Positions 1-64,000 of a stretch of 64,000 bases of DNA are shown in pieces. How positions within the stretch are numbered: the first letter of the stretch is position 1; each line of letters opens with the position of its first letter. Position numbers and translations under genes: made by a program. Source of the stretch: Elusimicrobium minutum Pei191 (GTDB taxonomy: Bacteria; Elusimicrobiota; Elusimicrobia; Elusimicrobiales; Elusimicrobiaceae); assembly GCF_000020145.1 (NCBI RefSeq), contig NC_010644.1, forward strand, positions 1,054,001 to 1,118,000, written 5' to 3'. Below the pieces are notes generated by a model. It saw nothing but the letters and a program-made list of their open reading frames with translations, was not told the origin of the DNA and did no database searches.

Positions 1-178
1 AGGTCGCCATAGCGTCTAAAATGGTAAACATTGCTGTAGCGGAACCGCCAAAGCAATTGACATACATTTTAATAGGCTGATTTGCTCCTATACCCTCAGA
101 CATCGCTTTAATCTGAGCCACAATATCAGTTGCGGTTTCTTTGCTTATATCCGCTGTTATATAAATCTCTCTATACAT
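1..178 (-). CDS. ClpP-like prohead (head maturation) protease, 3' part missing
   Basis: Only the first 59 codons lie in the window; the rest runs off the left edge. The protein starts MYREIYITADIS and reaches MYVNCFGGSATAMFTILDAM, which matches the ClpP/S14 segment with the GGS turn and the following helix. In ClpP-type phage proteases this turn forms the oxyanion region, and the catalytic Ser and His come later, outside the window. The position right after the portal gene is the usual place for a capsid maturation protease. The start overlaps the end of the preceding small gene by 8 bases, which suggests coupled translation. Confidence 0.75.
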   Translation of the reverse strand, partial: MYREIYITADISKETATDIVAQIKAMSEGIGANQPIKMYVNCFGGSATAMFTILDAMAT

Positions 179-341
179 TTCTTATCTCCTCTATGCTTAT
201 TTCTTTACCCTCTTTATAGGCTTTTATGTCAGAACAAAGAGGACTGGTTAAAGCAAAATCAAGATGTGTCTTGCATTTCCTTTTGCAAGGAAAGTTCTCT
301 GTAATTCTAAGGCCATTTTTTGTGTATGTTAAGCTATACAT
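171..341 (-). CDS. Small phage protein of unknown function (56 aa)
   Basis: A 56-residue open frame begins MYSLTYTKNGLRITENFP and has a good ribosome site, AGGAG, seven bases before its ATG. It lies between the portal and protease genes and overlaps the protease start by 8 bases, as expected for a coupled pair. It has three Cys (residues 19, 23 and 36) and a charged C-terminus, but I recognise no family. Its place in the packaging block suggests a head-assembly accessory role, which is inference only. Confidence 0.6.
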   Translation of the reverse strand: MYSLTYTKNGLRITENFPCKRKCKTHLDFALTSPLCSDIKAYKEGKEISIEEIRNV

Positions 342-348
342 AAATCTC

Positions 349-2532
349 CTAAAATTGCTGAAAGTTTAAATCCACGCCAGATAAATTATCAATATCATCA
401 GGCATTACTATGCCCGGATACCAGAACACAGGAACCAAGTGGGCGGTGCATCCAAAGTGCTTAGGCGGAAATATCATTCCATACTCAGTACCAAAAGGAG
501 TAAATGCCCTGCCGTCCAATGTTAAACAATAATCGGTATGCTCATGTGCGTTGCCTAAGACGTAGACAAAATAAGCGATATCTCCGTCATTAAGAGAGTC
601 TTTGTAATAGGCGCTTTCAGAGGTATTGACAGCTTGAACAACCGTCATATCGGCATCAAGTTCTATCGCATTTCCTTCTGTATAATCGTCAAGGGCCAGT
701 CCTACTTTGGCTATGATGTTATCAATAGAGAGTCCGCTGTTAGCGTTATTAGTTACTGCATACACAACAGAAGATTTAAGTTTTTTATATTGGTTTTCTG
801 ATAGCACATTAGCGGTATTAGAAACAAAGGCTCTGAGAGGTATAGGTATATCCTTCCATTCCTCTTCCGGTATGCCTTTATCTTTGCTGTATTGCTTATG
901 CTTGGACTGCACACCGTTAGCTTTGGTATATTCTTCTGCCCAGAACCAACCCTGACTGCAGAGCCAGCCTATTTTGCGTTTAAGGAGAGATTGATACTCG
1001 GCATAGCTGATGTTATCCAGCATATCTGCAATACCATTAGCCCCTTTTGTCTCAAGATGGCGGCGTGTTTTATAAACTATTTTCTCACTTAAAACTAAAA
1101 GCTGTCCTCTCATAAAGCGTGTGAGGTCATTGACATACATATTAACGCCTTCAACCCATTCATCAGTCTTAGCGTTCTTTAAATTCTTTACAGCCGGGGG
1201 AAATTCCCTTTCTTCATCATCTTCCAGCTCAGGCTCTGCAGGCGGTTCGGATGGAGGCACAGGAGGAGTAGGCGGAGGATTTTTTTTCTGCTTCTCAATA
1301 TTCTCGTTCATTTCTTCATCGGTAAGTTCTCTCATGCCCAGCTTATAGCGGATATCTTGCTCGTCCTGAGGGGTCGTGCTGATGGTTCCGTTAACGATAA
1401 ACTGGTTAATCTTATCAAGGTTAGCCAAAATCTCATCTCTGTTAAAGTTATTACAGATGAGTTCCGGATAATAATCCATAGGCCCCCAGTTAACAAGGCA
1501 GATAGCCTTTAAAATCTCTTTATTAAAGACCTCTTCTATGTAGTTAACCACGGCCTGCTCGGAACGCATGAACATTTTATACTGTGTTTCGCCTACAGAA
1601 TAAGAGCCTGTTCCAGTAGAGCCTAAAGAGAGAAAATTGGCAAGTACGCTATCACGCATTTGTGCGTCCATAGAGAAAACAGTCTCTTTATAAAAAGCGA
1701 CATTTGCCTGAGGATAGATGACATTGAGGTCTACTTTGTTTGAGGTTATCATTCCTACTGATTTATCTTCTGCGACAGCTACTGATATAGCTTCTAAATT
1801 CTTATAATCTTGGCTTTTAGGATCAGCGCTCTTTTCATCAACTTTAAAATGGAAAATACCAGTATTGGCTTTGTTTCCGGCACTATCCCAATTCCTGAGC
1901 TGATTTCTTTTAATCTTATGGACTTCATAGCTGGGTCTGAGCAGGCTGTTGCCCCAGTAATCTTCGCCTTCCTGGTCAAACACAAAGAAAATTAAATCTT
2001 CAAAGGGAATAAAGTATTCTTTACCCTTTACAGATTGTTTGATTTGTCTTTTTTCAAGGTCAATATCAGCGATGGTTACTTGTGGTCTGAACTGCAGGTC
2101 TATAACCTGAATTTGCTGTCCGTCAATCTCTACCATCTTCCATACCTTCTCAAACACAGCAAAGCCAAAAGGAAGCATAGTTAAGAAAGTAGAAAGTAAT
2201 TTATAAAAAGTGGTATCCGCCTCTTCCCAGAAGTATTTATACATTAAGGCTGCACGGTCCATATCAACCCTTTCTTCTGACTGGCTTCTTATATTCCAAG
2301 TAGCACCCTGAATAGGGCTGGAGATGCAGGATAGGATGCTTTTAATAGTGGTGTCGCCCTTTCTCATTCTTTCATAAACATTAACGCCAGCAGAACCTCT
2401 GAGAATTGTCAAAGGTTCATTAGAGTTGCCATACTTAGGGCTGTCTGTACCGGAAGCAGTAGAATGAGATGTAATGATAGCCTCATTCTTATTGCCCTTT
2501 TTAAAATTTATTTCAAATGGTCCTATTTTCAT
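349..2532 (-). CDS. Fused phage portal (DUF935/Mu gp29-like) and minor head morphogenesis protein
   Basis: 727 residues. Residues about 35-410 resemble the DUF935 portal family: the dodecameric ring at the capsid vertex through which DNA enters. A proline-rich linker (KKNPPPTPPVPPSEPP, about residues 418-435, then an acidic run) separates it from a C-terminal part of about 280 residues. That part ends in the SPP1-gp7/Mu-gp30-type signature: HEHTDYCLTLDGRAF, then PPKHFGCTAHLVPV, with conserved Cys and His. In most phages the two parts are adjacent separate genes. The terminase stop codon directly abuts this ATG (TAA then ATG), so translation is probably coupled. The portal assignment is firm; the fusion is read directly because the frame is continuous. 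Confidence 0.85.
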   Translation of the reverse strand: MKIGPFEINFKKGNKNEAIITSHSTASGTDSPKYGNSNEPLTILRGSAGVNVYERMRKGDTTIKSILSCISSPIQGATWNIRSQSEERVDMDRAALMYKYFWEEADTTFYKLLSTFLTMLPFGFAVFEKVWKMVEIDGQQIQVIDLQFRPQVTIADIDLEKRQIKQSVKGKEYFIPFEDLIFFVFDQEGEDYWGNSLLRPSYEVHKIKRNQLRNWDSAGNKANTGIFHFKVDEKSADPKSQDYKNLEAISVAVAEDKSVGMITSNKVDLNVIYPQANVAFYKETVFSMDAQMRDSVLANFLSLGSTGTGSYSVGETQYKMFMRSEQAVVNYIEEVFNKEILKAICLVNWGPMDYYPELICNNFNRDEILANLDKINQFIVNGTISTTPQDEQDIRYKLGMRELTDEEMNENIEKQKKNPPPTPPVPPSEPPAEPELEDDEEREFPPAVKNLKNAKTDEWVEGVNMYVNDLTRFMRGQLLVLSEKIVYKTRRHLETKGANGIADMLDNISYAEYQSLLKRKIGWLCSQGWFWAEEYTKANGVQSKHKQYSKDKGIPEEEWKDIPIPLRAFVSNTANVLSENQYKKLKSSVVYAVTNNANSGLSIDNIIAKVGLALDDYTEGNAIELDADMTVVQAVNTSESAYYKDSLNDGDIAYFVYVLGNAHEHTDYCLTLDGRAFTPFGTEYGMIFPPKHFGCTAHLVPVFWYPGIVMPDDIDNLSGVDLNFQQF

Positions 2533-3942
2533 TTATTCTTCCCTATTCCTTCTAATTGGTATGGCTGTTGCAACTGCACGACCGCTAGAAGAACTAACTA
2601 AAATTTTTATTGCGTCTATAAGCGTATCCACAAAGTCATCATGGTCTCCGTTTGGAAAAGATAAAGCCTCAATTAAAATCTCGTCCTTACAATGTATTCT
2701 TGAGTATATCTTGACCTTTCTATTTGATAGGGAGGCGGTTGCATTATTTGCCCTTTCCACCTTATCTACGCTTCTGTCTTTAAAGAACTCTTTTAATTCA
2801 GCTTCGTCCGGCATCATTAATTCTTTGTCATCGCTGAAGGTCTGGTTTAAAAATATGCCATGCCCTTTAGGTTCAATCCAAGCCTTCCTATATCCCCAGA
2901 CAGAGTGCTGTTTAATAATCGGCCTTAATCTGCCGTCTGCCTCTTTAGCTTCTATACGCTCACGGAATATGCTGGTTAAATATAAGTCATCCTTATACAC
3001 GCCCCAGTTAGCACAAACCGTATAATCGTTCTCCTGCCCCTTTTTATAAGAGGTGTCCGATGTGGAGAATGTATAGTCAAAGGTTTCCGGCAACTCATCA
3101 ACAAACTCAAACATTTCAGCCTTAAACTTATTACCGCCCTCAACAATAGGACTTTGCTGGTAAAGGGAAGCGAACTCCCCCGGTGTTAATATGCCCCTTT
3201 GCTTATTTAAGAAAGCAAGGCTCCTTAATTCAGGGAATAGGGCCTCTCCGTTTGGCATAATTGCCGGATAAGAAAATGAAATAAGCTCATCTTTGCTTAT
3301 GTTCTTTGTTATCCAGCCTATAAGGTCGCTCTCATGCCATCGGCTGTGCAATACCACTACCATTGAGCGTTCCTGCCTTCTGGTAATAATATCTGCCCTG
3401 AACCTGCTGGCAATCTTGTCTCTCATGGTCTTAGAAAGTGCGTCCTCTTTATTTCTGTAAGGATCGTCAATAAGAGAGATATGCGAAGGGTGGCCTATAT
3501 TGCCTGCCCCCATAAGTCTAAAATTGACCTTGCCGTTTGGCCCTTCCGGGTTGTATATCTGAAATGTTTCAGATGTATCTTTCAAAGTGCTGGACTTTCT
3601 CTGTCCAAATATCGCCATGTATTCTGGCGACTCCAAAATAATATCGACATCAATCTTTGTCTCATCCCTTAAATCTTCTGCTGCGGTGTAGAAGTTAAAT
3701 CTCAGCTCAGGATGTAACCCTATCAACCAACAAAGAAAATGCCTTAAAACCCTGCTCTTGCCATGCTGTACTGGTGCTTCTATGGTTGAAATCGGCAACT
3801 CTTTTTTTAAAAATCTGAAATAGACTTCATACTGCAAAAAATCGCACAACTCTCTAAGCCACCATCCGGTATGCCCTTTAGCTACATACCGATAGAATGT
3901 ATAGAAATCACTTTGCACTTCCTTTTGCAGATTTTTTTTCAT
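2533..3942 (-). CDS. terL: Terminase large subunit
   Basis: 469 residues, the normal length for a TerL. The N-terminal ATPase has the Walker A-like APVQHGKSR (about residues 57-65) and Walker B ISLIDDPY (about 155-162), followed by a coupling motif near VVVLHSRWHESD. The C-terminal RNase H-like nuclease is marked by TSDTSYKKGQENDYT, IEPKGHG and GDHDDFVDTLIDAI, which supply the acidic metal-binding residues. It packages and cuts concatemeric DNA at the portal. Its start overlaps the preceding small-subunit-like gene by 35 bases, and its stop abuts the portal start. Confidence 0.93.
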   Translation of the reverse strand: MKKNLQKEVQSDFYTFYRYVAKGHTGWWLRELCDFLQYEVYFRFLKKELPISTIEAPVQHGKSRVLRHFLCWLIGLHPELRFNFYTAAEDLRDETKIDVDIILESPEYMAIFGQRKSSTLKDTSETFQIYNPEGPNGKVNFRLMGAGNIGHPSHISLIDDPYRNKEDALSKTMRDKIASRFRADIITRRQERSMVVVLHSRWHESDLIGWITKNISKDELISFSYPAIMPNGEALFPELRSLAFLNKQRGILTPGEFASLYQQSPIVEGGNKFKAEMFEFVDELPETFDYTFSTSDTSYKKGQENDYTVCANWGVYKDDLYLTSIFRERIEAKEADGRLRPIIKQHSVWGYRKAWIEPKGHGIFLNQTFSDDKELMMPDEAELKEFFKDRSVDKVERANNATASLSNRKVKIYSRIHCKDEILIEALSFPNGDHDDFVDTLIDAIKILVSSSSGRAVATAIPIRRNREE

Positions 3943-4363
3943 TTTTCATCTTTGCTTTCTTCTCAGCCATAATTTTAAGTATCGTCTCTTCATCAAGAAC
4001 ATTCTTACTTTCAACAGTTGCATCAACAGTCAATGACTGCCTATTCCCAAATTCATCTGCTGCCTTTTTCTCTAAATACCACCGGGCAGTCTGTGGGTTT
4101 CCCAAATCATTAAATACCGTTTGCTTTGCTTTTAAGACGGGATTTTGCTTCAATTTGTCAATTCTGTCCGAGAACTCCCTGTCTTTTTTAAGAGCCAAAT
4201 AAAAAGAGTCTCTTGAAACTTTGGCGAAAACACATGCCTGAACTGCATTGCAACCTATAGAAAATGCGTACTCCAATTGTCGGACAGAGGCTTCATCATC
4301 AAGCAAACTGGGGCGACCTACCCTTCTAGTTCCCTTTTTTGCTGTCTTTTTTTTCTTCTTCAT
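3908..4363 (-). CDS. Terminase small subunit-like DNA-binding protein
   Basis: 151 residues. A lysine-rich start (KKKKKTAKKGTRRVGRPS) is followed by a helix-turn-helix-like stretch (about residues 28-60: QLEYAFSIGCNAVQACVFAK, then VSRDSFYLALKKD). After it comes NPVLKAKQTVFNDLGNPQ and ARWYLEKKAADEFG, a pattern seen in phage TerS-like proteins that recognise packaging sites. It sits immediately upstream of terL and overlaps it by 35 bases. Family assignment rests on position and HTH character rather than on a diagnostic catalytic motif. Confidence 0.7.
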   Translation of the reverse strand: MKKKKKTAKKGTRRVGRPSLLDDEASVRQLEYAFSIGCNAVQACVFAKVSRDSFYLALKKDREFSDRIDKLKQNPVLKAKQTVFNDLGNPQTARWYLEKKAADEFGNRQSLTVDATVESKNVLDEETILKIMAEKKAKMKNEKKSAKGSAK

Positions 4364-5516
4364 AAGTCTTTCCTGTGTTCTTCAGTACGGCCTTTTCTCC
4401 GGTATAGTTCTGCCAGCGTTCAATAATCAGGTCGCAATATTTAGGATCAATCTCTATGCCCAGGCAAACCTTCTTCATCTTCTCACAAGCTATTAAGGTA
4501 CTGCCACTACCCATAAAAGCGTCAAAGACAACTTCAAAGGGTTCTAGTTCTTTAAAGATATCTATGCATACGCCGACAGGCTTTTGTGTTGGGTGGATGC
4601 GTGTCTTTAATTCTTCTTTATGGCTGCCTTCTCTTGTATAACCACTCCACACATGGCTGAATATACGCAGGTTGCCATCACTTCGTACCCAAGCTATCTC
4701 TCCATCAGCAAAGTTGTTAGAATCCATTTCGCCCCTTTTATTCCATACAAGCCATCTTCTGCTTACTGGGAGAAAGTCTGCAAAATAGTTTGCACCCCAA
4801 ATCAACATATCTTTGAGGTTTAGTTCTTTTGCCAACTCATAAAATGCTCTTGCTGTGGCGGTGTCATTATCTCCGATTATCGGCTTATACTTTTTACCGC
4901 TACTCCCTATTGCGCCACTCTTGGCTATATCTATCCCATAAGGAGGGTCTGTAAATATAAAATCAGCTTCTTTGGCGGAGATTGCGTCAAAACTTTCTTT
5001 TTTTGTGCTGTCACCACATAATAATCTGTGCTTACCCAAAAGCCAAACATTCCCGGTCTTAGTGACAGCAGGAGCATTGTCTATGCTGGGTAAATCATCT
5101 ATGTTTTCTTCTAATACGATTGTTTCCGGCATCTGAACTTCATCAATATCGGTAAAGCCTAGAATGTCCAGTTTGCCGCCAAGTTCAATAATGGCTGCTG
5201 TTTCTAGTTTTAACTTCTCAATATCAAACCCGGTATTTAAAGCAATTTTATTATGCGCCAAAATATATTGTTTCTTTTGAACTTTTGAAAGGTGGGAGAG
5301 TTGGATAACTTCAACTTCTTTATGACCAAGTTGTTTTAATGCCTCATATCTGCCGTGGCCTTCAATGATTACAAAGTTCTCGTCAATGGCAATAGGATCA
5401 TTGAAGCCAAACTCCAGAATACTTGCTTTTATCTGGTCTATTTGGCTCTGAGGATGCTCCTTAGCATTATTGATGTAGGGAGTAATCTTATTAAGCGATA
5501 TTTTTAATATCTGCAT
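4326..5516 (-). CDS. ParB-like nuclease domain fused to a DNA adenine/cytosine-N4 methyltransferase
   Basis: 396 residues from the ATG at 5516, chosen over an upstream alternative start because AAAAGGAGTAAAC precedes it. Residues about 1-130 form a ParB/Srx-type domain (FVIIEGHGRYEALKQLG carries the ExHxR-type motif). The rest is a beta-class amino-methyltransferase: FIFTDPPYGIDI (DPPY, motif IV) comes before HPTQKPVGV, and DAFMGSGSTLIACE supplies the SAM-binding motif. Such proteins are common next to phage terminases and probably methylate phage DNA against host restriction. It overlaps the TerS-like gene by 38 bases. Confidence 0.88.
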   Translation of the reverse strand: MQILKISLNKITPYINNAKEHPQSQIDQIKASILEFGFNDPIAIDENFVIIEGHGRYEALKQLGHKEVEVIQLSHLSKVQKKQYILAHNKIALNTGFDIEKLKLETAAIIELGGKLDILGFTDIDEVQMPETIVLEENIDDLPSIDNAPAVTKTGNVWLLGKHRLLCGDSTKKESFDAISAKEADFIFTDPPYGIDIAKSGAIGSSGKKYKPIIGDNDTATARAFYELAKELNLKDMLIWGANYFADFLPVSRRWLVWNKRGEMDSNNFADGEIAWVRSDGNLRIFSHVWSGYTREGSHKEELKTRIHPTQKPVGVCIDIFKELEPFEVVFDAFMGSGSTLIACEKMKKVCLGIEIDPKYCDLIIERWQNYTGEKAVLKNTGKTYEEEKKDSKKGN

Positions 5517-5802
5517 GTTTACTCCTTTTCTTTTCCATCCTGTAAGCAAAAACACAACGGACTATAAACCAAAACATCCACCAAAAGAGTGGATATAAAA
5601 AAGCGTTCCCAAAACTAACCTTGATAAGGGTTAAAGTTTTGAAGAACAATAAAAAGAAAACCGTGCTGAAGAAACTGATTATTGATTTTTGTGCCGCTGT
5701 GTAGATGGCGTGGCGGAAGTTGGCGATAAAGGCATGACGCTTGCGATTTTGAATCGCTTTAGTGGACATGTCCATATTATTTAAGTCTGCATTTTTAGAC
5801 AT
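5491..5802 (-). CDS. Small membrane protein, possibly holin-like
   Basis: 103 residues with a charged N-terminus and one or two hydrophobic stretches (SIISFFSTVFFLLFF, about 40-54, and NAFLYPLFWWMFWFIVRCVF, about 66-85), then a basic tail. It overlaps the methyltransferase start by 26 bases. I recognise no family. Size and topology would fit a holin, but the location before the packaging genes is not decisive. Its ribosome site (GGGGG) lies inside the 3' arm of the hairpin at 5807-5845. Confidence 0.5.
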   Translation of the reverse strand: MSKNADLNNMDMSTKAIQNRKRHAFIANFRHAIYTAAQKSIISFFSTVFFLLFFKTLTLIKVSFGNAFLYPLFWWMFWFIVRCVFAYRMEKKRSKHADIKNIA

Positions 5803-5845
5803 AAAAAGCCCCCGACCAACCTATGCTCAAGGTCGACCGGGGGCT
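5803..5845 (-). terminator. GC hairpin with T-run overlapping the start of the next gene
   Basis: AGCCCCCG (5807-5814) pairs with CGGGGGCT (5838-5845). Read leftward, the stem is followed by five T residues and then directly by the ATG of the membrane-protein gene at 5802. It resembles an intrinsic terminator after the upstream small gene, and it would also bury that gene's GGGGG ribosome site. Confidence 0.6.
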
Positions 5846-5981
5846 AATATGTAAGAGGTGTTAAATAAAAAAATACGACAAAACCTCAAGGCATTTCTGC
5901 CTAAGTCTCATCGCATATAAATATTAAAGCATATTGTCCCCAAAAAGTCAAGTCTTTTTTATAAACGCTGTTTTGGGGCTG

Positions 5982-6116
5982 TTAGCAGCGGCCAAAATTT
6001 GACGCTTTTTTTATCTTCTCAACAATCTCTTCAAGAGTTAGGGTTTTAGGAAAGTTTATTATTTTCCCACTATTACTAATTTTTAAAAACGGCACATATT
6101 TTTTATTTTCCGACAT
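5982..6116 (-). CDS. Small phage protein (44 aa)
   Basis: A 44-residue frame starting MSENKKYVPFLKISNSGK and ending in KKASNFGRC. Its ATG overlaps the stop of the Lar-like gene by one base (TAATG), the standard coupled arrangement in this operon. No family is recognised. Support comes from the coupling and from the otherwise empty gap. Confidence 0.5.
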   Translation of the reverse strand: MSENKKYVPFLKISNSGKIINFPKTLTLEEIVEKIKKASNFGRC

Positions 6117-6493
6117 TATTTTGCCCTCCTGTTCCAGGCTTTTATGGCCTCTTGTTTGGTGTATTTGTATTTATCATCTGCATTAAAAATAATGCAGTTC
6201 ATGTTGCCGCAAACAACGCTATAACCGTCAATCCTTTGCCCCTCAAATTCACCGCGCCGGGGGTATCTATCTGTCCTTTTTATAACAGCCCTTTCGCCGC
6301 AAAATGGGCAAGGCTTTAGGTTTTTATCTTTAAGGCGGCAGTTGCACTGGGGCCTTATACACATACCCGTACAAACATTTTCGTCATGGCATATTTTCTC
6401 TTTCATACCGCCTCCTCTGCTTCCTGTTTGGGCGGCGTTTGCTGCTTCTTTGGCAGCCTTTAACTCTGCTTGTTCCTCTTTACTCATAGCCAT
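6116..6493 (-). CDS. Lar family restriction-alleviation-like zinc protein
   Basis: 125 residues. The C-terminal part has the Lar pattern: KPCPFCGERAVI, then YSVVCGNMNC, then KQEAIKAWNRRAK. Lar proteins of lambdoid phages reduce type I restriction by modifying the behaviour of the host methylase. An extra Cys-rich segment (CHDENVCTGMCIRPQCNC) precedes it. The start is uncertain: the ATG at residue 30 (MKEKICHDEN) has a much better ribosome site (GAGGAGGCGGT) than the first ATG, so the true protein may have 96 residues. Confidence 0.75.
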   Translation of the reverse strand: MAMSKEEQAELKAAKEAANAAQTGSRGGGMKEKICHDENVCTGMCIRPQCNCRLKDKNLKPCPFCGERAVIKRTDRYPRRGEFEGQRIDGYSVVCGNMNCIIFNADDKYKYTKQEAIKAWNRRAK

Positions 6494-6536
6494 AGTTAGA
6501 AGCCCCCTACAAAGTCAATTACCGCACAATTTGCAG

Positions 6537-7244
6537 TCATTTAATTCTTCGCATAAAGCTTTCTTTAAACTTTATTTTGGGGTTATCTTTTAGGCGGTTG
6601 TAAATATATGACAGCCGCTTATATAAAAGCCACGTTAGGCGCTGTTCCGGCTCGTTTTTATAGTCAAGCTTAAAGCCATTTAAACACCCTACCCAAATAT
6701 CGCCTGTACAAAAAGGCTCTACAGCTTTGACAATCAAGCCCGGCTCGGTTAAAAACGGTTCTATGCTTACGGATGTTTTAAAGCCACATCTATGCAAATG
6801 TTCCAAGGCTCTTAAACGGCTTTCATAGCTTGGCGCGTTCGGCTCAAAATGTGCGCTTGTCGCTTCCACCTGTGAAGTTATAGTTATTCTTACTTCTATA
6901 AGTTCATCAGATTTTATATGCCTTGTAAATTCCCGTGCCACTCTTAATGACATCTTGCTAACCACTAAAACCCTGTTGCCCCTGTCTAAAAGGTCTTGTA
7001 TTATCTTAAAACAATGGCGGTAATTTTTTTCGTGTATATCGTGCGTTGTTGGGTACATAATAACGCCCTTGTACCTACAGATTTTAGGTTCCTTGGTGTA
7101 TTCTTCGGTATACTTCCCCGTAGGGTGTAGTTTAAAGCGCTTAGCTATGCGCGTCGCATAGCAATATATGCACCCGTGTATACAGCCTATTTGGCTATTT
7201 ACAGAGTGGCTGCTCCATTCTTTAGTGCCTGTTTTCTTTTTCAT
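6537..7244 (-). CDS. Radical SAM protein (spore photoproduct lyase/SplB-like)
   Basis: 235 residues from the ATG at 7244, preceded by GAGGTTAAAA; a longer frame upstream lacks such a site. The Fe-S cluster motif CIHGCIYC (CX3CX2C) is near residue 21, followed by ATRIAKRF and GVIMYPTTHDI. Later segments such as RVLVVSKMS and VRITITSQ fit the SPL-like radical SAM barrel. These enzymes cleave SAM to a 5'-deoxyadenosyl radical; the substrate here is unknown. Within a phage methyltransferase and anti-restriction block it could act on DNA or a nucleotide, but that is speculation. Confidence 0.8.
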   Translation of the reverse strand: MKKKTGTKEWSSHSVNSQIGCIHGCIYCYATRIAKRFKLHPTGKYTEEYTKEPKICRYKGVIMYPTTHDIHEKNYRHCFKIIQDLLDRGNRVLVVSKMSLRVAREFTRHIKSDELIEVRITITSQVEATSAHFEPNAPSYESRLRALEHLHRCGFKTSVSIEPFLTEPGLIVKAVEPFCTGDIWVGCLNGFKLDYKNEPEQRLTWLLYKRLSYIYNRLKDNPKIKFKESFMRRIK

Positions 7245-7455
7245 TTTTAACCTCAATATTTTGTAAAATTTCCGTCTTAAGTTTCTCTGACGGTTCGTTT
7301 CCGGTAGAGTGGTCCTTAAAAGAGTAATGTCCATCGGCAAATTTAAGTACCGTTATGCGATCATCCACAACCCATGCTGCACATAAATCTTTCATAAGAC
7401 ATACGCCTAACAAGCCAAAGCTATTTTGCAATAAACTTCTACGTTCTATTTTCAT
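7222..7455 (-). CDS. Hypothetical phage protein (77 aa)
   Basis: 77 residues, MKIERRSLLQNSFGLLGV onward, ending in a charged tail. A strong ribosome site (GGGAGGTGGGTAG) precedes the ATG. It overlaps the radical SAM start by 23 bases and the upstream zinc protein by an ATGA overlap. No family is recognised. Confidence 0.6.
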   Translation of the reverse strand: MKIERRSLLQNSFGLLGVCLMKDLCAAWVVDDRITVLKFADGHYSFKDHSTGNEPSEKLKTEILQNIEVKNEKENRH

Positions 7456-7628
7456 CTACCCACCTCCCGCAATGGACAATCTTTTGGTGTATTTCTGTAC
7501 ATTCTGTGTGTATTTTTATCTGTTCCCAAACACTTATGCGAACGAGTTTTCCTTATCGGGTTTGGCGTTGGTACCTCATTTATACAATGAGGGCAAAGCC
7601 TGTTGCCTTTAATTATTACCGATAACAT
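7452..7628 (-). CDS. Small Cys-containing phage protein (58 aa)
   Basis: 58 residues with one clear CPHC knuckle (LCPHCINEVP) and two more Cys (SHKCLG and KDCPLR), consistent with a small zinc-binding protein. Its stop overlaps the next ATG as ATGA, and its start lies inside the end of the preceding small gene. Function unknown. Confidence 0.6.
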   Translation of the reverse strand: MLSVIIKGNRLCPHCINEVPTPNPIRKTRSHKCLGTDKNTHRMYRNTPKDCPLREVGR

Positions 7629-7755
7629 TTTTAGGCTCCCATTTTTTAAAATTTATGCAACCTTTATAGCCGCCGCTGCATTGGCCTTTATTGCGCCAGT
7701 ATAGGGCGCATTCCCAGCACCGCTTTTCGCGTTTGCCGTGAGGTAATTTTTTCAT
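7609..7755 (-). CDS. Small Cys-rich phage protein (48 aa)
   Basis: 48 residues, MKKLPHGKREKRCWECALYW, with four Cys (CWEC, QCSGG and GCINF) that could bind one zinc. Its ATG overlaps the previous stop codon as ATGA. No named family is recognised. Confidence 0.6.
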   Translation of the reverse strand: MKKLPHGKREKRCWECALYWRNKGQCSGGYKGCINFKKWEPKNVIGNN

Positions 7756-7940
7756 AAATCTACCTCTTGTTCTTTTGCCAACTTTTCCATATCGGCGCGA
7801 TTATTAAGGACCCACTTGTTGATGATGGAAATAGTTGCGCCCTCTTCGTTAAGGTCTTGCCTTGTGAGCTCGGCTATTTTTTTCAAAGCCGCGCCGATAA
7901 TTTGAAATTGCAAATAAAGCTCTTTTATTTTTCTTTGCAT
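7752..7940 (-). CDS. Small helical phage protein (62 aa)
   Basis: 62 residues, rich in Lys, Glu and Leu with heptad-like spacing (KIKELYLQFQIIGAALKKIA), so probably a short coiled coil. It is coupled by TAATG to the upstream gene and by ATGA to the downstream one. Function unknown. Confidence 0.6.
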   Translation of the reverse strand: MQRKIKELYLQFQIIGAALKKIAELTRQDLNEEGATISIINKWVLNNRADMEKLAKEQEVDL

Positions 7941-8320
7941 TATTCCTCCAAAAGTTCTTTAATCCATATCTTAAACGCCTCTATAAAAGGCTCCGTAGTG
8001 GTTGTGCAAGCCCAACCACAAAACCCGATAAAACCGTCGCTATTAAAAGATATGGCCTCTCTTCCTGTAAAATAATCAGCCCGACAGTAGATATATGCTT
8101 CCCGCATGCCCCCCCTGTAATCTTTTTTAAATACTGGGGCATATTTTTTGGGTTTCATTGTTACGCATAGGTCATTAATTCCTGAAGTGTTTTTTCTTAA
8201 AGTTTCGTCAAGGATTTTAACGAGCCTTAAAAACATTGCTTCGCTAATATCAGAATACTTTAAACCTGATTTTTCCCATTCTTTACGCGCCATATCATTC
8301 ATAGATTCTTTTTTGCTCAT
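7940..8320 (-). CDS. Hypothetical phage protein (126 aa)
   Basis: 126 residues from the ATG at 8320, which follows GGAGGCAAAATAGT; the longer frame has no comparable site. It looks like a compact globular protein: charged helical N-terminus, then KKYAPVFKKDYRGGMREAYI, YCRADYFTGREAISFNSDGF and a Trp/Cys-containing core. I do not recognise the family. It overlaps the methyltransferase gene end. Confidence 0.6.
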   Translation of the reverse strand: MSKKESMNDMARKEWEKSGLKYSDISEAMFLRLVKILDETLRKNTSGINDLCVTMKPKKYAPVFKKDYRGGMREAYIYCRADYFTGREAISFNSDGFIGFCGWACTTTTEPFIEAFKIWIKELLEE

Positions 8321-8321
8321 A

Positions 8322-8810
8322 CTATTTTGCCTCCTTGAAAAATACACAAAAATATGTGTTTTTAAACCCGCTATTTGATTTGGCGGTGTGTGTAATTACC
8401 GGCTTTTCCGGCGTAAGGCTTAGAACCTCTTTTAAGGATATGTCGGCGTCGCACCACTTAAAAATAAGCGTACCGGCCGGCTTTAATACGCGGAAGCATT
8501 CACTAAAGCCTTTTGCTAAATCCTTTTTCCATTTGCCGAAGTGCTCAAGCGTTCCGTACTTTGTGTACATAAAACTTTTTTTGCCGCAAAAAAGATGGGG
8601 CGGATCAAATATAACCAAAGAGAAAGAGTCATCTTTAAAATCCATATTTCGGAAGTCGTGTATTTTGTCCGGCATAACCCCGAAATAACCGCCATTTGAC
8701 ATTTTGCGAACGGGCTCATATCTTTTGTCGCAAAATAAAACCCGGCAATCGTCCTTATCGCAGTAAAACATCTTTCCGCCGCAACATACATCTAATATTT
8801 GTTTGTCCAT
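8322..8810 (-). CDS. Class I SAM-dependent methyltransferase (162 aa)
   Basis: A short Rossmann methyltransferase. ILDVCCGGKMF (residues 5-15) is SAM motif I, and LVIFDPPHLF (about 65-74) is the DPP(Y/H) catalytic motif. GTLIFKWCD follows as a later core strand. The DPPH motif suggests an amino-group or base methyltransferase acting on DNA or RNA. It is one of four methyltransferase genes in the prophage, so it probably belongs to the modification and anti-restriction set. Confidence 0.75.
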   Translation of the reverse strand: MDKQILDVCCGGKMFYCDKDDCRVLFCDKRYEPVRKMSNGGYFGVMPDKIHDFRNMDFKDDSFSLVIFDPPHLFCGKKSFMYTKYGTLEHFGKWKKDLAKGFSECFRVLKPAGTLIFKWCDADISLKEVLSLTPEKPVITHTAKSNSGFKNTYFCVFFKEAK

Positions 8811-8820
8811 AAAAACCCTC

Positions 8821-10443
8821 TTAAGCTAAAAGTTTTATATCGTGGCCCAGCTTAGCCCCGTGGTTTCTGTTAAAATACGAGCTGACCTCGTGTGTGGGTA
8901 TATCAAGCTCTTGGCTTGCGTCCTCAGCGTTGCGGAGCCAGCCTAATATGCGCCCGGCTTCAATGTTTAAAGCCTTTGAAAACTCAAGCGCAAATTTAAT
9001 ATGGATAGAGCCCTTTTTATAAGCGCGCACCTCCATGAAGGGCTTGCTGTCGTCTCCATATTCAAAAGTGCGCTGTCCGCCGGGTGTCCATTCAAAGTTA
9101 AAGCTGTTCTGATGAACGCTGAAACCGAGGTTCTTGCCTATGGTGCAAAGGTCATTTAAAAGCGCATGGCAGTCATTGTGGAGGCCATTAGGGTATGAAT
9201 ATGCTTCATAACTGCTCTGTGCAAAACACTTCCACACATTTTTGACAATACGATAGTCCAGCTTATAATGCGTTTCTTTTCTCTCATTCCGCCTATTCCA
9301 CCGCCAATCGTCCGTCTTAAAAACTTTGTTGGACTTATAAGCTGAAACGTTCTCCGCATCGCTCAAATCCAAATACATATCCACAAGCTGCTTGTCCAGA
9401 TATCGGTTGGCGTTCTTAATCGCCCAGAGGACAACCATGTAGGCATTGGACGAAGTAAAATCAATGCTGGTGTGTTCTTGTAAGGTATTCAGCAGGTCCG
9501 CTCGGCTGCCGCTAGTAAGGCGGCCGGTGATAGTGTCCATGTGGTCAAAAAGTTCTTTCCAATAAAGGGATTTTGTGCCCTCTAACTTTGTCTTTAAGCT
9601 CTCACAAAGTCCTTCTACTGAGACATTAAGCTCTTTGAATATATCAGCGTCCAGCGTTTCAAGCACTCTGTAATTTTTAAGGATTTTTGCCATATCTGCG
9701 CCGTAGAGTTCGCAAAGATTATCTATGAGGTTTTGACCTTTCACAAGTCCATTTTTAATATCATCGGCTTTACGCTCTGCGCGAGCATAGGCGTTATCGT
9801 CCGTTTTGTCAGCTTGCAACTTAAAAAAATCTTCAAACCACGTTTTAAATGGGTCAACTTCTGCACGGTCTCTGTAGCTTTCGCAGAGGTCAACTCTGAT
9901 TATGTCAACCACGGCGCGGGCGGCGCGTTCAGCGTCTTTAAAATCTGTGTGGCCTATGACATAGTGGCGGGCCTTACGCTTTTTAAGCGCGGCTTTGATT
10001 ACTTCGTTATCTTTCCATCTCTGTGGGATAATCAGATAAACGTGCTTTGCATTAGCCTCCTTGATAATCCGGGCCGCCCAGAGTTCATATTGTGAATACG
10101 GTGGATTGCAAAAAATCATGTCCACTTTTTTGTCTATAAGAGTCTGCTGGTGAAAGTCTGTGCCTAGAATAAAAATATCGGCGGGGTAGCGGCTCATTAA
10201 AATATCGGACTTTTCAATCGCATATTTTGTTATTTCGCGCCCTCCTTCTTTTTCGCTTTTGCAGAGAGCCGCAAACTCATTTAAAAAGCCGCCATTGCCC
10301 GCGCCGATGTCCAAAACGCTGTCTATATTGCGCTCTTTGGCATTGCAGTATATTGTGGCTACCATCTCTTTGGTAGTTGGGTAAAACTCAAAATCCTGCC
10401 CGCTTTCTTTAAGCTGTGTAATTAATGCTGTGTTTTTCTGCAT
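8821..10443 (-). CDS. N6-adenine-type DNA methyltransferase with C-terminal DUF4942 domain
   Basis: 540 residues. The N-terminal half has motif I VLDIGAGNGGFLNEFA (about 43-58) and catalytic motif IV MIFCNPPYSQYE (about 109-120), typical of N6-adenine methylases. The C-terminal half (about 260-540) resembles DUF4942, a domain often attached to phage and plasmid methylases, ending in a conserved region around HIKFALEFSKALN. Ribosome site AAGGAATAGGT before the ATG. The likely role is self-methylation of phage DNA; the target site cannot be read from sequence. Confidence 0.82.
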   Translation of the reverse strand: MQKNTALITQLKESGQDFEFYPTTKEMVATIYCNAKERNIDSVLDIGAGNGGFLNEFAALCKSEKEGGREITKYAIEKSDILMSRYPADIFILGTDFHQQTLIDKKVDMIFCNPPYSQYELWAARIIKEANAKHVYLIIPQRWKDNEVIKAALKKRKARHYVIGHTDFKDAERAARAVVDIIRVDLCESYRDRAEVDPFKTWFEDFFKLQADKTDDNAYARAERKADDIKNGLVKGQNLIDNLCELYGADMAKILKNYRVLETLDADIFKELNVSVEGLCESLKTKLEGTKSLYWKELFDHMDTITGRLTSGSRADLLNTLQEHTSIDFTSSNAYMVVLWAIKNANRYLDKQLVDMYLDLSDAENVSAYKSNKVFKTDDWRWNRRNERKETHYKLDYRIVKNVWKCFAQSSYEAYSYPNGLHNDCHALLNDLCTIGKNLGFSVHQNSFNFEWTPGGQRTFEYGDDSKPFMEVRAYKKGSIHIKFALEFSKALNIEAGRILGWLRNAEDASQELDIPTHEVSSYFNRNHGAKLGHDIKLLA

Positions 10444-10452
10444 ACCTATTCC

Positions 10453-11121
10453 TTAAAATAATTTCCCTTGCCGTAATTCAGCTTCTATACGATGGCATGA
10501 TATGTCAAAATATTTTGGGTCAATTTCAATGCCAATAAACTTACGATTTAAGCGTGCGCACGCAACACCAGTGGTGCCGCTACCCATAAAAGGGTCTAAT
10601 ACTAACTGTCCCTCATTGGTATACAGACTTATCAGTTCCTCTATGAGTTCTAGGGGTTTTTGGGTGGGGTGTTGTTTATTACCGCGCTCAACTAAATATC
10701 TATAAATAGCGGCCTTACCACCACCATTCCATTTTTTCATGCCATTGTTGTGCATGATGGCGATACCTTCTCCACCCTGCGCGGGCCTATCTCCTGTCAT
10801 TTGTGGCATGTTCGTAATTTTGTCCCATATTCCAGCCCTAATCCAAGCTTCCCCTGCGCCGTCCCTATATTGCCCTAACTGTTCAAATGAACAAAATGCC
10901 AACACCCAAAATCTGCTTTTTCCCAGTAATGTTTTAGCCAATAAAGCAGGGCTTTCTAAAGGCGCAAAATTTATGTCAGAAAATTTTTTATCCGCACCGT
11001 TATGTGTTTTTTCATCATAAGGAGGATCGGTAATAATTGCGTCCACACGTTCAATGGTTTGCATAACTTCCAAACAGTCCCCCAAATACAGCGTGCAGTT
11101 GCCAATAATCTCTTTTCTCAT
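10453..11121 (-). CDS. DNA methyltransferase, DPPY type (222 aa)
   Basis: MRKEIIGNCTLYLGDCLEVM is followed by AIITDPPYDEKTHNG (catalytic DPPY), then HPTQKPLELIEELI and VLDPFMGSGTTGVACA (SAM motif I), and GIEIDPKYFDISCHRIE. This order, catalytic motif before SAM motif, marks the beta class of N4-cytosine/N6-adenine methylases. It has no ParB or target-recognition fusion, so it is a minimal enzyme. It sits ten bases upstream of the DUF4942 methylase. Confidence 0.88.
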   Translation of the reverse strand: MRKEIIGNCTLYLGDCLEVMQTIERVDAIITDPPYDEKTHNGADKKFSDINFAPLESPALLAKTLLGKSRFWVLAFCSFEQLGQYRDGAGEAWIRAGIWDKITNMPQMTGDRPAQGGEGIAIMHNNGMKKWNGGGKAAIYRYLVERGNKQHPTQKPLELIEELISLYTNEGQLVLDPFMGSGTTGVACARLNRKFIGIEIDPKYFDISCHRIEAELRQGKLF

Positions 11122-11148
11122 ACCTACCTCTCAATTTTCACGGGAATA

Positions 11149-11403
11149 TCAAACTTTGCTTTTTTGCCAGTCGCCAAAAACCACCATAATGTCCGCGTCA
11201 GCAAGCATTTTAATGGCTTCGCGCATGTAAAAGCTGTAAGGCTTTTTAAAACCGTGCTTTTGGCCTATTACGGCGGGGTTTAAAATGTTTTTGTACCCGC
11301 GGCTGCGGAGCTCAGCCTCTTTCTCAAAAAAGGCCTGCTGGTTAAAGTTTTCTTTGTTGCTCATGGCACTGCTTATATAAATTTTTGCGTTAAAATTTTC
11401 CAT
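11149..11403 (-). CDS. DUF4406-like nucleoside deoxyribosyltransferase-fold protein
   Basis: 84 residues: KIYISSAMSN, then FFEKEAELRSRGYKNILNPA, then MREAIKMLADADIMVVFGDW. This fits DUF4406, a short relative of the nucleoside 2-deoxyribosyltransferase fold. Family members are common in phages; their substrate is unproven. The frame ends at LADADIMVVFGDWQKSKV, slightly short of family members that continue through a further helix. Confidence 0.7.
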   Translation of the reverse strand: MENFNAKIYISSAMSNKENFNQQAFFEKEAELRSRGYKNILNPAVIGQKHGFKKPYSFYMREAIKMLADADIMVVFGDWQKSKV

Positions 11404-11407
11404 ATTA

Positions 11408-11530
11408 TTACTCGTCTTTTTTCAAAGGGGTTAAAGTTGTAAAGCCGCAGTTTTCGCATTGAAGCTGCTTATGCCCCCTGTCGTTTTCTTTCCTTACCAT
11501 CTTGCCGTCACACCAAATACAAGTAGCCAT
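11408..11530 (-). CDS. Small zinc-ribbon protein (40 aa)
   Basis: 40 residues with two CXXC knuckles (TCIWCDGKMV and CENCGFTTL), a minimal zinc ribbon. The ATG follows GGAGAGAAAAGCT. Such small ribbons are frequent in phage early operons. Function unknown. Confidence 0.65.
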   Translation of the reverse strand: MATCIWCDGKMVRKENDRGHKQLQCENCGFTTLTPLKKDE

Positions 11531-11560
11531 AGCTTTTCTCTCCTAAAGTAATTTTTTATA

Positions 11561-11737
11561 TTATCTTGCCCTCCTGTTCCATGCTTCTATTAGTTTGGGA
11601 ACGTCTTTTTCCCATTGTAGCCCTGCAACGCGGAACATAGCATTACAGGCAAGGCAAAAAATATAGTGCGGGTAGGCATTGTTTGTATGTACATCTTTGC
11701 TACCGCAAAACGGACACGGCTTTAATTCTTCGCTCAT
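11561..11737 (-). CDS. Second Lar-like restriction-alleviation protein (58 aa)
   Basis: 58 residues with the Lar pattern in compact form: KPCPFCGSKDV, FCLACNAMF and KLIEAWNRRAR. It is shorter than the Lar-like protein at 6116 but shares the CPFCG knuckle and the EAWNRR ending. Coupled by ATGA to the upstream gene. Two Lar-like genes plus four methylases suggest a strong anti-restriction load in this phage. Confidence 0.72.
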   Translation of the reverse strand: MSEELKPCPFCGSKDVHTNNAYPHYIFCLACNAMFRVAGLQWEKDVPKLIEAWNRRAR

Positions 11738-11985
11738 ATATTTACTCCTGATTTATCAGAGTTTGCTTGTATCATTCCATTTATACAAACCACCTCTATG
11801 ACTATATTTCTGCGTTTAATAACATGGATTTCATATTTTCCATAGCAACTTTGCAAATGCCTGGTTTTATAATTATAGACAGACTTTCCGTTAAGGCTAT
11901 GCTCTGTATCTTTAATTATTGATTCAATTAACCTCTTATTCTCATACGTGCAAGCATATTCTAGTACGTTATTATATTCGCTCAT
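11734..11985 (-). CDS. Hypothetical phage protein (83 aa)
   Basis: 83 residues, MSEYNNVLEYACTYENKR onward. A helical N-terminus is followed by beta-rich segments (YEIHVIKRRNIVIEVVCIN). ATGA coupling on both sides supports expression. No family is recognised. Confidence 0.6.
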   Translation of the reverse strand: MSEYNNVLEYACTYENKRLIESIIKDTEHSLNGKSVYNYKTRHLQSCYGKYEIHVIKRRNIVIEVVCINGMIQANSDKSGVNI

Positions 11986-12140
11986 TTCTCTAACCTCTTT
12001 AATTCTTTTTGTAGAGCTTTTATCCGTTCTTCATTGCGCTTAATACGGAAGCGCGTTTTCTTCATGTTGTACTTCATACGGTAGTTAGTATCTTTCCACC
12101 TATGAATTTGCACCTTTAAGGTATGGATTGCTTCGTTCAT
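11982..12140 (-). CDS. Small basic coiled-coil phage protein (52 aa)
   Basis: 52 residues, strongly basic (RWKDTNYRMKYNMKKTRFRI, then a Glu/Lys-rich end), likely helical. Its ATG overlaps the stop of the DnaC-like gene and its stop overlaps the next ATG, so it is part of the coupled chain. Function unknown. Confidence 0.55.
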   Translation of the reverse strand: MNEAIHTLKVQIHRWKDTNYRMKYNMKKTRFRIKRNEERIKALQKELKRLEK

Positions 12141-12784
12141 TTCATAACCCCCAAGCTTACGGCGCGCGCGTTAAAGTCCTGTCCAGCCTTTACAACCTTT
12201 TCCTTTAGGTTCCTTACGCGGTAGTCTTCCCCGGCGTTTTCTATGATCATGTCAAAAAGCCCTACGGTTCGGCTTACCGCGCGGTCGTCTTCCAAAATCT
12301 TGCTAAGCTGCTCTATGTCCTTGTTGGACGTTACAATAAGCTTCTTCTTGCCGTGGTTGCCCCACTTTTCAAAAAGGCGTATTATGGCGGCCTTCGTGGT
12401 TTCGTTCACGCCGTTTCTAAAAATATCGTCTATAAGCAGGCATTTACGGCGCGCTAGGCTGTCTATGTATTCCGTACTATCGTTTCGCATATCGGCCATT
12501 ACGGCGTTTTTAAAGTCTTCCCAAAAGATAACCCGCCCGTACTCATCCGCATATTTTAAAAGGCGGTTCTTAATCGCGGTTATGGCTAAACGCGTTTTAC
12601 CATTGCCGGCAGGGCCGTAAACGTACAAATTAAGCGGGTTTTCTACAAAGGCGCGGCAAGCGTCATAGTTATTCTTTGTAGGGCCTGTAACCTCAAAATC
12701 TTCAAAGGTATAGGCCATGTGTACGGGTTCAAAGCCGCTTTTTTTAAGTAATTCTAATTTTTGCCTTCTTTCTTCGTCATTCAT
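12137..12784 (-). CDS. DnaC-like helicase loader ATPase
   Basis: 215 residues. Walker A is GPAGNGKTRLA (about 58-68) and Walker B is CLLIDDIFRNG (about 114-124), with sensor 1 at KKLIVTSNKD and an arginine-containing end (DRAVSRTVGLFD). This is the AAA+ DnaC/IstB pattern. It would load the replicative helicase at the phage origin together with the adjacent replication organizer, which lies ten bases upstream in the operon. Confidence 0.85.
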   Translation of the reverse strand: MNDEERRQKLELLKKSGFEPVHMAYTFEDFEVTGPTKNNYDACRAFVENPLNLYVYGPAGNGKTRLAITAIKNRLLKYADEYGRVIFWEDFKNAVMADMRNDSTEYIDSLARRKCLLIDDIFRNGVNETTKAAIIRLFEKWGNHGKKKLIVTSNKDIEQLSKILEDDRAVSRTVGLFDMIIENAGEDYRVRNLKEKVVKAGQDFNARAVSLGVMK

Positions 12785-12794
12785 CGGATACCCC

Positions 12795-13484
12795 CTAAAC
12801 CTTGTATTTCCCGTCAGGGCTTGGCAGCGCGGAAGATTTAGCGCCGGCGCCGCGCTTGTTTTGCATTTGAAGTTTAAGCGTGTCGTACTTTTCCCTAAAC
12901 TTCGGTATGCTCAAAATGTTTGACTTCCAAAACCCGTCCGCTTGGCACCACTTAAGCACCTGCAAAGCTTCTTCTACAGGGCGTTTGTCTATGCGCACAA
13001 GGCGGTCTTCTTCCTTGGCCCAAGCTTTAAGGTTTGCTGGCAGCTTAACATTTGGGTTGTTGGCTTTCATTAAATCGGCAAGCAAAAAAGTTAAGGGGAA
13101 GTTTTCGGGCTTAATTGTTAATTGTTTATTGTTAATTGTTAATATAAATAGTATTTCGTCCGTATTACTTCCGTTGTTCGTTTCTTCTTCGTTTGTAATA
13201 CGTTCGTATCCTTTCTCTTTCTTGTTCCACCGACTTAAAACACTCTCCCGCGCTTTGTTACTTTTCTCTAAATACTTTTCTGTGTCCAAAATCACTTTTT
13301 CTTGAATTTTTGAAAAAACCATCAGAAAATTTTTATTTTCTTCAAATTTTTTGGAAATTTCCGGCCATTCCTCAAACATTTGGTAATGCTTTACGGCATC
13401 CAAAATAGAGGCCTGTTCTTTGGCTTTCAGGTTGTTTAATAAGGCCCAAAATTCCGGGTAAAATTTTATGTAAGGTATGGCCAT
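12795..13484 (-). CDS. Phage replication organizer/initiator
   Basis: 229 residues. The start MAIPYIKFYPEFWALLNN and the C-terminal ALQVLKWCQADGFWKSNILS, followed by PKFREKYDTLKLQMQNK, resemble phage replisome organizers that bind the origin and recruit helicase through a loader. The C-terminal pattern is the DnaD/O-like one. It is directly followed by the DnaC-like loader. The gene contains an AT-rich repeat cluster at 13111-13150 that may be the origin. Ribosome site GGAGTGCCAA. Confidence 0.7.
   Translation of the reverse strand: MAIPYIKFYPEFWALLNNLKAKEQASILDAVKHYQMFEEWPEISKKFEENKNFLMVFSKIQEKVILDTEKYLEKSNKARESVLSRWNKKEKGYERITNEEETNNGSNTDEILFILTINNKQLTIKPENFPLTFLLADLMKANNPNVKLPANLKAWAKEEDRLVRIDKRPVEEALQVLKWCQADGFWKSNILSIPKFREKYDTLKLQMQNKRGAGAKSSALPSPDGKYKV
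13111..13150. repeat. AT-rich iteron-like repeats inside the replication gene
   Basis: TTAATTGTTA occurs at 13111-13120 and again at 13132-13141, a 21-base spacing or two helical turns, with further AATTGTT copies between and an adjacent AT-only stretch. It encodes the low-complexity peptide ILTINNKQLTIK. Lambda-type phages carry origin iterons inside the initiator gene, so this is a candidate origin. Confidence 0.5.
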
Positions 13485-13493
13485 TTGGCACTC

Positions 13494-13976
13494 CTAATGT
13501 TCTAAAAAGTCCTTCCAGTGCGATAAAAAATCCTCAAAGGTGTAGGAAACCGCGCAAAAAATGCCCATATTAACCGCTTCCGCTAAAAACTTTTGCTGGT
13601 TATCGCTTACCTGCCCCTTAGGGCTTTTGATACGTAGCTTGCCTGTAAGCGGGCTTATTTCCTTAACCTCGGGCTTTTTCTGTTCAAAAAAGCCAACCTT
13701 AAGGCCGTTATGCTGCACAATCACACACAAGTCCGGCGCGCCGGGCTTAAACCCCTCCGCAACCATTTTTTTGTACGCCGCGCCTATGCGTGTGGCATCT
13801 CCAAGGAAACTTAAAAATTTAAGGGCATTTGGCACCGCAAAATATATAAAGGGTATACGCGCGGACTGGTTGTCCAAAAAAGTGCATATTTCCCGCTGTA
13901 AAAGGTGTTCCAAGTCCTCTTTGCGCTTGGTTTTAAGCGGTATAAAGCCTTTACGCCGTGGGTTAAAAGGCCTCAT
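13494..13976 (-). CDS. VRR-NUC domain nuclease
   Basis: 160 residues. LLQREICTFLD near the N-terminus, then GFKPGAPDLCVI (catalytic Asp), VGFFEQKKP (E-X-K) and SDNQQKFLAEAVNMG form the VRR-NUC variant of the PD-(D/E)XK fold. Stand-alone VRR-NUC proteins are typical of phage recombination and replication blocks and may resolve branched DNA. ATGA overlap with the recT stop indicates coupled expression. Confidence 0.85.
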   Translation of the reverse strand: MRPFNPRRKGFIPLKTKRKEDLEHLLQREICTFLDNQSARIPFIYFAVPNALKFLSFLGDATRIGAAYKKMVAEGFKPGAPDLCVIVQHNGLKVGFFEQKKPEVKEISPLTGKLRIKSPKGQVSDNQQKFLAEAVNMGIFCAVSYTFEDFLSHWKDFLEH

Positions 13977-14827
13977 TGGGGCTCCTCCATGCTAAATACG
14001 TCTTGCACAGTATCATCGCCGCCGGGTGCGGGCAAAGCCTCGGTTTCGGTTATTTCCTGCGGCAACGGTTTTACCGCGCTGTAGTCAACTTTGGCAGGCT
14101 GCTTACGTTCAAAGCCGGTATAACTGCGATCGTCAATTTCGTTAAGTTTTTCCATTTCCGGCTCGCCAATAAACTCCACTTTGCCTGCGCGCTTGATAAT
14201 TACCTTTTTGTACATTTCGCCCGGCCATACACCCCAAACATCCTGCGTTTTGGCTTTGCCGCGCGCCAGATCAAGCTCTGCCTTTGTCATGGGTGTTACA
14301 AAGCTGTACTCGCGCCCGTGTTCAAAGTAAGATATGTAACAAAAGCCGCCTATAATGTGGTTAAAATCGGATCGCATGGGCTTTTCCGGTACATAGGAAT
14401 ATTCCGCCACCCCGGTAGTGCTTTTGTAGGTAAAAACGTCCTTTTCCCATAAAAGTATTGTTTGCACCACCGCGCCGGGCTTAATCTGGCGCAATTTATG
14501 CACAAACCCCATATAGCCGGGCTCATACTGTATTTCGTACTTCCCTGTGCTGTTATTTTTAACAATGGTAAGGTAAGCAAGGCGGCGGTTGTCCACAGGT
14601 ATGCCGGTATCCATAGAGCATTTAAAAGCCTCTTTAATACTTTGTACGTCCACTTCGCCACGGCCTTTATCTTGGTGTCTTTTTATTACCTTATGCGCTA
14701 TGTAGGCAAAGCTGACCATCATGTCCTCAATTTTCTTTTGTTCAAGGTTTTGCGCTTTGCTGTAAAAAGGTGCCTGCTCCAACAATATGCCCAAAGCGGG
14801 CGTTCTTTGTATATTTTCCGTAGTCAT
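13973..14827 (-). CDS. recT: RecT family single-strand annealing protein
   Basis: 284 residues. Segments AYLTIVKNNSTGKYEIQYEP, YMGFVHKLRQIKPGAVVQT, FNHIIGGFCYISYFEHGRE and VWPGEMYKKVIIKRAGK follow the RecT family order. RecT anneals complementary single strands made by its partner exonuclease. The RecE-like nuclease gene lies four bases upstream in the operon, giving the classical pair. The C-terminal tail (PLPQEITETEALPAPGGDD) is low-complexity. Confidence 0.88.
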   Translation of the reverse strand: MTTENIQRTPALGILLEQAPFYSKAQNLEQKKIEDMMVSFAYIAHKVIKRHQDKGRGEVDVQSIKEAFKCSMDTGIPVDNRRLAYLTIVKNNSTGKYEIQYEPGYMGFVHKLRQIKPGAVVQTILLWEKDVFTYKSTTGVAEYSYVPEKPMRSDFNHIIGGFCYISYFEHGREYSFVTPMTKAELDLARGKAKTQDVWGVWPGEMYKKVIIKRAGKVEFIGEPEMEKLNEIDDRSYTGFERKQPAKVDYSAVKPLPQEITETEALPAPGGDDTVQDVFSMEEPQ

Positions 14828-14831
14828 AAAC

Positions 14832-15698
14832 CTATCCTTTTATTGCCTCAAAAAGTCTGTCAAAGCCGTAGCTGAAGCAGGTGCCGTTGGTGCCCATAAA
14901 GGTTTGCTCCATCAGCTCGCTGCGCCAGGCATCGGGGTCGCCGGCGTTGTATTTCTCAATACGCGCGGCTATTTTGCCAAGGGCAATATTTACAAAGTCC
15001 TCGCAAAACTCGCACGTTTCGCTGTCAATGCTTATGGGCAGTATTTTGTGCTCTTCTCCTACTATGGTGCTTTGCACAATAAACAGCATTTTAAACGGGG
15101 TTACGCCGTATTTGGCCTTAATAGCCTTTGTTTGCATGCCCGCGTCCCATTGCCAGCCGGGTATGTCTATACCCTTACTTATGTTGTCCATATTGCTTGC
15201 GCCTTTGTATTCGGTAATAACAAGGCCATCGGCTATGTTTTTGATAAGATCCAGCTTGCATTTAAGCGGCAGGCCTGTTTCCTCATCCGTCCATAAAAAG
15301 GCCTTTTCCACCGTTGCGCCCTCCAGTACGCTTTGTATAAGCGAGTAGCTTTTAAGCGTATCTATTTGCAGTTTGGCTGTATCCAGCATTTCCTGCGTTA
15401 TTACGGTTTTGCCGGGGTTGTCCTCTATTACCTTTTGGAAAGCCTTTGTATTGCGCGTTCCAAAGCCGTAACCGCCTTCAATAACCAAAAACTCCTGCTC
15501 AAACTTCTGCGGCTCCAGCAGTAACATATGGCGCAGCTTACCGTTAACCATAGCGTCCGTTTCTTTGTCCGGCGTGCATTGCGGGTTTAGCTTACACCCG
15601 CGCCAAAAGGCTATGGGGTTAAGCGGATCGTACTGGTGCAACTGGCTTTTGCTTATTGCCGGGTAGGCAAAATATTCTTTATCTGTTAAAATTTGCAT
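14832..15698 (-). CDS. RecE-like/DUF3799 PD-(D/E)XK exonuclease
   Basis: 288 residues from the ATG at 15698, preceded by GGAGACAATT. AISKSQLHQYDPLNPIAFW and the DAMVNGKLRHMLLLEP helix are typical of the RecE C-terminal/DUF3799 family. The catalytic residues appear as LPLKCKLDLI (Asp) and VITEYKGAS (E-X-K). It would resect double-stranded ends for RecT. Its start lies inside the 3' end of the preceding frame. Confidence 0.85.
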   Translation of the reverse strand: MQILTDKEYFAYPAISKSQLHQYDPLNPIAFWRGCKLNPQCTPDKETDAMVNGKLRHMLLLEPQKFEQEFLVIEGGYGFGTRNTKAFQKVIEDNPGKTVITQEMLDTAKLQIDTLKSYSLIQSVLEGATVEKAFLWTDEETGLPLKCKLDLIKNIADGLVITEYKGASNMDNISKGIDIPGWQWDAGMQTKAIKAKYGVTPFKMLFIVQSTIVGEEHKILPISIDSETCEFCEDFVNIALGKIAARIEKYNAGDPDAWRSELMEQTFMGTNGTCFSYGFDRLFEAIKG

Positions 15699-15709
15699 AA
15701 TTGTCTCCG

Positions 15710-16066
15710 TTAAATATGGCAATCAACAACTGTAAGGATTGTGTTTGGCGTGGCGGCCTTAAGCGTCTCCAAAAATAATTTGTTATACGCCACTTCATCC
15801 TCGTCATGGGACGCGCCCCACCAACCCATTCTGCCCTTACCAAACCATTTACCGTCCTTTACAAAGGCATATGGTCTATAAGATTCTGTTTTAGCCGCCT
15901 CAATATAGGCTTCTCTGCCGGCTAAAAGCTCGTCTTGTTCAAAATAAAAACCAAATTTTTTAGATTCGTTAATGGCTTTAATTGCAGGCTGGTTATTGTA
16001 AAACTCCCTTGCCTCATCAATGTTTTTTATGCGCGTGCGTGCGCTTTCCCATGTTTCCCAGTCCAT
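15710..16066 (-). CDS. C-terminal half of a split phage protein of the MSHFTV family
   Basis: 118 residues ending NTILTVVDCHI. As I recall the family, single-chain phage proteins beginning MSHFTV have this C-terminal ending after a WFGKGRMGWWG-like segment. Here the frame begins MDWETWESARTRIKN eight bases after the stop of the N-terminal half, in a -1 relation. The ATG has no good ribosome site (CTAACACCGGCT precedes it). Either it is translated by coupling or it is a broken gene end. Confidence 0.55.
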   Translation of the reverse strand: MDWETWESARTRIKNIDEAREFYNNQPAIKAINESKKFGFYFEQDELLAGREAYIEAAKTESYRPYAFVKDGKWFGKGRMGWWGASHDEDEVAYNKLFLETLKAATPNTILTVVDCHI

Positions 16067-16074
16067 AGCCGGTG

Positions 16075-16827
16075 TTAGGCGGCGACTTTATCGTAAACTT
16101 CGGCAGCTTTTTTGGAGGCAGTTTCTTCCATGCTTGCAAAATCAATGTCTTTCTTTTTGGCTATGTCTGCATAACCGGGCTTGTGATTACGATTAGCACC
16201 CATTACCCCTTTTTTGCCTAAAATGCCTTCCGCGCCCTCTTTTAACTTAAAGAAACCAGACCAGCGGCCGCCGACTACAAACCAATCCCATTTAGCATTG
16301 GGATTTGTACGGTCTATAACTTTTACTACCTCACCTTTATCATCAATAAGGCAATAGCCGTATTTGTGTTTTTCATTAAGGTCAAGTGTTTCACCGGGGT
16401 TAAGGACAGTTTTACCCTCATATTCTGTGCAATATTCAGCAAATGTCATAACTGCGCTTTGTTTCACTTCAACTTTGGTGTATCCTTCGGGAATGTAGGC
16501 AATTTTTGGGCGGTAACCTTTACCATCGCCCCAATCCTTGCTTGTCCAAGAAATACCGCCGCCCCAGCCATGTCCCATAGGGTTATGTTTGGACAATTCT
16601 TCCGCTGTAGGTTCTCTGTAAAATTGATCCGCCCAAGTTACAAATAAATTGCCCTCAGCGTCTTTATAGCGTGTGGTTGTCATGGTTTCGTATTCTTTAC
16701 GCAGCTTTTCCGTTTCGTCTATATCCTGTACATATTTATCGTCCTGCCCTGTACATTCAAACTCATGGTAGGGCTGCAACTGTTTTGCTGGGTCTTTTCC
16801 AAATACTATTACTGTAAAATGGCTCAT
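16075..16827 (-). CDS. Phage protein of the MSHFTV family, N-terminal part
   Basis: 250 residues starting MSHFTVIVFGKDPAKQLQPY. It contains NPNAKWDWFVVGGRWSGFFK, the most conserved block I know in this phage family of unknown function. It ends in ASKKAAEVYDKVAA, where homologues continue. A -1 shift just before the stop would read on as VRRLTPAMDWETW into the next frame. A good ribosome site (AAGGAGATATTT) precedes the ATG. The function of the family is not known to me. Confidence 0.65.
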   Translation of the reverse strand: MSHFTVIVFGKDPAKQLQPYHEFECTGQDDKYVQDIDETEKLRKEYETMTTTRYKDAEGNLFVTWADQFYREPTAEELSKHNPMGHGWGGGISWTSKDWGDGKGYRPKIAYIPEGYTKVEVKQSAVMTFAEYCTEYEGKTVLNPGETLDLNEKHKYGYCLIDDKGEVVKVIDRTNPNAKWDWFVVGGRWSGFFKLKEGAEGILGKKGVMGANRNHKPGYADIAKKKDIDFASMEETASKKAAEVYDKVAA

Positions 16828-16854
16828 AAATATCTCCTTAAAATTAAAAACATA

Positions 16855-16879
16855 GGGGCGGCAGGGTTTGGGCCGCCCC
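16855..16879 (-). terminator. Hairpin between the early ATPase gene and the MSHFTV gene
   Basis: GGGGCGGC (16855-16862) pairs with GCCGCCCC (16872-16879) around a nine-base loop. Read leftward it is followed by TATGTTTTTAATTTT, so it can act as a partial terminator within the early operon. Confidence 0.6.
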
Positions 16880-16897
16880 GGGGTAACAGTGCGCCAG

Positions 16898-18157
16898 TTA
16901 TGCTTTCAGCTCTCCGTCCTCAATAACAAAGCCTTTGGTGCCCGTGGTGTCCACGCGCTCGGCCCATATTTGGTAGCCGCTTTCTTCCGCGCGCTGCTTA
17001 ATGTACTCAAGGCTCTCGTCGTCCAAAAGGCTCGCGTCGCGTAGCAGAATTACCTTTAAATCAGGGTTTTCCGCCGTGGCAATGTCCATGCTTAGCTTTA
17101 ACTGCTCCGCCGCGCTTAACTGCTTTATGGGTAACCCCTTGTAAAGCAGCTCGTTATTACCAAAGCCCAGCTCTTTTACGGGCAGGTTGGCGGATTCTAT
17201 GGCCTGTTTCTTTTGGTTTTCCAGGCTTTCCATTTCATTATTTAAATGGATAACATGGGCTTCCTCGTTTATTTTTTGCGTAACAAGTTTATCCCTGTTA
17301 ACGGCGGCATCAAAGGCGGCGTTTATGGTTTCCGCGTCTTTGATTTTGCTTTCAATGTCCGTGGTGTCTATGGGCTGGTTGCTGCGCATAAACTCAAGCC
17401 CGCGGCGTATATCCACGTCAAGCTGTTCAACGTCTGACTTAATGCTTAAAATTTGCGCCTCAAGCCTTTTTATTTCGTCCTGTTTGCTGATTTTCTTTTG
17501 GGTAAGGCTGTCCAGTGCGTATTTGGCCTTTTGTATTTTTTGGTTGCTTTCCTGCGCATTTTGAAGAACAGACATTAAAGTAGCCACGTCCACGCGCTCT
17601 TTGGGCACATTAACTATGGGCATGCTTTCTATTTGGGCCTCAAGGCGTTTAACTTCCCTGTTAACCTCGGTGCGCTGCTCGTACAGACTTTTGTGTTTCC
17701 TGTCCAGTTCGTCAATGTCCACCTTTAAATCGGCGTTTTTGCGGATAAATTCGTACTGCTCCTTTGCGCTCATGCGCATAAAGGCCAGCGGATCAAACCC
17801 TAAAATGCCAGTAAACTTATCAAGCACGGCCTGCGGGCTGGAGTATTTGGCCCCGTCTTTACTCGTTACCTTTATGGTGGTGGTATAATCGGTGCCCACC
17901 TCATTAACCTTAAATACGCGCTCTATAATAAGGTCGTTAAGTTCAAGGCGTATGGTGCCTTTTTCCTGCCCTTGGCGTACCGGCATTTGCTGTATATTAT
18001 CTTTGCCTTTCAGCACCCACCATATAGCGTCAAGCACGGTAGATTTGCCTTGCCCATTACGGCCCGATATTTCTACAAAATTGCCTTCCGGCCTTATGGT
18101 TATGGCCTTAATCTTTTTTATGTTTTCAAGCTGTAAACTTATTATTTCTTTGCTCAT
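16898..18157 (-). CDS. SbcC/RecF-like SMC-type ATPase
   Basis: 419 residues. Walker A is ISGRNGQGKSTVLDAI (about 29-44). A coiled-coil region of roughly 150 residues follows (KHKSLYEQRTEVNREVKRLE through the Gln/Lys-rich segments). The C-terminal nucleotide-binding half has the signature-like LSAAEQLKLSM and a Walker B-like LKVILLRDASLLDDE. Phages often encode such RecF/SbcC-like ATPases beside RecE/RecT; they handle DNA ends with a nuclease partner. No Mre11/SbcD-type nuclease gene is adjacent, so the partner may be the RecE-like enzyme. Confidence 0.8.
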   Translation of the reverse strand: MSKEIISLQLENIKKIKAITIRPEGNFVEISGRNGQGKSTVLDAIWWVLKGKDNIQQMPVRQGQEKGTIRLELNDLIIERVFKVNEVGTDYTTTIKVTSKDGAKYSSPQAVLDKFTGILGFDPLAFMRMSAKEQYEFIRKNADLKVDIDELDRKHKSLYEQRTEVNREVKRLEAQIESMPIVNVPKERVDVATLMSVLQNAQESNQKIQKAKYALDSLTQKKISKQDEIKRLEAQILSIKSDVEQLDVDIRRGLEFMRSNQPIDTTDIESKIKDAETINAAFDAAVNRDKLVTQKINEEAHVIHLNNEMESLENQKKQAIESANLPVKELGFGNNELLYKGLPIKQLSAAEQLKLSMDIATAENPDLKVILLRDASLLDDESLEYIKQRAEESGYQIWAERVDTTGTKGFVIEDGELKA

Positions 18158-18339
18158 AAAACCCCCTGTAAATTATTAAGTAGCGTTCCGGCAAAACAGC
18201 CCATTCCGTTAAACTTCTTAGCAGTAGAACCGCCTCCACATTTGCCTTCAGCACTTCCATTGCCGCCGGCTTCACATTCACAACAGGCAACCCATAACTT
18301 GCCCGCGGTGTCCTTGAAACTGTTTAGTTTTTTTGCCAT
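18154..18339 (-). CDS. Small Cys- and Gly-rich phage protein (61 aa)
   Basis: 61 residues with CCECEAGGNGSAEGKCGGG and a further Cys (GMGCFAG), suggesting metal binding. It overlaps the ATPase ATG by four bases, and GGGGATCTT precedes its own ATG. No family is recognised. Confidence 0.55.
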   Translation of the reverse strand: MAKKLNSFKDTAGKLWVACCECEAGGNGSAEGKCGGGSTAKKFNGMGCFAGTLLNNLQGVL

Positions 18340-18347
18340 AAGATCCC

Positions 18348-18572
18348 CTATTTTGCCGGCCTTTTGACTTTCTTTCCGGTGCGATCTCTAAGAACGCCAC
18401 ACTTATCACAAGCCGCACCCTTAAAGTAAATATTTAAGCCGTAAAAGTTTGCCGCTTTCTTTTCTTTGCGGGTTAATTTGGCTTTGGCGGCTTTCATCTG
18501 CGCGCGCTCAATTTTGCGTGTTTTAACAAAGTCCTTAACCTTCTTAATTCTTACACTTGGATTGTGTTCCAT
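18348..18572 (-). CDS. Small basic protein with CXXC (74 aa)
   Basis: 74 residues from the ATG at 18572, with GAGG upstream. Lys/Arg-rich helical body, then AACDKCGVLRDRTGKK, a single knuckle. Probably nucleic-acid binding by composition. It overlaps the upstream gene by 29 bases. Confidence 0.5.
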   Translation of the reverse strand: MEHNPSVRIKKVKDFVKTRKIERAQMKAAKAKLTRKEKKAANFYGLNIYFKGAACDKCGVLRDRTGKKVKRPAK

Positions 18573-18723
18573 TTTCTTTAACCTCAACTTGTTTTAAATA
18601 ACCTTCGTAAATTTCTTGTATTTGCTTCATTGCATTGGCTTGCGCTGGCTCCGTTAAGCCCCATATTTGTATTGCCCCATTTGCCGCGCGCCGCGCCTTG
18701 TCTAAAGCTTCTTGCAATGTCAT
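18544..18723 (-). CDS. Small phage protein (59 aa)
   Basis: 59 residues from the ATG at 18723 (AAGGGATTAAGA before it), MTLQEALDKARRAANGAIQI onward. Mostly helical. No family is recognised; it is part of the overlapping early operon. Confidence 0.5.
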   Translation of the reverse strand: MTLQEALDKARRAANGAIQIWGLTEPAQANAMKQIQEIYEGYLKQVEVKENGTQSKCKN

Positions 18724-18725
18724 TC

Positions 18726-18977
18726 TTAATCCCTTATTAAATACGCCCAAAACAGCCGTAGCAGGTCTTTTGTATCGCCTATATGCCTAAGCATTGGGTA
18801 CACAGGCCCATAGTTTAAAATCCCTTTGCCAATGTGTCTTATGCTTATTTCTTCACAATCCCAATCCATACCGTCCGGCCCAACAAGCACCCACACATCT
18901 ATTTTTAAAGGTGCCTTAAAGGTGTAATCTACACGGCTTAGAGTTTTGATTAAAAAGTGTGTTAAATATTTTTTCAT
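18726..18977 (-). CDS. Hypothetical phage protein (83 aa)
   Basis: 83 residues, MKKYLTHFLIKTLSRVDYTF onward, with a central acidic segment (GPDGMDWDCEEISIRHIG). A compact soluble protein by composition. No family is recognised. It ends two bases before the next gene. Confidence 0.55.
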   Translation of the reverse strand: MKKYLTHFLIKTLSRVDYTFKAPLKIDVWVLVGPDGMDWDCEEISIRHIGKGILNYGPVYPMLRHIGDTKDLLRLFWAYLIRD

Positions 18978-18982
18978 AAGCT

Positions 18983-19102
18983 TTAAATTGCCAAAAGTGC
19001 AATATATATAAGAACTGCAAAAACTGTTAAGACGCGCTTTTCATTTTTGCGTGGGTTGCGCCTGCCTTCAAAAATCAAAATGAAATTTTTTATAGTGGCC
19101 AT
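18983..19102 (-). CDS. Tiny membrane protein (39 aa)
   Basis: 39 residues from the ATG at 19102, which follows GGGAGTGTAAT. A basic segment (EGRRNPRKNEKR) precedes one hydrophobic helix (VLTVFAVLIYIALLAI) at the C-terminus. Possibly an envelope or host-takeover peptide; function unknown. Confidence 0.5.
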   Translation of the reverse strand: MATIKNFILIFEGRRNPRKNEKRVLTVFAVLIYIALLAI

Positions 19103-19103
19103 A

Positions 19104-19343
19104 TTACACTCCCATAAGTCTGTTAATGTCTTTTTCTTGGAACCAATACAGCTTTCCCCATCTTTTTGCAATATCCCTAAAGCGTCCGTATTTGGCCTTC
19201 CATTGAATGTTTTTCACGTCCTCTCCTAATCGGAGGGCAACCTCAAAGGAATTTATGAACACTATCCCCTGACGCGTAATAACCTTCGACTTCTGTTTGT
19301 ATAGGGCAGATTTTTCTTCCCATGTGTTTTTTATTGCTATCAT
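19104..19343 (-). CDS. First early gene, possible DNA-binding protein (79 aa)
   Basis: 79 residues, the first gene of the leftward operon. SFEVALRLGEDVKNIQWKAK and FRDIAKRWGKLYWFQEKDIN look like a short winged-helix or excisionase-type DNA-binding protein. The position opposite the repressor would fit a Cro- or Xis-like role. The assignment is tentative because no diagnostic motif is seen. Confidence 0.5.
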   Translation of the reverse strand: MIAIKNTWEEKSALYKQKSKVITRQGIVFINSFEVALRLGEDVKNIQWKAKYGRFRDIAKRWGKLYWFQEKDINRLMGV

Positions 19344-19383
19344 CTCAAACCTCTCTTCTTAGTCTAATTTCGTTAAATTTGGT

Positions 19384-19462
19384 ACAATAAAAACCGCAAG
19401 CCCTTAAAATAATCCTGCCAGGATACAGAGGTGTTTAATCTCTGCTTTTAAGGTTTGCGGTT
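19384..19462 (-). terminator. Branched hairpin with T-run in the leader of the lytic operon
   Basis: An outer stem AACCGCAA (19392-19399) with TTGCGGTT (19455-19462) continues as CCTTAAAA (19402-19409) with TTTTAAGG (19446-19453), 16 pairs in all. It encloses two hairpins: ATCCT/AGGAT (19412-19424) and CAGAG/CTCTG (19426-19444). Read leftward the stem is followed by TTTTTATTG, so it can terminate transcripts from the lytic promoter before the first gene at 19343. Confidence 0.65.
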
Positions 19463-19510
19463 CTTATGCGATGTTAAGACTTTACTTATTAGCTTAGGTC
19501 ATAACCTGAA

Positions 19511-19621
19511 CTAAATTTTGCTACCTAAATTTTCATCTATCGCATAAGTCCGCTTTGGCATTGCGGTTTTATTTTTGAGGTTCGGTGGTTTCGGCCGTTT
19601 GCGCTTTAGCTTTTGTTTCAC
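19511..19621 (-). CDS. Candidate basic leader peptide (36 aa), possible antiterminator
   Basis: A 36-residue frame with a GTG start at 19621 and AGAGGG seven bases upstream. It begins with a strongly basic run (MKQKLKRKRPKPPNLKNK) and ends ENLGSKI. It lies directly downstream of the leftward promoter and upstream of the branched terminator, the place taken by N in lambdoid phages. The assignment rests on position and charge only. Confidence 0.35.
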   Translation of the reverse strand: MKQKLKRKRPKPPNLKNKTAMPKRTYAIDENLGSKI

Positions 19622-19648
19622 CGCCGCCCTCTGCAAGATTTGTCCAGT

Positions 19649-19677
19649 TTGACTAGGAACAAGCCTCACTTCACTAT
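19649..19677 (+). promoter_or_regulatory. Rightward (repressor) promoter
   Basis: TTGACT (19649-19654), a 17-base spacer, then CACTAT (19672-19677). It would drive the repressor and lysogeny genes. Its -10 box is the left half of the operator inverted repeat TTCACTAT (19670-19677). Confidence 0.5.
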
Positions 19678-19714
19678 CTATATTAAGTTTAGTAAAAATA
19701 GTGAAGAAAGTCAA
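19670..19714 (-). promoter_or_regulatory. Leftward lytic promoter with operator half-sites
   Basis: On the minus strand, TTGACT (19709-19714), a 17-base spacer and TAAACT (19686-19691) form a near-consensus promoter. The half-sites TTCACTAT (19670-19677) and ATAGTGAA (19698-19705) form an inverted repeat that covers the start region and the spacer, a good candidate for repressor binding that would control both promoters. Confidence 0.6.
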
Positions 19715-19756
19715 GGGGGTGTCTTATGCCCTCATTTTACGACGAGGAGTGAGGAT

Positions 19757-20434
19757 ATGAATAAAATAGAAGCTCTATTAAAAGAGTGGAACAATGGCGT
19801 TTTAAAAGGCTCTCAAAAAAAATTAGCCACCAAGTTAGATGTTGGCGAAAGTGCCGTTTCTGGTTGGATTTCGGGAAGAATAAAGCCGGGATCTGACAAT
19901 ATTATTGCCATATCTAAAATATTTAAAAAGTCTGAAAAAGAAATAAAAGAAATTTTTGGCATTCAGGATAAAAGTAAAAAAGATTTGCCAACAATGGAGA
20001 TGGTTCGTATCAACAACTATGTACCGTTTATGGGGGAAATTTACGCCGATAGATTTAACTGTGCGATACTCGAGGAGACTCCTTCACTTTATATTCCTGT
20101 TCTTCGTGGAGATGATAATGATTATGCCGCAAAAGTTCGCGGCGACTGTATGGAGCCATCACTAAAAGAAGGAACTACCATTATTCTAAGGAAATGCACT
20201 ATAACAGATGTCTCCGAAGGAGAAATAGTAATTGCACGACTAGAAGATGAATGTACATTAAAACGCTTTTATTTAGAAAGTAATACTATTTGGCTTATTC
20301 CTGATAATGATGCATATGAACCTATTTTTGGGTCCATACATGAGATAGAAATTCAAGCCAAAGTAATTGACGAGTTTAGACCTCCTGCAAGAAAAAGGAG
20401 ACCTAAATTCTTAGAAGAAAAAAACAAAAAATAG
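19757..20434 (+). CDS. Prophage repressor, XRE helix-turn-helix with S24 (CI/LexA-like) domain
   Basis: 225 residues from the ATG at 19757, preceded by GAGGAGTGAGGAT; a longer upstream frame would cross the operator. Residues about 14-60 are an XRE HTH (QKKLATKLDVGESAVSGWIS). Residues about 88-205 are S24-like: VRGDCMEPSLKEG is the nucleophile motif and CTLKRFY carries the Lys (169). The nucleophile position is Cys131 instead of the usual Ser. No clear Ala-Gly or Cys-Gly cleavage site is seen before it (VPFMGEIYADRF). It probably keeps the prophage silent by binding the operator at 19670-19705. Confidence 0.87.
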   Translation: MNKIEALLKEWNNGVLKGSQKKLATKLDVGESAVSGWISGRIKPGSDNIIAISKIFKKSEKEIKEIFGIQDKSKKDLPTMEMVRINNYVPFMGEIYADRFNCAILEETPSLYIPVLRGDDNDYAAKVRGDCMEPSLKEGTTIILRKCTITDVSEGEIVIARLEDECTLKRFYLESNTIWLIPDNDAYEPIFGSIHEIEIQAKVIDEFRPPARKRRPKFLEEKNKK

Positions 20435-20443
20435 GGGGATGTT

Positions 20444-20611
20444 ATGACTCAGACGATAATACTAATCGTTTTAATACTTGCTCTCTTCTACGCTGCTTAT
20501 CTACTCACACACAAACTATTAAATAAGACTTATCCAACGCCATTTAAAAACTGGCAACTTGTTTCATTCGTAGTGATTGATGCAATTATTATTTTCTTTT
20601 TAGCGAGGTAA
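20444..20611 (+). CDS. Small two-helix membrane protein (55 aa)
   Basis: 55 residues with two hydrophobic helices (IILIVLILALFYAAYLL and SFVVIDAIIIFFLA). GGGGGATGTT precedes the ATG, nine bases after the repressor stop. Expressed with the repressor in the lysogen, so a superinfection-exclusion or toxin-like role is possible; no family is recognised. Confidence 0.6.
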   Translation: MTQTIILIVLILALFYAAYLLTHKLLNKTYPTPFKNWQLVSFVVIDAIIIFFLAR

Positions 20612-20614
20612 TAT

Positions 20615-21481
20615 ATGAAAAAACTATTATTCACTCTACTCTTTTGCTTATTTGTTGTGCCTGCATTCGCAGTAAAGATAAATGCAGACAACTATCAACG
20701 CTATATTGGAAAGCACTTTATTTTTTTAAAGCAAAGAACTGTTCTGGGCACCCATTGCAGAATAGGCGATAAGAAGTTTGAAAAAAATAAGTATGTCGAC
20801 AAGGTCCTTCTTATTAAAGATATTGACTATAAAAATAAGTCCTTGGTTTTAGAAGAAACTAAAGATAATGGGAAAACAAAAACTATAAAAACAAAAAAAA
20901 TATATCCACTAGATTGTGTTGATATCCTAGAGGATTTAGATATTGCAAGGGATTTTTATATCGGAAAAACGCTATATCCAACATCTATATTTAGGGGTAT
21001 TAGCAGAGATAACGAGAAAGGATATACAACAAGTTATGATGCAGAAAAAAACAAACCATATAAAATTAAAGATGTGAAATGGGGAAATTATGACTCCGCC
21101 GCTTTTAAATTAATGATAGATGACGATAATTATATTACTGCAGAACTGCCGGATCAAATCCCATACTCATTTACCGATATAAACCCTCTTATAAAACAAA
21201 GACAGGCTGACAAAAAAGCTCAACAGGAACAACAAAAATATAGAGATATTGTTATAAAAGCCTACGGAGCGAATTGGTCTAAATCTACACTAGACAAGAT
21301 AAATAAAGGCGAAATTTCAGTAGGGATGACCAAACATCAAGTAGAGGCATCTTGGGGTGTTTGCTTAGAGGATCGCAAGGTTGAGTCTGCCTATGGCGTT
21401 TCAGTATGGTGTAATTATCGACAAAAAGGAAAAACCTTAAACTTTGTTAATGATGTTCTTCAAATAATCGCAGATATATAA
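20615..21481 (+). CDS. Secreted prophage protein with BamE/SmpA-like C-terminus
   Basis: 288 residues. A signal peptide (KKLLFTLLFCLFVVPAFA) is followed by a Lys-rich body of unknown type. The last 65 residues (KINKGEISVGMTKHQVEASW onward, then LNFVNDVLQII) match the BamE/SmpA/OmlA pattern, a periplasmic or outer-membrane fold. It starts three bases after the membrane-protein stop, forming a lysogenic-conversion pair between repressor and integrase. An envelope change that blocks other phages is a reasonable but untested idea. Confidence 0.65.
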   Translation: MKKLLFTLLFCLFVVPAFAVKINADNYQRYIGKHFIFLKQRTVLGTHCRIGDKKFEKNKYVDKVLLIKDIDYKNKSLVLEETKDNGKTKTIKTKKIYPLDCVDILEDLDIARDFYIGKTLYPTSIFRGISRDNEKGYTTSYDAEKNKPYKIKDVKWGNYDSAAFKLMIDDDNYITAELPDQIPYSFTDINPLIKQRQADKKAQQEQQKYRDIVIKAYGANWSKSTLDKINKGEISVGMTKHQVEASWGVCLEDRKVESAYGVSVWCNYRQKGKTLNFVNDVLQIIADI

Positions 21482-21547
21482 ATTAATGCCAGAAGAAGAA
21501 AAAAACCTTTACAAATAAGAATCCTAAGAAGCGAAAAAGGAAAAAGA

Positions 21548-22615
21548 GTGCCCCGAAAAATCACTGAACGCATCCCAGTTAAAGATTGCCCCGGACTATT
21601 TAAGGTTGGGGATATATATCTTTGTGATTTTTACCGGGCAGAGATTGGCAGGCATCGCAAAACGCTAGGAAGCAATGTTAATGACGCTAAAAACTACGTT
21701 AAATTAAAACTTGCAGGCTTGCCCACGCCTTTGGACACACTCAAGGAAAAAACCCTCTGGGGAGCCTATTGCAGGGATTATACAGATAAATACTCCATTC
21801 AAGATAAAACCACTAAACGCTTTGTAAACAAAGCCATAGAAGACTTCAACAGAATCATTGCTCCTAAATATTTGATAGATATTGATGAAAAATCCGTCTC
21901 AAAATTTGTCTCCGAAATGGACAAAGAAGGGCGTGGCAAATACTCTATAAATAGAGAACGCCGTGTAATCATTAAAATGCTGAGAGAAGCAGAAGAAATC
22001 AAAGATTATAATTATCCAAAACATTCTTGGAAACTTGTACCTAAATTTAAAGAAGCCAAAGGCCGTCTAATAAAATATTCTAAAGACCATTTAAAAAAAC
22101 TATATAAGAATGCCGACTCAATGCTTAAGGCGGCCATTATGCTGGGCTCTTATGCTGGTATGAGAGTAGAAGAAGTTTTTCAGGCGGAATGGACGGATGT
22201 TAACTGGGATAGGGGTGTTATTTATGTGCAAAAGAAAGAGAATTATATCCCTAAGGATTATGAAGATAGAGAAATTCCTCTTCTAAAACCACTAAGACAA
22301 TATTTATTGAAAAACAAGGGTTCTTCAAAAAACACTCATATTGTGGCGTTTAAAGATGGCAGTTCCCCTAAGACCCCTGAAGTTATATCTGCTCTGTTTA
22401 GAAGATTGGCGCACGAGCTAGGTATTCCGTATACAAAATTTCATTTATTAAGACACAACTTCGGCTCTTTTTCTGCCGAGCAAGGCATTGACCCTTTTTC
22501 AATTCAAAAAGCTATGGGTCATTCCAAACTGGAAACAACCATGATTTATATACACGATACTGAGGCGAAGGTTATCCAAGAATATAAAACAAAAATCAAA
22601 GGCACAATGTTTTAG
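21548..22615 (+). CDS. int: Phage integrase, tyrosine recombinase
   Basis: 355 residues with a GTG start preceded by AAAAAGGAAAAAGA. Catalytic residues follow the family order: Arg in GSYAGMRVEEVFQAEW (about residue 209), Lys near YVQKKENY, HxxR in KFHLLRHNFGSF, His in KAMGHSKLETT and the nucleophile Tyr in MIYIHDTEAKV. The N-terminal 170 residues contain the arm-binding and SAM-like core-binding parts. It lies at the right end of the prophage, as expected for an att-proximal int. Confidence 0.92.
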   Translation: MPRKITERIPVKDCPGLFKVGDIYLCDFYRAEIGRHRKTLGSNVNDAKNYVKLKLAGLPTPLDTLKEKTLWGAYCRDYTDKYSIQDKTTKRFVNKAIEDFNRIIAPKYLIDIDEKSVSKFVSEMDKEGRGKYSINRERRVIIKMLREAEEIKDYNYPKHSWKLVPKFKEAKGRLIKYSKDHLKKLYKNADSMLKAAIMLGSYAGMRVEEVFQAEWTDVNWDRGVIYVQKKENYIPKDYEDREIPLLKPLRQYLLKNKGSSKNTHIVAFKDGSSPKTPEVISALFRRLAHELGIPYTKFHLLRHNFGSFSAEQGIDPFSIQKAMGHSKLETTMIYIHDTEAKVIQEYKTKIKGTMF

Positions 22616-22617
22616 GG

Positions 22618-22782
22618 ATGACAAAAAGGATGACAATGCCAGTTCGGTTTGCCATTACTAAAAATATCAATAATACTAAATACTCCGACGTAAAAATACC
22701 TTTCTTAAAAAAACACGTCAGAAAAATCATTCCCGAGAGGCCCATCCAGCCCGGGGAGTTCACCTTAGAAAACCCCTCTTAG
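22618..22782 (+). CDS. Small ORF after the integrase (54 aa)
   Basis: An open frame of 54 residues starts two bases after the integrase stop (MTKRMTMPVRFAIT onward) and ends ERPIQPGEFTLENPS inside the terminator stem. Close spacing suggests translation with int. A small basic protein here could be an excisionase, but I see no HTH. It may also include the attachment core, in which case its end is host-derived. Confidence 0.35.
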   Translation: MTKRMTMPVRFAITKNINNTKYSDVKIPFLKKHVRKIIPERPIQPGEFTLENPS

Positions 22783-22801
22783 AGATACTAAGAGGGGTTT
22801 T
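22769..22801 (+). terminator. Strong intrinsic terminator at the prophage right end
   Basis: AAAACCCCTCTTAG (22769-22782) pairs perfectly with CTAAGAGGGGTTTT (22788-22801) around AGATA, followed by GCTTTTTAC. It ends the repressor-integrase transcription unit. Confidence 0.85.
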
Positions 22802-23040
22802 GCTTTTTACATCTTAAAAACTCAGCCTAAAGCAACCACGTTCCGGACCACCTTAGAATTTCTTTTGTAGTGGCAAGGAGCATTTAAAATAAATACCCGT
22901 GCTGAAGTCTGCTTTTACTATATAATCAAACAAAAAATTATATACTTATATATGAATAACAGTAGTAAATAATTTTTGTCCATATGTGGAGAAAACTTTC
23001 CCTGCATATATCATAACTACACATAGGAGTTTAAATAACA

Positions 23041-23178
23041 ATGAGCCTTCCAACAGATACATGCAAAAAATGTAATAAAACTATTTCCCCTACCCAAACA
23101 GGAAAAACCAAATTTACATACCGCTGTAACACATGTAATTTGATATGGGCTAAAAAAGTTCTTAACCCAAAGAAATAA
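23041..23178 (+). CDS. Small zinc-ribbon protein (45 aa)
   Basis: 45 residues with two knuckles (CKKCNKTISP and CNTCNLIW) and a basic end, preceded by AGGAG eleven bases before the ATG. It is the first gene outside the prophage block, with an AT-rich promoter region to its left (TATAAT near 22921). Function unknown; possibly nucleic-acid binding. Confidence 0.6.
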   Translation: MSLPTDTCKKCNKTISPTQTGKTKFTYRCNTCNLIWAKKVLNPKK

Positions 23179-23245
23179 CAAACATAAATGCCCCTTAGAA
23201 ACTTTCCAGATACTCATAAAATTTACTAAGTAACGGAAGCCATTT

Positions 23246-23295
23246 CTAAAACAGAAAACTCACTGGTCTAAGAATTGGTGAGTTTTTTGTTTTAG
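23246..23295. terminator. Bidirectional terminator between convergent genes
   Basis: CTAAAACAGAAAACTCAC pairs with GTGAGTTTTTTGTTTTAG with one mismatch (18-base arms). T-runs flank both sides, so it serves the zinc-ribbon gene and the opposing barrel gene. Confidence 0.8.
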
Positions 23296-23310
23296 ACTTT
23301 TGTCATAAGT

Positions 23311-23907
23311 TTAAAAGAAATATATCTTAACTCCCGCAAAGCCTTCAAGCCCGGTAAAATCCCGGTACATTCCGTTATTAGATATCTTGGCGTCAAAGTT
23401 ATAGCCGACATCCAAACCTACACCTATAAGCTTTACTATCCTCCACTCCACGCCTGCAGCCGCATGAGGAAAGATTTCTGTCTCTGTTCCGCTCAGGTTA
23501 TCTATATCATTTTGGAATTTAAGGCTGGCCCAGGTGGCGCCGCCACCAATCCAAAAATGAACACCCGTCTCATTAGGAGCATATTTATAATAAACCGTTA
23601 AAGGAACAGTTATTGTGTTTTTAAGCAATAAATCCTCATGCACGGTTTTATCCTCGGAATCTATTTTACCGAAGGAATTTAACCCCACTTTAACACCTAT
23701 TCTGCTGGAGTGTCCGGAGTTAAAGTCATATCCTATTTCCGCGCCAATGATACCGTCCCGGTCAGAATAAGAATAATCTCCGTTCATAAGATCTCTGACG
23801 TTATCGTCGCTGGCGCCGATACCGCCCTTTACTCCCACAAATACTTCCGCATTTGCAGATAAACTCATTAATATAAGCGCAAATACCGCTATCGCTGTTT
23901 TTTTCAT
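23311..23907 (-). CDS. Outer-membrane beta-barrel protein (OmpA/OmpW-like)
   Basis: 198 residues with a signal peptide ending SLSANA. Alternating aromatic/hydrophobic strands (VFVGVKGGIGAS, IIGAEIGYDF, SRIGVKVGLNSF, IGVGLDVGYNF) and a C-terminal Phe (GVKIYFF) mark an eight-stranded barrel recognised by BAM. No peptidoglycan-binding domain. A monocistronic gene, separated from its neighbours by terminators. Confidence 0.8.
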   Translation of the reverse strand: MKKTAIAVFALILMSLSANAEVFVGVKGGIGASDDNVRDLMNGDYSYSDRDGIIGAEIGYDFNSGHSSRIGVKVGLNSFGKIDSEDKTVHEDLLLKNTITVPLTVYYKYAPNETGVHFWIGGGATWASLKFQNDIDNLSGTETEIFPHAAAGVEWRIVKLIGVGLDVGYNFDAKISNNGMYRDFTGLEGFAGVKIYFF

Positions 23908-24025
23908 TTTTTCTCCCTTTTCATTTAATTACAATTAGAGTAGACCTTAATAAAAGTGATATAGCAAGCAATTCCTTACACTAGGAAGAATGCTTTTAGA
24001 CTATATAAAAATTCATTTTGCGCAA

Positions 24026-24061
24026 AACATACTAGTACTGTTAAACTTTGCATAGTATGTT
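24026..24061. promoter_or_regulatory. Inverted repeat upstream of the DUF1328 gene
   Basis: AACATACTA (24026-24034) and TAGTATGTT (24053-24061) form a perfect 9-base inverted repeat with 18 bases between. The spacing fits a dimeric regulator site controlling the gene at 24138. Confidence 0.45.
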
Positions 24062-24137
24062 AGAGTATATTAAGGGGGTAGTTTTTTAACAAGATTAAAA
24101 TAATAATTTAAAAATAAAAAACTGGGGAGGTAAGCTT

Positions 24138-24296
24138 ATGTTTAAATGGGCGATAGTATTTTTTATAGTAGCCGTAGGTGCGGCGTTTCTTGGGTTTGGG
24201 GAAGTATCGGGCACTGCGGCTTGGATAGGTAAAATTGTCTTGATAGTGGCGGTAATTTTATTTATACTTTCTTTAATTTTCGGGAGACGTAAATAG
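24138..24296 (+). CDS. DUF1328 (YtjA-like) small membrane protein (52 aa)
   Basis: 52 residues with two hydrophobic helices around GFGEVSGTAAWIGKI and a basic end (FGRRK). This is the compact DUF1328 pattern known from stress-induced inner-membrane proteins. Ribosome site GGGGAGG precedes the ATG, and a strong palindromic terminator follows. The inverted repeat upstream suggests regulated expression. Confidence 0.82.
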   Translation: MFKWAIVFFIVAVGAAFLGFGEVSGTAAWIGKIVLIVAVILFILSLIFGRRK

Positions 24297-24309
24297 AACC
24301 ATTGTTCAT

Positions 24310-24331
24310 AAGGCCGCGCTAGCGCGGCCTT
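24310..24331 (+). terminator. Perfect palindromic terminator
   Basis: AAGGCCGCGCT/AGCGCGGCCTT is a 22-base perfect palindrome followed by TATTTTT. It ends the DUF1328 transcript. Confidence 0.8.
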
Positions 24332-24444
24332 TATTTTTGCACTACAAAACCCCTTTTTATAACCGTAATATACCTTGTTATCTAGTTATCAAGATAGTCC
24401 TAAAACCTACTAAGTAAAGAAAGGCATTTATTTATAAACCGGAC

Positions 24445-24478
24445 AAAAAATACCGCGCAATATTGCGCGGTATTTTTT
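24445..24478 (-). terminator. Terminator of the TIKI/ChaN-like gene
   Basis: TACCGCGCAAT/ATTGCGCGGTA (24451-24472) with A-run and T-run flanks, starting two bases after the stop of the gene to its right. Confidence 0.85.
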
Positions 24479-24479
24479 A

Positions 24480-25724
24480 TTACTGGTAGGACGAGGTTTC
24501 ATCAAAATATAATAAATAATCAAACCCATCTGTATTTGGGTCCAGTTTTAGAGCAAATTTTTTGCTTGATGCTTTTGTTGCTTCAAAACGGATATAATCT
24601 GAATAATCTAAAAATTCGTCTTTAGCGGAAGCGCCAAACAATATTTCTCCTTCTCTCCACGGTTTCCCGCCAACAATTGTTACAGAGAGTATTTCCTTTT
24701 CTGGTATATATTGTTTTAGAATAGAAGGAATGCTGTACTTTACGTTATAATAAGCAAGCGCAAGAGAATTATCAACATTACTTTTTATTATATGGCCCAT
24801 ACCTGCGATCACAACAATCTTATTTTCTTGAGCAGAAGCCAAAGAAGAGATAAAGGAGACGGCAATTCTATTTCTAGTAGAAACACTTCCGTTTGAATCA
24901 TAGGCGTAACAATAAATTTCAGGAGATTCTTTTAGTATCAAATACGTCAAATAAATCCAATGCTTTAGTTGTTCATGTGTCGCAATGTTGGGATAGTGTT
25001 CCTTAGCATACACAACGGCAGCGTTCAATAATTCTTTTTCATCTTGAATAATATTAATGTTTTGTTTTAGAAAATCATATCCAAAATTTACACTTTCATC
25101 AAACTCAAGTAATAGATGTGTTATTTTATCTTCTTCTTTGGCGGTTTTGTTGTAAGCAATGATGTTTTTTACCATAGATACTGAAGGGGATCTATATACG
25201 TGATTTTCACCCAAAAGAATAATTCTGCTCTTTAATACTTCAAAAGGATTTTGCATTTTAATGGTGTTTTTTACTTTAGAAGCATAGTGTTTTTTAATTT
25301 TTTCAGGGGATAGCATCAATCTTTCTATAGTTTCTATATATCCTGGGCGATAATCTTGGGATATCACAGGTTTGGAGTTTTCTAGCGATAACTTAGCTAT
25401 GACGTCAGAAAGGAATTCTTTCTCTTTGTTTGATATCTTATTTTTTTGCAGCCTTGTTTGCAAGGCCTCAATTTTTTTTGAAATTCCTTTGCCATCCTCT
25501 TTAAAAATTCGACTTTTATAATTGGAAGCATTGGATGGATGAAGGGTTAGTATCTGTTCAATATCTATATTTTTGAGGTTAATAGCTTGGTTTGTTGGGA
25601 AAAGATCTTGCAAAGAACTGATTTCAGTATTCAATTCTTTATTAGAATTTTTTTTTGGATTGTTTTGCGCAAATATGGAAATGCACAATATAAGCAACCC
25701 TGAAAAGATAATTAGTTTTTTCAT
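24480..25724 (-). CDS. Secreted TIKI/ChaN/EreA-superfamily protein
   Basis: 414 residues from the ATG at 25724 (GGAGGTAGT before it). A signal peptide (KKLIIFSGLLILCISIFA) is followed by a Lys/Asn-rich region, then the superfamily core: RIILLGENHVYRSPS (GExH metal-binding type), THLLLEFDESVNFG and IVVIAGMGHIIKS. Members include haem-uptake ChaN, erythromycin esterase and TIKI peptidases. Only the fold is clear, not the substrate. A second, divergent member lies at 40866. The promoter region holds a 14-base inverted repeat. Confidence 0.65.
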   Translation of the reverse strand: MKKLIIFSGLLILCISIFAQNNPKKNSNKELNTEISSLQDLFPTNQAINLKNIDIEQILTLHPSNASNYKSRIFKEDGKGISKKIEALQTRLQKNKISNKEKEFLSDVIAKLSLENSKPVISQDYRPGYIETIERLMLSPEKIKKHYASKVKNTIKMQNPFEVLKSRIILLGENHVYRSPSVSMVKNIIAYNKTAKEEDKITHLLLEFDESVNFGYDFLKQNINIIQDEKELLNAAVVYAKEHYPNIATHEQLKHWIYLTYLILKESPEIYCYAYDSNGSVSTRNRIAVSFISSLASAQENKIVVIAGMGHIIKSNVDNSLALAYYNVKYSIPSILKQYIPEKEILSVTIVGGKPWREGEILFGASAKDEFLDYSDYIRFEATKASSKKFALKLDPNTDGFDYLLYFDETSSYQ

Positions 25725-25786
25725 ACTACCTCCATATAAGAAAATTCCATATATAAACATAGCATATAGAGAGAGATAAAAACAGG

Positions 25787-25822
25787 GGTCTAAAGACCTA
25801 CTTTATTATAGGTATTTAGACC
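25787..25822 (-). promoter_or_regulatory. Inverted repeat upstream of the TIKI/ChaN-like gene
   Basis: GGTCTAAAGACCTA (25787-25800) and TAGGTATTTAGACC (25809-25822) pair with one mismatch around an eight-base loop. The left arm also contains the smaller palindrome GTCTAAAGAC. It may be an operator or a leader hairpin; it lies 63 bases before the ATG. The remaining gap to 26017 holds a weak CATAGT/ACTATG repeat (25901-25919) and no gene that I can see. Confidence 0.45.
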
Positions 25823-26017
25823 TATGTTGCAGTCATAAGCATATTAATTCACTCCACAGAAATCTGTCTTTAAGATATGAAAGAACATAATTTTAAAAAG
25901 CATAGTTTTTTATACTATGTTTATACGCGGCAGGCATTTCAAAGCCGCGCAATCGTGCTACTTATTTATTTAACATAGAGCGCGGATAATATCCTTTTTG
26001 TGTTTAAAACACAAAAT

Positions 26018-26052
26018 AAAAACCGCGGCTCTTACAAAACGCCGCGGTTTTT
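26018..26052 (-). terminator. Terminator of the outer-membrane gene at 26072
   Basis: AAAAACCGCGGC (26018-26029) pairs with GCCGCGGTTTTT (26041-26052); A/T-runs lie on both sides. Confidence 0.85.
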
Positions 26053-26071
26053 ATATATAAATTAACACTGT

Positions 26072-26968
26072 TTAAAATAAAGCTTTCATTTTTAAACCTA
26101 AGTTATAAGGCTTTTTATCTACCGCTATATCAAATATCTGCTCACGGTAAAAAGCGCTAAAAGCCACGGTTTGGGTTAAACTGAAATCATAAGAAACCCC
26201 GTAAACTATATTTGTATAATTCCTTTCCGTATCAGGCTGGCTGTTGCCGCCAACATCTATAATAGAGCTGTGGTAATTATAATCAAAATCAAAACCCAGC
26301 GCATGCTTTTCGGTCAGATAATATCTGCCGCTGAAACCCGCCCAAAAATACCATTGGTTTTCAAAATTATCAACAAGCTCTATGGCTGATATATATCCCC
26401 CTCCGGCCCTAAGAGCAAAAGAAATATTGTCAACTTTTTTACCGGTTAAAAAATAAAGGTAATATTCGTCTGCACCTAAAGCGGGGCCGCTGTTTATGTC
26501 TACCGTTGGCGCACCGCCCGTTATGTCAAAACTTTTCTCGTTTTTAAGGTAGCTGTCAAAAACAGAAACCCTTGCGTACGCCACAACATCTAACAGCATA
26601 TTTTGCCCTATATCATCGCTTATCCTGTAGCGAAGAGTTAACTCCGGGTCAGTAAAACCGGACTTGCTTAAATCATCCGAAGTTAAGGCCGGGTTGGCGT
26701 CGATATCCACTTTGCCGTAGCCAATTCCTAGACTTATGTAAAGATTATCCGCTACAGCGTAACCTATGGTTTGTTTAACCGTATATATTTTTGGATCGGA
26801 CGCAAACATTGGAAAATTACTCCCAAGACCGCGGTAAAGTTTATTTAAAGAAAACTCTGTTTCCGACACGAAATTCCCTTTTTTAGGCATAAACAAAGGG
26901 TCGGCAATTTGAGCATAGGAAACTATGCTTGTTACGATAAAAATAAACGCTGCAAAAACTCTCCTCAT
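26072..26968 (-). CDS. Outer-membrane beta-barrel protein (298 aa)
   Basis: A signal peptide (FAAFIFIVTSIVSYA) is followed by repeated amphipathic strands (NLYISLGIGYGKVDI, FALRAGGGYISAIEL, WYFWAGFSGRYYL, HALGFDFDYNYHS) and a C-terminal Phe (KMKALF). It is probably a 12-14-stranded barrel of the meta-pathway/porin-like type, but no specific family or substrate is recognised. Monocistronic, with its own terminator. Confidence 0.75.
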   Translation of the reverse strand: MRRVFAAFIFIVTSIVSYAQIADPLFMPKKGNFVSETEFSLNKLYRGLGSNFPMFASDPKIYTVKQTIGYAVADNLYISLGIGYGKVDIDANPALTSDDLSKSGFTDPELTLRYRISDDIGQNMLLDVVAYARVSVFDSYLKNEKSFDITGGAPTVDINSGPALGADEYYLYFLTGKKVDNISFALRAGGGYISAIELVDNFENQWYFWAGFSGRYYLTEKHALGFDFDYNYHSSIIDVGGNSQPDTERNYTNIVYGVSYDFSLTQTVAFSAFYREQIFDIAVDKKPYNLGLKMKALF

Positions 26969-27352
26969 ATACTAAAGCCTCCTCCAAATATTTTGACTGC
27001 AACCTATTCTACAACATATTTAAATAAAATAATTAATATTAATTACTAAAAAACAACAACTAAGGATTTTTCCCTCCTGTATTTTTATAGAAACTTGAGT
27101 GTATAATGGCTCTTAAATTAATAAAATGCCGCCTCAAAGAGAAAATAGCTTTAAAACCCGCCTGATACTGTAAACAAAAAGTTAATTATAATAAAAAAAC
27201 CCCGCTGGTTTAAGAGGGGTTTTAGCAAATATATCAATTTCATTTAAACGCATATCCGCAGGTTTTGCAATCTTTATTTTAAGTTTGCCATTATTCCCGC
27301 AATACGTTTTGGAATAAGTGCTTTTAACAAAAATTAACTTGAGGAAGAGTTA
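26969..27352. other. Intergenic region with one terminator, no gene seen
   Basis: AT-rich. AAAACCCC (27196-27203) and GGGGTTTT (27216-27223) form a hairpin with flanking A-run that can end the NRPS operon about 130 bases after the MFS stop. A -10-like TATAAT sits at about 27115 before a 19-codon frame without ribosome site, which I do not call. Confidence 0.6.
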
Positions 27353-28576
27353 TTAAGGCTCTCTTTTTTTTTGTTCCGGTTTTAAAATATAAACCCCCGC
27401 AAATCCCGCCAAAATCACTATTGTTAAAATCAGATATCCGTCGGTAACTTTAAACACGTCCATATAATAACCTATAAAATAAACCAACGCGGCCTGAAAA
27501 ACGGTTGTAATTGCCGTTAAAAACACAATGGTGCGCCCAAGAAATTCTTTGCCGGTAAGCTCCATAAATTTAGCGTTTAAAATAATTCTTAAAGAAGCTA
27601 TAAACAAACCGCTTAGAAATATCGCGATATAAAAACCCGCCACAAATCTGTTTAATGAGAAACTAAAAAGCACCGCGGCAGATAAAACAAATAAAACAAA
27701 CTGCAGGAGTTCTTTTTTTATAAATGACGAAACCCACGCTGTAAGAAAACCCGAAAGCAGCGCGCCGGAAGCAAAAAACATTTCCCCCGCTCCGTATACT
27801 CTTGAATCCTGCTTTAAAAACTGCTCAACATAACCGGGAATAACAGTATTAGACGCAGCGATAACTATACCTGGGAAAAACACTATTAAACCAAACAGCA
27901 GCAAAACTTTATTTTCTCTAAAATACCGCAAACCTTCTTTTAAATTTTCAAAATAGGTTTTCCCCGCGTGAGATTTGGAATTTAAATCCGTTCCGGCCAA
28001 ATCTTCATCTAACATAATGTAAGAAAGCAATAAAGTAAAAGAGGCGGTAAGCATAAGAACGTTAAACCCGAAACCGTGGTATATAAATCCGGTAGCCAGC
28101 GCCGCTAAAACTGCACCGCATTGTATTGCTATTTCAAAAACAGAATTGCCTTTAATAAGTTTTTGCGCGGGAGCAACTTGCGCCAAAGCGGCGCGGGAAA
28201 CCGCCGCATACAGCATCATAACAGGCATGCTTAACACAGCCAAACCGTAAATAAGAAAAATAACCGGAAAGTTCAAATAATTAAGCCCTGCCGCAGCAAT
28301 AAAAATAAATGCTTCTATAAGCAGACAAAACTTAAGTATTTTTATCTTATTATATTTATCAGCCAGAGAGCCGAAAAACAGCAACGCGCAAAAAGACGCT
28401 ATTAATGAAACCGCCCCATAAACACCTAAAATCCTGTTTTGCCCCGTAACGTTTATAATAAACCAGTTAACGCCGATAATACCTATATTAAGGCCTATAA
28501 ACGCCATTATATTGGCCTTTAAAAAACTACCCAGATTTTCACCTAAAATATTATTATAATATTGTTTTATTTTCAC
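27353..28576 (-). CDS. MFS exporter of the NRPS operon
   Basis: 407 residues with about twelve hydrophobic helices and a loop 2-3 motif GSLADKYNKIKILK, typical of the drug/siderophore exporter branch (EntS-like DHA3). It starts two bases after the NRPS stop, so the two are co-transcribed and probably translationally coupled. By context it exports the peptide made by the NRPS and ATP-grasp enzymes. Substrate not predictable. Confidence 0.82.
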   Translation of the reverse strand: MKIKQYYNNILGENLGSFLKANIMAFIGLNIGIIGVNWFIINVTGQNRILGVYGAVSLIASFCALLFFGSLADKYNKIKILKFCLLIEAFIFIAAAGLNYLNFPVIFLIYGLAVLSMPVMMLYAAVSRAALAQVAPAQKLIKGNSVFEIAIQCGAVLAALATGFIYHGFGFNVLMLTASFTLLLSYIMLDEDLAGTDLNSKSHAGKTYFENLKEGLRYFRENKVLLLFGLIVFFPGIVIAASNTVIPGYVEQFLKQDSRVYGAGEMFFASGALLSGFLTAWVSSFIKKELLQFVLFVLSAAVLFSFSLNRFVAGFYIAIFLSGLFIASLRIILNAKFMELTGKEFLGRTIVFLTAITTVFQAALVYFIGYYMDVFKVTDGYLILTIVILAGFAGVYILKPEQKKREP

Positions 28577-28578
28577 TG

Positions 28579-31500
28579 TTACTCATCCTTATTTATTCTG
28601 GCAATTATTTTCTCAAGCGCGCCGCCTTTCATAAAATCGTCATGAACAGCCTCTATTTTTATAATTTCCAAATTATTTACATATTTGGAAAAGCCGTTAT
28701 CAATTCTCCCAATCTCTTCTGTCTGGGCGGTAAAAAGCAATTCTCTTAACTCACCTTTAATCATTCTTGGAACAGGTGATATTTTTGTAGATTTAAACAA
28801 TATTACCTTACCGCCGTAAGGCTTGGGATTATAGGAAAAAATATCATTCATCATTCTTTTATTGTTTTCAACCAGCCTTTCTGTAAGGCCCAGCTTTTTA
28901 AATCTTTCAAACATAGGGTCATTTTTAAGATAGTCATGAAAGAAAGATGTTTGGTTTAATTTATCATTAAGCTTTTTTCTTTGCTCGGAATAATCAACGC
29001 CCGGATCTAGCAAAAAAAGTTTTTCAATACTTTCGCCTTGCGCGCTTAGTTGCGCGGCCATCTCATAAGCAACCAATCCTCCGAAGGACCATCCTCCCAA
29101 AATATACGGGCCTTGCGGCTTTACGGCATGCATATATTGAATATATTTTTTTGCAATATTTTCCACGCCTGCAATGATTTCCTTATCTTGGAAAAGGTTA
29201 TACGGCTCTATCCCGTAAAAAGGACAGTCTTTTCTTAACTTTCTTGCCAGCGGCAAATACGCTTCCGGCCCGGTGTTGCCCGTATGCACAAAAAACATAG
29301 GATTTTTGGCCCCTTTATCAGAGAAAACATGAATCATTGGAAAAGGGTTGTTTTTAGACAAATATTCGGATTGCTGCCTAAGTACCGGGTAACGAAAAAT
29401 TTCCGCGGGGTTAATTTTTTTATTAAAAATTTCCCTTATCCTTAAAACAAGTTCCGTTGTTGATAAAGAAGTTCCGCCAAGATCAAAAAAATTGTCATTA
29501 GCGCTTATTTTATCAAGTTTTATTCCCAAAATTTCAGCCCATATAATTGCAATTTCTTTTTCCGCAATGCCTTGAGGAGCGGCAAAATTATCTCTCCTGA
29601 CTACTCCGAATACCGGCGGCGGCAATTTGCGGTGAGCGACTTTACCGTTAGGATTAAAGGGAATAGCCTCAATCTGAGTTGTAGTGGCGGGCACCATATA
29701 AGAAGGAAGTTCCTGCTCAATAAACTTATGAAGCTCTGTTATATCAATTTTTTTATCCGCCACTATATAAGCAAGCGCTCTTTTACCGCCGCCCGGAGCG
29801 TCATTAGCAATAACAACCGCGTCTTTTACGGCGGGGTATGCGCGTATTCTGCCTTCTATTTCGGTAAGCTCAACCCTGAAACCGCGTATTTTTACCTGGG
29901 AATCACGCCTGCCCATAAAATCAATATCCCCGCCGGGTAAATATCTGGCTATATCGCCTGTTCGGTATATTTTGTCAAAACCCGCTTCACGGATAAAAGG
30001 ATTTTCCACAAATTTTTCTTTAGTTTCTTGGGGGTTATCCAAGTAACCTTTTGCAAGCTGCGGGCCTGCTATACAAAGTTCACCCACTACTCCTACGGGA
30101 GCTATGTTATTATATTTATCAAGCATAAAAATAGCGCTGTTAGGCACAGGCTTACCCAAAGGTATACGCTCATATAACTTATCAACTATAAACATACTGG
30201 CGCAGGCGGTGCACTCCGTGGGGCCGTAGCCGTTATATAAAAGATAGCCTTTTGGCGGTTCTAATGGAACCAAAGCTTCCCCGCCTACCATAAGGTATTT
30301 TAAAGAATTATTGCTTATTGTTTCGGCGAATTTGCGGCCCATTTGAGTTGTCATAAAAACGCTTGTTACGCTGTTTTTTTCAAAATAATCATTTAACCTG
30401 GTAAGGTCAAGTTTAAGTTCATCGGCTATTACATGCAGGCAAGAGCCGCAGTATAGGGAAGAAAAAATATCCATCATGGAAGCGTCAAAACCAAAGCTGG
30501 CGTAAGTTGCCATATTGTCTGTATTTTTAACGCCAAGCTTTTGCTTAACCCAAACGCACAAAGCCATAATGTTAGCATGCGTTATAATAACGCCTTTAGG
30601 AGTGCCTGTCGTGCCTGATGTATAAAGCACCACCGCGCAATCTGAAGGGGCTACGCCGGCAATATCTTTTTTATCTTCAGGCGATTTAAGAAAATAAATA
30701 TCTTTCGTAAGTAAAACACCGCATTCACATTCCGGCAAAAGATAAAGAAGATCCTCGTCGGCTATCAAAATTTTGGCTTTAGTTTGCTGCAACATAAATT
30801 TAAGCCTTTCGGGCGGATACACAAAATCAAAAGGCACATAAGCCGCGCCCGCTTTAACCGCGCCTAAAACACAAACGGGCATAAGCTCGCTTCGTTTTAC
30901 CAAAATAGCAATGCAGTCACCCTTTTTTACTCCCCTCTCCCTAAGTTTAGCGGCAATATTGTCAGAAATATTTTTTACCTGCTTATAAGTTAAAACTTTA
31001 TCCTCATATTTTATTGCGGGATTTTCGGGAAAATCTTTGGCGTTTTGCTCAAAAACGTCAATCACCGTCATTGTTTTATCATATTCTATTTCCGAACCTT
31101 TAAACTTTTTAAGAATATGGTTTCTTTGAGGCTCCGGAAGGAGTGAAATAGAAGAAAGTTTCTTTTCCTCACTGCCTTTTGCGGTTATATTTTTAATAAC
31201 AAATTCAAGCTGCTCTAAAATATTTTTAGGAATACGGCTTTCATAAAGAATATCCGAGTAGGACAAAACCAGCCTGATAATATCCCCCCGCCGCAGAAAT
31301 TCAAATTGTAAATCAACCGGGTAGCCTTCCGTATTACGCGGCTCCTGCCTGATTGTAAGGCCTGCCACATTCACGTCAGGAAACTCATATAAATAATTTA
31401 CGATAACATCAAATAGAGGATGCCTGCTTAAATCACGGCGCGACACAAAAGAAGAAACAAGCGAAGACAAAGGATAGGACTGGTTTTTTTTAGCTTCTTT

Positions 31501-32433
31501 TAAAAGGACTGCCGCTTCGGCAATAAAATCTTTTAAAAGCATATCCCCTTTTGGTTTTAAACGAAGCGGAATTATATTTGAAAACATACCTACAATATTT
31601 TTCGTTTCTTCCGTATCTCTGCCGCTCATGGCTGAACCGAATGTAATATCTTCACTCGCGCAATACTTGCCTATCGTTACCGCGCAGGCCGCCATTATAA
31701 TAACATAAGGCATTACGCCAAACTCTTTTGCTTTATTTAAAATCATGTTTGCTTCTATAACACTTTCCAAACGGCTGTTGCTTGCGGGCAGCACGTCAGG
31801 CCTTTTAGCTATTGCGATGGGCATGTCATTTTCAGGCACACCGTCAACGAAAATATTTTTAAAGAACTTTTTTTTCTTTTTAAGTTCTTCCTCATTGTTT
31901 TGTTGTGAAACGGCGAAGTCAAGATAATCAGCCTGTAAAGGAAGCTTTAGATTTTCATTTTCATAAAGCTGCCAAAGTTCATTTATAAAAATACTTATAC
32001 CTATGCCGTCAATAATTATGTGGTGCGCCTCAAAAAGAAAAATATTCTTTTTTTGTCCGACTTTAAAAAGAGTAAAGCGGAATAATTTATCATTGGAGAT
32101 ATCATACGGTTTATTGGAAGCGTTTATTTCTTCTTTAGCGAGTTGTAAGGAACATTCTTTGATTGTAAGAACATTTGATACTTTATCAAAAATTTTACGG
32201 ATAAATTTATTTTCCCGCAAAGGATAGTGGGAACGCATAATCCTATGCCTTTCAATAAGACGGCAAAGGGCTTTCTCAAACTTTATTTCGTCCAGCTCGC
32301 CCGTTATTGTAAACTCAAATTTAATGTTATATACAGTGCTGCCGGGGTTTATGCCGTATTCTGTAATTATTTGGCGTTCATTATATGTAAGGGGCCAAAC
32401 TTCGGGAGTTGTTTTTCTTTGTTGTATGGGCAT
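28579..32433 (-). CDS. Single-module nonribosomal peptide synthetase, C-A-PCP-TE
   Basis: 1284 residues. Condensation domain about 10-440 with intact HHIIIDG (137-143). Adenylation domain about 455-935 with LYTSGTTGTPKG (603-614), YGPTE (736-740), YRTGD (823-827) and the catalytic NPNGK Lys930. Carrier domain about 950-1025 with the phosphopantetheine Ser989 in LGGTSL. Thioesterase about 1045-1284 with GWSFG (Ser1116), LLDPG Asp1143 and His1264. All catalytic residues are present. By manual alignment to GrsA the specificity residues read approximately D-A-M-F-M-G-G-A-C-K, pointing to a hydrophobic amino acid. A terminal C domain without a loading module suggests the donor comes from elsewhere, perhaps the ATP-grasp partner. 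Confidence 0.93.
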   Translation of the reverse strand: MPIQQRKTTPEVWPLTYNERQIITEYGINPGSTVYNIKFEFTITGELDEIKFEKALCRLIERHRIMRSHYPLRENKFIRKIFDKVSNVLTIKECSLQLAKEEINASNKPYDISNDKLFRFTLFKVGQKKNIFLFEAHHIIIDGIGISIFINELWQLYENENLKLPLQADYLDFAVSQQNNEEELKKKKKFFKNIFVDGVPENDMPIAIAKRPDVLPASNSRLESVIEANMILNKAKEFGVMPYVIIMAACAVTIGKYCASEDITFGSAMSGRDTEETKNIVGMFSNIIPLRLKPKGDMLLKDFIAEAAVLLKEAKKNQSYPLSSLVSSFVSRRDLSRHPLFDVIVNYLYEFPDVNVAGLTIRQEPRNTEGYPVDLQFEFLRRGDIIRLVLSYSDILYESRIPKNILEQLEFVIKNITAKGSEEKKLSSISLLPEPQRNHILKKFKGSEIEYDKTMTVIDVFEQNAKDFPENPAIKYEDKVLTYKQVKNISDNIAAKLRERGVKKGDCIAILVKRSELMPVCVLGAVKAGAAYVPFDFVYPPERLKFMLQQTKAKILIADEDLLYLLPECECGVLLTKDIYFLKSPEDKKDIAGVAPSDCAVVLYTSGTTGTPKGVIITHANIMALCVWVKQKLGVKNTDNMATYASFGFDASMMDIFSSLYCGSCLHVIADELKLDLTRLNDYFEKNSVTSVFMTTQMGRKFAETISNNSLKYLMVGGEALVPLEPPKGYLLYNGYGPTECTACASMFIVDKLYERIPLGKPVPNSAIFMLDKYNNIAPVGVVGELCIAGPQLAKGYLDNPQETKEKFVENPFIREAGFDKIYRTGDIARYLPGGDIDFMGRRDSQVKIRGFRVELTEIEGRIRAYPAVKDAVVIANDAPGGGKRALAYIVADKKIDITELHKFIEQELPSYMVPATTTQIEAIPFNPNGKVAHRKLPPPVFGVVRRDNFAAPQGIAEKEIAIIWAEILGIKLDKISANDNFFDLGGTSLSTTELVLRIREIFNKKINPAEIFRYPVLRQQSEYLSKNNPFPMIHVFSDKGAKNPMFFVHTGNTGPEAYLPLARKLRKDCPFYGIEPYNLFQDKEIIAGVENIAKKYIQYMHAVKPQGPYILGGWSFGGLVAYEMAAQLSAQGESIEKLFLLDPGVDYSEQRKKLNDKLNQTSFFHDYLKNDPMFERFKKLGLTERLVENNKRMMNDIFSYNPKPYGGKVILFKSTKISPVPRMIKGELRELLFTAQTEEIGRIDNGFSKYVNNLEIIKIEAVHDDFMKGGALEKIIARINKDE

Positions 32434-32450
32434 GATAGGTTTCCTTAAAA

Positions 32451-34076
32451 TTATAAAATTTTTATTTCCCCGGTTTTTTCGATGCGGCCTTTATCTCCTG
32501 TTTTAAATAAAAAGGGCTCCGCGGCCACGGGAAGAAAAACGCTGTAAAACGGATTAGGGATAAGAGTTTCTTTAGTCCGTTTATCCTCATAAAGCTGTTT
32601 GCCCGCTATATACACATCTCCAATTTCACCGTTAAGGCAGGGCAGCATTAAGTCATTTAAAACATATAAAACACTGTTTTCAAAATCTTTATATTTTAAT
32701 TCAAAACCTTTAAAAAGAGTGTCATATTCATCACATAAAGAGCCTTTATCCTTAATTTTTGCTAAAAGTTCCTTTTCAAAAGCCATAGGCACGGCGTCTT
32801 TAGGCTCATACAAAAGGCCGGGCGCGCAAACTTCTAAAAATCGCGCGGTTTTATAGGCGTTTATAATCTCTTCCTCTTGCTCGCTTATAAAAACACCTTC
32901 ACCGGGCATTGTAGGCATATCAATAGTTTTTTTAACGCGCATACTTTGCCGGGCAAGCGCAAAAGTCAGCTCTCTAACGCAGGGAAGCTCCCCTAAACTG
33001 TCAAAAACAGGAAGGGAAGATATTTCCGCATTCGCATAAGAAATAAAATATTTATAAAGAAAAGATTTTTTGGGATTATAAGGCTTAAGCATATTTTCTT
33101 TATGCTTTACGCCGTCAAGATAGCTGTCAAGAATCAAATCAATGCTGTTGCGGCCCAAGGCTTCCCAATAAATTTCGCTAAGCCTTCCCATAACTCTGGC
33201 GCCTGTTTCTATAAGAACCGGGCCTTCGGGTGTAAGCATTATTTCCGTGTGGGACGCGCCGTATTTAATACCCAAAACATTAAGAACTTTAAAAGTATAA
33301 TCTACGCATTCTTTAAATTCCGGAGTAAGGTTTTTTATTAAAAGAGAAGCGTCGTATACAGGGTTTTTATCAACGGTTAATATTTTGTTGTAAATCATTA
33401 CATCAGTTAAAATATGCTCCCCCCCGCGCGAAACGCAGTTAACAACAATTTCTTTGCCTTCTATAAACTGCTCAACCAAAACCTCGTCATTTTTTCTGCC
33501 AAAGCCGTCTTTTGTGCCTATCAAAGACTCAAAAGCCTTTTTTACGCTGTCCTTATCTTCACAAACTTTAACACCGTCAGTTCCCGCGCTCATAAGCGGT
33601 TTTATAACAATTTTTTTAAAATTATTTTTTTCAATCCAGGAAAGAGCCTCTTCAACCTTGGCTGTTTTTAAAAAAGAGATATATTTTAAGCCCGCGTTTT
33701 TAAGAGCCTGCTGCATAAGGTGCTTATCCCTTCTAAGGGCAACTGTCTTAAAATCATTGGAAGGCAGTTTAAAGTATTCGGACAAACGTTCCGCTACTTC
33801 CACGCCGCTTTCCGTACCGGGTATAACAGCGGCGAAATTATGTTTGCCAAATTCTTCCAACAAGGACTGGAGTGAATCAGGCATGAGATAAGTTGTTTGA
33901 TAACTTGTCCCTATTTGCGAGGCAATGTATTTTTCAATAACATCTTGCGGAAGTGAAGTATTTTTTTCCATCCCCGAAGTAAGGTGAAAAGGAGTAATGC
34001 CTCTTTCTTTTAGGCGGTCAGCATAATATTTACCTGTGGAGTATCCGTCAACTATAAGTACTTTGCCTTTATCCAT
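32451..34076 (-). CDS. ATP-grasp ligase with a C-terminal adenylation-domain fragment
   Basis: 541 residues. Residues about 1-410 are an ATP-grasp ligase of the BacD/carboxylate-amine type: KKIVIKPLMSAGTDGVK (155-170), ASHTEIM (274-280) and VLIETGAR (287-294) carry ATP and Mg2+ ligands. Residues about 455-541 match the neighbouring NRPS A domain (758-840) step by step: NSVLYVLND, GEIGDVYIAGKQL, TKETLIPNPF, LFKTGDKGRI and GEIKIL. The match stops just before the GRxDxQ hinge motif. Seventeen bases separate its stop from the NRPS start. It probably activates a carboxylic acid or joins amino acids in the same pathway. Confidence 0.82.
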   Translation of the reverse strand: MDKGKVLIVDGYSTGKYYADRLKERGITPFHLTSGMEKNTSLPQDVIEKYIASQIGTSYQTTYLMPDSLQSLLEEFGKHNFAAVIPGTESGVEVAERLSEYFKLPSNDFKTVALRRDKHLMQQALKNAGLKYISFLKTAKVEEALSWIEKNNFKKIVIKPLMSAGTDGVKVCEDKDSVKKAFESLIGTKDGFGRKNDEVLVEQFIEGKEIVVNCVSRGGEHILTDVMIYNKILTVDKNPVYDASLLIKNLTPEFKECVDYTFKVLNVLGIKYGASHTEIMLTPEGPVLIETGARVMGRLSEIYWEALGRNSIDLILDSYLDGVKHKENMLKPYNPKKSFLYKYFISYANAEISSLPVFDSLGELPCVRELTFALARQSMRVKKTIDMPTMPGEGVFISEQEEEIINAYKTARFLEVCAPGLLYEPKDAVPMAFEKELLAKIKDKGSLCDEYDTLFKGFELKYKDFENSVLYVLNDLMLPCLNGEIGDVYIAGKQLYEDKRTKETLIPNPFYSVFLPVAAEPFLFKTGDKGRIEKTGEIKIL

Positions 34077-34424
34077 AATAAACCTTTACAATGAACTATA
34101 TTAAATGAAAACCGCTCCCTTACTGAAAACTTAAGGAGCTTTATGGAAAGAAGCGACAAGGAAAGTAAACATTTTTAATAAATCTATATGAGCCTACTTC
34201 CTTAGCCGCATTTTACTTAAACAAAGATTTTCTCAAATCCCGTTTTGCGCTTTCCGCTCATATTTTCAGGCGCTTTTACCGATATAATCTATTATATCAA
34301 TATTTTATATATCAATATTTTGATTTTCAATATATAATTTTTAAAAAAGATATACGTAAAACTGTTTTTTGCACCTTATCTATATATCCGAATCATTATA
34401 CCCAAATCATTTTAAAAATAAAAA
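34077..34424. promoter_or_regulatory. Intergenic region upstream of the ATP-grasp/NRPS operon with AT-rich direct repeats
   Basis: ATATCAATATTTT occurs at 34294-34306 and 34309-34321, a 15-base period, in a very AT-rich block about 220 bases before the operon start. TATAAT-like boxes lie nearby (for example 34281-34290). This is a plausible promoter/operator region for the natural-product operon. No gene is supported here. Confidence 0.4.
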
Positions 34425-34451
34425 AAAACCCGCCGGCTTAAGCGGGGTTTT
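34425..34451 (-). terminator. Terminator of the cupin gene
   Basis: AAAACCCGC and GCGGGGTTTT form a stem with one bulge, with a long A-run before it (T-run afterwards on the minus strand of neighbouring DNA). Confidence 0.7.
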
Positions 34452-34464
34452 AATTTATTTATAT

Positions 34465-34878
34465 TTAAGCGATTACGCCGTCATTTTGCGTCCATTGCCG
34501 CAAGGAATTTTCCTTGGCCTGCACAACCATATACACCATTTCGGAGTCTGGCGCGCTTTCCAATATCCTTTTGCCTTTGGGTGCCACTCTTACCAGACTT
34601 CCCTCTTCTATAGGAAAAGAAACGCCGTCAACCTCAAAAATTCCTTTGCCTTTTATAACTATGTAAACTTCTTCATTTTGTTTATGAATATGCGCGAAAG
34701 GCAGTCTTGTGCCCGCGGGAAGCAGCTGAAAAGAAATTTCAACCGAAGTGGCTTTAATCATTTCTTTTAAAAACACCTTTCCTTTTGTTTCGGTATATTT
34801 AGACAAATCATCAAATTTCCCTATATTTAACGCAGTGAAGTTTGCTTCTTCCTTAGTTATTTCCATCTTTTTAGACAT
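34465..34878 (-). CDS. Cupin-fold protein
   Basis: 137 residues. LPFAHIHKQNEEVYIVIKGKG (cupin motif 1 with His-X-His and Glu) and SLVRVAPKGKRILESAPDSE (motif 2 region) give a single small barrel, probably metal-binding. The substrate is unknown. It is divergent from an HxlR regulator, with an inverted repeat between them, so its expression is probably controlled by that protein in response to a small molecule. Confidence 0.8.
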   Translation of the reverse strand: MSKKMEITKEEANFTALNIGKFDDLSKYTETKGKVFLKEMIKATSVEISFQLLPAGTRLPFAHIHKQNEEVYIVIKGKGIFEVDGVSFPIEEGSLVRVAPKGKRILESAPDSEMVYMVVQAKENSLRQWTQNDGVIA

Positions 34879-34956
34879 ATATTTATTCTCCTTTTTTAAA
34901 CCTTTATAGTATAATAATAACTATTAGTATGTTTTGTAAAGTAAGCACTTAAAAGT

Positions 34957-34977
34957 TATCTAGCATCCTTTTAGATA
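34957..34977. promoter_or_regulatory. Operator-like inverted repeat between cupin and HxlR genes
   Basis: TATCTA (34957-34962) and TAGATA (34972-34977) form a short inverted repeat with nine bases between, 29 bases before the HxlR ATG. A candidate site for autoregulation and cupin control. Confidence 0.4.
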
Positions 34978-35005
34978 CTATTGTAAACATAAAAAGGAGT
35001 TCTTT

Positions 35006-35326
35006 ATGAAAAAAAAATTACCTTTATGCCCTGTTGAAGTAACACTGTTTTTAATAGGAGATAAATGGAAAGTATTGATAATAAGGGATTTAATAAACGG
35101 CACAAAACGCTTTGGAGAACTTAAAAAATCCATAGGATCGGTAACGCAAAAAGTTTTAACTTCCAATTTACGAGAAATGGAAAAACACGGCCTTGTATTA
35201 AGAAAAGTTTATGCGGAAGTTCCGCCCAGGGTAGAATATTCTTTATCCGAAAAAGGATTAAGTTTAAGGCCTGTTTTAGATTCTTTGTATAAATGGGGTG
35301 AGAAATACCAAAAAACATCACTATAG
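35006..35326 (+). CDS. HxlR family transcriptional regulator
   Basis: 106 residues, a winged helix of the HxlR type: CPVEVTLFLIGDKWKVLIIR, then GTKRFGELKKSIGSVTQKVL, REMEKHGLVLRKVYAEVPPR and VEYSLSEKGLSL. The early Cys in LCPVE is the position that senses redox or electrophiles in several family members. AAAAAGGAG precedes the ATG. Divergent from the cupin gene. Confidence 0.9.
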   Translation: MKKKLPLCPVEVTLFLIGDKWKVLIIRDLINGTKRFGELKKSIGSVTQKVLTSNLREMEKHGLVLRKVYAEVPPRVEYSLSEKGLSLRPVLDSLYKWGEKYQKTSL

Positions 35327-35531
35327 CTATTTGTAAAAAATAAACGCCTGTCCGTAAAGCAAAACCACTTCTTCCGACGCTGAAAGGCACAATATACCGT
35401 ATAAGCGCCCGGCAAACACAGCGTTTTAATATAAAACAAGATGTGTTAAGCATTATCAAAACAACTCCCATTTTAAATGTAGCGGTTAAATTCTTTTTTT
35501 GTTATACTTAACAAATAGGATAACTTTTTAT

Positions 35532-35750
35532 ATGGAAAATATTCTTTTAATAATAATTTCGTTATTTGCCTTAATTTTGCCTTTTTTAGTTGTAAAGGTT
35601 TTGGCATTTTTTTTACCCGTTTCAAAAAAAAGTAAAAACAAAAACTTAAAAAATGTTTATGTATATAATTTTATTATTAAGGAAAACTTTCAAAAACTAT
35701 CCCTTTTGCAGGAACTTAACTTCTTTAGGTCTTTCTTCACTCCGGTATAG
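35532..35750 (+). CDS. Small membrane protein (72 aa)
   Basis: 72 residues from the ATG at 35532. One long hydrophobic segment (ILLIIISLFALILPFLVV and following) is followed by a basic stretch and a C-terminal soluble part. A -10-like TATACT lies just upstream, while the ribosome site is weak and distant. No family is recognised. Confidence 0.4.
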   Translation: MENILLIIISLFALILPFLVVKVLAFFLPVSKKSKNKNLKNVYVYNFIIKENFQKLSLLQELNFFRSFFTPV

Positions 35751-35862
35751 CAATTCTTTTTAATTAACCTAATTCTATTGCCCATGGCGGGCAATATTTC
35801 CGCTTTTACGCCAGTTTAGGGTATTTAAAGCGTTTGGAACGAAAAAAATTAAAAGGAAATTT

Positions 35863-37071
35863 ATGAAATTTAAAATATTAAAAAAAGCATTATTATGTTT
35901 AATGCCGTTTTGCTGTGGAATTTATTTAAACGCGGCGGGATTCGCGCTTTATGAATTCAGCGCAAGGGGCAACGCCATGGGCGGCGCCGTACTGGCAAAC
36001 AAAGCGGAACCCGCCTCCATAGCTTCAAACCCCGCTCTTATCACACAATTAGAAGGTGCCCAAATACAAGCGGGCGTAACAGCCATTATAGTTGAAGGTT
36101 CAACCTCGTTAAACAATGATAAAAGAGATTTAGAAACAGGCGTTTTTTACCTGCCGACCTTCTATTTTACCAAGCAAATGAGAGAACATATAGTCTTAGG
36201 CGTGGGTTTCTTTTCACGCTTTGGGCTTGGCGGCAAATATAAAGATTACGGCACCTGGCTGCCCGCGATATCGGAAAGACAGTCCTACAGAATGGATTTG
36301 GTAACATACTCCTTTAACCCGGTTATGGCTTCCCAAGTAACGGACGAGCTTTCTTTAGCAGGCGGTTTTGAAATTATGTACGCCAGTTTAACAGAGGAAA
36401 AAGGCCCCGGCAACGCAAACAGAATTGAAATTGAAGGTGATTCCATAACCTGGGGCGCTAACTTCGGCCTTCATTATAAGCCCGAATGGGCTGATAAATG
36501 GGCCGCCGCCGTTACTTACCGCACAAAAACAAGACATTTGGCCAGCGGAAAGGTAACGGGACACGGTTTATACAGCCCCGCCACGGGCGACGCTACCGCC
36601 GCGCTCGCTTTGCCTGATCAGCTAGCTTTCGGCCTTTCGTTTACACCTACAGAAAGGCTTATTCTTGAAGCGGGCATCACCGGCGTGTTTTGGAGTTCTT
36701 ATAAACAGCTTAAAATCGATTATGACGATTTGTCAAAAGGATCTTCAAACGAGTATAAGCATTATAGGGACGTTTTCCGCCTTTCTTCCGGCATGGAATT
36801 TGCGGTAACAGAAAATTGGGATATACGTTTTGGTTATGTATATGACGAATCCCCCATTAACCCTGATTTTATGGATACAATGGTACCCGCGGATGACAGG
36901 CATATCTTCAGCACGGGTTTAGGTTATAAAAGAAGCAACTGGGGCGCGGATATATCCTATTCTTATATGTATGTAAAAGATTTATCCGGTACTACGGAAC
37001 ACGGCACCCCCGCGAAATATGAAAACGCCCGAAGCCAAATGATAGGCCTAAGTTTAAAGTACGCGTTTTAA
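35863..37071 (+). CDS. FadL/OmpP1/TodX-type outer-membrane transporter
   Basis: 402 residues. After the signal peptide (ending LNAAG) comes the family's N-terminal hatch signature: ALYEFSARGNAMGGAVLANK, then EPASIASNPALITQLEG. A 14-stranded barrel follows (for example FGLSFTPTERLILEAGITGV and WDIRFGYVYDESPINPD) and the chain ends in Phe (LSLKYAF). FadL proteins move hydrophobic compounds such as fatty acids across the outer membrane. A ribosome site (AAAGGAAATTT) precedes the ATG. Two lipoprotein genes follow in the same direction. Confidence 0.9.
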   Translation: MKFKILKKALLCLMPFCCGIYLNAAGFALYEFSARGNAMGGAVLANKAEPASIASNPALITQLEGAQIQAGVTAIIVEGSTSLNNDKRDLETGVFYLPTFYFTKQMREHIVLGVGFFSRFGLGGKYKDYGTWLPAISERQSYRMDLVTYSFNPVMASQVTDELSLAGGFEIMYASLTEEKGPGNANRIEIEGDSITWGANFGLHYKPEWADKWAAAVTYRTKTRHLASGKVTGHGLYSPATGDATAALALPDQLAFGLSFTPTERLILEAGITGVFWSSYKQLKIDYDDLSKGSSNEYKHYRDVFRLSSGMEFAVTENWDIRFGYVYDESPINPDFMDTMVPADDRHIFSTGLGYKRSNWGADISYSYMYVKDLSGTTEHGTPAKYENARSQMIGLSLKYAF

Positions 37072-37118
37072 AATTTTATTAAAATATAAACGTAGGAAAT
37101 TTATTTTAGGAGTTCCTT

Positions 37119-37511
37119 ATGAAAAAATACATAGCGTTGTTTGCTATTGTTCTTTTTATAGCGGCCTGCGCAGGCAAACAGGATAAAAACCGCCAGCAAA
37201 AAGATTTGAATGCGTATAAAACGCATTCGCTTTCTTTAATGTATAACGGCGACACGGGTTATATATGGTTTTTAAACAAGCCTGAAAATCTTAAAATGGT
37301 GCAACTGGTATCGGAAGAAAGTACCAAAGGCGCGTTTGAACCTACAAGGCTTGGCAATCCGCACACGCAGACTTTTACGTTTAAATTAATAAAACCTTCA
37401 ATTAAAGAGGAAACTGTTGTTTTCCATTTTAACCACCCTTTGGAAAGACATGATACTCCGCCCGAAGGGGTAAGGGAGTTTGTGTTAAGAGCTTCCGATT
37501 TTGCTAAGTAA
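37119..37511 (+). CDS. Lipoprotein (130 aa)
   Basis: The signal sequence ends in the lipobox IAAC at residue 17 (ALFAIVLFIAACAGK). The mature part is charged then beta-rich (TGYIWFLNKPENLKMVQLVS, then TFTFKLIKPSIKEET) and would face the periplasm or outer membrane. No family is recognised. Ribosome site TTAGGAGTTCCTT. Confidence 0.7.
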   Translation: MKKYIALFAIVLFIAACAGKQDKNRQQKDLNAYKTHSLSLMYNGDTGYIWFLNKPENLKMVQLVSEESTKGAFEPTRLGNPHTQTFTFKLIKPSIKEETVVFHFNHPLERHDTPPEGVREFVLRASDFAK

Positions 37512-37594
37512 TTTATATTTTCAGTTTGAAAATTAATTTTATTAATAAAATTAATATAATATAAGTGACAAATTAAAAGGTGAGGGAAACTAAT

Positions 37595-38095
37595 ATGAAT
37601 ATAAAAAAAGCAACTGTTCTTACAGCTGTTATCGCGGTATGCGGCTTTTTATTCGCAGCATGCTCAGCGTCTAAAACCGTAAAAAATGAAGGCGATTTTA
37701 ACAATGACGTTAAAGGCACCATATGGCAGCTTTCACAGGTAAAAACAGCGGGCAAAGTAACCTTTGACCACGCCAACCTTAAACAGGACGAATATTTTAG
37801 GGACATTTATACCCTGCAGTTTAGTGAAGACCGCGTTTCTGGCAAAGCCGCTCCCAACAGATACTTCGGCCCGTTTACATTGGGCGAAAAAAACGAAATT
37901 TCTTTTAAACACTTTGGCAGCACAATGATGATGGGTATAAAAACCCCCGAAGGTTTGGCTGAACACGAATACTTTCAGCTTATGTCAAAAGTTTACCAGT
38001 GGTCATATTCAAAAGGCCAGTTATTTCTTTATGCAAAAAACAATAATGACGAAAAAGTTTTATTAATTTTTAACCCTTTTGAACAACAACAGTAA
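37595..38095 (+). CDS. META domain (HslJ-like) lipoprotein
   Basis: 166 residues from the ATG at 37595 (AGGTGAGGGAAACTAAT precedes). The lipobox FAAC ends the signal sequence. The mature part has the META/HslJ order: GTIWQLSQV, LQFSEDRVSGKAAPNRYFG, ISFKHFGSTMMMGIKTPE and FQLMSKVYQWSYSKGQLFLY. META-domain proteins are envelope-associated and linked to stress or secretion; the exact role is not known. A strong terminator follows. Confidence 0.78.
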   Translation: MNIKKATVLTAVIAVCGFLFAACSASKTVKNEGDFNNDVKGTIWQLSQVKTAGKVTFDHANLKQDEYFRDIYTLQFSEDRVSGKAAPNRYFGPFTLGEKNEISFKHFGSTMMMGIKTPEGLAEHEYFQLMSKVYQWSYSKGQLFLYAKNNNDEKVLLIFNPFEQQQ

Positions 38096-38101
38096 AAAAA
38101 C

Positions 38102-38130
38102 AAAAAGCCCGCTTTTAAGCGGGCTTTTTT
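38102..38130. terminator. Bidirectional terminator
   Basis: AAAAAGCCCGC and GCGGGCTTTTT around TTTTAA, between the converging lipoprotein and DUF2798 genes. Confidence 0.85.
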
Positions 38131-38597
38131 TACGCTTCGGATTTCCTTCTGAAAACTATTTGAAAAACAAAATTTACAAACGGACCTGCTAAGAACAGCT
38201 GCAAACAAAGAGCAAAGCCGAAATTGCGCGCCAGTGATGCTCCCCAATATAAAGGTAAGCGCGCGCTTAGGCCATTATGTAAAATACTTACAAATAAAGT
38301 CATACACGGCGCCATAACAAGCACTGTGCAAAACCTTCTCGCGGTGATAATTGTTTTTTTATCGGCTTTTTTAAAATCTATAAAATAATAAATCAGTTTA
38401 GAAGAAAGCGGCCCACCTATAAACTTTTGCATAAAAAACGCACCCAACGCTTCGGGCCACATACTAAGCAAGGCGTATAAAAGAACATAACCTTTAAAAC
38501 CTGTTTTATAAACGGCGTTATATAAAGTCATAAAATAAACCATTACAAACACCATAATTAAAGAAAAAAATAACTTTTCGTATTTTGTTTCCGGCAT
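38130..38597 (-). CDS. DUF2798 family membrane protein
   Basis: 155 residues with four hydrophobic helices arranged as two similar halves (FFSLIMVFVMVYFMTLYNAV and FCTVLVMAPCMTLFVSILHN), matching the DUF2798 duplicated pattern. Inner-membrane location; function unknown. Its stop lies at the edge of the terminator hairpin. Confidence 0.7.
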   Translation of the reverse strand: MPETKYEKLFFSLIMVFVMVYFMTLYNAVYKTGFKGYVLLYALLSMWPEALGAFFMQKFIGGPLSSKLIYYFIDFKKADKKTIITARRFCTVLVMAPCMTLFVSILHNGLSARLPLYWGASLARNFGFALCLQLFLAGPFVNFVFQIVFRRKSEA

Positions 38598-38689
38598 AAC
38601 AAGTAAAAACCTCCATTTTATTTACAAAAAAACAAAGCATTAATTTAGTACAATCATACTAGAAGTTATCTTAGTCTGAGGGTACTGCT

Positions 38690-39016
38690 ATGAAAAACTT
38701 AGAAACGGCATTTTATTCCGGCATAGGAATGGCTTTAAAAGGAAAAAAGAAAGTTGAAGAAATCGCAAAAAAATTAGTAAAAGACAGCAAAATGGAAGCC
38801 AAAGAAGGCAAAATGTTTGTTGACAAAGCGGTGAAACAAGCTGAAGAAGCTAAAAAAGAATTATCCAAACATATCGATGACAGTGTTAAAAACGCCGTAA
38901 TGAAAATGGGGTTTGTAAGCAAAAAAGAAGCGGACGCGCTTAAAGCTGAAATAGCAAAATTAAAACAACAGCTTAAAGCCAAAACCGCAAAAAAAACAAC
39001 TTATAAAAAGAAATAA
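38690..39016 (+). CDS. Phasin-like coiled-coil protein
   Basis: 108 residues, almost fully helical and Lys/Glu/Ala-rich. KKKVEEIAKKLVKDSKMEAKE and FVSKKEADALKAEIAKLKQQ resemble the PhaI/phasin family, which is often encoded beside UbiB-type kinases as here. No polyhydroxyalkanoate genes are seen in the window, so a general amphipathic scaffold role is more likely. Confidence 0.7.
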   Translation: MKNLETAFYSGIGMALKGKKKVEEIAKKLVKDSKMEAKEGKMFVDKAVKQAEEAKKELSKHIDDSVKNAVMKMGFVSKKEADALKAEIAKLKQQLKAKTAKKTTYKKK

Positions 39017-39026
39017 AATTGTTTTA

Positions 39027-39057
39027 AATCCCGCGCGCGGCTAAAGCGCGCGGGATT
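39027..39057 (+). terminator. Hairpin between phasin-like and ubiB genes
   Basis: AATCCCGCGCGC (39027-39038) pairs with GCGCGCGGGATT (39046-39057) around seven bases. The T-run after it is weak, so it may reduce rather than stop read-through into ubiB. Confidence 0.6.
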
Positions 39058-39079
39058 ATTATTTAAAGGGGTAAATTAT

Positions 39080-40774
39080 ATGTTTGGATTTGTTTCAAAA
39101 ACCATACGCCATACACACCGTTATACGGAAATTGTTACCATTTTGGTTAAATACGGAATGGGCGACATAATGCGCAGCCTTAAAATAACGGATATGTTTC
39201 CCTTCACAAAAAAACTGCTTCCCAAAGTGGATAATAAATCCGTTTCTTCTTTTAACAAATGGGAAAATATAAGAATGGCATTGGAAGAACTTGGCCCAAC
39301 ATTCATAAAACTTGGGCAAATGTTAAGCAACCGTCCGGATATTATTCCCCTGCAATTAATTAAAGAACTTGAAAAACTGCAAGACACCGTACCCCCTTTT
39401 GAGCATGAAGAGGCTGTTAAAATAGTTGAAAGCGAACTTGAAGGCAAAATAAGTGAAAATTTTTCCTATTTCAGTAAAAAACCTATAGCCGCTGCCTCTA
39501 TTGCACAAGTGCATAAAGCAAGGCTGCCTGATGCAACCACCGTTGCTGTCAAAGTGCAGCGCCCGGGTATTGAAGAAATTATTGGCGTAGACGTTGAAAT
39601 ACTGCATAATCTTGCCTCTTTGGCGGGAAATAATATCACGGAATTAAAATATTTTAACCCCGTGGGCATAATTAAACAATTTGAAGAACATATAAAAGAA
39701 GAACTTGATTTTAATAAAGAAAGACTTAATATAGAGCGGTTTCAAAGAAATTTCCAAAAAGACGGACGCGTGCACGTATTAAAAGCGCACAAAAAATATT
39801 CCGCCAAACGCGTGCTTACCATGGAACTTATAGAAGGCGTTAAAGTAAGCCGCATAGCTGAGGAAAACCTTGAAGGTTACGACCGCGGGCTGATAGCCAA
39901 AAACGGCGCGCAGATAATTCTAAAACAGATTTTCATAGATGGCTTTTTTCATGCCGACCCACACCCGGGCAACATAATAATTTTAGAAAACAATAAAATA
40001 TGTTTTATTGATTTTGGTATGATGGGCAGTTTGAGCCAATCGCAAAAAGATGATTTGGGCACCTTAATAGTGGCGCTGATGTACCGCAACTCTTCACTTG
40101 TGACAAGCACAATACTTACAATAGTTAACAGGCCTGACCACCTCCAAACGCGCGAAATAGAATACAGGGTTGAAAAGCTTATCGAGCGTTACATTGACTT
40201 GCCGCTTGAAGAAATAAACGTTGGCGAATTGCTTTTATCTTTAACGCAAATGCTGCCTGAATTTGAACTAAATATGCCGCCAAACTTTTCTTTCATGGTA
40301 AAATCTTTAATTACCATTGAAGGCGTGGGCCGCCAGTTAGACCCCGAGTTTAGCGCAATGGCGGTAATAAAAGAATTTTCCCAAACAATAATAAAAAACC
40401 GCCTTAGCCCCAAAGGTTTTGCGATGTCTTCCATAATAACCTTAATGGAAACAAAAAAACTTATTGAAAACGCCCCCCGCGATATACGGGAGATTCTCAA
40501 CAAAGCAAAACAGGGGCATATAAAAATTGAGTTTGAGCACAGACATCTGGGCAAATTAAGAAGAAGCTTGGAAGAAGCCAGCAATCGTCTGGTATTTGGC
40601 ATTGCGCTGGGCTCGCTTATAATAGGTTCGTCTATCATGGTGCACGCAAACATAGCTCCCAGATGGAATGATATTCCGGTAATAGGTTTAATAGGTTTTT
40701 TAGTAAGCGGATTTATGGCGGCGTACATACTGCTGTCCTCAGTTTACGAAAATCTGAAAAAAAGAAAAAAATAA
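39080..40774 (+). CDS. ubiB: ABC1/UbiB-family atypical kinase
   Basis: 564 residues. The family's KxGQ segment is KLGQMLSNRPDIIPLQ; AAASIAQVHKARLPD is the Ala-rich loop, VAVKVQRPG holds the ATP-binding Lys, FHADPHPGNIII the catalytic loop and FIDFGMMG the metal-binding DFG. Two C-terminal transmembrane helices (ALGSLIIGSSIMVHA and VIGLIGFLVSGFMAAYILLS) anchor it. UbiB proteins support isoprenoid lipid (quinone) biosynthesis or trafficking. Other quinone genes are not in the window. Confidence 0.93.
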   Translation: MFGFVSKTIRHTHRYTEIVTILVKYGMGDIMRSLKITDMFPFTKKLLPKVDNKSVSSFNKWENIRMALEELGPTFIKLGQMLSNRPDIIPLQLIKELEKLQDTVPPFEHEEAVKIVESELEGKISENFSYFSKKPIAAASIAQVHKARLPDATTVAVKVQRPGIEEIIGVDVEILHNLASLAGNNITELKYFNPVGIIKQFEEHIKEELDFNKERLNIERFQRNFQKDGRVHVLKAHKKYSAKRVLTMELIEGVKVSRIAEENLEGYDRGLIAKNGAQIILKQIFIDGFFHADPHPGNIIILENNKICFIDFGMMGSLSQSQKDDLGTLIVALMYRNSSLVTSTILTIVNRPDHLQTREIEYRVEKLIERYIDLPLEEINVGELLLSLTQMLPEFELNMPPNFSFMVKSLITIEGVGRQLDPEFSAMAVIKEFSQTIIKNRLSPKGFAMSSIITLMETKKLIENAPRDIREILNKAKQGHIKIEFEHRHLGKLRRSLEEASNRLVFGIALGSLIIGSSIMVHANIAPRWNDIPVIGLIGFLVSGFMAAYILLSSVYENLKKRKK

Positions 40775-40865
40775 CTCACCTTTTAAACCAAAGGCCTAAA
40801 GTCCTATATGCAATATGGGCCATTAGGCCCTTGCTTGTTTTATTTCCCTCTTTTAGAATATATAT

Positions 40866-41936
40866 ATGAGGAAATACTGCTTATTAATAATACTGTTGTT
40901 ATCTGCCGTCCGGGTTTTTGCGGATGCGCGGTTAACAGACGTTTATAACAATATTTCCGCAGCCGTAAAAAACAGCCCCAACAGCAAGACTGTTAAAGAA
41001 ATAAAAAAATCATACAAACCCAAAATTCCATGGTATATAATGGATGAAGAATACTTAATGGATTACGTAAAAAAGCACGCTACAGTGTATGGTGCGGAAT
41101 CGCTTCCGTTTGATTTTTACTTTAATCTTTTTGATTCTAACGATTTAGTTTTATTCGGCGAAATACATGATTATAAAATTCCCAGAAAAATGTCTTTACG
41201 AATGGTATGGGAATATAATAAAAAATTTCCTTCCAAAGCCGTTAAAAATGTATTTTTTGAGGAAGATGAATCCTTCCAACATAAAGTAACCCAAATAGAA
41301 GAAGCATTCAAAGACGCTGATGAGAAAGAAATAGAAAAAAGGTGCGACAGCTTTTACTCCTCATACTGTATACCGGACGAAGCCGCCTGCAGGCTTATAG
41401 CGCAAGGAGTTAAATTTACTTTTATAGATTTAGACCATGACCCTTCAATGAGATATATAAAAGGAACTTCAATAAGTTTGCTTTCCGATGAGGGCCTTAC
41501 AAAAAGAAACGAGGCAATGTTTAAAAAAATAAAAGAAGCCGTTGAAAAAGACGAAAAGTCGGTCTTTTTAGGCGGGCAGGCTCATATTTATAACTATGGG
41601 TTTAATGGCAACAGCCAAACCTTAACAATGTTGGCAAAAAATAATTTTAATAAAAACATAAAGTTTACCTCCGTTATTCACGCTGGCGGAGCGTGGGAAG
41701 ATGACGGGCTGCTTCCCAGGCACATTATTGAAGAAACAAAAGATTATAAATCTTTTAAAGGCAAGGGCAGTCCTGATAAGTTTGAAAAGTGGCAGGCTAC
41801 CTACGCTTTTGAAGAAAACGCCGTAATTAAAATGGTTCCGAAAGGCATGGAAAAACACTCCGCCTACAAAGCGCCTCCGGCGGATTATATGGTTATTTTC
41901 CATAATAAATTATATTCTAAAAATATTTTTAAATAA
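40866..41936 (+). CDS. Second TIKI/ChaN-superfamily secreted protein
   Basis: 356 residues with a signal peptide (LLIILLLSAVRVFA). The core motifs are LVLFGEIHDYKIPRKMS (GExH), NVFFEEDESFQHKV and VFLGGQAHIYNYG, in the same order and spacing as in the protein encoded at 24480. ChaN-like proteins bind haem; TIKI and EreA relatives are hydrolases. The two window members differ strongly outside the motifs, so they are old paralogues or separate acquisitions. Monocistronic, with an AT-rich promoter region. Confidence 0.68.
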   Translation: MRKYCLLIILLLSAVRVFADARLTDVYNNISAAVKNSPNSKTVKEIKKSYKPKIPWYIMDEEYLMDYVKKHATVYGAESLPFDFYFNLFDSNDLVLFGEIHDYKIPRKMSLRMVWEYNKKFPSKAVKNVFFEEDESFQHKVTQIEEAFKDADEKEIEKRCDSFYSSYCIPDEAACRLIAQGVKFTFIDLDHDPSMRYIKGTSISLLSDEGLTKRNEAMFKKIKEAVEKDEKSVFLGGQAHIYNYGFNGNSQTLTMLAKNNFNKNIKFTSVIHAGGAWEDDGLLPRHIIEETKDYKSFKGKGSPDKFEKWQATYAFEENAVIKMVPKGMEKHSAYKAPPADYMVIFHNKLYSKNIFK

Positions 41937-42121
41937 TAAAACGCTCCCTTTTACACGCTTTTTTCGCGTATAATTTTTTATTCTTTTTTATATGCCGTGT
42001 TGTCCTAAACCCGCTTTATTTTCCGCAATCATAATATTTCCTTTTTATCTCTATAAACTATTTGATTTAATTATGTATAATTTAGTGTAAGATTTATCTA
42101 AATATCAGGAGATAAAACACT

Positions 42122-43810
42122 ATGGCTAAGACGTATAAAATAAAAAACTGTTCCGAACTTCAGGCGGAAAGATTAAATTTTAAACCTACCCTTCCCGAAA
42201 TGTTTAAAAACGGACCTGCTTCCGTTAAAGTAAAATTAGGAAAAACCACAAAATCTGTAGCGGACCAGGCTACGGTAAAAAAAATGTTCCCCCATACTTA
42301 CGGTCTTCCAGAAATATCTTTTGTTAAAGGAAAAAGCTCCGCTGATACAAAAAAAGCGATTAAAGCGGCTGTTGTGCTTTCAGGCGGCCAGGCTCCCGGC
42401 GGGCATAATGTTATAGCAGGTATTTTAGACGGTCTTAAAAAAGCAAATCCAAAAAACCGCTTATTCGGTTTCTTAAAAGGCCCCGGCGGTGTTTTGGAAA
42501 ACAAACTTAAAGAAATTACCCCGACTTTAATGGCCCAATACAGAAATACAGGCGGTTTTGATTTAATACAATCAGGCAGAACAAAAATTGAAACGCCCGA
42601 ACAGCTGGGCCAAGCTAAAGAAAATATTTTAAAAGGCAAATTTGACGCTTTTATAGTTGTGGGCGGGGACGACTCCAACACTAACGCCGGCGTTATTGCA
42701 GAATATTTTAAACAAGAAGGCATGCATACAAGCGTTATCGGCGTGCCTAAAACAATCGACGGCGATTTAAAAAATGAGCATATTGAAACCTCTTTCGGTT
42801 TTGATACGGCCACAAAAATTTATTCAGAACTTGTAGGCAACATTTGCCGCGACGTAAACTCAGCTCAAAAATACTGGCACTTTGTAAGACTAATGGGCAG
42901 AAGCGCGTCCCACATAGCGTTAGAGGTAGGTTTTAAAACACAGCCCAACATTGTATTAATCGGCGAGGAAGTTTTAGCCAAAAAAATGACGCTTGCCCAA
43001 ATTATAGACTATTTAGCAAAAACAATTGTAGCCAGGTCAGCGGACGGCAAAAACTTCGGCGTAGCTTTAGTGCCCGAAGGTTTAATTGAATTTATTCCTG
43101 AAATGAAAGAGCTTATTTCCGCCCTTAACGATGTTCTTGCCGACCATGAGTCCGCTTTGGAAAAAATGCACACCATTGAGGAAAAGAAGGAATTTGTTAT
43201 TTCCAAACTTTCACCAAAACTTGCTAAGTTAATGAAATCATTGCCCGCGGGCATAGCGTCACAGCTTATGTTAGACAGAGATCCGCACGGCAACGTTCAG
43301 GTTTCTCTTATTGAAACGGAAAAACTGCTTGTTGAAATGCTTCACCACAAACTCGCAGAGCTTAGAAAGGCCGGTAAATTTAAAGGCAAATTCTCAGCCA
43401 TTATGCACTTTTTCGGTTATGAAGGACGCTGCGGAATTCCTTCCAACTTTGACGCTAACTACTGCTACGCTTTAGGTTATAACGCGGCCGTACTCGCGCT
43501 TAACAAATGCAGCGGTTATTTATCATCCGTTAAAAAACTTGTTAAACCCGCTAAAAACTGGGAATGCGGCGGCATACCTTTAACAATGATGATGAATATT
43601 GAAAGAAGAAAAGGCAAAGAAAAACCCGTTATTAAAAAAGCGCTTGTCGAACTTAAAGGTGAGCCGTTTAAATACCTTGTTAAAAACAGAGATAACTGGG
43701 CAAAAACAGAGTCTTACATCTTCCCCGGGCCTATACAATATTTCGGCCCCGCTCACGTAACGGATATGACCACAAAAACACTCCAATACGAACAAGCTAA
43801 AAAGAAATAA
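42122..43810 (+). CDS. pfp: Pyrophosphate-dependent 6-phosphofructokinase
   Basis: 562 residues, the length of the long PPi-dependent PFK group (plant beta-like/spirochaete type). VVLSGGQAPGGHN binds phosphate, IVVGGDDSNTNAG has the GGDD sequence that selects PPi over ATP, and GVPKTIDGDLKNEHIETSFG holds the catalytic TIDGD. LMGRSASHIALEVG and EGRCGIPSNFDANYCYALG bind fructose 6-phosphate. It performs the reversible glycolytic step using PPi, an energy-saving trait of fermenters. Strong terminator follows. Confidence 0.93.
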   Translation: MAKTYKIKNCSELQAERLNFKPTLPEMFKNGPASVKVKLGKTTKSVADQATVKKMFPHTYGLPEISFVKGKSSADTKKAIKAAVVLSGGQAPGGHNVIAGILDGLKKANPKNRLFGFLKGPGGVLENKLKEITPTLMAQYRNTGGFDLIQSGRTKIETPEQLGQAKENILKGKFDAFIVVGGDDSNTNAGVIAEYFKQEGMHTSVIGVPKTIDGDLKNEHIETSFGFDTATKIYSELVGNICRDVNSAQKYWHFVRLMGRSASHIALEVGFKTQPNIVLIGEEVLAKKMTLAQIIDYLAKTIVARSADGKNFGVALVPEGLIEFIPEMKELISALNDVLADHESALEKMHTIEEKKEFVISKLSPKLAKLMKSLPAGIASQLMLDRDPHGNVQVSLIETEKLLVEMLHHKLAELRKAGKFKGKFSAIMHFFGYEGRCGIPSNFDANYCYALGYNAAVLALNKCSGYLSSVKKLVKPAKNWECGGIPLTMMMNIERRKGKEKPVIKKALVELKGEPFKYLVKNRDNWAKTESYIFPGPIQYFGPAHVTDMTTKTLQYEQAKKK

Positions 43811-43822
43811 ATATTTACAAAA

Positions 43823-43852
43823 AAAAGCCCCGCTCTAAAGAGCGGGGCTTTT
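43823..43852. terminator. Bidirectional terminator after pfp
   Basis: AAAAGCCCCGCTC and GAGCGGGGCTTTT around TAAA, with T-runs on both strands; shared with the opposing lipoprotein gene. Confidence 0.9.
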
Positions 43853-43864
43853 TTTTGCATCAAA

Positions 43865-44155
43865 TTAATGTCCGTAAACTTTTAAGCAGGACTTTCCGTA
43901 AACAATAAAGCTTGTGTTTGAATATTCAACATATTTAACCTGTTTCAAACCACCTTTTTTGGTAGCTGCAAAAATATCTCTTTCACCAAAAGGGATAAAC
44001 AAGATGAAGTGCCTGCAGGACTGGGCTGTTTTGATATTTTGCACATCAGAAAAATCCAACGAAGTAACATCCACAACATTAGATATGGGGGATGTCGTGG
44101 AAGCGCATGCCGCAAGCATAAGCGTTGCAGCCATAAGATATAATACTTTTTTCAT
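43865..44155 (-). CDS. TRL-like family lipoprotein (96 aa)
   Basis: The lipobox LAAC ends the signal peptide (YLMAATLMLAACASTT). The mature part (TAQSCRHFILFIPFGERDIF, then AATKKGGLKQVKYVEYSNTS and YGKSCLKVYG) follows the TRL-like family pattern of two conserved Cys and a GG-containing helix. Members are small envelope lipoproteins of unknown function. Confidence 0.7.
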   Translation of the reverse strand: MKKVLYLMAATLMLAACASTTSPISNVVDVTSLDFSDVQNIKTAQSCRHFILFIPFGERDIFAATKKGGLKQVKYVEYSNTSFIVYGKSCLKVYGH

Positions 44156-44419
44156 TTTATCTCCAATTAACCTGGGTATTGCGGGTTTGTTGCCGCAGGT
44201 TTTATTATATTAATTTATATATATTTCTAGTGATTTATATATATCTATCATTTTCTGCGGGTTTGGCTTTTTTTTTGCCCGCATTAAACAGTTTTTTTCT
44301 ATTTATAAAAGAAGTAAATTTCCGGTGTTTAACAATATGCCTTTTAACAGATTGTTCTTTAGAAGTTTTTTAGTATTTTTAACGGGCCGGAGCAGCTTTC
44401 TAATTATTCATAAATAAGA

Positions 44420-46300
44420 CTACTGCGCCGCGGCCTCTTTTTTAGACCTTTTAAGGCAGCTTATTCTATATTCAATTTTGCCGTCCTCATTTTCAATCTT
44501 TTTAACGCCATGAAACTCCGTTGAAAAACCCGGGAACATATTATCAAACCTCTCACTCATGCGCAAAAAGTCAAGTATGCCGCCGCTTTGGGGAAACCTT
44601 TCCCCCGGCATTATAAGCGGTATTCCGGGCGGGTAAGGCAAAATCATAAAGACGGCTACTCTGCCAGCTATTTCATCAAGGCTTAAGTATTCGGCCTTAC
44701 TGTCAACAAGGCCGTAATAAGCCTTGTGCGGGGCCATAACCTGCTCGGGCAAATCATTATACATTTTGGGAATAATTTCAAATATTTGGTTGATATATAA
44801 AAAATCATGCACTTTATTAGCTAAATCTTTTAACCCCATTTCCGGTGTATAAATATGCGGATAATCATTAATTAACTCAGGAAAAATACCGGATATAGGC
44901 TCATTTCTGTCATAAAGCGTTTTAAACTCGTCAAGCGCTTTAACAAGCCTTTCCTCTTTTTGTTCGCCCACGCCGGGCGCGAATAAGAAAAGAATATTAT
45001 AAAAACCTGTTTTTTCAGGTATAATTTTTCGGGTATTTAAAAATTTGCTTACTATACTTGCCGGTATACCAAAGGGCTGCATTTCGCCGTTCTCCTCAAT
45101 ACCCGGGGTAAGCAAAGTTACTTTTAAAGGATCAAGCAAAACATTTTCTTTTTCCAACCCTTCAAATCCGTGCCAAGGTTCCGAACCGTCAATAATCCAG
45201 TTTTTAGGATCTTTGTTAACATGTTTTAGCTTCATTTCCTGCTGCCAAAGTTCAAAATACCAACTGTCGGCTTTTTTATGTTTTTTATATCTGTTAATAA
45301 TTTCTTTTCTGAATTTAATGGCCTCGTCCAAGGCTTTGCCCATAAGTTTTTCCCCGTCGGAATCCATTATAGCGGCGGAAATATCTATTGAGGCGAACAA
45401 CGGGTAAAAAGGCGATGTGCTGGCGTGGAACAGGTTGGCTTCTTTTAAACCCTGCACGTCAAGCTCAAATTTATTCGTTCCCATTTTATAATGAAGCATT
45501 GAACCTTGGGAAAACGCCCACAAAAGTTTATGCGTTGACTGCGTGGCAAAAACCGGCGGCCTTTTTACGCCGCGTTTTTTTTGATACGGACTCATAGCGT
45601 AGCGGTTAGCGTAAAAAGGGTGAAAGTGTCCGTAAGCATACCAGGCCTCGTCAAAATGTAAAAAATGTGTAAGCGCGGACATTTTTTCTTTTATTTTATC
45701 GACGTCATAGATAAGCCCGTCGTATGTGGAGTTTGTTAAAACCGTAAGCTGCACTTTGCGTATTCTTTTGTTTGTTACTATGGGGCTTTCTTTTATTTTT
45801 TGTTTAATAGCCTCATGCGTAAACTCGCTTTGAGGTACCGGGCCTATAAGCCCGTAAGAATTTTTTGCCGGTTTTAGATAAATGGGAGTTACCTCATTTA
45901 AAATAATGGAATGCATTATCGACTTATGGCAGTTGCGCCCGACAAGCACAATATCTCCCGGCGCGCAGGTGGCGAAAAACACCACTTTATTAGCGGTTGA
46001 GGTGCCATTAAGAACAAAAAACGTCGTGTCCGCGCCGAATATTTCCGCCGCGTTTTTCTCGGCGTCTTCCGCGGCGCCTTCATGGTCTAAAATAGTGCCT
46101 AAAGAAGGAACGCTGCTTGATATATCGGCGCGGAAAATATTCTTTCCGAAAAACTCGTAAAATTCACGCCCCAATACGCTTGATTTAAGGCCCTGCCCGC
46201 CGCCGTGGCCCGGAGTGCTCCACATATCGGCCTTTGTAAGGGCAAAATTTTTTAACGCCTTAAAAAAAGGCGCGGCTTCTTTTTTTTTATCGCTGTCCAC
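44420..46300 (-). CDS. Orn/Lys/Arg decarboxylase (PLP fold type I)
   Basis: 626 residues with a GTG start preceded by GGAGG. The core has WSTPGHGGGQGLKSS, FFVLNGTSTANKVV, LHFDEAWYAYGHFH (Asp that holds the PLP nitrogen) and FATQSTHKLLWAFSQGS with the Schiff-base Lys. The C-terminal part has PYPPGIPLIMPGERF. It lacks the N-terminal wing domain of the inducible enterobacterial enzymes (about 715-755 residues), so it starts directly at the core. Substrate (arginine, lysine or ornithine) cannot be decided. Used for polyamine synthesis or acid resistance. Confidence 0.88.
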   Translation of the reverse strand: MDSDKKKEAAPFFKALKNFALTKADMWSTPGHGGGQGLKSSVLGREFYEFFGKNIFRADISSSVPSLGTILDHEGAAEDAEKNAAEIFGADTTFFVLNGTSTANKVVFFATCAPGDIVLVGRNCHKSIMHSIILNEVTPIYLKPAKNSYGLIGPVPQSEFTHEAIKQKIKESPIVTNKRIRKVQLTVLTNSTYDGLIYDVDKIKEKMSALTHFLHFDEAWYAYGHFHPFYANRYAMSPYQKKRGVKRPPVFATQSTHKLLWAFSQGSMLHYKMGTNKFELDVQGLKEANLFHASTSPFYPLFASIDISAAIMDSDGEKLMGKALDEAIKFRKEIINRYKKHKKADSWYFELWQQEMKLKHVNKDPKNWIIDGSEPWHGFEGLEKENVLLDPLKVTLLTPGIEENGEMQPFGIPASIVSKFLNTRKIIPEKTGFYNILFLFAPGVGEQKEERLVKALDEFKTLYDRNEPISGIFPELINDYPHIYTPEMGLKDLANKVHDFLYINQIFEIIPKMYNDLPEQVMAPHKAYYGLVDSKAEYLSLDEIAGRVAVFMILPYPPGIPLIMPGERFPQSGGILDFLRMSERFDNMFPGFSTEFHGVKKIENEDGKIEYRISCLKRSKKEAAAQ

Positions 46301-46398
46301 TTAAGCGCATCCTCCCGCATTTATACTAAAATAATTATACTAATAAAAACTTCCTCCATGATATATCGCGGAGGAAGTTTACGCCAAAATAAAAATTA

Positions 46399-46893
46399 TT
46401 AAAGCCTTTTTACCGGCCGGGCTTCAATATAACCCCTATAGCCGCGTGGTTCCGGCTGGAATATGGGCCCCTCTTCCGGCGCCCAAGCAAAGCCTTCGGG
46501 CCGCGGGTCATACTCTTCTATAATATGCCTAATTTCAGCTATAGCCTCTTCGGCTCTATCTTCGTCAAAAACAGGCCCTTGAAAAAGCATAAGTTCAAAA
46601 GAAGGTATGTCAATAATTTCAAACCCTTCCGGGATTTTGCCGTCGTAATTTCCATGCATTACAACGCCTTGAACATATTCAGATGTCCCGGGCTTAAGCA
46701 GCTCTTTGGTCAATAATATGCCTATTGGCTCAAAAAGCGCATTTTTTATACCGCGCAGTTTATTCCAAATTTCAGAACCATTTTCTTCCAGGTATTCCTT
46801 ACAGGTTTTTGCTTTGGCTCCGCGTTTTATTATCGCTTTTTTAGGGTTAATTTTTAAAACCCTGACTTTTACGGTTATTTCCTGTTCTGGCAT
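46399..46893 (-). CDS. GyrI-like/AraC effector-binding domain protein
   Basis: 164 residues from the ATG at 46893, chosen because AAAGGAGGGGAT precedes it. The C-terminal 90 residues (KIPEGFEIIDIPSFELMLFQ, GPVFDEDRAEEAIAEIRHII and GYIEARPVK) match the small-molecule-binding SHS2 (GyrI) fold. No DNA-binding domain is attached, so it may act as a stand-alone ligand binder or hydrolase. Opposite strand to the next gene. Confidence 0.68.
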   Translation of the reverse strand: MPEQEITVKVRVLKINPKKAIIKRGAKAKTCKEYLEENGSEIWNKLRGIKNALFEPIGILLTKELLKPGTSEYVQGVVMHGNYDGKIPEGFEIIDIPSFELMLFQGPVFDEDRAEEAIAEIRHIIEEYDPRPEGFAWAPEEGPIFQPEPRGYRGYIEARPVKRL

Positions 46894-47019
46894 ATCCCCT
46901 CCTTTATACAGCGGTTTACCTTTTATTATACCGCAATAATGCAAGGGGTTTACCTTTTATTAGGAAAACTAAAAATATTTATTGCCAAGTGAAGAATGAA
47001 ATTCATATAATTTTAAAGA

Positions 47020-47667
47020 ATGAAAGATAAAAAAATCCTTAGAAATCGGCTTCTTACTGCAGAACAACAGGCCAAACTAACCCCGGCCCAAGTGTTATCT
47101 ATTTTAAAAAAAGGAAATAAGGAATTTACCGAAGGAAAACTTACCGTACGAAATAATACTAAAAGGGTACGTTCGGCCGCTATGGGACAATATCCGAAAG
47201 CGGTAATATTATCATGTTTAGATTCCCGCGTACCCGTTGAAGACGTATTTCACAGAGGTATAGGCGACATTTTTGTAGCCCGCGTCGCCGGTAATATTAT
47301 AAATGACGATATTGTAGGCTCCTTTGAGCTTGCCTGTTCAAGCGGGGCAAAGGTAATTTTAGTTATGGGGCATGAAAACTGCAGCGCCATAACAGCGGCC
47401 GTAAACCGCGTAAAGCTGGGCAAATTTACATCTCTTTTAAAAAAAATAAGCCCGGCCGTAAAAGAAATAAACAAAACATTTAAAGGGAAAAAGACCGCGT
47501 GTAACCTTGAATATACAAACGCAATAACCCACATGAACGTGAGAATGGCTATACGCCGGCTCAGGGCAAAAAGCCCTATGATTAAAAAGATGGAAAAAGA
47601 AGGTAAAATAATAACTGTAGGCGCTATGTATAATATGAAATCGGGCAAAGTAGATTTCTTTGAATAA
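47020..47667 (+). CDS. Beta-class carbonic anhydrase
   Basis: 215 residues. The zinc ligands appear as ILSCLDSRVPVEDV (CxDSR, Cys and the Asp/Arg dyad) and VMGHENCSAI (HxxC). VFHRGIGDIFVARVAGN is the conserved strand between. No signal peptide, so cytoplasmic. It interconverts CO2 and bicarbonate, for example for carboxylation reactions in a fermenter. Confidence 0.93.
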   Translation: MKDKKILRNRLLTAEQQAKLTPAQVLSILKKGNKEFTEGKLTVRNNTKRVRSAAMGQYPKAVILSCLDSRVPVEDVFHRGIGDIFVARVAGNIINDDIVGSFELACSSGAKVILVMGHENCSAITAAVNRVKLGKFTSLLKKISPAVKEINKTFKGKKTACNLEYTNAITHMNVRMAIRRLRAKSPMIKKMEKEGKIITVGAMYNMKSGKVDFFE

Positions 47668-47800
47668 CCCCGCGCAGCCTCTTTTAACGGCAACTCTTCT
47701 ATATATCATAACTCAAAAAGAACGCAACCATACTTCCTTACTCTTAATTTTTAATCTGTATTAAAAACCCGCACGCAAAGCGGGGGTATATCTTAAATGA

Positions 47801-47830
47801 TATAATGTAAAAGTCGGGATGATACCCGAC
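47801..47830 (+). promoter_or_regulatory. -10 box and 5'-terminal hairpin before the LplT-Aas gene
   Basis: TATAAT (47801-47806) is followed by GTCGGG (47813-47818) pairing with CCCGAC (47825-47830). The hairpin would sit at the very 5' end of the transcript and might stabilise it. No good -35 box is seen. An upstream CCCGC/GCGGG hairpin (about 47768-47784) may be the terminator of the carbonic anhydrase gene. Confidence 0.4.
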
Positions 47831-47873
47831 AACGCAAAGAGCACTAAGCGTAATATATCATTGTGGAGAGTTT

Positions 47874-50800
47874 ATGTTAAAATTTTGGAGTCTTATAAGT
47901 AATAAAGGATTAAGCGGCAACTTATACGCGCACTTCTTTTCTAATTTCAACGACAACTTTATAAGAAGCGCTTTTGTAGCGCTCACCTTATATTCTTTAT
48001 CGGAAACTACTAATTATCAACAAGGGCTTTGGATGTTTTCCGGGATATTGCTGTTTATTATCCCGTTTTTTATTTTTACGGTCTTTGCAGGCGAAGTAGC
48101 GGACAAAATACAAAAAAATAAACTTATAAAAAATATTAAAACGGCGGAAATTATAGTTTGCGCTATGGCCATTTTAGGTTTGGCGTTGGGAAGCAAATGG
48201 CTGCTTCTTATAGTACTGCTGGCAAAAGGAACATTATCCTCCTTTTTGGGCCCAGTCAAATACAGCATTCTTGTTGATAACGTAGGTAAGGAAAAACTTC
48301 TAGACGCCAACGCATTAATGCTTATAGCCGGCTGCGCAGCTTTGTTTTTTGGATTAATAAGCGCGCCGCTTTTCGGATACTGGGGAAAAACGGTTATTTT
48401 AGCTTTTACCGCAATAATGGGCTTGCTTTCAACGCTTATTATACCCGACGGTGAAATAAATGACCCCGGACATAAAATACAAACCAACTTTTTAAGTTTA
48501 AATATAACTAATTTCCGCCTGGCTATACATTCAAGGGATATCTTTTTGTGCACGTTTGGCATAGCCTGGTTTTGGCTTATAGCCAGCGTATTGTTTACGC
48601 AGCTGCAAACTATTATTATTGATAACTTCGCAATAGGTAATAAAATTTTTACATATCTTTTCTTTATAATAATTTTCGCGTTCTCTTTAGGTACCGTTGC
48701 CTGCAGAACTCTTTTAAAAGGAGAGGTCAATACAAGGTTTGCCCCGTTAAGTTTTGTACTTTTAACTATTTTTATATTAGACTTAGCCTACGTAGCGGCC
48801 ACCATACCGGCGGACCCTTCAATATATCTTTTCCGTACTTTCTTTTTTAAACACGGTATAAGGATTTCCATAGATTTATTTTTTACGGCGTTTTTCAGCG
48901 CTATATTTGTTTTGCCTCTTCACGCTATGTTACAAGCCGCCGCGCACAAGCAAATACGTTCGCGTATGTTAGCCGTGTCACAGGTAACCATAGCCGGGTT
49001 TATTATAGCGGCCAGTTTTGGCACTTTTACTTTATTAAAACTGGATGTGAGGCCCGTATCGATATTAAGCATGCTTGCTTTAGGTAATACATTCTTCGCA
49101 ATAGGAATTGTCCTTCTACTTCCCAAACATATTTTACGCTCCGTGCTTACCACAATACTTGATTTTATTTACGGAGTACAGTTTGAAGGTATTGAAGAGC
49201 TTAGGAAAAACAAAGGAAACGCTGTTATCGTGGCAAATCAAAATTCTTTGTTAGACCCGCTTATTTTAGCCATATATCTTCCGGGCAGGCCGTATTTTGC
49301 CGTTGACACCGAAACAGCCCGGAAATTTTGGATACGCCCGTTTTTAAAGCTTATAAGATATTATGTTGTTGACGCTTCTAACCCAATGATTATAAAGTCA
49401 ATGATTGAGGAAGTTAAAAAAGGCAATAAGCTTGTTATTTTCCCTGAAGGGCGCGTAAGCACCACGGGAGGTATTATGAAAATACACCCTGGTCTTGCCA
49501 TGATTGCCGAACGCAGCGGGGCGGATATAATACCCGTATCAATAGAAGGAACGCAGTTTTCAATATTCTCACGCTTCGGACGCGATTTTAAAAAGAAGCC
49601 GGAGCGCGATGTTACCGTAAAAATAAGCAAACCGCGCAAATTAAACGTGAACCCGGCCCTTAAAGGTATAGAAAGGCGCGCCGCCGCAGATAACGCGCTT
49701 TACGATATTATGGCATTAATGAAGTTTGATAACGTCAATACAAATCAAACCATTTTTAACAGTTTCATTAACGCGCGTTACCAAATAGGGTACCGCTTTG
49801 AAATAATGGAGGATATTAACAGAAAACCCGTTTCTTACGGCAAAATATTAACGGCGGCGTTTGTTTTAGGCGATAAATTTACCAAAACAACAAAACCCGG
49901 CGAGTTTAGCGGCGTGTTTTTACCCACTTCAAACGCTTGCGCGATAACTATGCTCGCGCTGCACGCTTACGGCCGCGTTCCAGCTATGATAAACTTTTCC
50001 ACCGGTATAAAAAATGTATGCAACTCATGTAAAACCGCGGGCATTAAAACTGTTTTTTCAGCCAAGGTTTTTATAGAAAAGGCCGATATGCAGCCTATGG
50101 TAGACGCTTTAAGAGAAAACGGCATTAACGTTATTTTTATAGACGAATTTAAAATAACCGCTATGAACAAAATACTGGGGCTTATTAAGTCCTTTTTCCC
50201 CAGGTTTACTTATAACTTTTATACCGTTATGCCAAAACCTACAGACCCGGCGTTTTTGCTTTTTACATCAGGCTCGGAAGGCTCGCCAAAAGGCGTGGTA
50301 TTAAGCCATAAAAATCTCCTATCAAACATCGCGCAGGTTTCAAGCGTTTTGCCCTTAAGCGTCAACGACAGGATTTTTTGCTGTATGCCGCTGTTTCACT
50401 CCTTCGGGTTAACGGCGGGCTTCCTGCTGCCCGCTCTTTCGGGTTTTAAAACATTTTTCTACCCGTCTCCTTTACATTACCACGTTATACCGCAGCTTGT
50501 TTACGATACCAACTCCACAATATTATTCGCTACGGATACATTCCTGTCGGGTTATGCTAAAACCGCCCACCCGTTTGATTTTTATAGCCTGCGTCTTGTG
50601 GGTATGGGCGCGGAAAAAATGAAAGAGGAAACCTTTAACATTTGGGCAAGGAAATTCGGTCTTAGAATATTGGAACTTTACGGAGCTACGGAAACGTCGC
50701 CGGGGATAGCTTTTTCAACTCCCATGCATTTTAAACTGGGTTCCGCGGGCCGCATTTTACCGGGCGTTGATTACCGTCTAGAGCCTGTTGAGGGTATAGA

Positions 50801-51275
50801 AAGCGGCGGCAGGCTTATAGTTAAAGGCGACAATATTATGAGCGGCTATATTAAAGCCGACAACCCGGGCGTTATACAACCCCCGCCCGAAGGCTGGTAT
50901 GATACGGGAGATATTGTTGATATTGATAAAGAAGGCTTTATCTTCATCAAAGGCCGCGCCACAAGATTTGCCAAAGTAGCTGGTGAAATGGTGCCGCTCC
51001 TTGCCGTTGAAACGGAAATCAATAACTACTGGCAGGATTATCAGCAGGCTCTTGTTTCCATACCTGATGAAAAAAGGGGCGAGCAGCTTATTTTGTTTAC
51101 CACAAGGGAAGACGGCTCCAGAACAGATTTATTAAAATACTTCCAGCAAATAGGCCAGCCTGAATTATTTGCTCCTAAAATTATTGAGCATATTAAAGAA
51201 ATTCCTTTAATAGGAACAGGAAAAATTGATTATATAACGCTTACGGCAATGGCTAAGGAAAAGTTTTTAAAATAA
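47874..51275 (+). CDS. aas: LplT-Aas fusion: MFS flippase, PlsC-like acyltransferase and acyl-ACP synthetase
   Basis: 1133 residues. Residues about 1-420 are an MFS transporter (LplT-like, about 12 helices). Residues about 435-620 are PlsC-like: VIVANQNSLLDPL stands at the NHxxxxD motif with Gln456 in place of the catalytic His but Asp461 kept; VIFPEGRVSTTGG and DIIPVSIEG are the later motifs. Residues about 650-1133 are an AMP-forming ligase: LLFTSGSEGSPKGVVLSHKN, LYGATETSPGIAF, GWYDTGD and the Lys in GTGKIDYI. Normally the protein imports and re-acylates lysophospholipids. The His loss makes the acyltransferase step doubtful. Confidence 0.9.
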   Translation: MLKFWSLISNKGLSGNLYAHFFSNFNDNFIRSAFVALTLYSLSETTNYQQGLWMFSGILLFIIPFFIFTVFAGEVADKIQKNKLIKNIKTAEIIVCAMAILGLALGSKWLLLIVLLAKGTLSSFLGPVKYSILVDNVGKEKLLDANALMLIAGCAALFFGLISAPLFGYWGKTVILAFTAIMGLLSTLIIPDGEINDPGHKIQTNFLSLNITNFRLAIHSRDIFLCTFGIAWFWLIASVLFTQLQTIIIDNFAIGNKIFTYLFFIIIFAFSLGTVACRTLLKGEVNTRFAPLSFVLLTIFILDLAYVAATIPADPSIYLFRTFFFKHGIRISIDLFFTAFFSAIFVLPLHAMLQAAAHKQIRSRMLAVSQVTIAGFIIAASFGTFTLLKLDVRPVSILSMLALGNTFFAIGIVLLLPKHILRSVLTTILDFIYGVQFEGIEELRKNKGNAVIVANQNSLLDPLILAIYLPGRPYFAVDTETARKFWIRPFLKLIRYYVVDASNPMIIKSMIEEVKKGNKLVIFPEGRVSTTGGIMKIHPGLAMIAERSGADIIPVSIEGTQFSIFSRFGRDFKKKPERDVTVKISKPRKLNVNPALKGIERRAAADNALYDIMALMKFDNVNTNQTIFNSFINARYQIGYRFEIMEDINRKPVSYGKILTAAFVLGDKFTKTTKPGEFSGVFLPTSNACAITMLALHAYGRVPAMINFSTGIKNVCNSCKTAGIKTVFSAKVFIEKADMQPMVDALRENGINVIFIDEFKITAMNKILGLIKSFFPRFTYNFYTVMPKPTDPAFLLFTSGSEGSPKGVVLSHKNLLSNIAQVSSVLPLSVNDRIFCCMPLFHSFGLTAGFLLPALSGFKTFFYPSPLHYHVIPQLVYDTNSTILFATDTFLSGYAKTAHPFDFYSLRLVGMGAEKMKEETFNIWARKFGLRILELYGATETSPGIAFSTPMHFKLGSAGRILPGVDYRLEPVEGIESGGRLIVKGDNIMSGYIKADNPGVIQPPPEGWYDTGDIVDIDKEGFIFIKGRATRFAKVAGEMVPLLAVETEINNYWQDYQQALVSIPDEKRGEQLILFTTREDGSRTDLLKYFQQIGQPELFAPKIIEHIKEIPLIGTGKIDYITLTAMAKEKFLK

Positions 51276-51292
51276 AAAAACCGGGGGATGTT

Positions 51293-52309
51293 ATGAAAAT
51301 AGTGTTTTTTGATTTAGACGAAATAAAGCCCGATAAAGAAATATTAGACGGCTCGAATGTTAACGTTGAGGTTATTGAGCTTTCCAAAAACGTGTTTGAA
51401 ACAGATGAAAACGACAACGTGTTTGACGCAGAAGGAATTTCTTTATTTTCAACGTCAAGAAAAATAGGTTCGGATATATTATCAAAATTTCCTAATTTGA
51501 AATTTATTTCCGTACGCTCAACAGGTTTTGACGCCATTGACACCACTTACTGTAAAGAAAAATCTATAAGAGTGTTTAACGTGCCCAGATACGGCGAAAC
51601 AACCGTTGCTGAATATACTATCGGCATGATTTTCGCGCTTACAAGAAATATAGTACGCGCGAATAATGACATGAAGGACAGAAACCAGCTTGATATCAAA
51701 TCCTACAGCAGCAGGGATTTGGAAGCTTGGACTTTAGGCGTTTTAGGCGCGGGCGCCATTGGCAGAAGCGTTATTAATAAAGCCCAATGCCTTGGCATGA
51801 ATGTTATAGCTTATGACCCGTACCCTTCCAAAGACTTCCCGAACATAAAATACGTAAGTTTGGAAGAGCTTATTAAAAACTCCGACATAATTTCGCTTCA
51901 CGTTCCTTCCACCAAAGAAAACTACCATATGATAGGCGAAGAGAATTTTAAAAAAATGAAAAAAGGCGTTTATATTATCAACACCGCGCGCGGCGATTTG
52001 ATTGATAATAAAGCCCTTTACGGGGCGCTCCTTTCCGGTCATGTGGCGGGAACGGCGCTTGACGTGCTTGAGGAAGAAGGTCTTATGGTTGGCGATGATA
52101 CCTTAGGCATGCTTGCCCAAAGAACAAAAGAAGAGCTGTTTACCTATTCAATAAATACAAAACTTATGAATTTGGATAATGTTATAGTAACGCCGCATAT
52201 AGCGTTTGACACTTTAGACGCGAGAAAAAGAATTATGACGCAAACTTGCAAAAACATAGCGGGCTATTATAACGCTGAGCTAGAAAAACCCAGTGAACCT
52301 AAGATTTAA
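51293..52309 (+). CDS. D-2-hydroxyacid dehydrogenase (D-lactate dehydrogenase-like)
   Basis: 338 residues. The NAD-binding GVLGAGAIGRSV (about 149-160) is followed by catalytic Arg in NTARGDLIDN, Glu in DVLEEEG and His in VTPHIAFDT. The N-terminal RSTGFDAIDTTYCKEK is typical of D-lactate and related dehydrogenases. It would reduce pyruvate or another 2-oxoacid to a D-hydroxyacid during fermentation. Starts 17 bases after the aas stop. Confidence 0.88.
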   Translation: MKIVFFDLDEIKPDKEILDGSNVNVEVIELSKNVFETDENDNVFDAEGISLFSTSRKIGSDILSKFPNLKFISVRSTGFDAIDTTYCKEKSIRVFNVPRYGETTVAEYTIGMIFALTRNIVRANNDMKDRNQLDIKSYSSRDLEAWTLGVLGAGAIGRSVINKAQCLGMNVIAYDPYPSKDFPNIKYVSLEELIKNSDIISLHVPSTKENYHMIGEENFKKMKKGVYIINTARGDLIDNKALYGALLSGHVAGTALDVLEEEGLMVGDDTLGMLAQRTKEELFTYSINTKLMNLDNVIVTPHIAFDTLDARKRIMTQTCKNIAGYYNAELEKPSEPKI

Positions 52310-52310
52310 A

Positions 52311-52340
52311 AAAAGCCCCCGCGTTTTACGGGGGTTTTTT
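52311..52340. terminator. Terminator between the dehydrogenase and dapL
   Basis: CCCCCG (52316-52321) pairs with CGGGGG (52329-52334) with A-run and T-run flanks; bidirectional between convergent genes. Confidence 0.8.
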
Positions 52341-53570
52341 TTATAATTTTAACTGTTTAATTCTTTCAACGGCCTTAATTGTATTTTCCCTGCTGCCAAA
52401 TGCCGTAAGCCTAAAGCAGCCTTCGCCGCAAGGGCCAAAGCCCGCGCCCGGAGTGCCTACCACGTTTGCTTCTTTAAGCAGTTTGCCAAAGAAATCCCAC
52501 GAGGTTACCCCTTTAGGAAGTTTAATCCAAATATAAGGCGCGTTAACGCCGCCAAATATTTTTAAACCTAAAGAACGCAAACCTTCACGTATAATTTTGG
52601 CGTTTTCCATATAATAGGCTATATTTTCTTTAATCTGCTTTTGCCCTTCCGGGGAATAGACGGCCTCCGCCCCTTTTTGCACTATATAAGGAACGCCGTT
52701 AAATTTTGTTGACTGCCTGCGGCCCCATAAAGAGTTTAAAGAATGTTCTCCCCCCTCTTTATCAAATACCTTGAGCGCTTTGGGAACAACAGTATAAGCG
52801 CATCTTGTACCTGTAAACCCCGCGGTTTTTGAGAATGAGCGGAACTCAACGGCTACTTTTTCCGCCCCGGGGATTTCAAAAATTGAATGCGGAATGTCAG
52901 GCTCGCTTATAAAAGCCTCGTAAGCGGAGTCAAATAAAATAACGGATTTATTGTTTAACGCGTACTCAACCCATTTGGAAAGTTCTTCTTTGTTTAAGCA
53001 GGTGCCCGTCGGGTTATTTGGGGAGCAAATATAAATTAAATCAACATGTTTTTTAGGCAATAAAGGAATAAAATTATTTTTTGCCGTACAGGGCAAATAA
53101 ACTATTTTACTGTATTTACCTTTTTTAAAAGCGCCCGTTCTGCCAGCCATAACATTTGTGTCAAGATACACCGGGTACACCGGGTCCGTAATAGCAACGG
53201 ACGCTTTGGCGTCAAAAATTTCCTGAAAGTTACCCACGTCGCTCTTAGCGCCGTCGCTTATAAAAACCTCATCTTCGGTAATTTGTACGCCTCTTGCCAA
53301 ATAATCGGTTTCAACAATTTTTTGCCTTAAAAAATCATATCCGTAATCAGGCCCGTAGCCTTTAAAACTTGAGGAAACCGCCATTTCGTCAACCGCTTTG
53401 TGCATGGCTTCTATAACTGCCGAAGGCAATGGCAGAGTAACGTCGCCGATACCTAAACGTATAATTTCCGCCGAAGGATTTTCCTGTTTGTAAGCAGCCA
53501 CTTTTTTAGCTATAGTTGAAAAAAGATAGCTGCTTTGTAATTTTAAATAGTTTTCATTAAGTTTTGTCAT
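52341..53570 (-). CDS. dapL: LL-diaminopimelate aminotransferase
   Basis: 409 residues, the usual DapL length. Family segments: [63 protein letters not shown] and the PLP Lys in [19 protein letters not shown]. It converts tetrahydrodipicolinate directly to LL-diaminopimelate, bypassing the DapD/C/E steps. dapF lies three bases upstream in the same operon, so together they make meso-diaminopimelate for lysine and peptidoglycan. Confidence 0.94.
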
Positions 53571-53573
53571 ATT

Positions 53574-54398
53574 TTATTCTTTAAAAACCCCGCTAAAAAC
53601 TTCCGTCGCCGGGCCTGTCATAAAAACAGAGGCTCCGTCATCGGGCCATTCAACGGTAAGCTGCCCGCCGTCAAGTTCTACTAAGGCAAGCCTTTCCGTT
53701 TTATTATTTAAAACACCGGCAACCAAGCTGGCGCAGGCGCCCGTGCCGCAGGCTAAAGTAATGCCTACACCGCGCTCCCAAACTTTCATACAAAGGCGCG
53801 AAGGCGTAATAACCTGCACAAACTCAACATTCGTTTTTTGCGGGAAAGCGGTGTTGTTCTCAACCTCTTTACCTGTTTTGGCGACATCGGTTTTCTTTAT
53901 ATCCTCAACAAAAATAACAAAATGGGGGTTGCCCATGGATACGCCGGTGCCTTTTATTTTCCCACCTTCAAGCTTAACAGGGATATCTACCGCTCTGCCA
54001 TCTGAATCACTTATATTTAAAGGTATTTGCGCAGCGGTAAGCTTTGGCGCGCCCATATCAACTTTAACAAGATTTTCTGCCAGAAGTTCTGTTTTTATCG
54101 GCCCGGCAAGCGTTTCAAAGGTAAGCTTACGCTGAGGTTTAATATAATCAAAAACAAAACGCATGGCGCAGCGTATGCCGTTGCCGCACATTTCAGGCTC
54201 GGTCCCGTCAGAGTTAATAATTCTTATTTTATAATCTGCCGAAGCGGAAGGAAACACGGCTATAAGCCCGTCAGCCCCTATTCCGAAATGCCTGTCGCAC
54301 AGTTTTTTTCCAAGCGCGTTTAAACCGTCAATTTTAATTTTAACACAGTCAATAAGAATAAAATCGTTGCCCAAACCCTGGTATTTAACAAATTCCAT
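53574..54398 (-). CDS. dapF: Diaminopimelate epimerase
   Basis: 274 residues from the ATG at 54398 (TTAAGGAGTGGTTTTT before it). FVKYQGLGNDFILID, PEMCGNGIRCAMRFVFD (first active Cys) and GVGITLACGTGACASLV (second active Cys) are the DapF signature blocks. It interconverts LL- and meso-diaminopimelate without cofactor. First gene of the dapF-dapL pair. Confidence 0.95.
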   Translation of the reverse strand: MEFVKYQGLGNDFILIDCVKIKIDGLNALGKKLCDRHFGIGADGLIAVFPSASADYKIRIINSDGTEPEMCGNGIRCAMRFVFDYIKPQRKLTFETLAGPIKTELLAENLVKVDMGAPKLTAAQIPLNISDSDGRAVDIPVKLEGGKIKGTGVSMGNPHFVIFVEDIKKTDVAKTGKEVENNTAFPQKTNVEFVQVITPSRLCMKVWERGVGITLACGTGACASLVAGVLNNKTERLALVELDGGQLTVEWPDDGASVFMTGPATEVFSGVFKE

Positions 54399-54485
54399 AA
54401 AAACCACTCCTTAAACCTTTTTTATATTATAGAAAAATTATAGTATACTAGACTTATCAATCTTTAAAACCCAGGGGAAAGCAAG

Positions 54486-54803
54486 ATGAAAAAAACTCTA
54501 AATGATGAAAATTTTAAACAGGTCACCTCAACTCATGAAAAGCCTTTTATGGTTGAATTTTTTGCAACCTGGTGCCCGCACTGCCAGCGTATGGCGCCGA
54601 TTATAGACGAACTTGCGGTTGATTTTGAAGGCAAGGCTGATATTTTTGTTATAGACGTTGATATAGCCGAAAAGACAATTGCAGAGTTTAAAGTTTCAGG
54701 CACGCCGACAATAGTGTTTTTTAAAGAAAACAAACCTTTTAAAGAACTTGTTGGGGAAAAGCCTAAGCAAATACTTGTTGAGATACTTAACGAAATTATT
54801 TAA
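54486..54803 (+). CDS. Thioredoxin
   Basis: 105 residues with the fold order of thioredoxins: FMVEFFATWCPHCQRMAPII with active site WCPHC rather than WCGPC, FVIDVDIAEKT and VSGTPTIVFFKE with the cis-Pro. The CPHC active site is more oxidising than the classical one. Cytoplasmic (no signal peptide). Confidence 0.9.
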   Translation: MKKTLNDENFKQVTSTHEKPFMVEFFATWCPHCQRMAPIIDELAVDFEGKADIFVIDVDIAEKTIAEFKVSGTPTIVFFKENKPFKELVGEKPKQILVEILNEII

Positions 54804-54860
54804 ATAAACCGCCCCTGCCGCAGTAGCCGGGGTAAAAATATTATTAAGAGGGTTAAAACT

Positions 54861-55460
54861 ATGTCAGACTTTAAAGAAGCCGTTAAAAAAAGAAGAAGCA
54901 TATACACAATAAGCTCCGACACAACTATTAAAGATAAAGAAATACAGGAAATTCTTGAATTCGCGCTTATGCACGTTCCTTCCGCATTTAATTCACAGTC
55001 AACAAGAATTGCTTTATTGCTGGGGGAGCATCACGCCAAATTTTGGAATATCGTAAAAGATACTATAAAAAAAATGGTGCCTCAGGACGCCTTCAAAAAA
55101 ACAGAGGAAAAAATTGACTCCTGTTTTGCCTGCGGTTATGGCACAATATTATTTTTTGAGGACCAAACCGTTGTAAAAGGCCTGCAGGAACAGTTTGCCG
55201 CTTATGCGGAAAACTTTCCAAAATGGTCAGAACATACAGCGGGAATGCATCAGTTTACCGTATGGACTATGCTTGAAGACGCCGGCCTTGGAGCAACGTT
55301 ACAGCACTATAATCCGATAATTGACGAAGCCGTTTATAAAGAATGGAATATAGACAGAAACTGGGTTTTAAAAGCGCAAATGCCTTTCGGTTTAAAAAAA
55401 GCCGAAGCTGAACCCAAAGAATTTTTACCCATAGAAAAAAGACTTAAGATCTTTAAATAA
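54861..55460 (+). CDS. Nitroreductase family protein (Frm2-like)
   Basis: 199 residues. FKEAVKKRRSIYTISSD and FALMHVPSAFNSQSTRIALL form the FMN-binding start; GMHQFTVWTMLEDAGLGATL and QMPFGLKKAEAEPKEF complete the fungal/bacterial Frm2-type nitroreductase pattern. It probably reduces quinones or nitro compounds with NAD(P)H. Expressed after thioredoxin, separated by about 55 bases. Confidence 0.86.
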   Translation: MSDFKEAVKKRRSIYTISSDTTIKDKEIQEILEFALMHVPSAFNSQSTRIALLLGEHHAKFWNIVKDTIKKMVPQDAFKKTEEKIDSCFACGYGTILFFEDQTVVKGLQEQFAAYAENFPKWSEHTAGMHQFTVWTMLEDAGLGATLQHYNPIIDEAVYKEWNIDRNWVLKAQMPFGLKKAEAEPKEFLPIEKRLKIFK

Positions 55461-55473
55461 AAAAGGAAAAATT

Positions 55474-55959
55474 ATGAAAAAAGGATTTACCCTTATAGAA
55501 CTGCTTGTAGTTGTTCTTATAATAGGTATATTGGCCGCAATTGCTTTGCCGCAATACCAAAACTCCGTTTTAAAAAGCCGTTTTGCGCAAGCCTATATTA
55601 TGGTTAAAGCAATGGGCGACGCGCAGGAAAGGTTTTTTTTACAGAGCGGCGCTTATGCGGAAAAGTTTGAGGAGCTTGATATTGACATATCCGGTACGAT
55701 AACATCTTGCGGGGATGCGGACGAAGGGTCAGAATGTAAACAAAACAATAATTTTATTTACCGTTTACGCGGGCCTTCAAGCGGTATGGTTCAGGCAAGG
55801 ATGGCTGTGGGAAACAAATCCATAGCCACGCTTGAATATTACCCAAACAGACAGGAAAGAAATTGCATTGTACGCAGCAGCAGCGAACAAGGTCATAAAC
55901 TGTGTAAATCCTTAGGCGGAAAACAATGGCCGTCAAATACGGAATATTATACGCTTTAA
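55474..55959 (+). CDS. Type IV pilin-like (PilE/pseudopilin) protein
   Basis: 161 residues. Prepilin leader MKKG followed by FTLIELLVVVLIIGILAAIA, the standard N-terminal helix with Glu5. The C-terminal domain has Cys pairs (TSCGDADEGSEC, then NCIVRSSSEQ and LCKSLGG). Located 13 bases after the nitroreductase stop and away from any secretion genes in this window. Scattered PilE-like proteins of this kind are reported for Elusimicrobium. Confidence 0.92.
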   Translation: MKKGFTLIELLVVVLIIGILAAIALPQYQNSVLKSRFAQAYIMVKAMGDAQERFFLQSGAYAEKFEELDIDISGTITSCGDADEGSECKQNNNFIYRLRGPSSGMVQARMAVGNKSIATLEYYPNRQERNCIVRSSSEQGHKLCKSLGGKQWPSNTEYYTL

Positions 55960-55971
55960 AATTTAACAAAT

Positions 55972-56005
55972 AAAAAAACCGCGGTTATTAAACCGCGGTT
56001 TTTTT
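55972..56005. terminator. Bidirectional terminator
   Basis: AACCGCGGTT (55977-55986) and AACCGCGGTT (55991-56000) pair around ATTA with A- and T-runs outside; between the pilin gene and tdk. Confidence 0.85.
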
Positions 56006-56014
56006 ATTTGCAAA

Positions 56015-56575
56015 TTATTTGCCGGGTTTAAAACATTTGCGGCACCTGGCTTCATAAACACCCTGAGCGCCCACAAGTATTCGGCTTTTGGCCTTTGCTA
56101 TCCTTTGCGTTCTGCTGGCGGGGCTGCCGCACTTGGTGCAGACGGCAAGGTTTTTTGTAACAAACTCCGCCTTGGCCATAAGTAAGGCCATGGCCTCAAA
56201 AGGTTTGCCCGTATAGTCCAAATCAACGCCCGAAACTATAACCCTTTTACCTTTTTGGGCAAGAGTTTCGCATACGTCAACAAGCGTTTTATCAAAAAAA
56301 TTGCCTTCGTCAACCGCTACTACGGTTGTGGAAGGTTTTACAAGTTTTAAAATTTCGGACGCGGTGTTTACATGCTCGCTTTCAAGCTTAGTTTTATTAT
56401 GGCTTGCTATGGCGTTACAAGCGTACCTTTTGTCTAAAGATGAGTTAAAAACCTGTATTTTTTGTTTGGCTATTTTAGCTTTTCTAAGGCGGTTAATAAG
56501 CTCCTCGCTTTTGCCTGAGAACATGCATCCGCAAATAACCTCAATACGTCCTTGTTTTTTTGTGTAAGTGTACAT
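56015..56575 (-). CDS. tdk: Thymidine kinase
   Basis: 186 residues. P-loop VICGCMFSGKSEELINRLRK, the catalytic region TVVAVDEGNFFDKTLVD (DEGNF where most TKs have DEAQF; the Glu base is kept), and zinc-binding Cys in VCTKCGSPA and ARCRKCFKP. It phosphorylates thymidine to dTMP in salvage. Confidence 0.93.
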   Translation of the reverse strand: MYTYTKKQGRIEVICGCMFSGKSEELINRLRKAKIAKQKIQVFNSSLDKRYACNAIASHNKTKLESEHVNTASEILKLVKPSTTVVAVDEGNFFDKTLVDVCETLAQKGKRVIVSGVDLDYTGKPFEAMALLMAKAEFVTKNLAVCTKCGSPASRTQRIAKAKSRILVGAQGVYEARCRKCFKPGK

Positions 56576-56646
56576 TTGGATATCCCTTCATAAGTGGTTT
56601 GATAATATATAATAGCAAATTTAAATTTAGAACAAAATATAGAACA

Positions 56647-56675
56647 TTGACAAATGTCTTATTATTTTCTATATT
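56647..56675 (+). promoter_or_regulatory. Promoter of the LexA-type regulator
   Basis: TTGACA (56647-56652), 17 bases, TATATT (56670-56675): near-consensus. Two TAGAACA-like repeats lie just upstream (about 56626-56646), which could be operator half-sites for autoregulation. Confidence 0.65.
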
Positions 56676-56701
56676 TATTTTATATACGGAGGGAATTGGT
56701 T

Positions 56702-57307
56702 ATGAAATTGCATAAAAACCAACAAAAACTTTTACTTTTACTGCAAAAACATATAGCGGAACCGCTTTCTATGGAAGAGCTTGCGGAGGAAATGGATATA
56801 TCAAGCAAAAGCGTGGTTCACCATCACATAAAACAGCTTGAAAAAAAAGGTTATTTAATAAGAAACACAACCAATCCCCACTATTACCAAATTAAAAACC
56901 CTGAGGAAAAGGTTGTCTATCTTCCCATGTACGGCATGGCAAAATGCGGGCCGGAAGGCACTATTTTAGACGGCACGCCTACACGCATTGTACCTGTTGA
57001 CCCGGGTATGGTGCAATTTCCCATTAAAAAAGGTTTTATGGTTGAAGCAAAAGGCTCCTCTATGGAGGATTTAATTCACGCTAAGGACTGGCTTATTGTT
57101 GAACAGTCTAACACACCAAAGGTCAATGATATCGTTGTCTGCGTTAATAATGAGGAAACAATGGTAAAAAGATTTTGCACCGAAGGAGACAGCATTATTT
57201 TAATTTCGGACAACCGTAAATTTATTCCCATAATAGCGGATAAAGGCTCTTTTAAAGTTGAGGGCATTGTAAGAAGCGTTATTAAAAGAGGAATAGGCGA
57301 AGCGTAA
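56702..57307 (+). CDS. lexA: LexA-type S24 repressor
   Basis: 201 residues from the ATG at 56702 (GGAGGGAATTGGTT precedes). Residues about 1-65 are a winged HTH of LexA type (PLSMEELAEEMDISSKSVVH). The C-terminal S24 domain has an intact cleavage site YGMAKCGPEG (Cys-Gly), nucleophile Ser in KGSSMEDLIHAKD and Lys in TMVKRFCTEG. By family it self-cleaves when RecA is activated by DNA damage and so controls an SOS-like set. Targets cannot be listed here. Confidence 0.85.
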   Translation: MKLHKNQQKLLLLLQKHIAEPLSMEELAEEMDISSKSVVHHHIKQLEKKGYLIRNTTNPHYYQIKNPEEKVVYLPMYGMAKCGPEGTILDGTPTRIVPVDPGMVQFPIKKGFMVEAKGSSMEDLIHAKDWLIVEQSNTPKVNDIVVCVNNEETMVKRFCTEGDSIILISDNRKFIPIIADKGSFKVEGIVRSVIKRGIGEA

Positions 57308-57618
57308 TAAAAGATTTTAATTTAAATTTAATTGGGGTGGTAAAACACATAAAAGCTGTGGATTATTTGCCTTAAAACATAAATTCAAAGGCAAATAAGC
57401 GGCTTAAACGTTGTATAAAAAAAAACGCTTTGGTAAAAATTTTTACCAAAGCGGCCCGCAGCGGTTTAACTTTTTATACTCTTCTTAAAAAATAAAATAT
57501 TTAAATTATTATGACGTAAAACCCGCCCATACATCCAATAATTTAATGTAAAATGTATACAACAAAATAATACTTTTTATATATTTTTACCTAAGGCCAT
57601 AAAAAATAGAATTTATAA
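57308..57618. repeat. Intergenic region with two inverted repeats
   Basis: TTATTTGCCTT (57363-57373) pairs with AAGGCAAATAA (57388-57398). Next is the perfect 28-base palindrome 57426-57453 (CGCTTTGGTAAAAA and its complement). Either may end the lexA transcript; the second could also be a binding site. No gene is seen. Confidence 0.65.
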
Positions 57619-58881
57619 ATGGCGCGTTATTTTATTTATATTCTCTGTATATTTTTCCCCTCCACAGTATTTTCAGGCACATTTAACACTGAATTTTGGC
57701 TTAACTCCAACGCTTCCGTTTTAAATAATATCCCCGGATATTCCCAAAATGAAAATAAGATGAAAAATCTAAACACCAATATTTTCCTTTCGGCCGGTTA
57801 TTCTCCCGTTAAAAATATATATTTAGATATGCTGGCCTCGGCAAAGCAAAACTATTACTATAATGAGTTTGACAGTAATAACAGCTATAAAGGTTTTTTA
57901 CATAAGGGGAGCGTTACTTTAGGAAATGAAACGGCGGCTTTAACTGCCGGGCGTATATTTTACGGTGAAAAAAATACTTTAACCCCTTATTTCGGGCTTT
58001 ATGATAATTTTTTCGGACATACAGCCTCTTCTCTAAACGGTTTTAAGGCAGATTTAAACACAGGTTGGGTAAGCTTGGCTCTATTGGCGGGCAAAGAAAA
58101 CGATGATTTTACCGAAAACTCAAAAAGTGAAATTTACGGGGCTTCTTTGCATTTTAAACCTTCGCAATATTTTGATATAAACCCTTTCGTCTACCAATTA
58201 AAAGACAGCGATATTGATTATTTTTATACAAAAATTGACAGACAAATACTAGGCGCGGCATCTAATATTTATATGGGTATGGGTATGAATTTTTACCTTT
58301 CATACGCTAAAAACTCCGGAGAAGACACCTATTTTTCTTCCTATAAATTCAAAAACAAAGGCGACGCCTGGCTTGCCAAGTTCAACGCTGAAACAGAAAA
58401 TAAAATATTCCGCTATAATTTGAGATTTATGTATGTACGAAGCTCGGGTGAAAAATTTAACTCAACAAACTCAACCTTTAAAGGCATTAATACATATGTA
58501 TATTTAGGTTCAATATTTTCAGGCACGGATATGTTTTGGAATTCCCCCTATTCCCGCTTTACGCAACACCCTTTCGGTAATATAGACAATATTACAGCTT
58601 ATAATTTAGGAGCAACGGTAGCGCCTAAATTTACACGTTTTTTTAAAATCGATTTTGATATTTACAACATTTCAAAAACTAAAATGCCCTACCAGCAAGA
58701 AGATATCGGGGCGGAAATGGATATAGCGCTTACTTTAATGCCTTTTAAAAATGTTGATTTAAGCCTTATTTACGCGGTATTTTACCCTGGAAACGCTTAT
58801 AAAGAAGCAATACCTTCAACCCCTGGTTATGAGGTTAATAATATTAAGCAGTTGGCCGCCAGGCTTAATATCCGTTTTTAA
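57619..58881 (+). CDS. Large outer-membrane beta-barrel protein
   Basis: 420 residues with a signal peptide (FIYILCIFFPSTVFS). The mature chain is a series of amphipathic strands (NIFLSAGYSPVKNIYLDMLA, AALTAGRIFYGE, FNAETENKIFRYNLRFMYVR) and ends in Phe (LAARLNIRF). Resembles alginate-export or other porin-like barrels, but I do not assign a family. Weak ribosome site. Confidence 0.7.
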   Translation: MARYFIYILCIFFPSTVFSGTFNTEFWLNSNASVLNNIPGYSQNENKMKNLNTNIFLSAGYSPVKNIYLDMLASAKQNYYYNEFDSNNSYKGFLHKGSVTLGNETAALTAGRIFYGEKNTLTPYFGLYDNFFGHTASSLNGFKADLNTGWVSLALLAGKENDDFTENSKSEIYGASLHFKPSQYFDINPFVYQLKDSDIDYFYTKIDRQILGAASNIYMGMGMNFYLSYAKNSGEDTYFSSYKFKNKGDAWLAKFNAETENKIFRYNLRFMYVRSSGEKFNSTNSTFKGINTYVYLGSIFSGTDMFWNSPYSRFTQHPFGNIDNITAYNLGATVAPKFTRFFKIDFDIYNISKTKMPYQQEDIGAEMDIALTLMPFKNVDLSLIYAVFYPGNAYKEAIPSTPGYEVNNIKQLAARLNIRF

Positions 58882-58912
58882 AAATTTTATTTTTTTAATC
58901 AGACATAAAAAA

Positions 58913-58977
58913 CCCCGCTCTTTTAACAGCTTTCAAAAAGCTGTTAATCTGCCAAACTAAACAGGTTTAGAGCGGGG
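58913..58977. terminator. Branched hairpin terminator between convergent genes
   Basis: Outer stem CCCCGCTC (58913-58920) with GAGCGGGG (58970-58977) encloses AACAGCTTT/AAAGCTGTT (58925-58945) and CTAAA/TTTAG (58957-58970). T-rich sequence lies on both sides. Confidence 0.75.
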
Positions 58978-58984
58978 ATTTTAT

Positions 58985-59347
58985 TTATTTAATATCTATT
59001 ATAACTACGGGACCTGATTTTATTTTCTTTTTGCCTTTAATGTTTTTAACTTTTACGAATTTTACCGTTTCCTGTCCGGTTTCGGCATTTTTTACGTTAA
59101 ATAAAAATGTTTCCGTGCCGCCTTTGCTAAGATCCATAGGGTCGGCAGGCAAGAAAAGGCTATTAACAAAAATAACTTTTTTTAATGCTTCCGGCTCTGA
59201 CACTTCAAGGTCATAGCCTGAAGAGGGATTAGATTCTAAAGACACTTCTAAAGAAGTCCCTGATCTGGCAGAAACAACTTGTTTGCTTGCACAACCCGCG
59301 CAAAATACAGACAAAGACACAATCATTAATAATACTGCTTTTTTCAT
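58985..59347 (-). CDS. Chagasin-like (I42) protease inhibitor lipoprotein
   Basis: 120 residues from the ATG at 59347 (GGGAGGTTTT before it). The lipobox CAGC ends the signal peptide. The mature domain has the chagasin loops: SNPSSGYDLEV (NPTTGY-type L4 loop) and KGGTETFLFNV (the GGxxxF region). I42 proteins inhibit papain-like cysteine proteases; as an envelope lipoprotein it may protect against host or own proteases. Downstream of the ABC permease operon. Confidence 0.78.
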   Translation of the reverse strand: MKKAVLLMIVSLSVFCAGCASKQVVSARSGTSLEVSLESNPSSGYDLEVSEPEALKKVIFVNSLFLPADPMDLSKGGTETFLFNVKNAETGQETVKFVKVKNIKGKKKIKSGPVVIIDIK

Positions 59348-59384
59348 AAAACCTCCCTTAAACCGCAACCCTTATTATATATTT

Positions 59385-59648
59385 TCATATTTTATGGGGA
59401 TATCTTTTTTTAATCACCCTGTACCCTAATATACCATAAATCAAAGCTAAAATACATAAGCCCGCGAACTCAAACGCCATAGCGCTAAAAGGCGCGCTCA
59501 TAATATAAAGCCTTATCACTCCGTCTATACCGAAAGTATTGGGTATAAAGACGCTGAAAATTTGTATAACTTTAGGCATTAAATACCTGGGCCACACCGC
59601 GCCTGAGGAAAACAAAACCGCCATGGAACTTACTATAATTAAAAGCAT
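59385..59648 (-). CDS. C-terminal part of the split ABC-2 permease
   Basis: 87 residues, hydrophobic (LLIIVSSMAVLFSSGAVWPR, then FSVFIPNTFGIDGVIRLYIM and LCILALIYGILGYRVIKKR). These are the last helices of an ABC-2 permease of the YhhJ/YbhS type. The frame overlaps the N-terminal part by 10 bases and its ATG has AGAGGG eight bases upstream, so it could be translated separately. See the entry for the N-terminal part. Confidence 0.7.
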   Translation of the reverse strand: MLLIIVSSMAVLFSSGAVWPRYLMPKVIQIFSVFIPNTFGIDGVIRLYIMSAPFSAMAFEFAGLCILALIYGILGYRVIKKRYPHKI

Positions 59649-60520
59649 GGAGGTTTCCCTCTCTTTAAAAAACCGGAAAGGAAAATCCCTAAAAATATGA
59701 CGGCAAACATAAAAGGCGTTAAATAAAGCATCATAGCCAAAATATTATCCCCGCCGGTAAAACCAAACACTCTGTACATAATCACAAAAAGATAAACAAA
59801 ATAAATCAGGCCGAAAAATAAAAATGTTAAAACTTTAGACGCGAAAATATGCCAGACTTTTGTGTTTTTCTTATATTTCTTTTTACTTTCCCTTAACGTA
59901 CCGGCGCGCATGCCTATGCCTATTAAAAGAATTTGGTGTATTATAACCAAAAATACCGCCGGCACAACATATTCCGTATATCCGCCGGAAGGATTGTGCA
60001 AATTTTTAGTTATAAGTTTTACCGGGCTTCGCATATAAGGAGAGTAGCGGCCCGCTCCTTTGGCCTGCAGTTTTTTTATTTCAATAGAGGCCGACATTGT
60101 TTTTATAACCCTTTGCGCGGCTGATGAAACCTGCTTATAATAAATTAAATAACTGCCGTCGGTATAAATTTTTACCTGCTGCGGCTTGCCTTTTAAAATG
60201 TTTTTTTGAAAATCGTTATCAATATAAATAATGCCGTAAACCTGCCTGGCTGACAAAGCTTTACGGGCGGAAACCAAATCCGTATGCTGTTTAACTACTA
60301 TTTCCTCGGTAGAGTCAAGCATTCTTATAAGCGTTCTGGAATTTGAAGTATCGTCCATGTCAATAACGGCAACGGGAATGTCGCGCACAGTAGCCTGTGA
60401 GTACGGCAAAGGATAAAAAAAGGAATAAAACAAAGGCCCGCCAATCATCAGCACCATAATGCCTTTGTCCATAAACAAAGCTCTTATTTCTTTATAAAAA
60501 AGGCGAATGACCTCTTGCAT
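59639..60520 (-). CDS. ABC-2 type permease, N-terminal part (frame interrupted)
   Basis: 293 residues from the ATG at 60520, which overlaps the stop of the upstream permease (TAATG). One N-terminal helix, a large extracytoplasmic domain (DIPVAVIDMDDTSNSRTLIR onward), then helices ending FLGIFLSGFLKRGKPPCF. Homologues continue here through about 90 more residues, which are present in the -1 frame as the next ORF. The heptamer T TTT TTA (59666-59672, minus strand) lies at the junction; a -1 slip there reads SGFFKERETSMLLII, which fits the family. It could be a programmed frameshift, a mutation or an assembly error. Confidence 0.75.
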   Translation of the reverse strand: MQEVIRLFYKEIRALFMDKGIMVLMIGGPLFYSFFYPLPYSQATVRDIPVAVIDMDDTSNSRTLIRMLDSTEEIVVKQHTDLVSARKALSARQVYGIIYIDNDFQKNILKGKPQQVKIYTDGSYLIYYKQVSSAAQRVIKTMSASIEIKKLQAKGAGRYSPYMRSPVKLITKNLHNPSGGYTEYVVPAVFLVIIHQILLIGIGMRAGTLRESKKKYKKNTKVWHIFASKVLTFLFFGLIYFVYLFVIMYRVFGFTGGDNILAMMLYLTPFMFAVIFLGIFLSGFLKRGKPPCF

Positions 60521-61695
60521 TATGATGCCCCCCAAGAAGATTCATCTACCGTCCAGCGGGCAAAAAGCTTGCTTCCTACAAAAAAGAAAACAGCGCCCAG
60601 GCCAAGCATTATAAGCACGGCGTTAATGCTGCCTGAAGTGCCAGAACCTCTTATAGCTTCGTTAATTAGAATTCTGTTAAAATGCGTACCCGGCAGAAAA
60701 AAAGCCCACATCCTGGCAAGAAGCGGCATAGCTTCAAGCGGGAAGGTAACCCCGAAATAAGCAAAAGCGGGCGCAGAATATATTCCCGCCATGCTAAGCC
60801 CCATTCTTAAACTTTTTGTAAGGCCGGATATCAAAACCCCTATGGAAGAGCAGAAAAAAGTAAAAGCCGCGCCGCCTAAAATTATCATAATAACGCTGCC
60901 TCTTAAAGGTATTTTAAAAAATATAAATAAAACAGAAAGCATTAAAGCTGCCTGCGCGATATATAAAACTATATAAACCGCCATTTTGGCGTTGATTACA
61001 CGAAAAGGATGTTTGTTTACAAGGCTGCCTATCTGCCTGGCGCTGCCTGTTTTAAGTTCCGTTAGAAGAGAGTAAACCAAAGTAAGCGATACAAATAACT
61101 GTAAAAGAGCCGGCACAAGCCCCAAAACAAGAAAATATATATAGTTGCTTTGCGGGTTATATAAAATGCTTTCGGTTACTCCTATAGGCGTTGTAAAAGC
61201 CTCGTCTAAATAAGAAGGCGCTCCCATGGCAGATAAAACCTGGGTTCTGTATTTTAAGGAAAAATCGTCAACCGCGCCTATTATCCCCTTAGAGGCAACC
61301 CCTCCCACAAGCAGGTACTGGTTGCTTATATATGCCGTTACGGAACCGCTTTTGTTTTTTAAAAGATCTTTTTGGAAGTCCGCGTCAATATTAATAACGG
61401 CAAAAATTTTACCTCTCTGCATTAAATCTTTAGCCCGGGTAAGATTATCCGTGTAATAAGCGACACGCAAAAACGGACTTGCGTCAAAATTGCGTATAAG
61501 TTCTTTGGATTGCGCGGTTTTGCTGTTGTCGTTAACGGCTATAGGAATACGGCGTATTACCGCGTTTGAGAAGATTGTCGTTATTATGCCAAGAATTATA
61601 AGCGGGTACGCCAGGCAATAAAAAGCCACCAATTTCTTTTTCTTAAAAACAAATTGGATTTCACGCTTTATTATGTACCATATTTTATAATGCAT
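60520..61695 (-). CDS. ABC-2 type permease (full length)
   Basis: 391 residues: one N-terminal helix (KLVAFYCLAYPLIILGIITT), a large extracytoplasmic domain (RIPIAVNDNSKTAQSKELIR), then five helices including VLGLVPALLQLFVSLTLVYS and GAAFTFFCSSIGVLISGL. This is the YbhR/YhhJ type that pairs with an HlyD protein and an ABC ATPase. No ATPase gene is present between positions 58985 and 64000. It starts seven bases after the HlyD stop. Confidence 0.85.
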   Translation of the reverse strand: MHYKIWYIIKREIQFVFKKKKLVAFYCLAYPLIILGIITTIFSNAVIRRIPIAVNDNSKTAQSKELIRNFDASPFLRVAYYTDNLTRAKDLMQRGKIFAVINIDADFQKDLLKNKSGSVTAYISNQYLLVGGVASKGIIGAVDDFSLKYRTQVLSAMGAPSYLDEAFTTPIGVTESILYNPQSNYIYFLVLGLVPALLQLFVSLTLVYSLLTELKTGSARQIGSLVNKHPFRVINAKMAVYIVLYIAQAALMLSVLFIFFKIPLRGSVIMIILGGAAFTFFCSSIGVLISGLTKSLRMGLSMAGIYSAPAFAYFGVTFPLEAMPLLARMWAFFLPGTHFNRILINEAIRGSGTSGSINAVLIMLGLGAVFFFVGSKLFARWTVDESSWGAS

Positions 61696-61702
61696 AAACA
61701 GT

Positions 61703-62683
61703 TTATTTTCTTACTTTAAATAAGGCGGTCATACCCTGGCGTAGGCCTTCAATTTTTTCATCTGGTCTCAGACGCACCTCAAAAGTTTTTAAGTCAAAAT
61801 CACCGCTGGTTTTTGTAGCGCTCCATACAGCGAAATCACCCATTTTAGATATATAGGAAACTTTAAATTTATATTTATGGCTGCCCAGCGCGGGGATTCG
61901 CACTTCTATTACCTGGTCCATCTTTATATTTTTTAAAAGATCTTCACGCATATTAAAAGTAAGCCAAACGTCATCAAGGTTGAGCATTGTTATAATAGCG
62001 AACCCCGCTGACACAAGTTCGCCCCGTTCAACCACAACGCTGCTTATTTCCCCGTCTATAGGAGCTACTAAAGTTGTTTCCCCCACGTAACTTTTTATTT
62101 CGGCTACAGCGCCTAAAGACTGGTCTTTAGCGGCACGGGCGGCCGTTTTATCTTCAACCCTGGTTCCCGTTATAGCCATATCATAACGGGCTTTGGCGGC
62201 TTCAGTGTCGCTTTTGGCGGCGTTATACTGCGCTTGGGCCTCGTCATTTTTTTGGGCGGAAACCACGCCGCCTAAATATAACTCGTTAACTCTATCATAG
62301 GTTTTTTTAGCAAGGTCTTCCGCCACTAAAGTTTTTTGCCAAAGGCTGTAAGCGGCAGTTTTGTCCTCTTCCCTGGTACCCGTTTGCGCTTTTTTATACT
62401 GCGCTTCCGCCATGCGGGAAGCGGCCAAAGCCTGTTCTGACTTGGCCATAATCTCAGGTGAATCTATTTTAGCAAGCACGGTTCCCTGCTTAACAAAGTC
62501 CCCTTCCGTTACAAAAACTTCCTCAATACGGCCCGTTACTTTCGGGGCTACGCTTATTTGCCTTATAACAACTTCGCCCTGTAAAATAAGATATTTAGGC
62601 TTAAATATAAAAAACAAAATTATAAGCGTAAAAACTATTAATGACCCTATTATTATTTTCCTGGCAGATTTAAACTTCAACAT
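61703..62683 (-). CDS. HlyD/membrane fusion protein
   Basis: 326 residues: N-terminal signal-anchor (RKIIIGSLIVFTLIILFFIF), lipoyl halves VTGRIEEVFVTEGDFVKQGT and ISSVVVERGELVSAGFAIIT, and a coiled-coil hairpin between (about 80-200) that holds two similar repeats (TGTREEDKTAA and TGTRVEDKTAA). The beta-barrel domain follows (DVWLTFNMREDLL). It bridges the inner-membrane ABC-2 permeases and the TolC protein encoded next to it. Confidence 0.9.
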   Translation of the reverse strand: MLKFKSARKIIIGSLIVFTLIILFFIFKPKYLILQGEVVIRQISVAPKVTGRIEEVFVTEGDFVKQGTVLAKIDSPEIMAKSEQALAASRMAEAQYKKAQTGTREEDKTAAYSLWQKTLVAEDLAKKTYDRVNELYLGGVVSAQKNDEAQAQYNAAKSDTEAAKARYDMAITGTRVEDKTAARAAKDQSLGAVAEIKSYVGETTLVAPIDGEISSVVVERGELVSAGFAIITMLNLDDVWLTFNMREDLLKNIKMDQVIEVRIPALGSHKYKFKVSYISKMGDFAVWSATKTSGDFDLKTFEVRLRPDEKIEGLRQGMTALFKVRK

Positions 62684-62717
62684 TATTGGTATCCTCCAAA
62701 TTCACGGCTCGCTTTTT

Positions 62718-64000
62718 TTAAAGACATTTGCCCTGGTATTTGGCAAAGTCCTGTGTCCGCCCGGTTAAGCTGAGCAGGTTTGAAAGCGACACGACAAAAT
62801 CGTATGAAGCGGACAAACTGTCCAACTCCGCTTTTAAAAGCTGGGTTCTTGCCATATTTACTTCTAAAGAGGTTCCCGTACCCGCTTTGTAAGCCAAAGT
62901 TCTCATTCTTAAAAATTCTTTGGCAAATTTAATTTCCTCACGCACAGCCTCATAATTATAAACGGCGTTTAACATTTTTTTATGAAAATGTTCTACGTAA
63001 GTATCAATGTCTTTTAACTGTTTTTCTTTTAAGAAATCAACCATTTCCCTTTGGCGTTTTGCGGCTTTGCTTCTGTTGTATCCGCCAAAACCTTCAAAAA
63101 TATTCCATTCAAAACCTACGCCGTAAGCGTATTCCGGTTCTAAAATAGTTAAATCATGCTCATGCAGTTCGCGCGTTCCGAATAAATAAACGGAAGGCAT
63201 AAACGTGGATTTTTGCGCCTTTATATTGGCGTCGGCCGCTTTCTTTTTAGAATTTAAAATTCTTAAAGAATAGTGGTTTTGAAAAGCCAGTTTTTTAAAG
63301 TATTCCAAAGTATCAACGTCCTCTTTATGGCATACAAATAAATCTGAAACCGTGTTAACGGGCTCACTCTCAGACAATAGGCTTTGCAGCATAACTGAGG
63401 CGAGTTCCCGGTCGTTTAAAGAGGAGTTAAAATCCCTTCTGGCCTGTGTATAGGAAAGATCGGCCGACATTTTTTCCACCTTTGCTATAGTACCCGCTTT
63501 AAACATTTTTGCGCTGTTATCGGCGTGCTCCCTTGTGCTGTTCATATATTCGCGTCTTACTTTTACCACTTTTTTAGCCAGCATGGCGCGGAAATATTTT
63601 GTACTTACATCAACCAAAACATTATCGCGCGCGCCGTCAAGTTTGGCCACGGCTTCTTCTAAAGAAGATTTCGCCGCTATATTAGCCGCCCTTATTTTAC
63701 CCCCCGTAAAAACCGGCATTGACGCAACAGCCTGCGCCTTAAAAAAATTATCGTCTTGAACCTGAGTGTAAAAATCAGGCAAAATAACAGACGGAGGATA
63801 AAGCGGCTGTATAGCGTCCCTTATAGAATTTAAATCTATGCCTATAGGGTCATTTATCCTTGTGTATTTGCCCTGTACGCCTATTTTTGGAAAATACAGT
63901 CCCGCAGCGGCCCTGTTTTCCGCCGCCGCGCGGTAAACGTCTTTTTGAACGGCTAAAATATTTTCATCAATCGCTAAAGTGCGGTTTAAAGCGTTTTCAA
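62718..64000 (-). CDS. TolC family outer-membrane efflux protein, 5' end outside the window
   Basis: The frame stays open to the right edge, so the N-terminus is missing. In-window sequence starts ENALNRTLAIDENILAVQKD and continues AAGLYFPKIGVQGKYTRIND; a later TTG is only an internal codon. Typical TolC features: LYFPKIG near the start, SLRILNSKKKAADANIKAQK, and LRMRTLAYKAGTGTSLEVNM in the second repeat. It forms the outer-membrane channel for the HlyD/ABC-2 exporter that follows in the operon. Confidence 0.88.
   Translation of the reverse strand, partial: ENALNRTLAIDENILAVQKDVYRAAAENRAAAGLYFPKIGVQGKYTRINDPIGIDLNSIRDAIQPLYPPSVILPDFYTQVQDDNFFKAQAVASMPVFTGGKIRAANIAAKSSLEEAVAKLDGARDNVLVDVSTKYFRAMLAKKVVKVRREYMNSTREHADNSAKMFKAGTIAKVEKMSADLSYTQARRDFNSSLNDRELASVMLQSLLSESEPVNTVSDLFVCHKEDVDTLEYFKKLAFQNHYSLRILNSKKKAADANIKAQKSTFMPSVYLFGTRELHEHDLTILEPEYAYGVGFEWNIFEGFGGYNRSKAAKRQREMVDFLKEKQLKDIDTYVEHFHKKMLNAVYNYEAVREEIKFAKEFLRMRTLAYKAGTGTSLEVNMARTQLLKAELDSLSASYDFVVSLSNLLSLTGRTQDFAKYQGKCL

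What the first reader, a model, noticed from the sequence alone, without database searches (positions are those of the whole stretch)
32451..34076. ATP-grasp ligase carrying an adenylation-domain fragment, next to an NRPS
Seen: residues about 455-541 align with the neighbouring NRPS A domain 758-840 in order (NSVLYVLND, GEIGDVYIAG, TKETLIPNPF, KTGDKGR, GEIKIL) and end exactly before the GRxDxQ hinge that joins the A core and A sub domains. Known: A domains need both parts for catalysis, so the fragment is not an enzyme by itself. Inference: it could be a docking or regulatory piece (for example mimicking an A-domain surface), or the scar of a fused A domain. I know of no described family with this architecture. 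Together with the NRPS and MFS genes it may define a small hybrid peptide pathway.
Basis: partly seen in the sequence, partly recalled or inferred. Interest (0 to 1): 0.75.

Follow-up and report, generated by a model that had tools for sequence, protein, structure and literature searches.

The report
ATP-grasp ligase–NRPS hybrid with A-domain barrel
A gut Elusimicrobia bacterium and six related species carry a peptide-making machine in which an ATP-grasp ligase stands where the first amino-acid-loading module should be, joined to the rest by a small, conserved piece of an adenylation domain that folds but cannot catalyse by itself.

Summary
The 541-aa protein is a complete ATP-grasp ligase (residues 3-415) plus a linker and an A-domain piece (about 463-541) that ends at the hinge. 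The A-likeness is well above chance (TIGR01733 in 7 of 7 homologues, best 1e-13; PDB A domains 7e-9; Foldseek match to 6EBY chain B). The piece equals the beta-barrel end of A-core, the same 77-residue unit crystallised with an MbtH protein.

It is not a scar. Six sibling species (two other genera of the family) encode ATP-grasp–barrel–C–A–T–TE as one polypeptide of about 1845 aa; only the window's species has it as two genes 17 bp apart. The barrel is as conserved as the C domain, its synonymous sites are saturated while replacements are few, and it has one origin.

MbtH docking is unlikely: no MbtH gene was found in these genomes. Each genome has one C domain, and no carrier domain stands before it. 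I infer that the barrel is a non-catalytic structural or docking domain placing the ligase beside the C-A-T-TE module, and that the ligase replaces an A-T loading module. The chemistry is unproven; the multi-domain structure model failed. I found no description of this architecture in the open library searched.

The parts
32832..34076 (-). ATP-grasp L-amino-acid-ligase-type domain (residues 1-415)
   Evidence: NF005543 3-415, E 1.6e-101; closest solved chain 30vh_A 'L-amino acid ligase', 6-413, E 1.6e-56; motifs IKPxxSAGTDGV and H(T/S)E..ETGAR kept in 7 of 7 species
32697..32831 (-). variable, predicted helical linker (residues 416-460)
   Evidence: 27% identity to siblings against 41-46% for flanking domains; helices in the tail model
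32454..32696 (-). A-core beta-barrel piece (residues 461-541; A6-like GEIGDVYIAG, A7-like FLFKTGD), ending at the place of the hinge
   Evidence: TIGR01733 299-374/409; PDB profile hits; Foldseek to 6eby_B TMt 0.73; conserved and under purifying selection; single origin
32434..32453 (-). gene split: TAA stop, second in-frame TAA, ribosome-binding-like AAGGAAA, then ATG of the NRPS in another frame
   Evidence: sequence read; siblings are fused here
28579..32433 (-). NRPS module C-A-T-TE (1284 aa), core motifs present
   Evidence: Pfam; motifs; only C domain of the genome
27353..28576 (-). MFS exporter, 2 bp after the NRPS; the same position in the siblings
   Evidence: PF07690 1.4e-18, weak EntS similarity; sibling MFS 39-45% identical

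Best explanation
The locus encodes a two-gene version of a hybrid synthetase, ATP-grasp ligase-A-core barrel-C-A-T-TE, which sibling species make as one polypeptide. Shown here: the architecture, its conservation, the A-like fold of the piece, and the lack of an A-sub or T domain before the C domain. Inferred: the hybrid came from a two-module NRPS whose first A-T was replaced by an L-amino-acid-ligase-type ATP-grasp domain, with only the self-folding barrel end of the old A-core kept. The barrel does no chemistry. It is a structural or docking domain that packs beside the C-A-T-TE module, in cis in the siblings and probably in trans here, so that the ligase's acyl-phosphate chemistry happens next to the NRPS. 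The most likely chemistry is that the ligase joins a carboxylic acid (an amino acid, perhaps N-acetylated in the siblings) to an amine, and the NRPS module adds the amino acid chosen by its A domain and releases the short peptide by its TE, for export by the MFS protein.
For: Fused ORFs of 1842-1849 aa in six species, same domain order, MFS next. ATP-grasp relatives outside this group end at about residue 415-430: no tail seen in the plasmid matches or in the hits from 85, 369 and 395 genomes of three other classes. Barrel identity window-to-siblings 40.7%, equal to the C domain (40.5%), linker 27%. Tail pN 0.10-0.12 against pS 0.81-0.84 in two pairs, and 0.005 against 0.26 in the closest pair. 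Tails form one clade apart from the proteins' own A barrels, support 0.999. 6EBY chain B, a 77-residue A-domain piece crystallised without the rest of the A domain (bound to an MbtH protein), matches over its whole length by sequence and by fold. No gene in these 7 genomes supplies another C domain. Motifs of ATP-grasp, C, A, T and TE are present.
Against: The barrel model is only moderate (pLDDT 67.7, pTM 0.60). The ATP-grasp-barrel-C model failed (pLDDT 43.7, pTM 0.31), so no interface is shown. The C domain keeps HHxxxDG although no T domain precedes it, so the donor it would use is unknown. Only 7 sequences; no expression or chemistry data. Which state is older, fused or split, is not resolved.
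Confidence: 0.55

Rival explanations
1. The barrel is an integral cap of the ATP-grasp enzyme, needed for its folding, dimerisation or substrate closure, and has nothing to do with the NRPS.
For: In the window's species the barrel stays on the ligase although the gene is split, and is no faster evolving than the C domain.
Against: The ligase family is complete at about residue 415 and all tested relatives elsewhere lack the barrel; the linker between them is the least conserved part (27%); the barrel comes from an NRPS-type A domain and precedes a C domain in all siblings.
Confidence: 0.22
2. The barrel is a binding site for an MbtH-like protein or other helper.
For: The same unit forms the MbtH-binding region in 6EBY; [quoted passage not shown]
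Against: No MbtH match over the family cut-off in any of 8 genomes, 6 of them at least 90% complete. A helper of another family cannot be excluded.
Confidence: 0.08
3. Decaying leftover of a deleted A domain, kept only because it is in frame.
For: The hinge motif and everything after it are lost, as expected from a deletion.
Against: One origin before the genera split, retained in 7 of 7 species, strong excess of synonymous over replacement change.
Confidence: 0.06
4. The barrel is only a rigid spacer between ligase and C domain in the fused form, and has no job of its own in the window's species.
For: Position between two domains in all siblings; no catalytic site of its own.
Against: The window-species barrel shows no faster change than its neighbours, although synonymous saturation blocks a direct branch test.
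Confidence: 0.09

Closest known systems
PDB 6EBY: FscH A-domain interface-forming region with MbtH-like FscK
   Same: Same 77-residue beta-barrel unit, matched from end to end by sequence (1.6e-8) and fold (TMt 0.73)
   Different: 6EBY is a laboratory fragment held by an MbtH protein; here it occurs naturally, in a genome without a detectable MbtH gene
PRK07206/NF005543 ATP-grasp L-amino acid ligases (DdaF of dapdiamide is related)
   Same: Residues 3-415 cover nearly the whole family model above its cut-off
   Different: Family members found elsewhere carry no A-domain piece; those described in the papers read are stand-alone ligases (PMC12568646)
EntF-type C-A-T-TE terminal NRPS module (enterobactin)
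   Same: Same domain order, similar length, an MFS exporter with weak EntS similarity next to it
   Different: No aryl-carrier partner (EntB-type) is linked; the ATP-grasp is fused or adjacent upstream; no MbtH
Natural partial A-domain exchange in NRPS evolution
   Same: Recombination inside A domains is common in nature (PMC7486941)
   Different: Exchanges normally leave a working A domain; here a lone subdomain is kept without the rest

Membership tests
L-amino acid ligase (ATP-grasp, NF005543) | Full-length match above curated cut-off (302 bits) | tested here: met
   340 bits, model 2-408/416
L-amino acid ligase (ATP-grasp, NF005543) | ATP/Mg-binding motifs | tested here: met
   IKP..SAGTDGV and HxE..ETGAR in 7 of 7
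L-amino acid ligase (ATP-grasp, NF005543) | Dipeptide-forming activity | not testable with these tools
   needs an assay
NRPS adenylation domain (the tail) | Complete A-core (motifs A1-A7) and A-sub (A8-A10) | tested here: not met
   only profile positions 299-374 of 409 are matched; A8 hinge absent
NRPS adenylation domain (the tail) | Fold of the A-core beta-barrel subdomain | tested here: met
   Foldseek: 55 PDB matches at E <= 0.001, those listed are A-domain structures; 6eby_B TMt 0.73; model confidence moderate
MbtH-dependent A-domain interface | MbtH-like protein encoded in the genome | tested here: not met
   no match over cut-off in 8 genomes
C-A-T-TE NRPS module | HHxxxDG, A3-A10 motifs, T serine, TE GxSxG | tested here: met
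   all present in 7 of 7; phosphopantetheinyl transferase candidates in 6 of 7 genomes
Canonical two-module NRPS | Carrier (T) domain in front of the C domain, or a second NRPS supplying the donor | tested here: not met
   one C domain per genome; the only carrier match in this protein lies after its A domain

The most novel reading that the evidence does not exclude
A carrier-free loading module: the ATP-grasp domain replaces A-T altogether and acylates the amino acid bound on the only T domain (or feeds the C domain directly) with an acyl-phosphate, the retained A-core barrel holding the ligase in the place of the lost A domain. That would be a new way to start a nonribosomal peptide.
Probability: 0.2. 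Interest if true: 0.8.

Novelty: new variant of a known kind. Interest (0 to 1): 0.52.

Why it matters
It is a natural, conserved fusion of two non-ribosomal ways of making peptide bonds (acyl-phosphate ligases and thiotemplate NRPSs), with an A-domain subdomain living on as an independent unit. If the ligase feeds the module without a carrier, it changes the minimal parts list for starting a peptide; the barrel also offers a ready joint for engineering ligase–NRPS chimeras. The product would come from Elusimicrobia, a group for which I know of almost no characterised natural products.

Tried and rejected
Fused 1000-residue model of ATP-grasp–barrel–C: pLDDT 43.7, unusable. MbtH docking: no MbtH gene. 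Tail-bearing ATP-grasp proteins outside Elusimicrobiaceae: none in plasmids, phages, one scan of 84,980-species contigs (which used only two ATP-grasp peptide patterns), or about 850 genomes of three other classes; these sample, not exhaust, bacteria. Sequencing error as the cause of the split: rejected, two in-frame stops, a ribosome-binding-like site and a different frame. dN/dS by branch: synonymous sites saturated. Literature for ATP-grasp/NRPS fusions or partial A domains: nothing of this kind in the open library; subscription papers, including the 2009 genome paper, were not held. Known RNA elements around the operon: none. Compositional sign of recent transfer: GC of the operon 0.34-0.43, within the local range.

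Full report
Observation. The ORF at 34076..32451 on the minus strand encodes 541 aa. Residues 3-415 are a full-length ATP-grasp ligase of the PRK07206/NF005543 subfamily (340 bits, above the cut-off), nearest in the PDB to an L-amino acid ligase. Residues 463-541 align with 761-840 of the A domain of the next gene (31% identity, E 3e-4 in a two-sequence comparison) and with positions 299-374 of the A-domain model TIGR01733. The last residue lines up with the residue just before the GRRDSQ hinge.

What lies around it. The gene is followed after 17 bp by a 1284-aa NRPS, C-A-T-TE, and after 2 bp more by an MFS transporter. The genome is one contig of 1,643,562 bases; from memory this is the size of Elusimicrobium minutum Pei191, so I take that as the species (inference). 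It has one condensation domain in all.

Siblings. A search of relatives found three, then six, other species of the same family (two other genera) in which the ligase, the tail and C-A-T-TE are one ORF of 1842-1849 aa, again followed by an MFS gene. In the alignment the tail runs from the ligase straight into the C domain...KNSQLYVLND...GEKG.I.V.G...NPFY...FLYKTGD...DGSL.FIDKK...SFG...WPLT. No A-sub and no carrier domain intervene. In the window's species the chain is cut at the end of the tail: TAA, a second in-frame TAA, AAGGAAA, then an ATG in another frame; this is a real gene split in a complete genome, not a single base error. Which state is older is open.

Conservation. Window-to-sibling identity is 46% in the ligase, 41% in the barrel, 40.5% in C, but 27% in the linker before the barrel. 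Between siblings the barrel has 10-12% replacement change against saturated synonymous change, and in the closest pair 0.5% against 26%. The seven tails form one clade (0.999) apart from the proteins' own A barrels. The piece was gained once and is kept by selection. With 80 positions, the tree cannot say whether it came from the module's own A domain or from a lost first module.

Fold. The seven tails as a profile find PDB A domains (best 6.7e-9) and, end to end, the 77-residue chain 6eby_B (1.6e-8). AlphaFold2 on the seven tails alone gives a moderate model (pLDDT 67.7, pTM 0.60), and Foldseek places it on A domains, third 6eby_B with TM 0.73 by target length. That entry is titled the interface-forming region of FscH bound to the MbtH-like protein FscK. 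So the piece is a known self-contained unit, the beta-barrel end of A-core. It cannot be an adenylating enzyme: the amino-acid pocket, most of the ATP site, the hinge and A-sub are absent.

Function. The known partner of this surface, MbtH, is not detected in any of eight genomes, so MbtH docking is unlikely. The ATP-grasp family is complete without the tail, and the tail-less relatives elsewhere support that. What remains is a structural or docking role between ligase and NRPS, in cis or in trans, or a cap on the ligase. I put the first at 0.55. No interface could be predicted.

Chemistry. The motifs of ATP-grasp, C (HHxxxDG), A, T and TE are present. The only T domain of the hybrid lies after its A domain, and no second NRPS condensation domain exists. 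Other carriers are a small acyl carrier protein, and repeats in a 3027-residue frame which I take to be the known secondary-lipid synthase of this species (PMC3098273). So the C domain has no obvious donor, unless the ligase supplies it or bypasses it. In all six siblings a GNAT acetyltransferase overlaps the start of the hybrid gene; among 60 relatives it occurs only with the cluster, and it is absent from the window's genome. An N-acetylated substrate in the siblings is a guess.

Comparison and novelty. Stand-alone ATP-grasp ligases (DdaF, TabS, CysD, BelU) and C-A-T-TE modules (EntF) are known; partial A-domain exchange is common in NRPS evolution. In the open library I found no ATP-grasp–NRPS fusion and no naturally isolated A-core barrel. 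I therefore call it a new variant of a known kind: new combination, known parts, unproven chemistry.

Noticed in passing
L034:8526-8993 and the same place in L033, L035-L038: A 155-aa GNAT acetyltransferase overlaps or abuts the start of the fused hybrid gene in all six siblings, is found only with the cluster among 60 relatives, and is missing from the window's genome.
   Followed up: partly
L039:6222-8222: Deltaproteobacteria MAG: the same ATP-grasp family carries what looks like a SAM-methyltransferase domain at its C-terminus, beside a formyltransferase-like gene and an MFS-like gene.
   Followed up: no
L048:214-10248: Gammaproteobacteria MAG: a 2919-aa NRPS ending in TE is followed 12 bp later by a tail-less ATP-grasp gene of this family, so ligase and NRPS genes also pair elsewhere.
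   Followed up: no
window 24480-25760 (-) and 40866-41936 (+): Two proteins with LLGENHV / LFGEIHD motifs (ChaN/Tiki-like look) on either side of the operon; possible paralogues.
   Followed up: no
window 34077-34250 (-): Upstream of the ligase gene there are short inverted-repeat-like stretches (such as GCTCCTTAAG...AAGGGAGC) in about 390 bp of non-coding DNA; no Rfam match.
   Followed up: partly
window 28579-32433: The A-domain pocket regions differ between species (GFDASMMD, GFDACLSD, GFDACLMD; NGYGPTECTAC versus NAYGPTECTVY), so the products may differ.
   Followed up: no
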